Of a stretch of DNA of 33,060 nt, positions 1 through 33,060 are shown piece after piece. Where the stretch lies: NCBI GenBank assembly GCA_002753565.1, contig PEAM01000002.1, forward strand, positions 202,783-235,842, in the 5' to 3' direction. The position numbers and the translations under genes were made by a program. The notes beneath the pieces are model-generated. The model saw only the letters and a program-made list of their open reading frames with translations. It was not told the DNA's origin and ran no database searches. The DNA comes from Magnetococcales bacterium (GTDB lineage: Bacteria; Pseudomonadota; Magnetococcia; Magnetococcales; JADFYX01). The stretch's first letter is position 1. Each line of letters begins with the position of its first letter.

Positions 1-1
1 G

Positions 2-2140
2 AAGGACTACACCCGCAAAGTACACAGCTCAGCCACCTCGCTGCTGCGGATTATCAACGATATTCTGGATTTTTCCAAGATCGATGCCGGTCAATTGGAT
101 ATGGAGGCCACCGACTTTACCCTGGAGGAGGTGCTGGGGAGCATGGCTGCCATGATCTCCCTTAAAGCCCAGGAGAAGCAGTTGGAGTTTCTGATGGAGA
201 CCGCGGTGGATATTCCGCCGAGTCTGGTGGGGGACCCTCTGCGGTTGGGACAGATTCTGATCAACCTGGGCAATAACGCCATCAAGTTTACCCAAGCGGG
301 AGAGGTGGCTATCTCGACGGAGGTGGTGGCGCGGGATGAGAGGGGGGTGCGGTTGCAGTTTACCGTCCGCGATACCGGTATCGGCATGACCCCAGAGCAG
401 AGGGCGGGACTTTTTCAACCCTTTGCCCAGGCGGACGCCTCCATTACCCGTCAATATGGCGGCACCGGCCTGGGGTTGACCATCTCGCAACGGTTGATTG
501 AGCTGATGGATGGCGAGATCCGTGTGGAGAGTGAAAAGGGGGTGGGGAGTCGGTTTATCTTTACGGTACAGTTGGGGGTCTCCAATCGGGTGGTGGAAAA
601 AAGCCTGCTCCCCTCATCCGATCTGCGAGGCATGCGTGTCTTGGTGGTGGATGATAACGAAAGTGCCAGAAATGTCCTCTCCGACTATCTGGCCTCCTTC
701 ACCTTCAAGGTGAGTAAGGCCGTTGATGGCAGAGAGGCCATGGTTGCCGTCCAAGAGGCGGAAATGATGGAGGAGCCGTTTGATCTGGTGATGATGGACT
801 ACATGATGCCGGAGATGGACGGTATTACCGCAACCACCAAAATCCGCGATGAGCTGGGGCTTAAACAGGCACCGATGATTATCATGGCCACCGCCTACGG
901 CGAGGAGAAAATGGTCAAGCGGGCCATAGCGGAGGCTCGGGTTGATGGTTTTTTGGTTAAACCCATCAACCAAAGTTTGCTGTTTGAGTCCATTATGGAG
1001 GTGTTTGGAAAAAATCGTCAGGAGGGTGACGGAGGGGGAGTGGACTTTACCAAGTGTGAAGACTACCAATCGCTCCTGTCCGGCGCCCACCTTCTGCTGG
1101 TGGAAGATAATGAGATCAATCAGCAGGTTGCCCGGGAGCTGCTGGAGCAGGCCAACATTTCTGTGGTGCTGGCAGAAAACGGCAAAGAGGCGCTGGAGCG
1201 GCTGGAGGAGGGTGCATTCGATGGTATCTTGATGGATATCCAGATGCCGGTGATGGATGGATTGACCTGCTGTAAGAAGATTCGCAAGGATGGCCGTTTT
1301 GTCGATCTGCCCATCTTGGCCATGACCGCCAACGCCATGTCAGGAGATCGGGATCTCTGTCTTGCAGCCGGCATGCAGGACCATATTGCCAAGCCCATCG
1401 ATCCCGCCGCCCTGTTTTCCACCATCAGCCGTTGGATCAAACCTGCCAATCCCCAGGTTACTCCTCCCCCAGCCGAGAGGGAGGTAAAACCAGAGGCTTC
1501 CCCCACGCTTGACATACCCGGTATCGACACCCAATCTGGTCTGCAGCGGGTTGGAGGCAATGAGGAGACCTATCGACGTGTGTTGGCTAAATTTCGCAGC
1601 AACCAGGGAGAGATGGGGTCGGCTATTGCCCAGGCCCTGGATAGAGAGGATCGGCTTGCTGCTGAACGGCATGTTCACACCCTCAAAGGGGTCTCTGCCA
1701 CCATCGGAGCCATGGCCCTGCATGAGCGGGCCAAAGAGCTGGAGTCTGCCATCAAAGGCTCGACCAAAGAGGGTAAGGTGGAGAATCTGCTTCAGGATAC
1801 CGTAGAAGAGCTGAGCCTGATTTGTGAAACCCTGGATGAGAGGCTGCCTGCGGTTGAAATGACGCCCCCGGTCAGAGCCATTGGGGAGGAGAGCCTAGAG
1901 GAGATTCAAAAGCGTGATCGTCTGCTGCGTAAGGTGATGGAGCAGTTGGATATTTTTGATGCGGGGGTGGATAAGACCCTACGGGACTTGCGCCGTGGAG
2001 GTGGCTCCCAAGAGCTGATGGATTGGTTGGAGACGTTGGAGGAGAGAGTCTCCCACTATGATTTTGAGGGTGCGGTGACGACTCTGCAGCAGTGTATGAC
2101 GGCACTCAAGGTAGATCTGGAGGTTCAAAATGGAGAATAA
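2..2140 (+). CDS. Hybrid histidine kinase, 5' end outside window (HisKA-HATPase-REC-REC-Hpt-C-terminal module)
   Basis: The frame is open from base 2, so the N-terminus and the phospho-accepting His box lie upstream of the window. The first visible residues are the second helix of the dimerisation domain ([12 protein letters not shown]). Next come the HATPase N box (NLGNNAIKFT), DTGIGM and GGTGLGL. Two receivers follow: the first at about 628-1005 with its acceptor Asp codon at 797, the second at about 1084-1440 with Asp at 1235; both keep the Lys of the KP motif. An Hpt domain has its His at 1676 (HTLKG). A short C-terminal module ends the protein, with HYDFEGA at 2054-2074. The phosphate route is inferred to be His-Asp-His from the domain order; what the kinase senses cannot be seen. 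The gene overlaps the next start by 11 bases, so the two are probably translationally coupled. Confidence 0.95.
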   Translation, partial: KDYTRKVHSSATSLLRIINDILDFSKIDAGQLDMEATDFTLEEVLGSMAAMISLKAQEKQLEFLMETAVDIPPSLVGDPLRLGQILINLGNNAIKFTQAGEVAISTEVVARDERGVRLQFTVRDTGIGMTPEQRAGLFQPFAQADASITRQYGGTGLGLTISQRLIELMDGEIRVESEKGVGSRFIFTVQLGVSNRVVEKSLLPSSDLRGMRVLVVDDNESARNVLSDYLASFTFKVSKAVDGREAMVAVQEAEMMEEPFDLVMMDYMMPEMDGITATTKIRDELGLKQAPMIIMATAYGEEKMVKRAIAEARVDGFLVKPINQSLLFESIMEVFGKNRQEGDGGGVDFTKCEDYQSLLSGAHLLLVEDNEINQQVARELLEQANISVVLAENGKEALERLEEGAFDGILMDIQMPVMDGLTCCKKIRKDGRFVDLPILAMTANAMSGDRDLCLAAGMQDHIAKPIDPAALFSTISRWIKPANPQVTPPPAEREVKPEASPTLDIPGIDTQSGLQRVGGNEETYRRVLAKFRSNQGEMGSAIAQALDREDRLAAERHVHTLKGVSATIGAMALHERAKELESAIKGSTKEGKVENLLQDTVEELSLICETLDERLPAVEMTPPVRAIGEESLEEIQKRDRLLRKVMEQLDIFDAGVDKTLRDLRRGGGSQELMDWLETLEERVSHYDFEGAVTTLQQCMTALKVDLEVQNGE

Positions 2141-5100
2141 CCCCCCCAAACCGACCATCTTGATTGTGGACGATACCCCGGGAAATCTGGATGTGTTAAA
2201 GGGGGTTCTGATCGACGACTATCGGGTTCGCCTTGCCATTAACGGCGCGTTGGCTCTGCGTTTGGCGGTCATAGAGCCGCAACCGGACCTGATTCTGCTC
2301 GATATCATGATGCCGGAGTTGGATGGTTATGAGGTGTGCCGACGGCTTAAACAGAATATCGCCACGGCGGATATTCCGGTTATTTTTGTCACCGCCAAAA
2401 GCGATGATGAGGATGAGCTTCTCGGCCTGCAGATTGGAGCGGTAGACTATATCATCAAACCTGTCAACCCATCCATTGTCAGGGCGCGGGTCAAAACCCA
2501 CCTCACCCTGAGACATTTCAACCAGGAGATGGAGGCAAAGAGTCAGCGTCTTTACGAAATCAATGAACGGCTCTCCTCCAGCATGGAGCAGCTCTCCGCC
2601 TCGGAAGAGCGCTTTCGCTCTCTGGTTCAGACCATTCCCGATATTGTCTTCAAGATTGATTGTGAAGGGAAATTTATTTTTCTCAACAAGTCGATTGAAC
2701 GGTTGGGCTACCACCAGTCCGACCTGATAGGCAAACATTTTTCTGAGATCATCCACAGCTCTGATGTCTCCAATGCCAGTCTGGACAAGGTATTGGAACG
2801 CATTGGCAAGGGGACTGAAAACCCGGAACAGAAGGTTTTTGATGAGCGGCGATCCGGGTTGCGGATGACGGTGGGGTTGGAGATTCGTCTGCGCACCAAA
2901 TCGGGCCAAGAGGCCGAGTATGCCGAAGTGCGCAACATCGACGACCATACCGTCGGTGTGGAGGTCAACAGTACCGGTCTGTACGGAGAGGTGGGCCAGG
3001 ATAGCTCCTACCATTCCCGGCACTATGTGGGGACGGTTGGGGTTATTCGGGATATTACCGACCGGCAGAAGATCCAGAAAGCCTTTGTTGAGGAGAAAAA
3101 GCTGCTCCGGCAGTTGATCTCTGCCGTCCCCCTGCCCATCTTTTTCATGGAGGGCCAGGGTAGTCTGCTCTTTTCCAACGATGCCTTTCAGCAGTTTGCC
3201 GGTTTGACAGAGGAGAATACGGCCATCCCCTCTCTGGCGGCTCTGTTTGACGGCGAGGGGGCAAAAGATCTGCAAGATCAGCTTGTGGATCTGATCGACG
3301 ATACACAGAGCAACCGCAATATGGGTGACATTCAGTTGCTAGACAAAGAGAACAGGCCCTGTTTCCTGACGGTTATCCTCACCAAGTTTCAAAAAGAGAA
3401 CCACCCTGAACCCATGGTGATTGGTGTGTTGGTGGATGTGACAGAGCAGCGGGAGTTTACCGCTCAGTTGGTTGAGGTGAGCCATCTGGCTGAAGCCATG
3501 GCGCGCAAGGCCGAGGAGGCCAATCAGGCCAAGGGGGATTTTCTGGCCAATATGAGCCATGAGATTCGCACCCCTCTCAATGCCGTCATCGGTCTCTCCC
3601 ACCTCTGCCTGCAGACCGATCTCACCACCCGGCAGGAGGACTACCTCCAGAAGATCAGCCTCAGCGCCAAGAATCTCCTCTCTCTGCTCAACGATATTCT
3701 GGATTTCTCTAAAATTGAGGCAGGCAAGCTCTCCATGGAGACGGTCCCTTTTTCCTTGGAGGAGGTGTTGAGCAGTCTGGCAGCTATTTTGAGTGTCAAG
3801 AGCCAGGAGAAGGGGCTGGAGCTGCTGTTGGAGGTGGGAGCAGAGGTGCCCACCTCTTTGCGGGGAGACCCCCATCGTCTGCGGCAGGTTCTGACCAATC
3901 TGGGGGGTAACGCCCTCAAGTTTACCGAGCAGGGAGAGGTTGCCATCCGGGTTGAGGTGGTGGAGCAGGGGGATGGAACTGTTTTGCTGGGGTTTCGGGT
4001 GCGTGATACCGGTATCGGCATGAGTGAAAAACAGCGGAGTCGGCTGTTTCAGGAGTTTTCACAGGGGGACGCTTCTACCACTCGCAAATATGGGGGAACG
4101 GGGCTGGGGCTGGTTATCAGTAAACGGTTGGTGGAGATGATGGAGGGGGAGATTTGCTTTGAGAGCGTGCTGGGAGAGGGGACCCAATGTGACTTTACGG
4201 CCCGCTTCCTACTCGATAGCGACCAGGAGCCGACCCAGCCGATTCTGCCGGAAGAGATCCGCCGTTTACGGATTCTGGTGGTGGATGATAACAGTTCGGC
4301 CAGGGAGATCATGGCCTCTTATCTGCAGAGTTTCGGCAATCAACCCCTCTGTGTGGAGAGTGGCGAACAGGCTTTGGAACAGTTGACACAATCGGATGGG
4401 CAGGGGGCCCCTTTCGATCTGGTGCTGCTGGCTTGGAAAATGGCTGGCATGAATGGGATGGCGGTGGCTCGGGAGATTAAGGGTAAACGGGATTTGACGG
4501 TCACCCCTCGGATTATCATGGTCACCGCCTATGGTCGGGATGAGGTGATCACCTCTGAGCAGGAAAACGGGCTTTTGGATGGCTATTTGATGAAACCGGT
4601 CAGCTTGATCGCCCTCCATCAAGCTCTCTCTCTCACCTACGGTTATAGCTCTTCAAGCACCCTGTCAGCGGCAGAGGCCGACCCCCTGCCCAGCGACCTT
4701 TCGGGCTATAGGATTTTACTGGTAGAGGATAATGAGATCAACCAGCAGGTGGCTCGGGAGCTGTTGGCAATGGTCTCCATTGAGGTGACAACTGCCAACA
4801 ACGGCCTGGAGGCCATCGAGCGGCTGGCTGAAGAGCGTTTTGACGGTATCTTGATGGATCTGCACATGCCGGTCATGGATGGTTTTCAGGCTACCGAAAA
4901 GATCCGCCAGACCAAGAGTGCCGAGCAGTTGCCGATTATTGCCATGACAGCCAATGCCATGGCCGGTGATCGAGATCGATGCCTGGCCTCCGGCATGAAT
5001 GACCACATCGCCAAACCGGTGGTACCCGAACGGTTATACGCAACGTTGATCCGCTGGCTTGTGGAGAAGCCGACCCCAACCCCCAGACCCCAACCCACTC

Positions 5101-5760
5101 CACCGCCCATCAAGCCGACGGAGATGCCCACCCTTCCCCTGCCTCCCCTTCCCGGTATTGATCGCAAGGCCGGGCTGGGCAATATGGGGGGTAATCAGGC
5201 TCTTTACCGGGATGTTCTGCTCAAGTTTGCCAAAAATCAGGGGGGAGCCTGTCAGCGAATGGCGCACTATCTGGCGGAGGAGGATGGTGCCTCTCTGGAG
5301 GGGGCTGCCCATGAATTGAAAGGGGTTTGTGCCACCCTCGGAGCCAACAGTCTGGCTCAACATGCTGCCCGGATAGAGGGGTTGGCCAAACAGGCGGATC
5401 TGCCAGGGAACAGGCAGCAGGTTCAGGAGTTGTTGGAGAGGTTAACCGGAGAGTTGACCCGTTTGTTGGAGATGATTGATCGGGTTGTGAAGGGCAAAGA
5501 GGCCAAGAGGCCTCCGTCGGGTAGAGGGAAAGCCAAGGTTTCTGCCGAGGTACTTGGCCCGCTTTTTCGACAGGGGGCCGGTTTGTTGAAAAATTTTGAT
5601 GCTTCCATTGAGCAGGTTGTCGAAAAGATTGCCGCCCTGGTGCCAGATGGGAGGGGGTTGGGCCATCTGGAGGCCATTCAGGCCGCTCTTGATGACTACC
5701 AGTTTGAAGCAGCTCTGACTCACTTGACACGATGGGCCAAAGTAGAAGGGGTCAATTTGG

Positions 5761-5774
<14 letters not shown>
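2130..5774 (+). CDS. Hybrid histidine kinase, REC-PAS-PAS-HisKA-HATPase-REC(degenerate)-REC-Hpt
   Basis: A 1214-residue protein with no membrane segment, so probably cytoplasmic. Order: N-terminal receiver (about 5-125, acceptor D58); a PAS domain with a long insertion (about 155-320); a second PAS (about 328-455); HisKA with H477 in MSHEIRTP; HATPase ([23 protein letters not shown]). A second receiver (about 708-835) has Ala768 where the acceptor Asp belongs. An intact third receiver has D910. Hpt has H1061 (HELKG), and the shared C-terminal module lies at 1142-1210 (DDYQFEAA). The ATG at 2130 has a GGAGG Shine-Dalgarno at 2119-2123 and overlaps the preceding gene by 11 bases. The N-terminal receiver suggests input from another kinase, perhaps the upstream one; that is inference. 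A Pro-rich linker at about 980-1005 separates the third receiver from Hpt. Confidence 0.95.
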
Positions 5775-10092
<4,318 letters not shown>

Positions 10093-10140
10093 GTGTGGTT
10101 GGTTGCGATCCGTATAAACCCTTGTTGATGGAAAACAGGT

Positions 10141-11829
10141 ATGGAAGAGAAAAAAGTCATCTCACTGCTCTTTGCCACGCTCTTGATTATTGTGGCGGTC
10201 TTGGTCGTTCGGGTCTATGAAAGCCCCGTCATGAATGTCAAGCGTGTCGGTGTAAAACCAGAATTGATCCATCTGCGCCTGGGGGTGAATATCCCGGAGG
10301 AGACTGCTCTTTATGCGGCTGCTGTACGTTTTTCTGAGGAGGTAGCCAGGAAAAGCAGTGGTCGGTTGAAGGTTACGGTCCACCCCGGTCAGAGTTTGGG
10401 CAATGACAACCAGATGGTCGAGATGGCTCGCCGGGGGGAGTTGGCCCTGGTTCTAACCCCTACCGCCAAGCTTAGCACGGCTGTTCCGGCCATGCAGGTG
10501 TTGGATTTGCCTTTTTTCTTCTCCTCCCCAGAGGCGCTCTATACCGCATTGGATGGAGAGTTTGGCCAGCAGTTGTTGGCAAAGCTGGACCCCATCGGGC
10601 TGAGAGGGGTGGCTTTCTGGGGAAACGGTTTTAAACATTTTATTGCCAATCGGCCTCTGCATAGCCCATCAGACTTTTCCGGTCTGACCATGCGGATTAT
10701 GAAAAGTCCCATTATTCAAGAGCAGTTCGAGCTGTTGGGTGCCACCACCCTTCCCATCGATTTTCACTCTACCTACAAAGCCCTGGTGGATGGGGTGGTG
10801 GATGGTCAGGAGAATCCGCTGGTTGCCATTGTCTCCATGGATTTTCTTACCGTCCAATCCCACCTGACCCTGAGCAATCATGCCTATCTGGGCTATCTGT
10901 TCTCCATCAGCAAAAAGCGGTTGAATGAGCTGGCCCTGGATGATCAACGCATTCTGGTGCAGACCGCAGAAGAGATGACTCACTGGGAACGGGAGGAGAC
11001 CCTGCGCCGTGAGCAGGGGTTTCTTGACAAGATTCGGCAGGCGGGGATGGTGGTTGGCCAGTTGAGCCAGGAGGAGATCCAGGTATTTCAGGGGGTATTG
11101 AACCATCTTTCCCGCAAATTCGAACCCATACTGGGCGCCGATATCATCTCTTTGGCCCAGGAGAGCATTCTCCTGAGCAGGTTGGAGAGTGACACTCCAA
11201 CTCCCCTGCTCATCGGTCTTGATCTCGACCTCTCTCTCATCAATCCGCAAGCCTCTTTGGCGCTCAAGCAGGGGGTGGAGTTGGCGATTCATGAGATCAA
11301 CCAGGAGGGTGGGGTGTTGGGGCGTCCCCTGAGCCTGATTGCCAAAGATAACCAGGCCATTCCCGAGCGTGGTCGGGATAATGTGGTTAATTTTCATCTG
11401 TTCGACAGCCTGATCGCCATCATCACGGGTAAGGCCTGGCCGGTTTTATCGGCGGAGCTGGAGCTGGCTGGGGAGCTTGGCATTCCTCTCCTGTTGCCTT
11501 GGGAGAAGAGCCAGGGGCCGGATATAGAGGGGGATCAGCCGTCACAATGGGTGGTCCATTCCCCGTCGATCAACTGGCTGTTGGAGGAGGTTCTCCAGCG
11601 GGAAAAACAGCTATTGGATGCCTATCAACACTATTTTCACCTGAAACCCAACCGGAAGCTGCTCAGGAAAGCGGGCTTTTTTTATGGGTATGAACTGGTC
11701 TATCTGTTGAAAGAGGCCATTCTCAAGGGTGGGGATCTGGATCGGGAAAGGGTCATGGCCCATCTGGTTGCAGGGGTAAAACAGAGAGAAAAAGAGGGCC
11801 AGGCTCTCTTGAGAACGGAGGCTCGCTAG
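10141..11829 (+). CDS. Membrane-anchored TRAP DctP-type binding protein fused to a shortened type I periplasmic binding protein domain
   Basis: A 562-residue protein. A single hydrophobic helix (about 5-25) with no clear lipobox or cleavage site looks like a signal anchor. Residues about 45-345 resemble TRAP transporter solute receptors (DctP/PF03480): an early Ala-rich helix ending in FSEEV, GQSLGND, the ...LPFFF... segment, GFKHF, and a VVDGQENP motif. Residues about 358-550 resemble leucine/amino-acid binding proteins (KQGVELAIHEIN, GGVLGRPL, GIPLLLPW) and then jump to a typical end helix (FFYGYELVYLLKEAI). The middle of that fold is missing: about 190 residues against a usual 340-380. No TRAP permease subunits are nearby. 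The sensor kinase begins 9 bases downstream, so a role as a periplasmic ligand receptor for that kinase is more likely than transport (inference). Its own Shine-Dalgarno is weak. Confidence 0.85.
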   Translation: MEEKKVISLLFATLLIIVAVLVVRVYESPVMNVKRVGVKPELIHLRLGVNIPEETALYAAAVRFSEEVARKSSGRLKVTVHPGQSLGNDNQMVEMARRGELALVLTPTAKLSTAVPAMQVLDLPFFFSSPEALYTALDGEFGQQLLAKLDPIGLRGVAFWGNGFKHFIANRPLHSPSDFSGLTMRIMKSPIIQEQFELLGATTLPIDFHSTYKALVDGVVDGQENPLVAIVSMDFLTVQSHLTLSNHAYLGYLFSISKKRLNELALDDQRILVQTAEEMTHWEREETLRREQGFLDKIRQAGMVVGQLSQEEIQVFQGVLNHLSRKFEPILGADIISLAQESILLSRLESDTPTPLLIGLDLDLSLINPQASLALKQGVELAIHEINQEGGVLGRPLSLIAKDNQAIPERGRDNVVNFHLFDSLIAIITGKAWPVLSAELELAGELGIPLLLPWEKSQGPDIEGDQPSQWVVHSPSINWLLEEVLQREKQLLDAYQHYFHLKPNRKLLRKAGFFYGYELVYLLKEAILKGGDLDRERVMAHLVAGVKQREKEGQALLRTEAR

Positions 11830-11838
11830 GCAAAGCTG

Positions 11839-14409
11839 ATGACCACATTAAATAAAAAAAGCCTGAAAAGTCGGCTGGTTCTCCAATTTGCCACCTTTGT
11901 TGCCACCTCCTTGTTGTTGGTCGCTGGTCTGATGACCTTTCAGACCGTCCAGATTGTCAAGAAGAGTGTGCTCTCCGAACAGAAGAAAAATGGTCAAAAC
12001 AGCTTGCTGAGACTGAATGAACATCTGGACTCTTTGGTGGAAAATGTTCAGCAGCTCTCCAAAAATACCCTGATCATCAACGCTCTGATCGATCGATCGA
12101 AGCGGGGGAATTTTCTACCCCAACTCGCCGCCAATTTTGCGACCGGACGGGATGTGAAGGCTTTTATGTTGGTGGATTACAGCGGCCATCCTCTTTTTGT
12201 GGATCGGGAGATTCCCCCCAACTATAACGACTCCCTGCCTCTGCGTGAGGCGTTGGGTTTGGATCGTGGCTCAGTCATGGTGGATGTGCAAAAAAAGAGC
12301 CTGATCATCAGCCACCCCATCCGCTACTACAATACCACCCAGGGCGCGGTGATTGTCCATTTTGACTTTCCTGAAATCCTGAAAGATACCGCCTCGAGGT
12401 CGGATCAGGGTCGGCAGGCCTTTTTTATCAAAAAGGCCTTTATATATGGGCAGGGAGAGAGCCAGCTGACGGAGACGGTCTCTCTGACGGTCTACCCTTC
12501 CATGGAGGATGGTTGGGTTAGAAAGCTGAACATGAGCCTGATCATCACCCTGGATCGTGCTCTTTTTCTGGAGCCTATCTATGAAGCTGTCATTGATGAG
12601 GTTCTGCTGATTTTGGCTATTCTGATCGGGGCCATTCTTCTGGCTTTTCGCATTGGTCAAAGGAGTGCCGATCCTATTTTAACCCTCTGTCAGCGGGTGC
12701 GTGACTGTAGCCGGGAGAGCGGTCTGCAGATCAGCCCGGTGGGGACGGGGGATGAACTGGAGGAGCTGGCTCTTATCTTTGAAGGACGTACCCGGGAGCT
12801 CTGGAAAATTCAGGAAGATCTGGAACAACGGGTGGCAGAGCGGACCCGAGATCTTTCGGCCTTGAATGAGAGCCTGGAGAGAGAGATTGATGAACGCCGC
12901 CAGGCAGAAGCGGAGGCGATGCAGAGCCAGCAGATGATGGAGCATGCCCAATCCATCGCCCACCTGGGGAGTTGGGAGTGGGAGATCCGCTCGGGGCGGT
13001 TCACCTGGTCGCCGGAGGTCTATAAAATTTTTGGTCTGGATCAAAAAAACTGCCAGCCTGATTATGCCCTGTTTCTCGACTGTCTCCATCCAGATGATGT
13101 CGAGAGAGTCAAAGAGGCGGTGGAGGATGCTCTGGAGTCTGACAGGGATGACTATACGGTGGAGCATCGGATTGTCCGCCCCGATGGCCGGGAGCGATAT
13201 GTCCATGAGGTGGGGGAGATCTACCGGGATAAGGCCGGCTCTCCCCGGCTGATGTTTGGTACCATCCACGATATTACCCAGCGGAAAATGTTTGAGTTGG
13301 AGATCAGCCAGGCCCGACAGGAGGCCGAAAAGGCCAACCGGGCCAAAAGCCATTTTTTGGCCAATATGAGCCATGAAATTCGCACCCCCATGAACGCCAT
13401 CATCGGCTTGAGCCATCTTGCGCAGCAATTTCCCCTGCCCCCCAAGCAGGCGGACTATCTGAAAAAAATTGATTTATCTGCCAACACCCTGTTGAAACTG
13501 ATTAACGATATTCTCGATTTTTCCAAAATGGAGGCGGGAAAGCTGGCGATGGAGCAGCAGCGCTTTGTCCTGGCTGAGGTGCTGGAAAATCTGGTTGCGG
13601 TGATTCATGCCAAGTGTGTCGAGAAAAAATTGACCTTCACCCTGAATATTGCTGACGAAGTCCCCGATCATTTGATTGGTGATGCCCTGCGTCTGGGCCA
13701 GGTGTTGACCAACCTGACTGCCAACGCCGTCAAGTTTACCCAAAAGGGAACGGTCACCCTCTCCGCCGTCCTGCTGGAGAGGTCTGAAGAGTCGGTGAAG
13801 CTTGAGTTTGAGATAGCCGATACCGGTATTGGCATGAGTCAAGAGCAGGTTTCTCAGCTTTTCCAATCCTTTCATCAGGCCGACCCCACCATTACCCGTC
13901 AATATGGCGGCAGTGGATTGGGTTTGGTTATCAGCAAGCGGTTGGTGGAGATGATGGCCGGGGAGATCAGAGTGGAGAGTGAGGAGGGGGTGGGGAGTCG
14001 TTTTACCTGCACGATTCCGTTTTTGTGTTCCAAAGAGGAGAAGCGCTCTCAGGGTGGTACCCTGTCGAGTAAGCGACCTGAGCTGTTATTCAGCACCATG
14101 ACGGCGGCCCGACCGCTCCCCGACTCGAACCAACAGGGTGAGGAGGAGGGAGAGCCGTTGGATCTGGTCGCCTTGACACCGCTTTTTAACGAAGCGCTGA
14201 ATCTGCTCCGGGTTTTCGACTCGGCGGTAGAGAGCGTGATTGAAAAGATTGCCCAGAAGGTAGGTAACCAATCTCGCCATGAAAAATTGAAATTACTCCA
14301 GGAGGCACTTGCAGACTATGATTTTGAGTCCTGCCACTCTATATTATTGGCATGGGGTCGTGAAGAGGGAATGGAACTGGAGTCGAGTGACCATGAGGCT
14401 AAACCATGA
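11839..14409 (+). CDS. Membrane sensor histidine kinase without receiver or Hpt (Cache-like sensor-HAMP-like-PAS-HisKA-HATPase)
   Basis: An 856-residue protein with a membrane helix at about 12-35, a periplasmic region of about 215 residues with Cache-like features ([12 protein letters not shown], then [10 protein letters not shown]), and a second helix at about 253-275. A HAMP-like stretch and a coiled coil ([10 protein letters not shown]) lead to one PAS_3-type domain (about 365-490), HisKA with H512 (MSHEIRTP), and HATPase ([23 protein letters not shown]). Unlike the other large kinases here it has no receiver and no Hpt. After the ATPase domain and a linker of about 60 residues it goes straight to the shared C-terminal module (about 779-848, DYDFESC). 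It follows the binding-protein gene by 9 bases and overlaps the next gene as ATGA. The three genes therefore look like receptor, kinase and response regulator of one pathway. The pairing is inferred from position. Confidence 0.93.
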
Positions 14410-15476
14410 AGGAGCATGAGGAATTGACGCAAAAAACGATTCTTATTGTCGATGATACACCGGAAAACCTGGATGTGATGAAAGGGGTTCTCAGCCCCTA
14501 TTATCGCATTCAAATTGCCACCAATGGCAGGCTGGCCATCAAAGTCGCCCTCTCATCCTCTCCCCCCGATCTGATTTTATTGGATGTGATGATGCCGGTG
14601 ATGGATGGCTATGAGGCTTGTCGGTACCTGAAGGAGGATGAGCGTACCCGGCATATTCCCATTCTGTTTGTGACCGCTAAGGCGGAGGTTGAAGATGAGA
14701 CCAAGGGGTTTGAGTTGGGGGCGGCGGACTATCTGATCAAACCCATCAGCCCCCCCGTTGTACTGGCACGGGTCAAGACCCATTTGGCCATGAATGACCG
14801 AATTCGCCTGCTGGCTGATGAGGTAGCCTCACGCACGGCACAAATTCAGCAGCGCAATACCCAGCTGGAGGAGACCCGTATTGAGGTGATTCATCAGTTG
14901 GGGCGGGCGGCGGAATTTCGGGATAACGAGACCGGCCTGCATGTGATGCGGATGAGCCGGTTTGCCTATCTTTTGGCGTTGAAGTCGGGTTTGAGCGAGC
15001 CGGAGGCCGTCGCCCTGATGCATGCGGCTCCTCTGCACGATGTGGGCAAAATTGGCATCCCCGACCATATTCTTCTCAAGCCTGGTAAACTGACGGCGGA
15101 GGAGTTCGAGCTGATCAAGGGCCACGCCAAGATGGGGTATGATATCATTGGCAAGCAGAGTGCGGACATTTTAAACATGGGCGCTCTCATCGCCTATACC
15201 CATCATGAAAAGTGGAACGGTTCGGGCTATCCGCGGGGGTTGAAGGGGGAGGAGATCCCCCTGGCGGGTCGTCTCTGTGCGGTGAGTGATGTTTTCGATG
15301 CCTTGACCTCTGTCCGGCCCTATAAAAAGGGCTGGTCGGTAGAGGATGCCTTGGCTTTGATCTCCCGAGAGGCCGGAGCCCATTTCGATCCGAGGCTGGC
15401 CAAGCTGTTTATTGGCTTGCGACCAGAAATTGTCGAGATTATGGAGCAGTATCAGGATAGGCCGGATACCATGTAG
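14406..15476 (+). CDS. Response regulator with HD-GYP output (probable c-di-GMP phosphodiesterase)
   Basis: A 356-residue protein of the RpfG-like receiver/HD-GYP type. The receiver (about 8-130) has acceptor D60 in [12 protein letters not shown], the acidic pair in IVDDTPEN, and KPISPP after the conserved Lys. A coiled linker joins it to the HD-GYP domain (about 155-345), which keeps H211-D212 followed by GK (LHDVGKIG), the [11 protein letters not shown] block with G274-Y275-P276, and DVFDALTS. Family knowledge: HD-GYP enzymes hydrolyse c-di-GMP to pGpG or GMP using a metal centre held by these residues. The ATG overlaps the kinase stop codon as ATGA, so coupling with that receiver-less kinase is very likely. 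I cannot prove activity, but no catalytic residue that I can check is lost. Confidence 0.95.
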
Positions 15477-15504
15477 AGGGGGGGGATGGATTGGGCAGGC
15501 ATCT

Positions 15505-16629
15505 ATGTTGACCGCTGAAAACAACAGGCGACCGATCATCCTGGTGGTGGACGACACCCCGGAGAACATCGATGTGTTGCGGTCGGCCCTGCAGGCCGAC
15601 TATGCCGTTCGAGTCGCCCCGTCGGGCCGGGTGGCCTTGAAGGCGGTCAAGATTCTCCCCCTTCCAGATCTGGTGTTGCTGGATATCATGATGCAGGATA
15701 TGGACGGCTACGAGGTTTGTCGCCAACTCAAGGCTGACCCGGTCACCGCATCGATTCCGATTATTTTTGTGACGGCAAAGACCGGCGAAGCGGATCAGCT
15801 TGCCGGGCTGAATCTGGGGGCGGTGGACTATATTACCAAGCCCTTTAGCATTCCCATCGTCCAAACCCGGGTCAAGACCCATTTGACGGTCTTTTTGCAA
15901 CGGCAGCTTCTGGAAAAACAGAACCTGCAACTGCTGGAGGCAGCCAGATTGCGGGATAACGTAGCCCAGATAACCCGTCATGATCTCAAAAGCCCCTTGG
16001 CATCCATTATCGGTTTTACCCAACTGCTGGCAAAAACACCCGCTCTGGGGGATAAGTCCCAGGGCTATATCAAGCTGATCGAGACCGCCTCCTATCGCCT
16101 GTTGAATATGATCAACCACTCTCTGGATCTTTTTCAGATGGAGGAGGGGCGCTATCACCTGCAACCCAAAGAGATGGATCTGCTAACCATTCTCAACCAG
16201 GTCAAGGAGGAGATGTTCACCCTTTCCCGATCGAAAAACTGCCCGATAACCCTGATATCTCAACAGGAAGAGAGTGTGATGATTCAGGGGGAGAGGCTGC
16301 TTTGCCACAGTCTGTTTGCCAACCTGATCAAAAATAGTCTGGAGGCCTCCCCCGTGGGTCAAGCCATTGTCATTACCCTCAGAAGAGAGGAGGGTTGGCT
16401 TAAGGTTGAGGTGCAAAATGGTGGCGAGGTGCCTGAGGAGATAAAGGATCGCTTTTTTGATAAGTTTATAACCAGCGGTAAACGTTCAGGAACCGGGTTG
16501 GGGACCTATTCGGCTCAACTGATTACCCATCTGCATCAGGGGGAGATTCGGATGAAGAGCTCCGCTGTTTCCGGAACCACGGTGACGGTTCGGTTCCGGT
16601 TGAATTCTCAAGAGTTGGTCGGTTCCTGA
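15505..16629 (+). CDS. Receiver-histidine kinase fusion (REC-HisKA-HATPase)
   Basis: The open frame reaches back to 15412 inside the previous gene. The receiver fold begins only after the ATG at 15505, so I place the start there (374 residues); GCAGG just upstream is a modest ribosome binding site. The receiver has D60 in a slightly unusual LDIMMQDMDG (Gln replacing the common Pro) and KPFSIP after the conserved Lys. HisKA has H159 in RHDLKSPLAS. The HATPase has the N box LIKNSLEAS, a G1 box reading VQNGGEVPEE with Asn where many kinases have Asp, and GTGLGTYSAQLI. There is no membrane segment. It would receive phosphate at the receiver and tune its own kinase activity, a common arrangement for relay branches. 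Its receiver is very like that of the next gene. Confidence 0.93.
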   Translation: MLTAENNRRPIILVVDDTPENIDVLRSALQADYAVRVAPSGRVALKAVKILPLPDLVLLDIMMQDMDGYEVCRQLKADPVTASIPIIFVTAKTGEADQLAGLNLGAVDYITKPFSIPIVQTRVKTHLTVFLQRQLLEKQNLQLLEAARLRDNVAQITRHDLKSPLASIIGFTQLLAKTPALGDKSQGYIKLIETASYRLLNMINHSLDLFQMEEGRYHLQPKEMDLLTILNQVKEEMFTLSRSKNCPITLISQQEESVMIQGERLLCHSLFANLIKNSLEASPVGQAIVITLRREEGWLKVEVQNGGEVPEEIKDRFFDKFITSGKRSGTGLGTYSAQLITHLHQGEIRMKSSAVSGTTVTVRFRLNSQELVGS

Positions 16630-16693
16630 TTTCTGGGTTGGGCTTTTGGTCGAAAAGATGAGATCATGGGGTGGGGATGGGCAGGCTGTTGGT

Positions 16694-16722
16694 TTGATTC
16701 AACCTGTCAGACAGAGTGTTAT
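16694..16722 (+). promoter_or_regulatory. Weak candidate promoter before the receiver/phosphatase gene
   Basis: TTGATT at 16694-16699 and TGTTAT at 16717-16722 are spaced by 17 bases and match four of six consensus positions each. They lie in the 120-base stretch between the receiver-kinase stop (16629) and the preferred GTG start (16750). If real, transcription would begin downstream of the ATG at 16666, which supports the later start. Matches of this quality occur by chance. Confidence 0.2.
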
Positions 16723-16749
16723 CATCAAACTTTATCTTGGATTGGAACT

Positions 16750-17892
16750 GTGTCAGTGAGCCAGAAAAAAAGGGAGATCATCCTGGTTGTGGATGATACA
16801 CCTGAGAATATTGATGTCTTGAAGGGGGCGTTGGTTGCCGACTATACGGTCAGACCGGCGCCCAATGGAGAGATCGCCCTGAAAGCCGCCGCGGTGCAAC
16901 CCAGACCGGATTTGATCCTGTTGGACATCATGATGCCCGGCATGGATGGCTTTGAAGTGTGCCGCCGACTGAAGACCAATCCGGCAACACGGCATATTCC
17001 GGTTATTTTTGTCACGGCAAAAACCGAGGTTGCCGACGAGCTGGAAGGGTTGAACCTGGGTGCGGTCGACTACATTACCAAACCGTTTCGCATTCCTATC
17101 GTTCAGGCTCGTGTTCGTACCCATCTGGCCTTGGAGGCGAGCAAAAAAATTCTGGACAAACAGAATCGAACCCTGGTCCGAGAGCGGGAGTTGATCGAGA
17201 CAATCCTTGTCAAGATGCGCGGAGCAGAGATGTTTGATGGCCGTAATTTGCGTCATCTGATCTCTCCGGTCGAGGTGACGGCGGGGGATATGTTGCTTTC
17301 GGTGTTTACTCCAGATGGGCGACAGATGGTGCTGTTGGGGGATTTTACCGGTCACGGCCTCCCGGCTGCCATCGGGGGTCCTTTGGTGACCTATATCCTC
17401 AACGAGTTTGCCCGCCGCGGGGCCAGTGGGGCGGAAATTCTTCAAGAGATCAACAGCCAGCTTTGTGCCCGACTGCCGGTGGGTGTTTTTTTTGCGGCCT
17501 TTTTTCTGGAGATCTCAACCAAACGTAAAAAAGCCACCCTCTGGAATGCCGCCCTGCCAGACGGAATCTTGCTTCGGGATGGGGCGGTGCGCAAGCGTTT
17601 TGCCTCCAAGTCCATACCGTTGGGTATTTTTGACTCGGTTGATATTGTCGAGGCAGGGCAGAGTATCTCCTTGAAGAAGGGGGATCGATTGTACGCCTTT
17701 TCGGATGGGATTATTGAGGCTAAAGGGGGGGCAGGAGAGATGTTTGGTATGGGTCGACTGGAGCATTTTTTGGTTCAGGCGGTTAAACAGGGGCGTGAAC
17801 TGGATGATCTTCTTCCCCTGCTCAATACCCATGTCGGCTCCACAACCCATGAGGACGATCTTACCTTGGTTGAGGTTCAGTTTAGAGCGTAA
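16750..17892 (+). CDS. Response regulator with SpoIIE/PP2C-type phosphatase output
   Basis: The frame is open from an ATG at 16666, but the extra 28 residues are rich in Trp, Cys and His and look non-coding. The receiver begins just after GTG codons at 16750 and 16756, so I use 16750; the start is uncertain. The product is about 380 residues. The receiver has D59 (LDIMMPGMDGFE) and KPFRIP after the conserved Lys. After a helical linker comes a PPM/SpoIIE domain with GDFTGHG (metal-binding Asp about 198), SDGIIEA (Asp about 319) and EDDLTLVEV (Asp pair about 369-370). RsbU/SpoIIE-like relatives dephosphorylate a Ser/Thr on an STAS-domain anti-sigma antagonist, but no STAS or RsbW-like gene is visible here, so the substrate is unknown. 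Confidence 0.92.
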   Translation: MSVSQKKREIILVVDDTPENIDVLKGALVADYTVRPAPNGEIALKAAAVQPRPDLILLDIMMPGMDGFEVCRRLKTNPATRHIPVIFVTAKTEVADELEGLNLGAVDYITKPFRIPIVQARVRTHLALEASKKILDKQNRTLVRERELIETILVKMRGAEMFDGRNLRHLISPVEVTAGDMLLSVFTPDGRQMVLLGDFTGHGLPAAIGGPLVTYILNEFARRGASGAEILQEINSQLCARLPVGVFFAAFFLEISTKRKKATLWNAALPDGILLRDGAVRKRFASKSIPLGIFDSVDIVEAGQSISLKKGDRLYAFSDGIIEAKGGAGEMFGMGRLEHFLVQAVKQGRELDDLLPLLNTHVGSTTHEDDLTLVEVQFRA

Positions 17893-17901
17893 GACAACTT
17901 C

Positions 17902-17916
17902 CTGCCTGACCGGCAG
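17902..17916 (+). other. Small hairpin upstream of the giant kinase gene
   Basis: CTGCC at 17902-17906 pairs with GGCAG at 17912-17916 around a five-base loop. It lies in the 35-base gap between the phosphatase stop and the kinase ATG at 17928, which has no good Shine-Dalgarno. It could affect translation of the kinase, but five base pairs is little evidence. Confidence 0.25.
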
Positions 17917-17927
17917 ATGGGTATTCT

Positions 17928-20900
17928 ATGAATAAGCGTCAGCTGTTTCGTTTGCGAACACTCCTTTTGCTGCTGCTGCTGGGGGGGGGTGGGCTCTGTT
18001 CCCTCTTTTCCGGGCGGGCCATGGCGGCCGAGAAGGTTGCCATTCAGCTGAAATGGTTCCATCAATTTCAGTTTGCCGGCTACTACGCTGCCAAAGAGAA
18101 GGGTTTTTTTGCCCAGGAGGGGCTGGATGTCACTCTGCTGGAGCGTAATCCCGACAGCGGCTACATTCGAGATGTTCTACAGGGTAGGGCACGCTATGGC
18201 GTAGCCGATGCCGGGCTGGTTCTCTCTCGCATGCAGGGCAAGCCGGTGGTGTTGTTGGCGCAGATTTTTCAACACTCTCCCCTGGTTCTGTTCTCTTTAT
18301 CCACCACCAATATCCGCACCCCCTATGACCTGTTTGGCAAAAAGGTGATGGCCGACCTGAAAGGCAACAGCGACGCCCCCCTCAATGCCATGTTGATGAA
18401 TACACTGGAGGGGACCGATACCATTGTCGTCTTGCCCAACAGCTACCGGAATGAGGATCTGCTGGAGGGGAAGGTGGATGCCATGGACGGCTATTTGACC
18501 GACCAGCCCTATTGGTTTAAGCAGCGTGGCGCGTCGGTGACCCAACTGGATCCTCGAGATTATGGGGTCGATTTTTATGGGGATAATTTTTTTACCACCG
18601 AAGAGGAGGTTGAACACCACCCCCTGAGGGTCGAGAAGATGATCCGGGCTGTCAAGCGGGGTTGGCGTTATGCGCTGGAGAACCCAGAGGAGATAGTCGA
18701 TCTGATTCTGGAGAAGTATAATACCCGTCAACTGGATCGGGGCCATCTGCTTTTTGAGGCAGAAGAGACCAGAAAAATAATTCAATCAGAACAGGTTGAG
18801 TTGGGCCGTTATGAACCGGTCCGTTATGCCAAAATGGCGGAGATCTATGCCTCCCAGGGGTTTGCCGACGTGGCAAAGGTGGAGTCTGGTTTTTTCTACG
18901 CCCACCATCAGAATCTGGAGAACCAACCCACCCCCCCCCTTCTGACCCCTCAAGAGCGAGCCTGGATTGAGAAAAACCCTCGGATTCGGGTCCATAACGA
19001 GCGCAACTGGCCCCCCTTCAACTTTAGCCGGGCAGGGGAGCCTCAGGGGCTTTCCATCGACATCATGAACCTGTTGGCCCAAAAGGTCGGGCTAACGGTT
19101 GACTATCTGACCGGGCCTACCTGGCCGCAGTTCATGGAGATGATCCGGGAGGGAGAGCTGGATGTCATGCTCAACATTGTCAAGACCCCGGAACGTCAGA
19201 AGTATCTGCTCTTTACCCCCCCCTATAGCGAGAATCCCAACACCATTCTAAGCCACGCCAACGCACCCTATCACAGCCTAAAGCAGCTGTTTGGCAAGAC
19301 GATCTCTGTACCCAAAGGGTTTTTTTATGAAGAGATAATAAGGAACAACTATCCCCAGATTCATGTCCTGCCCCTGAAGGAGACCATCGATACCATGAAG
19401 GCGGTGAGCTTTAACAAGGCCGATGCCGCCTTGGGAGAGCTTGCGGTATTTAATCACCTCATGGCCCAACATCTGATCAATGGTGTGGTGGTCTCCGGAG
19501 AGTTGGATCTGGGTAACCCAGAGTTGACCCTGCTGAACATGGCGACCCACAAACGGTCACCGTTATTGGCCTCTATACTTACCAAGGGGCTGCAGGCCAT
19601 TAGTGACGATGAAAAACGGGTGATTCAGAATAAATGGCTGCAGGAGGCACACCGAGAGGCCGCCCGCAATACGGTGGAGAAAAAGCAGACATTCCATTGG
19701 TTTATTATTGGAGCCATTGGTATTTTCCTGCTGATGCTGGCCGGTTTGCTGGTGCTTCCCCGGCTTTTTTCCGACCAGCTGCTGACCCGCCATTTTGGGT
19801 CGGTCCGTTTTCGGGTTATGGCGTTGACCGGCATGAGTTTGATGGTCCTTTTGGTGGCCCTGTTGGTGTGGTACACCCTGGTTCAGAATAAAAAAGCGGT
19901 GATGACCTCTCTGGAGGCCGAGTTGACCCTGGTGTTGCAGAGTGTTCTGGAGCGCAACGATTTATGGGTCCAAGATCGGCTTAACCTACTGACTCAGTTG
20001 GGTCGAGATCCTGAATTGGTTGCTATTACCAAGAGGCTGTTGAAGGTGCCGGTCAATGCGGCTGACCTGATAGCGTCAAAGCCGTTGGCCGAGGCGCGAG
20101 CCTTTGTCACCCGGCGGGAGAGAGAGCTTGGCAAGGTGGGGTTTTTCATCATCAACCCAGACCACATCAGCATTGGCTCTCGACGGGATTCCAACCTGGG
20201 CACCAAAAACCTGATCAGCAAGCAGAAACTCAGCCTGTTGAGCAGGGTGTTTGATGGGCACTCCCTCTTTATTCCCCCCATTCGATCCGATGTACCCCTG
20301 ACAGATGAAGGGTCGGGGTTTCGACCTCTGAGCATCTTTTTTGCGGTGCCGATTCGGGATCGGGATGGAACGGTTCTGGCGGTGTTGACTCAGCGGCTGG
20401 AACCATCCAAGGAGTTGAGCCGGATCATGTGGAGTGGTCGAGTGGGTCAAAGCGGTGAGAGCTACATGGTTGATCCCGAAGGGCGACAGGTTACCGAGAG
20501 CCGTTTTCGAGATCAGTTGGACAAGATTGGACTGTTGGACCGGCTGGCCCCATCGGGGGATACCATCGAGGTGCGGGACCCCGGTGGCAATATGGTAACC
20601 GGCCACCAACCTACACTTCCCCGCGAAAATCTGCCCTTTACCCGAATGGTACAAAACCTGTTTAAACAGGCTGAGGATAAAGGGGAAGATAGCTTTGTCG
20701 TCAGCCATGACAGGCAGGGGCATGATGAGATTGTGGTTGATGTCCGGGGTTATCGGGACTATCGGGGGGTGGAGGTGTTTGGGGTCGGGCAGTGGGAGTC
20801 GCAACTGGGTATGGGGGTGGTGACCGAGATTGATCAGGAAGAGGCGCTGAGCGGCTATTATCGCTTGCGACAAAATCTGCTTATTATTGCCGGTGTTACC

Positions 20901-23615
20901 CTGTTGCTGGCTATTATTGCCACCCTGGTAACCATCATGTTGGGGGAGCGGGCCACCCGGCTGATGCGCCGAACCCAGGAGGAGCTGGAGAAGCGGGTGG
21001 CGGATCGGACGCAGGCGCTGAATGAGAGTCAAAAGCGGTTTGAGTTGGCGGTGCGAGGGAGTGGCGATGCGTTGTGGGAGTATGATTCTCACCGGGATGA
21101 GAGTTGGTTTTCGACCCGATTTCTCGAACTCTTAGGCTATGAGCCCGATGCTCTCCCCTGTAACCTGGAAACCTGGAAGAGCCATGTTCATCCTGAGGAT
21201 CAGAAACGTGCTGTTGCGGCATTTATTGACCATCTAAGGGCGGATATTCCCTATGATGTGGAGTATCGACTGCGGACCAAAAGCGGTGCGTATCATTGGT
21301 TTCAGGCCCGTGCGAAGACGGTTCGGGATGATCGAGGGTTTCCATCTCGCACCAGTGGTACCATTAGCAACATCCATGAGCGAAAACTGGCCCAGGCCGC
21401 CATACAAGAGAGCCAGCAACGGCTGGAACTTGCTCTGGAGGGGGGGGATCTCGGCTCTTGGGATGCGGATCTTATCCTGGGCAAGACGGTGGTCAACTCC
21501 CGTTGGGCAGAGATTATTGGTTGCTCTCTTGATGATATCTCCGATCCTCATCAAATCTGGTTGGACACCATCCATCCCGACGATCGACCGTGGCTTTTGG
21601 CCTATGGGGAGGCCTATCGGTATGGAAGCGGCCTTAAATATGAGGCGGAGTATCGCCTGAAACTGGCGGATGGTCGTCTCAAGTGGGTACTCTCCAAGGG
21701 GACCGCTGTCTCTCGTGATGAGAAGCAGCGCCCCTTGCGTATTGTAGGCACCATGATGGATATCACCATCCGCAAGGAGGCCGAGCAGGCGCTCTCTCAA
21801 GCCAAGGAGACCGCCGAAGCGGCGACACGGGCCAAGAGTGATTTTCTGGCTAATATGAGCCATGAGATCCGCACCCCCATGAATGCCATCATCGGCATGA
21901 GCCATCTGGCCCTGCAGACCAACCTGACCCCCAAACAGCGGGACTATGTCAGCAAGACCCACTTTGCCGCCAACGCCCTGTTGGGCATCCTCAACGATAT
22001 ACTCGATTTTTCCAAGATAGAAGCGGGTAAGATGACGCTGGAGAGTCTCCCTTTCCGATTGGGGGAGGTGCTGGAAAATGTCACCAGTCTGGTCTCTGTC
22101 AAGGCGCGGGAGAAGGGGCTGGAGTTATTAATCTCCACCGCAGCCGATGTACCGGATGGGTTGATGGGTGACCCGTTGCGTCTGGGTCAGATATTGACCA
22201 ACCTGGCCAATAATGCCGTCAAGTTTACCGAACACGGCCGGGTGATCATTCAAACCGAGTCGGTTTTAGAAGAGGGAAACCGGATTGAGCTGCGTTTTTG
22301 TGTGCAAGACACCGGTATTGGCATGTCAACAGAGCAGATGGGGCGACTGTTCCAGGCTTTCTCCCAGGCGGATAACTCCACCACCAGAAAGTTTGGCGGA
22401 ACCGGGTTGGGTTTGACCATCAGCAAACGTTTTGTGGAGATGATGGGTGGAAAGATCTGGGTTGAGAGTGACTTGGGCCAGGGGAGCTCGTTCTGTTTTA
22501 CCGCCTCCTTTGAACGCCAGAGCCTGTTGGCTTCTGTGCCACGGCATCTTCCGCCTGACCTGGGGGCGGAGTCGGTGGCACCCCTTGCCGGTTCGCGCAT
22601 CTTGCTGGTAGAGGATAATGAGATCAATCAGCAGGTGGCAACAGAGCTTCTGGAGCAGGGGCGACTGGTGGTCACTGTGGTCAACAATGGTCAGGAGGCG
22701 TTGGAGGCGGTTAATCGAGAGGATTTTGATGCCGTTTTGATGGATATTCAGATGCCCCTGATGGATGGCTACCAAGCAACCAAGGCGATGCGAGCGCAGG
22801 ATCGGTTAAAGGGGTTGCCGATTATCGCCATGACCGCCAACGCCATGGCGGGAGACCGGGAAAAATGTCTGAAGGTCGGCATGAACGACCATGTGGTCAA
22901 GCCCATTGATCCCAAGGAGATGTTCCGGGCCTTGGCACAATGGATCAAGCCGGCTCTAAGGCCGCTGCCCAAACGTCATCTCAACCCAACCTTTCGCTCC
23001 GAAGAGGAGGGGGGGGTGGATGAACTACCCAACCTGCCGGGGTTTGACCTGGAGCGGTCGGTGGCACGGGTTGGGGGGAGCCTGCCGGCCTACAGAAAGT
23101 TGCTGGATCGGGTGGTGCAGAGTGAAGCCGATGCTGTGGACCGTATTCGCCAGAGCCTGGCAAACGGGGAGCAGGAGGAGGCCATACGGGCTGCCCATAC
23201 CCTGAAAGGGTTGGCGGGTACGATTGGTGCGACGACGCTCCAGTCGGAGGCCGCCCTGTTGGAGCAGGCTTTGGTCAGGGGAGAGGAGGAGGGGCAGAGT
23301 CGTCTGCTGGAGTCTGTTGCCCAGACCCTTTTGCAGACCGTACAGGTCATCGAGTCTGCCAGGGTGGAGCCCACCCTCAGGCGGCAACAGGTGGATGGCG
23401 GGGAGCCGGATGGGTCAATTGTCCCCTCTCTTACCCTATTGGCAGAAAAAATCGAAGATTATGACGCAACAGCGGTTGAGTCGGTGGCTGAGTTGTTGGA
23501 ACATCTGGGGCCTGGGTTGCTTCAGTCGGACCTGGAGAGGATGCAGAGACGGTTGGCCGATTACGACTTTGATGGAGCCTCAGAAATTTTGGTTGAGATC
23601 CTCGACCGTTTCTGA
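17928..23615 (+). CDS. Giant hybrid histidine kinase with NMT1/THI5, SBP_bac_3 and Cache-like sensors
   Basis: An 1895-residue protein. A signal peptide (about 1-34, cleavage near AMA-AE) leads to an NMT1/THI5-like binding domain (about 35-330; LKWFHQFQFAGYYAA and KEKGFF are typical). A family-3 binding domain follows (about 345-575), then a membrane helix (590-612), a short loop, a second helix (628-652), a Cache-like periplasmic region (653-983) and a third helix (984-1006). The cytoplasmic part is a coiled coil, two PAS domains (about 1027-1145 and 1155-1280), HisKA (H1312), HATPase (NLANNAVKFT, DTGIGM, GGTGLGL), a receiver (D1606), Hpt (H1757 in HTLKG) and the shared C-terminal module (1835-1895, DYDFDGA). 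It looks like two sensor front ends joined to one kinase. The Shine-Dalgarno is poor, and a G9 tract at 17981-17989 sits in the signal peptide. Confidence 0.95.
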   Translation: MNKRQLFRLRTLLLLLLLGGGGLCSLFSGRAMAAEKVAIQLKWFHQFQFAGYYAAKEKGFFAQEGLDVTLLERNPDSGYIRDVLQGRARYGVADAGLVLSRMQGKPVVLLAQIFQHSPLVLFSLSTTNIRTPYDLFGKKVMADLKGNSDAPLNAMLMNTLEGTDTIVVLPNSYRNEDLLEGKVDAMDGYLTDQPYWFKQRGASVTQLDPRDYGVDFYGDNFFTTEEEVEHHPLRVEKMIRAVKRGWRYALENPEEIVDLILEKYNTRQLDRGHLLFEAEETRKIIQSEQVELGRYEPVRYAKMAEIYASQGFADVAKVESGFFYAHHQNLENQPTPPLLTPQERAWIEKNPRIRVHNERNWPPFNFSRAGEPQGLSIDIMNLLAQKVGLTVDYLTGPTWPQFMEMIREGELDVMLNIVKTPERQKYLLFTPPYSENPNTILSHANAPYHSLKQLFGKTISVPKGFFYEEIIRNNYPQIHVLPLKETIDTMKAVSFNKADAALGELAVFNHLMAQHLINGVVVSGELDLGNPELTLLNMATHKRSPLLASILTKGLQAISDDEKRVIQNKWLQEAHREAARNTVEKKQTFHWFIIGAIGIFLLMLAGLLVLPRLFSDQLLTRHFGSVRFRVMALTGMSLMVLLVALLVWYTLVQNKKAVMTSLEAELTLVLQSVLERNDLWVQDRLNLLTQLGRDPELVAITKRLLKVPVNAADLIASKPLAEARAFVTRRERELGKVGFFIINPDHISIGSRRDSNLGTKNLISKQKLSLLSRVFDGHSLFIPPIRSDVPLTDEGSGFRPLSIFFAVPIRDRDGTVLAVLTQRLEPSKELSRIMWSGRVGQSGESYMVDPEGRQVTESRFRDQLDKIGLLDRLAPSGDTIEVRDPGGNMVTGHQPTLPRENLPFTRMVQNLFKQAEDKGEDSFVVSHDRQGHDEIVVDVRGYRDYRGVEVFGVGQWESQLGMGVVTEIDQEEALSGYYRLRQNLLIIAGVTLLLAIIATLVTIMLGERATRLMRRTQEELEKRVADRTQALNESQKRFELAVRGSGDALWEYDSHRDESWFSTRFLELLGYEPDALPCNLETWKSHVHPEDQKRAVAAFIDHLRADIPYDVEYRLRTKSGAYHWFQARAKTVRDDRGFPSRTSGTISNIHERKLAQAAIQESQQRLELALEGGDLGSWDADLILGKTVVNSRWAEIIGCSLDDISDPHQIWLDTIHPDDRPWLLAYGEAYRYGSGLKYEAEYRLKLADGRLKWVLSKGTAVSRDEKQRPLRIVGTMMDITIRKEAEQALSQAKETAEAATRAKSDFLANMSHEIRTPMNAIIGMSHLALQTNLTPKQRDYVSKTHFAANALLGILNDILDFSKIEAGKMTLESLPFRLGEVLENVTSLVSVKAREKGLELLISTAADVPDGLMGDPLRLGQILTNLANNAVKFTEHGRVIIQTESVLEEGNRIELRFCVQDTGIGMSTEQMGRLFQAFSQADNSTTRKFGGTGLGLTISKRFVEMMGGKIWVESDLGQGSSFCFTASFERQSLLASVPRHLPPDLGAESVAPLAGSRILLVEDNEINQQVATELLEQGRLVVTVVNNGQEALEAVNREDFDAVLMDIQMPLMDGYQATKAMRAQDRLKGLPIIAMTANAMAGDREKCLKVGMNDHVVKPIDPKEMFRALAQWIKPALRPLPKRHLNPTFRSEEEGGVDELPNLPGFDLERSVARVGGSLPAYRKLLDRVVQSEADAVDRIRQSLANGEQEEAIRAAHTLKGLAGTIGATTLQSEAALLEQALVRGEEEGQSRLLESVAQTLLQTVQVIESARVEPTLRRQQVDGGEPDGSIVPSLTLLAEKIEDYDATAVESVAELLEHLGPGLLQSDLERMQRRLADYDFDGASEILVEILDRF

Positions 23616-23649
23616 GCAATACAACTCCGGTGAAAAGTCTGCTATGATC

Positions 23650-23704
23650 GATGCATTGCATCTGTTTGGGGTAGGTTTGAGTGGATAATCACTGCTGAAT
23701 TCAG
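23650..23704. promoter_or_regulatory. Two palindromes upstream of the second HD-GYP gene, possible operator region
   Basis: GATGCA-T-TGCATC at 23650-23662 is a perfect 6+1+6 inverted repeat, and CTGAATTCAG at 23695-23704 is a perfect 10-base palindrome just before the AAGGAG ribosome binding site. Between them GATAAT at 23684-23689 matches five of six -10 promoter positions, but no good -35 element is seen. Together they suggest independent control of the gene at 23724. No regulator for it is identified here. Confidence 0.3.
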
Positions 23705-23723
23705 GCAGAATCAAGGAGATAAG

Positions 23724-24824
23724 ATGAACCAGGAGAACCCCATGCAGATTATTCTGGCTGTGGACGACACCCCGACCAATATTGATGTGGTCAAGGGGGT
23801 TCTCTCCCATGACTATGTTATCCAGGCGGCGGTCAGTGGTCGCATGGCTTTAAAAATTATCGAAAAAAAAAGGCCCGATCTGATCTTGCTCGATATCATG
23901 ATGCCGGAGATGGATGGCTATGAAGTGTGCCGAATGATCAAGGCCGATCCGACCATAGCTGACATACCGATCATCTTCCTGACCGCCAAGGCTGAGGCGG
24001 AGGATGAGGCCAGGGGATTGGAGTTGGGTGCGGTAGATTACATTACCAAGCCCATCAGCCCAGCCATTTTAAAGGGGCGCATCAAAACCCATCTGGAGTT
24101 GAAGCTATCTCGGGACCATCTGCGTCGGCAAAATGAGCAGCTTGAAGAGCGGGTGATTGAGCGTACCCGACAGATGGAGGAGTTGCAAGATGTGACCATG
24201 GTGGCCATGGGCTCCCTGGCGGAGGCACGAGATCCCGAGACAGGCAACCATATCCGCCGAACCCAGCACTATGTGAAGCTGCTGGCTCTCCACCTGAAGA
24301 GCCATCCCCGTTTTTGCCACTTTCTTAGCCCGGAAAATATCACCTCTCTCTTTAAATCGGCTCCCCTCCACGATATCGGCAAGGTGGGGGTGCCCGACCA
24401 TATTCTCCTTAAGCCCGGCCCTTTGACGGCGGCGGAGTTCGAAGAGATGAAAAAGCACACCAACTACGGTCGAGATGCCATTGCAGCGGCGGAGAAGAGC
24501 ATCACCCAAACCGAGGATTTTCTCTTTTTTGCCAAAGAGATCGCCTACTCCCACCAGGAAAAGTGGGACGGTTCCGGCTATCCCGAGGGGTTGAAAGGGG
24601 ATGAAATCCCCATTTCGGCCCGGTTGATGGCGGTTGCCGATGTTTACGATGCCTTGATCAGCCGTCGGGTCTATAAACCACCCTTCTCCCACCAGAAGGC
24701 CGTGACCATCATCCGAGAGGGTAAGGGGAGCCATTTTGACCCGGATATGGTGGAGGGTTTTCTTGAAATTGCCGATGATTTCCAGGCTGTAGCCCAGGAG
24801 TATGCCGACTCGGAAGTCGCGTGA
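23724..24824 (+). CDS. Response regulator with HD-GYP output (probable c-di-GMP phosphodiesterase), second copy
   Basis: A 366-residue protein with the same plan as the HD-GYP regulator at 14406. The receiver has D57 in LDIMMPEMDGYE and KPISPA after the conserved Lys. A coiled linker (ERVIERTRQMEEL) joins it to an HD-GYP domain with H216-D217 followed by GK (LHDIGKVG), SHQEKWDGSGYP with G285-Y286-P287, and DVYDALIS. It differs from the first copy by extra residues between the two catalytic blocks (AAEKSITQTEDFLFFAKEI). AAGGAG at 23713-23718, five bases before the ATG, is the clearest ribosome binding site in the window, and the 108-base upstream gap carries palindromes that may be regulatory. 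The hybrid kinase immediately downstream is its likely partner (inference from position). Confidence 0.95.
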   Translation: MNQENPMQIILAVDDTPTNIDVVKGVLSHDYVIQAAVSGRMALKIIEKKRPDLILLDIMMPEMDGYEVCRMIKADPTIADIPIIFLTAKAEAEDEARGLELGAVDYITKPISPAILKGRIKTHLELKLSRDHLRRQNEQLEERVIERTRQMEELQDVTMVAMGSLAEARDPETGNHIRRTQHYVKLLALHLKSHPRFCHFLSPENITSLFKSAPLHDIGKVGVPDHILLKPGPLTAAEFEEMKKHTNYGRDAIAAAEKSITQTEDFLFFAKEIAYSHQEKWDGSGYPEGLKGDEIPISARLMAVADVYDALISRRVYKPPFSHQKAVTIIREGKGSHFDPDMVEGFLEIADDFQAVAQEYADSEVA

Positions 24825-24846
24825 AAAACGGATCAGTGGAACAGTC

Positions 24847-27800
24847 ATGACGGTAAGAAAAAAAATATTTGTGGCTTTTTTTGCCCTTTTTCTCCTGGTC
24901 GCCCTCTTTGGTGGCGTCATCATCTATCTAAACCATGATGTCAAAGAGAAAATCGATGAGATCAGCACCAGCAACTATATCGAAATTCAATCCTCCTCCC
25001 AGGCAAGCTATCAACTGCAGCGGATCAAGTCCAACATTCGGGAAATACTTCTGGAGGTTTGGGAGATTCATGAGCTTTCAACCCAGTTTCAGGGTGCCAC
25101 AGAGGCAGAGCTTCTCCAGCTTAGAGACGATGAGAAAAAATTCCGAGGGGAGCTGGCCCATGCCATCCGCGTGGTGCAAAATAATTTGGCGCTTCTCAAG
25201 GCAAACACGCAGAGATGGGTTAAGGCCATCAAGGTGGGGCTGCACAGTGAAGAGTTTTCTGAGAATGAGGGGGGGATTGGGGAGCTGGAGGAGCTTGAAC
25301 AGGTAGAAAAGTTTCAGAAAATAGTGGTTCGGCTCACCTTTTTTTCGCAACAGTTTCTCGATTTGATTGATCTGGACAGATTAACCATCGATGCAGACTC
25401 TGACGAGATATGGGCTGTCCATAAAAAGCTGAACAAAAATTTTGAATTATTTATTGAGCCGTTATCCCGGCTGCTGCAGGATATCATTCAAGAGCTGGTG
25501 GGGGAGGCCAACAAAGAGATGGAGGCCTTTCTCGAACAGATCCGCTACCACACCCAACTGGCCACGGTTACCAGTTTTTTCCTTATTGTTCTGGTCTCCA
25601 TTGCTGCCATTATCATCGGGGTGATCCTCTCTCTTGCCATCTCCCGCCCCCTTGGCCGACTCAAACAGGCAGCGATTGCCATGGGCAAAGGCCACTTTGT
25701 TCCTGTCGAGGGGATACCCTCTAAGGGTGAAATAGGTCAGTTGGCGTTGGCTTTCAACACCATGTTGACCAACTTAAAACAGTCCATGGAGCAGTTGAGT
25801 CAAGAAAAAAAACGGGCCGATGACGCCAGTATGGCCAAGGGGGAGTTTCTTGCCAACATGAGCCATGAGATTCGCACACCGATGAATGCCATTATCGGCC
25901 TGTCTGATCTGGCCTGCCAGTCGGATCTTCGCCCACGGGAGAGAGACTATTTCAGCAAAATCTCCCACGCCTCGCGCTCTCTGCTGTGCATTCTCAACGA
26001 TATTCTCGACTTTTCCAAGATCGAGGCGGGCAAAATGGAGCTGGAAGAGGAGGAGTTTCTGCTGCGGGAGGTGTTTGAACATCTGGCGGATATTTTCCGT
26101 ACTCAGGCCATCGAAAAGAGGGTGGAGCTGGTCTTCAGCCTCGCCAAGGGGTGTCGACTTGGGCTGCTGGGGGATCGATTGAGGCTGGAGCAGGTTTTGA
26201 TGAACTTGCTGGGGAATGCCTTGAAATTTACCGAGGAGGGCGAGGTTGAGGTTCGGGTGACAACCCTTGTGGAGTCGGCAGAAGAGGTCACCCTTGAATT
26301 TTTGGTGCACGATACCGGTATCGGCATGACCACGGAGCAGTTGCAGGGTCTTTTTCACGCTTTTTCCCAAGCAGACGCCACCACAACCCGAAAATTTGGC
26401 GGGACCGGCTTGGGTCTGGCCATCAGCAAACAGTTGACCCGATTAATGGGGGGGGAAATAGAGGTAGAGAGCCAGTTTGGGGTGGGGAGTCAGTTTCGGT
26501 TTACGGCCCAGTTCAGACGTAATGTGGCGTTTGAAGAGCAGGATCTGATCCTACCCGAGGAGATGAAGGGGCTGAGAACCCTGGTTGTGGATGACAACCA
26601 GACGGCAAGGGGATCCATCCTGGAGATTTTATCTCTTTTTGAGTTTGCTGCCCGGAGTGTGGAGTCGTTGGCGGGAGCACAGGAGGCGATTCAACAAGGG
26701 GAGACCGATCACGCCCCTTTCCAACTGCTGCTGATCAACCATCACTGTCTGGCTGATCAGCCGGAAGCCTTGACCCTGCAAGAGATACTAGCCCCCTGTC
26801 CCCCAGGAGAAAGACCGAAAACCCTCCTGCTCTCCACCATTGAAGAGGAGGAGGCTCTTCTTCGAGAGCGGGAGCGTGTTGGTGCGGAGGGCTCTCTTGT
26901 AAAGCCGGTCAACTGCTCCGATCTTTTTGACCGGATCATGGAGCTTTTCGGTAAGGCGGTCACCAAGGCCTACCGCTTGGATCGGGATCAGATTGATCTG
27001 GAGGCGGTGGTGGATCGGATTGGGGGAGGCAAGGTTTTGCTGGTGGAAGACCATGCCATCAATCGACAGGTGGCGGGGGAGATATTGGCGGGTGTGGGTC
27101 TGGAGGTTCACATGGCCGAAGATGGGGTTGAGGCACTGCGCAGGGTGGCGGAGGAGTCGTATGATGTGGTGTTGATGGATATTCAAATGCCGAAGATGGA
27201 TGGATTGGAGGCGACACGGCAGATTCGGCGTCGCTCCGGGTTGGAGGAGCTGCCCATTATCGCCATGACCGCCCATGCCATTGTCGGAGACCGGGAGAAG
27301 AGTCTTGAGGCTGGAATGAATGACCATGTTACCAAGCCGATCAACAGAAAAGCGCTCTTTTCTACCCTGATGCAGTGGATGAAACCCTTCGATCGCACTC
27401 GGGTTAAACGACCGGAGCTGGCCACCCCTTCCCCGGATGCAGAGGAGATCTACCTCCCTAAACAGATTCCTGGCATTGATCTGGTTGCTGCCATGAATCG
27501 TCTGGGAGGAAATCGTCGCCTGCTTCTATCCCTGTTGCGGGAGTTTGAACGAGACTTTGCCGAGAGTGGTCAGAAAATCCGGCAGGCTTTGGCGGTGGGG
27601 CAGCCGGATGGTCGAAAAAGGGCGCAGGCCTTGATCCATTCGGTTAAAGGGATGGCGGGCAACCTGTCTGCACTCGCTCTGTTCGAGCGGGCTCAGGCTC
27701 TGGAATCTAGCCTTGAGCAGACGGAGGCCGATCCCCGTATTGCCGGTTTGGTGGATCAATTTGAAGAAAAAATGGTGGAGGTGGTGGCGTCGATTCAGTC

Positions 27801-28107
27801 GTTTCAAGCCTCTGTCAAGCAGAGCCAGGAGGAGGAGATCGAGGCTGGTGGGGTTGCTCAAGTGGAGATGGACCTCAACAAAGTTTCGTTGACTGTGGAG
27901 CTTTTGTCCGGCTATTTGCACTCGATGGATACCATGGCATTGGAGACATTTGAGTCGTTAAAAAAGCAGCTCTCTGGTGCGGAGCCTGGGGTTCAAGAGC
28001 AGATTGAGCGGTTGGAAGAGTCTGTTGACTGTTTTGATTTTAACCAGGCCCATCAGCATCTGCAAGCGATAGCCCGTCTGTTGGCTGTTGAGCCTCGGGG
28101 GCTCTGA
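24847..28107 (+). CDS. Membrane hybrid histidine kinase, HAMP-HisKA-HATPase-REC(degenerate)-REC-Hpt
   Basis: About 1086 residues from the ATG at 24847, which puts a classic signal anchor (RKKIFVAFFALFLLVALFGG) at the N-terminus. An upstream ATG at 24802, overlapping the previous gene, adds 15 polar residues and has AGGAG only one base away, so I prefer 24847 with GTGGA at 24836-24840. Helices at about 6-26 and 240-264 flank a mostly helical periplasmic region with no recognised ligand fold. HAMP (265-318) is followed by HisKA (H340), HATPase (NLLGNALKFT, DTGIGM, GGTGLGL), a receiver with Asn631 at the acceptor site, an intact receiver (D778), Hpt (H931 in HSVKG) and the shared C-terminal module (1013-1081, CFDFNQA). 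There is no PAS domain, unlike the other complete kinases with intact core domains here. Confidence 0.94.
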   Translation: MTVRKKIFVAFFALFLLVALFGGVIIYLNHDVKEKIDEISTSNYIEIQSSSQASYQLQRIKSNIREILLEVWEIHELSTQFQGATEAELLQLRDDEKKFRGELAHAIRVVQNNLALLKANTQRWVKAIKVGLHSEEFSENEGGIGELEELEQVEKFQKIVVRLTFFSQQFLDLIDLDRLTIDADSDEIWAVHKKLNKNFELFIEPLSRLLQDIIQELVGEANKEMEAFLEQIRYHTQLATVTSFFLIVLVSIAAIIIGVILSLAISRPLGRLKQAAIAMGKGHFVPVEGIPSKGEIGQLALAFNTMLTNLKQSMEQLSQEKKRADDASMAKGEFLANMSHEIRTPMNAIIGLSDLACQSDLRPRERDYFSKISHASRSLLCILNDILDFSKIEAGKMELEEEEFLLREVFEHLADIFRTQAIEKRVELVFSLAKGCRLGLLGDRLRLEQVLMNLLGNALKFTEEGEVEVRVTTLVESAEEVTLEFLVHDTGIGMTTEQLQGLFHAFSQADATTTRKFGGTGLGLAISKQLTRLMGGEIEVESQFGVGSQFRFTAQFRRNVAFEEQDLILPEEMKGLRTLVVDDNQTARGSILEILSLFEFAARSVESLAGAQEAIQQGETDHAPFQLLLINHHCLADQPEALTLQEILAPCPPGERPKTLLLSTIEEEEALLRERERVGAEGSLVKPVNCSDLFDRIMELFGKAVTKAYRLDRDQIDLEAVVDRIGGGKVLLVEDHAINRQVAGEILAGVGLEVHMAEDGVEALRRVAEESYDVVLMDIQMPKMDGLEATRQIRRRSGLEELPIIAMTAHAIVGDREKSLEAGMNDHVTKPINRKALFSTLMQWMKPFDRTRVKRPELATPSPDAEEIYLPKQIPGIDLVAAMNRLGGNRRLLLSLLREFERDFAESGQKIRQALAVGQPDGRKRAQALIHSVKGMAGNLSALALFERAQALESSLEQTEADPRIAGLVDQFEEKMVEVVASIQSFQASVKQSQEEEIEAGGVAQVEMDLNKVSLTVELLSGYLHSMDTMALETFESLKKQLSGAEPGVQEQIERLEESVDCFDFNQAHQHLQAIARLLAVEPRGL

Positions 28108-28154
28108 CAGGCCGCAAGGCCAGGTAGATTTTTAACCCTGGGAAGGTAAGGTTC

Positions 28155-28184
28155 CATCCATTTAATGGGGGATGAGACTTTTTT
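28155..28184 (+). terminator. Possible weak Rho-independent terminator after the last kinase gene
   Basis: CATCC at 28155-28159 can pair with GGATG at 28170-28174 around an AT-rich inner part, and a run of six T follows at 28179-28184 after a five-base spacer (28174 is the last stem base). The stem is short and interrupted by extra G residues, so this is only a candidate. A smaller GGCC-GCAA-GGCC hairpin lies nearer the stop codon at 28110-28121. Position supports termination: the next gene belongs to a different functional unit and has its own candidate promoter. Confidence 0.3.
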
Positions 28185-28264
28185 CTATCACAGCAGCTGA
28201 CCCAAGAGGTTAGGCCAGGCATGGGCTGACAGCGGTTGTTTCTAGGATGATGGGGCGTCCATTC

Positions 28265-28292
28265 TTGACATCCTGGAGAGTTTGGATAGGAT
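28265..28292 (+). promoter_or_regulatory. Candidate sigma-70 promoter for the RND efflux operon
   Basis: TTGACA at 28265-28270 matches the -35 consensus exactly. TAGGAT at 28287-28292 follows after 16 bases and matches four of six -10 positions. It sits in the only gap above 250 bases between complete genes (28108-28380), about 90 bases before the adaptor ATG. Nothing else gene-like is visible in that gap. A transcription start near 28299 would leave a pyrimidine-rich leader of about 80 bases. Confidence 0.45.
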
Positions 28293-28380
28293 AAGCAGGT
28301 TGTCCTTTTTTCTCTTGGTTGTTGGGGGGTTGCTCTGTACTCCTCTCTCTTTCACCCCCCCTTGATTTTGCGGCGCCATC

Positions 28381-29718
28381 ATGAAAACTTTCGGTCGTTT
28401 TTTTCTTCCCCTGATTGCTCTGGTTATCTCTGGCATGGTGGGCCTCTATTTTTTAAAAAGTGGGCCAGAGCCCAAGCGAAAACCGCCAGAGCCTACTCTT
28501 CTTAGCGTCGAAACCCTCACGATTCAGCCCGGCTCTCTTCCGGTCTGGGTGCGGTCTCAGGGGGTGGTTGCCCCACGTGTTCGGACACTGCTTACCTCTG
28601 AAACCGCCGGACGTCTGGTGGCGGTCTCCGAGCAGTTTGCCCAGGGGGCCTATTTTGAAAAAGGCGAACTGTTGGCGCATGTCGACCCGGAACCTTACCA
28701 TCTTCAAGTTGCCAACCTGGAAGGGTCGCTGGGTATGGTGGAGGCCCGTCTGGCAGAGCTTGACGTTACCCGCGCCAACCTTTCCGAAATGTTGGTGATT
28801 GAGTCTCAGCTTCTCAAGCTGTCTCAGCGGCAGTTTCAGCGCATTTCCCGGCTGCATAAGGAGGGCAATGTAGCCGAAAGCAGGCTGGAGCAGGGCGAGA
28901 GTGAACTGCTCCTTCGTCGTGCGGCTCTGCGCAACCTGCAAAACGCCTTGGCCTTGATCCCCACCCAACGCCGTACCCTGGAGGCGGAACAGAAGCTTAA
29001 ACAGGCCCAAAGGGACGCAGCCCTTCTCGACCTGGAGCGGACACGGGTAGTGGCCCCTTTTTCGGGTCGAGTGGTTAAAAAGCAGGCCAACCTGGGTCAG
29101 TTTGTTGCCAAAGGGGCTGTTTTGGGTGAAATTCACGCCCTGGAAGATTGGGAGATCCGCTTGCCGGTAAGCGATAGACAGCTAGCCCGGCTGGATCTCT
29201 CTCTGCTACCCCCTGCCGAGGGGGGCGGCGCCAACCAGACCATCGCCGTGCGCTTAACCGCTGGTCAAGGGGCTGCCAGGCAGAACTGGGATGGGGAGAT
29301 TATCCGGGTGGAGGCCAATGTCGATGTGCAAACCCGGCAGGTGGTGTTGGTTGCCCGAATTGTCACCCCACCCACGACGGCTCCCTCGAGAACGGGGCTG
29401 CTGGATGGTCAGTTTATGGAGGCGGATATTCAGGGGGTGAGGTTGGACGGGGTTTTTATCCTGCCACGCCACACCGTCGGACCGGGAGATCGGGTGTTGA
29501 TGGTCACGCCGGAAAACCGACTGGCTCGCCGGGTGGTGGAGGTGATCTGGCGAGACGGACAGTCGGTGGCGGTCGAGTCGGGGCTCAAGAGTGGGGAGCG
29601 GATCTCCCTGACGCCGCTGCCCTATGCGCCGGATGGCGCGCCGGTTCAGGTGCAGGGCGAGAAGCCCGTCAGCCCCAAACAGGGACAGCAAAAACCCAAA
29701 AGAGAGCGGGAGTCCTGA
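28381..29718 (+). CDS. RND efflux periplasmic adaptor subunit (membrane fusion protein, HlyD/AcrA type)
   Basis: A 445-residue protein with one N-terminal hydrophobic helix (about 5-25) and no lipobox Cys, so it is probably anchored by the helix. The barrel-sandwich half motif (LLTSETAGRLVAV...GELLAHVDP) is followed by a long alpha hairpin (about 110-218) rich in Leu, Gln and Glu. The second lipoyl half follows (VVAPFSGRVVKKQANLGQFV), then beta-barrel and membrane-proximal segments. Family role: it bridges the inner-membrane RND pump and an outer-membrane channel. The permease gene begins one base after its stop, so the two form an operon. No TolC-like outer-membrane gene is present in the window. 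No strong Shine-Dalgarno precedes the ATG. Substrate unknown. Confidence 0.93.
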   Translation: MKTFGRFFLPLIALVISGMVGLYFLKSGPEPKRKPPEPTLLSVETLTIQPGSLPVWVRSQGVVAPRVRTLLTSETAGRLVAVSEQFAQGAYFEKGELLAHVDPEPYHLQVANLEGSLGMVEARLAELDVTRANLSEMLVIESQLLKLSQRQFQRISRLHKEGNVAESRLEQGESELLLRRAALRNLQNALALIPTQRRTLEAEQKLKQAQRDAALLDLERTRVVAPFSGRVVKKQANLGQFVAKGAVLGEIHALEDWEIRLPVSDRQLARLDLSLLPPAEGGGANQTIAVRLTAGQGAARQNWDGEIIRVEANVDVQTRQVVLVARIVTPPTTAPSRTGLLDGQFMEADIQGVRLDGVFILPRHTVGPGDRVLMVTPENRLARRVVEVIWRDGQSVAVESGLKSGERISLTPLPYAPDGAPVQVQGEKPVSPKQGQQKPKRERES

Positions 29719-29719
29719 G

Positions 29720-32700
29720 ATGCAGAGCCTGATCGATTGGTTTGCCCGCAATCCTGTCGCTGCCAATCTCCTGATGGTCATGATTCTGGTCCTGGGGGGG
29801 TGGTCCATGACCCAGCGGCTTCCTCTGGAGGTTTTTCCTGAGTTTGAGCGAGATATTGTCAATATTGCCGTAACCTATCGGGGCGCCTCCCCGGAGGAGG
29901 TGGAGGAGGCGGCGGTTATCCGTATTGAAGAGGCGGTGGCTGATCTGAACGGAATTGAATCCATCATCTCCTCGGCCTTTGAAGGGCAGGGATTGGTACA
30001 AATCGAGGTTCAGAAGGGCCGTAATCCCCGTGAGATTCTGGATGATGTCAAAAACAAGGTGGATGCCATCACCACCTTTCCCGATGAGGTGGAGCGGCCC
30101 ATCTTCAGTGTTCAGGAGTTTCGCCGGGAGGTCATCAGTGTGGTGGTGGCGGCGGATTTGCCAGAAGAGTCTTTGGGCAAGCTGGGCGAGCGGGTTCGGG
30201 ATGATCTGATCAATCTGCCGGAGGTAACCCAGGTGGAGCTGACCGGGGTTCGACCTTTCGAGATCTCCATCGAACTCGGCGATGCCGCGCTGGAGCGGTT
30301 TGGTCTGACGTTCGATCAGGTAGCAGCCGCCATCCGTCGCCACTCCGTCGATCTGCCGGCAGGCTCTCTGCGCACCCTGGAGGGAGAGATCACCCTGCGG
30401 ACCAAGGCCCAGGCCTATCGGGGGGCCGACTTTGGTCGTATTCCCCTTCTGACCCGTGATGATGGTACCCGCCTTACCTTGGGAGAGATTGCGGTTATTC
30501 GTGACGGTTTTGAGGAGGAGCCGCTCTTTTCACATTTTAACGGTAACCCAGCGGTTTTAATCGAGGTCTATCGAACCGGCCAACAGAATGCCATGGATAT
30601 TGGCGCGGCGGTGCGGCGCTATGTGGAGGAGAGCCAGGCGAACTTTGCTCCGGGGGTTTCGGTAGACTATTGGCGGGATAGATCACAAATTGTGCGCCTG
30701 CGACTGGAGACTTTGTTGACCAGTGCCTGGCAGGGGGGGCTTCTGGTCTTTCTCTGCCTGACCCTCTTCTTGAGGCTTTCGGTGGCTATCTGGGTCTGTG
30801 TTGGTATCCCCATCAGCTTTATGGGGGCGTTGATCCTGATGCCGCAATTTGGGGTGACCATCAATATCATCACCCTCTTTGCCTTTATTCTGGTTTTGGG
30901 CATTGTCGTGGATGATGCCATTATTACCGGAGAGAATATCTATCGCCGAATGAAAGAGGGCGGGGTCGGGCTGGAGTCGGCTATTTTGGGCACCCAGGAG
31001 GTCTCCGTACCTGTCACTTTTGGTCTGTTGACCACCGTCGCCGCTTTTCTCCCCCTGATGTTCATGGAGGGTCAACGAGGCCCCATTTTTGCCCAGATTC
31101 CCCTGGTGGTCATTCCGGTTTTGCTCTTCTCCTGGGTGGAGTCCAAACTGATTCTACCGACTCATCTTGCTCATCTCAACATCCACAAGGAGGATCAGCC
31201 CGGTCGGTTGCAGCGGTTTCAGCAGGCTTTTGCCAATGGGCTGGAGCGGGGCGTTGACCGCTATTATCAGCCCTTTTTGGAGTGGAGCTTAAACCACCGC
31301 TATCTCACGTTTGTTCTCTTTGCCGGCTTCTCTTTTCTGGTGATCACCTTTGTGGCCAGTGGTCGCTTTGGCTTTACCTTTTTTCCTCGGGTGCAGAGCG
31401 AGACGGCTCGGGCGACCCTGACCATGCAGACCGGTACGGCGGTGGAGCGAACCGAAGCCCATGCCCAACGTATGGAAGCGGTGGCGGTGGCGTTGCAAAA
31501 CAAATATCGAGACCCCCAGAGTGGTGAATCGGTCATCCGAAATGTATTGACCAGTGTCGGCTGGCAGGCGGGTCGCTCCAGTCGAGGAGGGGATTCGCAA
31601 CTGGCCCAGATCAGTCTGGAGTTGGTGCCACCAGAAGAGAGAACCATGACAGTCAACACCTCGGATCTGGTCCGGGAGTGGCGGATGGGCATCGGGGCGA
31701 TTCCGGGTGCCAAAGAGCTGAATTATCGGGCTGAAATCGGCCGGGGAGGGAACCCTGTCGAGGTGCAGCTTATGGGGCAGAATTTTGATCAGTTGAGTAG
31801 CATTTCCGTCCAGATACGCGAGTGGCTGACCCAGTATGATGGGGTGTTTGACATTCAAGACAGTTTTGAAAAAGGCAAGCCGGAGATCACCCTCTCTCTG
31901 CGTCCTGAGGCGGAACTGTTGGGGTTGTCGGCCAGGGATCTGGGGCAGCAGGTGCGCCAGGCCTTTTTTGGTACCGAGGCGCAACGTATTCAGCGGGGGC
32001 GGGATGATGTTCGGGTGATGATTCGCCTGCCATTGGCAGACCGAAAAAGCCTCTCTACCTTGGAAGGGCTTCGTATTCGCACCCCCGATGGTCACCTGGT
32101 TCCCATGGAGACCGTCGCCCATGTTGCCCTGGATCAGGGATTTGCCACCATTCGTCGGGTTGATCGCAACCGGGCGGTCAATGTCATGGCGGATGCCGAA
32201 AAGGGGCGGGTTAATGTCAATGCCATTGCAGCGGAGTTGCGGGTTTTTCTGGATGAGTTGATGGTCCGTTATCCGGGTGTACGCTATAGCTTTGAAGGGG
32301 AGTTGAAGGAGCAGCAGGACTCTTTTCGGTCTCTGCTGATGGGGGTGGGGTTTGTTCTATTCTGCATCTACGGCCTGCTGGCTGTACCGTTACGCTCCTA
32401 TTCTCAGCCTATTGTGGTGATGTTGGTGATCCCCTTCAGCCTGGTTGGTGCAGTGCTGGGCCATATCATTTTAGATATGAATTTAAGCCTGCTCAGCATT
32501 ATGGGTATGCTGGCTTTGGCGGGGGTGGTGGTCAACGACAGTCTGGTGTTGGTGGATTGGATCAACCGCACGGTTGCCGACGGAAAAAGCCCCTTTGAGT
32601 CAGCCCGAACCGCTGGAGCGGCCCGTTTCCGACCCATTCTACTCACCTCTCTGACCACCTTTTTCGGCCTGACCCCTCTGCTCCTGGAAAAAAGTACCCA

Positions 32701-32848
32701 GGCACAGTTTTTGATTCCCATGGCGGTCTCTCTGGGGTTCGGCATCCTCTATGCTACCTTGTTGAGCTTGGTACTGGTCCCTTCGGGTTTTTTGATTCTG
32801 GAGGATATCAAACGGTTTGGCGGCAAGATTTTTGGCAGGAGCGGATGA
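29720..32848 (+). CDS. RND efflux permease (AcrB/HAE-like family)
   Basis: The frame is open from 29624, but the permease fold starts at the ATG at 29720, with GGGAG at 29708-29712 seven bases upstream. That gives 1042 residues, the normal length for the family. Typical features: N-terminal WFARNPVAANLLMV helix, RLPLEVFPEFE, a first large periplasmic loop, a helix bundle with D398-D399 in GIVVDDAIITGENIYRRM (the usual proton-relay pair), a second periplasmic loop, and a C-terminal bundle containing GVVVNDSLVLVDW. At the site where AcrB carries the relay Lys this protein has Asn939, as in a subset of the superfamily. It should export a small hydrophobic or amphiphilic compound using the proton gradient. 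Neither sequence nor neighbours identify the substrate. Confidence 0.95.
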   Translation: MQSLIDWFARNPVAANLLMVMILVLGGWSMTQRLPLEVFPEFERDIVNIAVTYRGASPEEVEEAAVIRIEEAVADLNGIESIISSAFEGQGLVQIEVQKGRNPREILDDVKNKVDAITTFPDEVERPIFSVQEFRREVISVVVAADLPEESLGKLGERVRDDLINLPEVTQVELTGVRPFEISIELGDAALERFGLTFDQVAAAIRRHSVDLPAGSLRTLEGEITLRTKAQAYRGADFGRIPLLTRDDGTRLTLGEIAVIRDGFEEEPLFSHFNGNPAVLIEVYRTGQQNAMDIGAAVRRYVEESQANFAPGVSVDYWRDRSQIVRLRLETLLTSAWQGGLLVFLCLTLFLRLSVAIWVCVGIPISFMGALILMPQFGVTINIITLFAFILVLGIVVDDAIITGENIYRRMKEGGVGLESAILGTQEVSVPVTFGLLTTVAAFLPLMFMEGQRGPIFAQIPLVVIPVLLFSWVESKLILPTHLAHLNIHKEDQPGRLQRFQQAFANGLERGVDRYYQPFLEWSLNHRYLTFVLFAGFSFLVITFVASGRFGFTFFPRVQSETARATLTMQTGTAVERTEAHAQRMEAVAVALQNKYRDPQSGESVIRNVLTSVGWQAGRSSRGGDSQLAQISLELVPPEERTMTVNTSDLVREWRMGIGAIPGAKELNYRAEIGRGGNPVEVQLMGQNFDQLSSISVQIREWLTQYDGVFDIQDSFEKGKPEITLSLRPEAELLGLSARDLGQQVRQAFFGTEAQRIQRGRDDVRVMIRLPLADRKSLSTLEGLRIRTPDGHLVPMETVAHVALDQGFATIRRVDRNRAVNVMADAEKGRVNVNAIAAELRVFLDELMVRYPGVRYSFEGELKEQQDSFRSLLMGVGFVLFCIYGLLAVPLRSYSQPIVVMLVIPFSLVGAVLGHIILDMNLSLLSIMGMLALAGVVVNDSLVLVDWINRTVADGKSPFESARTAGAARFRPILLTSLTTFFGLTPLLLEKSTQAQFLIPMAVSLGFGILYATLLSLVLVPSGFLILEDIKRFGGKIFGRSG

Positions 32849-33060
32849 TTCAACCTATAGAGATTCCAAACCAAATTGGTACAAAACGATTGCGGATGGG
32901 TCTGGGAAGGCATGGATGCCTTCCCAGCGGGTTTGGGCAGCGCCCAAGGTCCTAAGCCTTTGACAGGTTTAAGCCCTTGGGGGTGAGGGGGGGGGTAGTG
33001 AAGGTGTTGGGCAATCACATCCTGTAACCGTTTTTTGCGAACCGGCTTTGTCAGGTGGAG
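32749..33060 (-). CDS. C-terminal end of a minus-strand receiver-domain protein (partial)
   Basis: Read on the minus strand from the right edge, the frame gives LHLTKPVRKKRLQDVIAQHL at 33060-33001. This is the usual last strand and helix of a receiver domain, including the conserved Lys-Pro. The gene therefore extends beyond the window and could be a response regulator or another hybrid kinase. The frame then runs on for about 83 residues through a G9/C9 tract (32987-32995), a palindromic region and 100 bases antisense to the permease gene before stopping at 32749. That tail is rich in Pro and His and resembles no domain I know. It may come from loss of the original stop or a length change in the G tract; a one-base shorter tract would stop at 32952. 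Confidence 0.65.
   Translation of the reverse strand, partial: LHLTKPVRKKRLQDVIAQHLHYPPPHPQGLKPVKGLGPWALPKPAGKASMPSQTHPQSFCTNLVWNLYRLNHPLLPKILPPNRLISSRIKKPEGTSTKLNKVA
32902..32927. terminator. Perfect 12-bp inverted repeat between convergent genes
   Basis: CTGGGAAGGCAT at 32902-32913 and ATGCCTTCCCAG at 32916-32927 are exact reverse complements separated by two bases. A smaller perfect hairpin, TTGGGC-AGC-GCCCAA, follows at 32933-32947. In addition, CCCAAGG (32943-32949) can pair with CCTTGGG (32975-32981). No T tract follows on either strand, so it is not a textbook intrinsic terminator. Its place between a plus-strand permease and an incoming minus-strand gene suits a bidirectional transcription barrier or a dispersed palindromic element. 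Confidence 0.4.

Follow-up and report, generated by a model that had tools for sequence, protein, structure and literature searches.

A membrane-anchored DctP-LivJ fusion protein beside a dCache-like receptor: a probable co-receptor family and its shortened copy in a Magnetococcales genome

The stretch of DNA analysed here, referred to as the window, comprises 33,060 nucleotides of a Magnetococcales genome. An ORF of 562 codons with an ATG start was confirmed at positions 10141-11829 of the forward strand. As an earlier note on this DNA had claimed, the first part of the encoded protein is a DctP domain: residues 50-327 match PF03480 with 252.6 bits (E 6e-75), well above chance level, over model positions 4-283 of 286, and the same part matches NCBIfam TIGR00787 (232 bits, cut-off 175). 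The arginine region of DctP proteins (GLTMRIMKS) and the QENP motif (VDGQENP) are both kept. The second part had been described as a LivJ-type domain without its middle, which agrees with the alignment to homologues and with a partial Peripla_BP_6 (PF13458) match of residues 374-473, covering only model positions 20-113 of 343 (38.2 bits, cut-off 31.7). By the Pfam model, the protein does not contain a complete two-lobed LivJ-type domain. The proposed single-helix membrane anchoring also stands, as the N-terminus exhibits one hydrophobic helix and no clear lipobox. The same is observed in 33 of 35 homologues tested, and the helix occupies residues 3-27 in the structure model of homologue L059 as well.

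The kinase gene (11839-14409) begins with an ATG 9 bases after the stop codon of this ORF, as previously stated. It encodes two transmembrane helices around a dCache-like domain, followed by PAS, HisKA and HATPase domains, with no Pfam match to a receiver or Hpt domain. The REC-HD-GYP protein encoded next is the probable output partner of the kinase. The absence of transporter subunits nearby was likewise confirmed, with no TRAP or ABC permease gene present in the window. The features of the locus are listed in Table 1.

Table 1. Features of the fusion gene, the adjacent kinase gene and the following response regulator gene in the window.
Feature	Coordinates	Strand	Basis
N-terminal membrane anchor, uncleaved, residues 3-27	10147..10221	+	Mean hydropathy 2.87; position conserved across the family
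DctP domain, residues 50-327	10288..11121	+	Pfam, NCBIfam; ligand motif FxGLxxR ... VDGQENP retained
LivJ-type N-terminal remainder, mainly lobe 1	11206..11601	+	PF13458 positions 20-113 of 343
First deletion site, ~123 residues (homologue residues 496-618)	11601..11602	+	Alignment with about 20 full-length homologues
C-terminal LivJ remnant, last lobe-1 helices, YGYELVYLLKEAI	11602..11787	+	Aligned to homologue residues 619-685
Second deletion site, ~23 residues (homologue residues 686-708)	11787..11788	+	Alignment
Receptor input (Ksens), dCache-like periplasmic domain between two transmembrane helices	11839..12708	+	Model pLDDT 84.3; weak Pfam dCache_1
PAS, HisKA and HATPase_c domains of the partner kinase	13000..14022	+	Pfam
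C-terminal tail of the kinase, ~75 residues, kinase-2-like	14173..14397	+	Segment blastp; best match L027_6 (kinase-2 type), 46%
REC-HD-GYP response regulator	14406..15476	+	Pfam Response_reg and HD_5

Longer versions of the protein are encoded in related genomes. About 30 of them, mostly of 720-760 residues, were found in the 60 genomes searched, and those tested contain a complete DctP domain and a complete Peripla_BP_6 domain (126-133 bits; for example, positions 2-318 of 343 at 133 bits). A wider scan of 84,980 species, using a query alignment across the DctP-LivJ junction, gave a list of taxa that constitutes a lower bound. There are at least about 59 distinct fusions of ~720 residues with both domains complete, and they occur in Magnetococcales, other Pseudomonadota, Campylobacterota, Desulfobacterota and Nitrospirota, that is, in at least four phyla. 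Outside the order, matches of full coverage include, among those listed, Sulfurimonas, Thiomicrorhabdus, Chromatiales, Burkholderiaceae, Azoarcus and Marinobacterium lutimaris, together with Campylobacterales, Helicobacteraceae, Desulfobulbaceae, Desulfuromonadales and Nitrospirae. Thiomicrorhabdus sp. 6S3-12 (L063), Marinobacterium lutimaris DSM 22012 and Azoarcus sp. L1K30 are named strains that carry the fusion. The model of the full-length homologue L059, predicted confidently (pLDDT 87.7, pTM 0.86), comprises the anchor helix, a linker, the DctP domain and the LivJ domain, and its DctP half matches solved TRAP binding proteins, with 4p47 as the best match (target-normalised TM 0.90).

The constant neighbour of these fusions is the gene that carries the sensor region. 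Wherever sufficient DNA was available downstream (47 of 47 distinct fusions, the window copy among them), the sensor gene comes next on the same strand, at a distance of -12 to 118 nt. These loci were picked by the fusion alone and scored with profiles for both halves and for the sensor region; four further fusions, located at contig ends, were left out of this count. The reverse search, starting from the sensor and covering Pseudomonadota, Campylobacterota, Desulfobacterota, Nitrospirota and two orders, gave 16 further loci, with a full fusion directly upstream in 13 and a LivJ-only protein in the other three. One of the 13 (L206) appears to lie on the same contig as L077, hence the total of about 59 given above. 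Few genomes encode the sensor itself. It was present in 33 of 398 Pseudomonadota genomes, with 28 of the 33 coming from the same genus or order as the window, and in 5 of the 298 genomes from the phylum of the Sulfurimonas member. With two exceptions, the strong sensor matches in Pseudomonadota sit at fusion loci; the only two strong sensor genes with no adjoining binding protein, L178 (G036:C166) and L179 (G006:C422), both come from Magnetococcales. The earlier note had proposed that two binding-protein families were combined into a dedicated extracytoplasmic co-receptor. This conserved pairing with one receptor rather than with a transporter (47/47 and 16/16) supports the proposal well for the family. 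Gene adjacency would also fit a shared operon whose products do not touch each other. In L186 (7639-10549) and L213, the receptor appears to be divided: a sensor-only protein is followed directly by a separate kinase or GGDEF frame, through either a natural split or a frameshift.

The structural model of the sensor region (pLDDT 84.3) exhibits a long N-terminal helix and two PAS-like modules between two transmembrane helices. A sequence search of the PDB with the sensor alignment gave no match; the fold search gave matches, the best being dCache domains, including the periplasmic domain of LuxQ (target-normalised TM 0.72 for 4jgo_B and 0.55 for the LuxQ structure 3c30). Pfam dCache_1 (PF02743) scores 14-31 bits in the members, under the curated cut-off of 45 bits, so the term dCache-like refers to the fold. 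The sensor model also weakly matches 5ere, an extracellular receptor of 540 residues, which is a possible one-chain analogue.

The sensor region is fused to different outputs depending on the lineage. In most lineages, it is followed by HisKA-HATPase, usually with receivers and an Hpt domain. In Sulfurimonas, Thiomicrorhabdus, Campylobacterales, Helicobacteraceae and Marinobacterium, it is followed by GGDEF (GGDEF-EAL in the three members tested with Pfam). Among the kinase-type loci, 14 of 36 contain an HD-GYP gene, usually REC-HD-GYP, within an average of 15 kb of DNA per locus. As the window genome exhibits 12 HD-GYP matches in 3.87 Mb, this frequency is above chance, though not universal, and these neighbours make a cyclic-di-GMP output plausible for both the kinase and the GGDEF types. 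According to a review of cyclic-di-GMP signalling, SBP_bac_3 is the only domain of the periplasmic-binding-protein clan that has been studied in such networks (PMC8846402).

Since DctP and LivJ are both transport families, the fusion could be an ordinary binding protein serving a TRAP or ABC permease encoded elsewhere, with the adjacent receptor merely regulating that transporter. This explanation is highly improbable. None of the fusions with annotated flanks has a permease beside it, the association with a DctQ/DctM permease that is expected of DctP proteins is not observed, and the sole constant neighbour across phyla is the receptor gene; moreover, the anchor appears uncleaved. The earlier note had considered a TRAP permease elsewhere that depends on the fusion, which is unlikely given that the only complete DctPQM operon seen in the window genome has its own DctP. 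A possible exception is a DctM-type permease of the same genome that has no obvious adjoining binding protein (L225 2824-4938, contig C16 of G000) and is encoded beside a flagellin gene. However, it is of the one-chain DctM-DUF3394 type, which uses TAXI proteins.

The reading that best fits the fusion family is a dedicated co-receptor unit that operates in the manner of LuxP-LuxQ and NspS-MbaA. In the autoinducer-2 system of Vibrio, the periplasmic binding protein LuxP docks on the periplasmic tandem-PAS/dCache-type domain of the hybrid kinase LuxQ, the domain matched by the sensor model of the family. LuxP, in contrast, is single and soluble, belongs to another binding-protein family and contains no DctP or LivJ fusion. 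DctB of Bacillus subtilis is a DctP-type protein. According to a passage of PMC6978683 that cites Graf et al. 2014, DctB is an accessory extracytoplasmic co-receptor required by the sensor kinase DctS for C4-dicarboxylate sensing. Unlike the fusion, DctB carries no second binding protein in its chain and acts together with the transporter DctA; the C-terminal LivJ domain has no counterpart there. In Vibrio cholerae, the periplasmic binding protein NspS detects polyamines for the membrane GGDEF-EAL protein MbaA (PMC8967002), a layout shared with the GGDEF-EAL members of the family. Nevertheless, NspS is one periplasmic binding protein, whereas the fusion joins DctP and LivJ, is membrane-anchored and mostly drives kinases. 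In the three-component systems XylFII-LytS and CuaD-CuaSR, a binding protein encoded beside a sensor kinase signals via the extracytoplasmic domain of that kinase (PMC10384115); these binding proteins are sugar-binding and single-domain, and they act on a different receptor. RmcA is a hybrid receptor that uses an SBP_bac_3 domain in the same chain for sensing (PMC8846402). In RmcA, as in the hybrid receptor with SBP_bac_3 encoded at 5761-10092 of the window, binding domain and receptor form one covalent chain, whereas the fusion is a separate, anchored protein with two domains. Binding-protein co-receptors are thus known one by one. In the open-access literature searched, with most subscription papers and preprints outside this scope, no earlier description was found of a DctP-LivJ fusion or a tandem solute-binding co-receptor, nor of what the sequences suggest here, a fused, membrane-anchored version from two families with a constant receptor domain and swapped outputs.

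With regard to the half that meets the receptor, pairwise divergences over 57 loci were compared. The correlation is 0.83 between LivJ and the sensor, 0.68 between DctP and LivJ, and 0.68 between DctP and the sensor; these values partly reflect shared descent and are used as supporting evidence. LivJ thus tracks the sensor better than DctP does, despite DctP and LivJ sharing one chain. A sister arrangement was also observed (L180-L185, L189, L216, L217 and L221), in which a LivJ-only protein of ~400 residues, with no DctP part, is encoded directly upstream of a related dCache-like receptor of the HK or GGDEF type. In subclades of the L041 and L047 types, the Arg/QENP ligand motif of DctP is lost and LivJ is kept, and the DctP domain of these members may be structural. 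Taken together, the LivJ-only arrangement, the divergence correlation and this motif loss suggest that the receptor was first partnered by LivJ, to which DctP was added later as a further input. The L047-L053 group forms a second paralogous clade in Magnetococcales, with a DctP half devoid of the Arg/QENP motif. Its receptor comprises dCache-PAS and a degenerate Hpt-like tail with no recognisable kinase domain, and a separate REC-histidine kinase gene adjoins it.

Based on these observations, we propose a conserved two-gene sensing unit in which the fusion is a non-transport co-receptor for a dCache receptor, and to which the window copy belongs as a derived and probably impaired version; we assign this reading a probability of roughly 0.78. 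The first gene would encode a periplasmic protein anchored in the inner membrane, with a DctP domain followed by a LivJ-type domain, and the second a transmembrane receptor with a dCache-like periplasmic domain. The fusion, which most likely feeds no transporter, would capture one or two extracellular solutes and dock on the dCache domain, mainly via its LivJ half. Docking would then switch the cytoplasmic output in a presumably ligand-dependent manner, through a hybrid histidine kinase in most lineages and through GGDEF-EAL in others, and the REC-HD-GYP genes that lie nearby in many loci of the kinase type suggest cyclic-di-GMP control for both types. More tentatively, and with somewhat less than an even chance, the unit may be a two-input co-receptor that integrates a DctP ligand, for example an organic acid, and a LivJ ligand before one dCache receptor with phosphorelay or cyclic-di-GMP outputs. 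Single lineages would have lost one input, either the DctP motif or, in the window genome, the LivJ lobe. A fused, two-domain, anchored co-receptor that accompanies a single receptor domain across at least four phyla, with an output that differs by lineage, provides a testable model of how two nutrients might be integrated extracellularly by bacteria, which the named strains make accessible.

The window copy departs from this family in both genes. Relative to the full-length homologues, the alignment indicates that ~123 and ~23 residues are missing from the fusion, in addition to small extra gaps. In the topology of the leucine-binding protein, the ~123-residue segment corresponds to most of lobe 2 and the strand returning to lobe 1. 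With these lost, the cleft that closes on the ligand cannot form in the LivJ half. The earlier note had described the short LivJ part as one component of the proposed co-receptor. Reading it as a design feature, an original half-domain, was rejected, as the other members with DNA covering the relevant region all exhibit the whole LivJ fold and none of the other genomes examined carries the shortened form. The shortening thus appears to be a recent deletion found only here, which the earlier note itself had named as a finding that would refute its reading: the half-sized domain reflects a local loss, not design. The nearest relative (G002, 62% identical) could not be used for dating the deletion, since its contig stops before the deletion site (L023).

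Parts of the partner kinase are missing as well. Up to the ATPase domain, it resembles kinase 1 of related loci, and its final ~75 residues are similar to the kinase 2 tail; the receivers and Hpt domain of kinase 1, and kinase 2 itself, are absent between the kinase and the REC-HD-GYP gene. In the closest relatives, the kinases are hybrids that contain REC and Hpt domains, and the receiver-less kinase, with which the earlier note had suggested looking for conserved synteny, is therefore peculiar to the window copy. Simple recombination within shared kinase domains was rejected as the cause, since the junction lies after the ATPase domain and has a unique linker sequence. We propose instead, from the sequence, a deletion ending in the kinase-2-type tail. 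The ~75-residue helical domain at this C-terminus (14173-14397), which has no Pfam match, is also present at the ends of the proteins encoded at 2130-5774 and 5761-10092.

The window copy is probably a derived and impaired member of the family, and three accounts of its fate are considered here as sub-cases, not as competitors of the claim made for the family. Given the two deletions in the fusion gene and the loss of REC and Hpt from the kinase, both genes could be turning into pseudogenes, the remaining frames being open simply because the deletions are recent. The C-terminal remnant, which keeps just 7 of 12 conserved columns, and the lack of a second copy of the fusion gene in the genome agree with such decay. 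Nevertheless, neither gene contains a frameshift or stop, both deletions in the fusion gene are in frame, and the HisKA, HATPase and HD-GYP partners look intact. The DctP part keeps 95 of 106 conserved columns, or 90%, which is the level of the lowest intact members. On balance, decay is a real possibility that falls a little short of even odds.

Alternatively, the protein could be functional in a minimal form, with the DctP half sensing its ligand and the remaining LivJ lobe serving the kinase as a docking adaptor. Two separate deletions have left the reading frame uninterrupted up to its stop codon, 9 nt upstream of the kinase, and the DctP domain is intact. In addition, the conserved columns of lobe 1 are mostly kept (20 of 23 in the N-terminal LivJ part), the divergence of this part is normal (ratios of 0.64-0.92, against a mean of 0.78 for intact pairs), and LivJ is the half that co-diverges most closely with the sensor. 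This account is unlikely, however, because the strand returning to lobe 1 has also been deleted, the C-terminal remnant is poorly conserved, the partner kinase is itself reduced and the form is absent from the other genomes examined. If the window copy still signals, it would have to rely on its intact DctP half together with separate response regulators, for example that encoded at 14406. It is very improbable that, as the third account holds, the gene is in reality full length and its truncation was produced by the assembly. The assembly is indeed a draft of 92 contigs and the region is rich in related kinase genes, but the deletions are in frame and lie outside the repeated kinase parts, and the kinase exhibits a unique linker sequence at its junction.

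The surroundings of the locus are rich in sensory genes. Positions 1-28107 of the window form a dense array of kinases fed by binding proteins (MHYT/dCache, SBP_bac_3 twice, NMT1 with SBP_bac_3, and 4HB-HAMP), which also includes two REC-HD-GYP genes, one REC-HK gene and one REC-SpoIIE gene, so that many extracellular inputs are gathered in one cluster. Right behind this array, at 28381-32848, genes for an HlyD-type adaptor and an AcrB-type RND pump are found.
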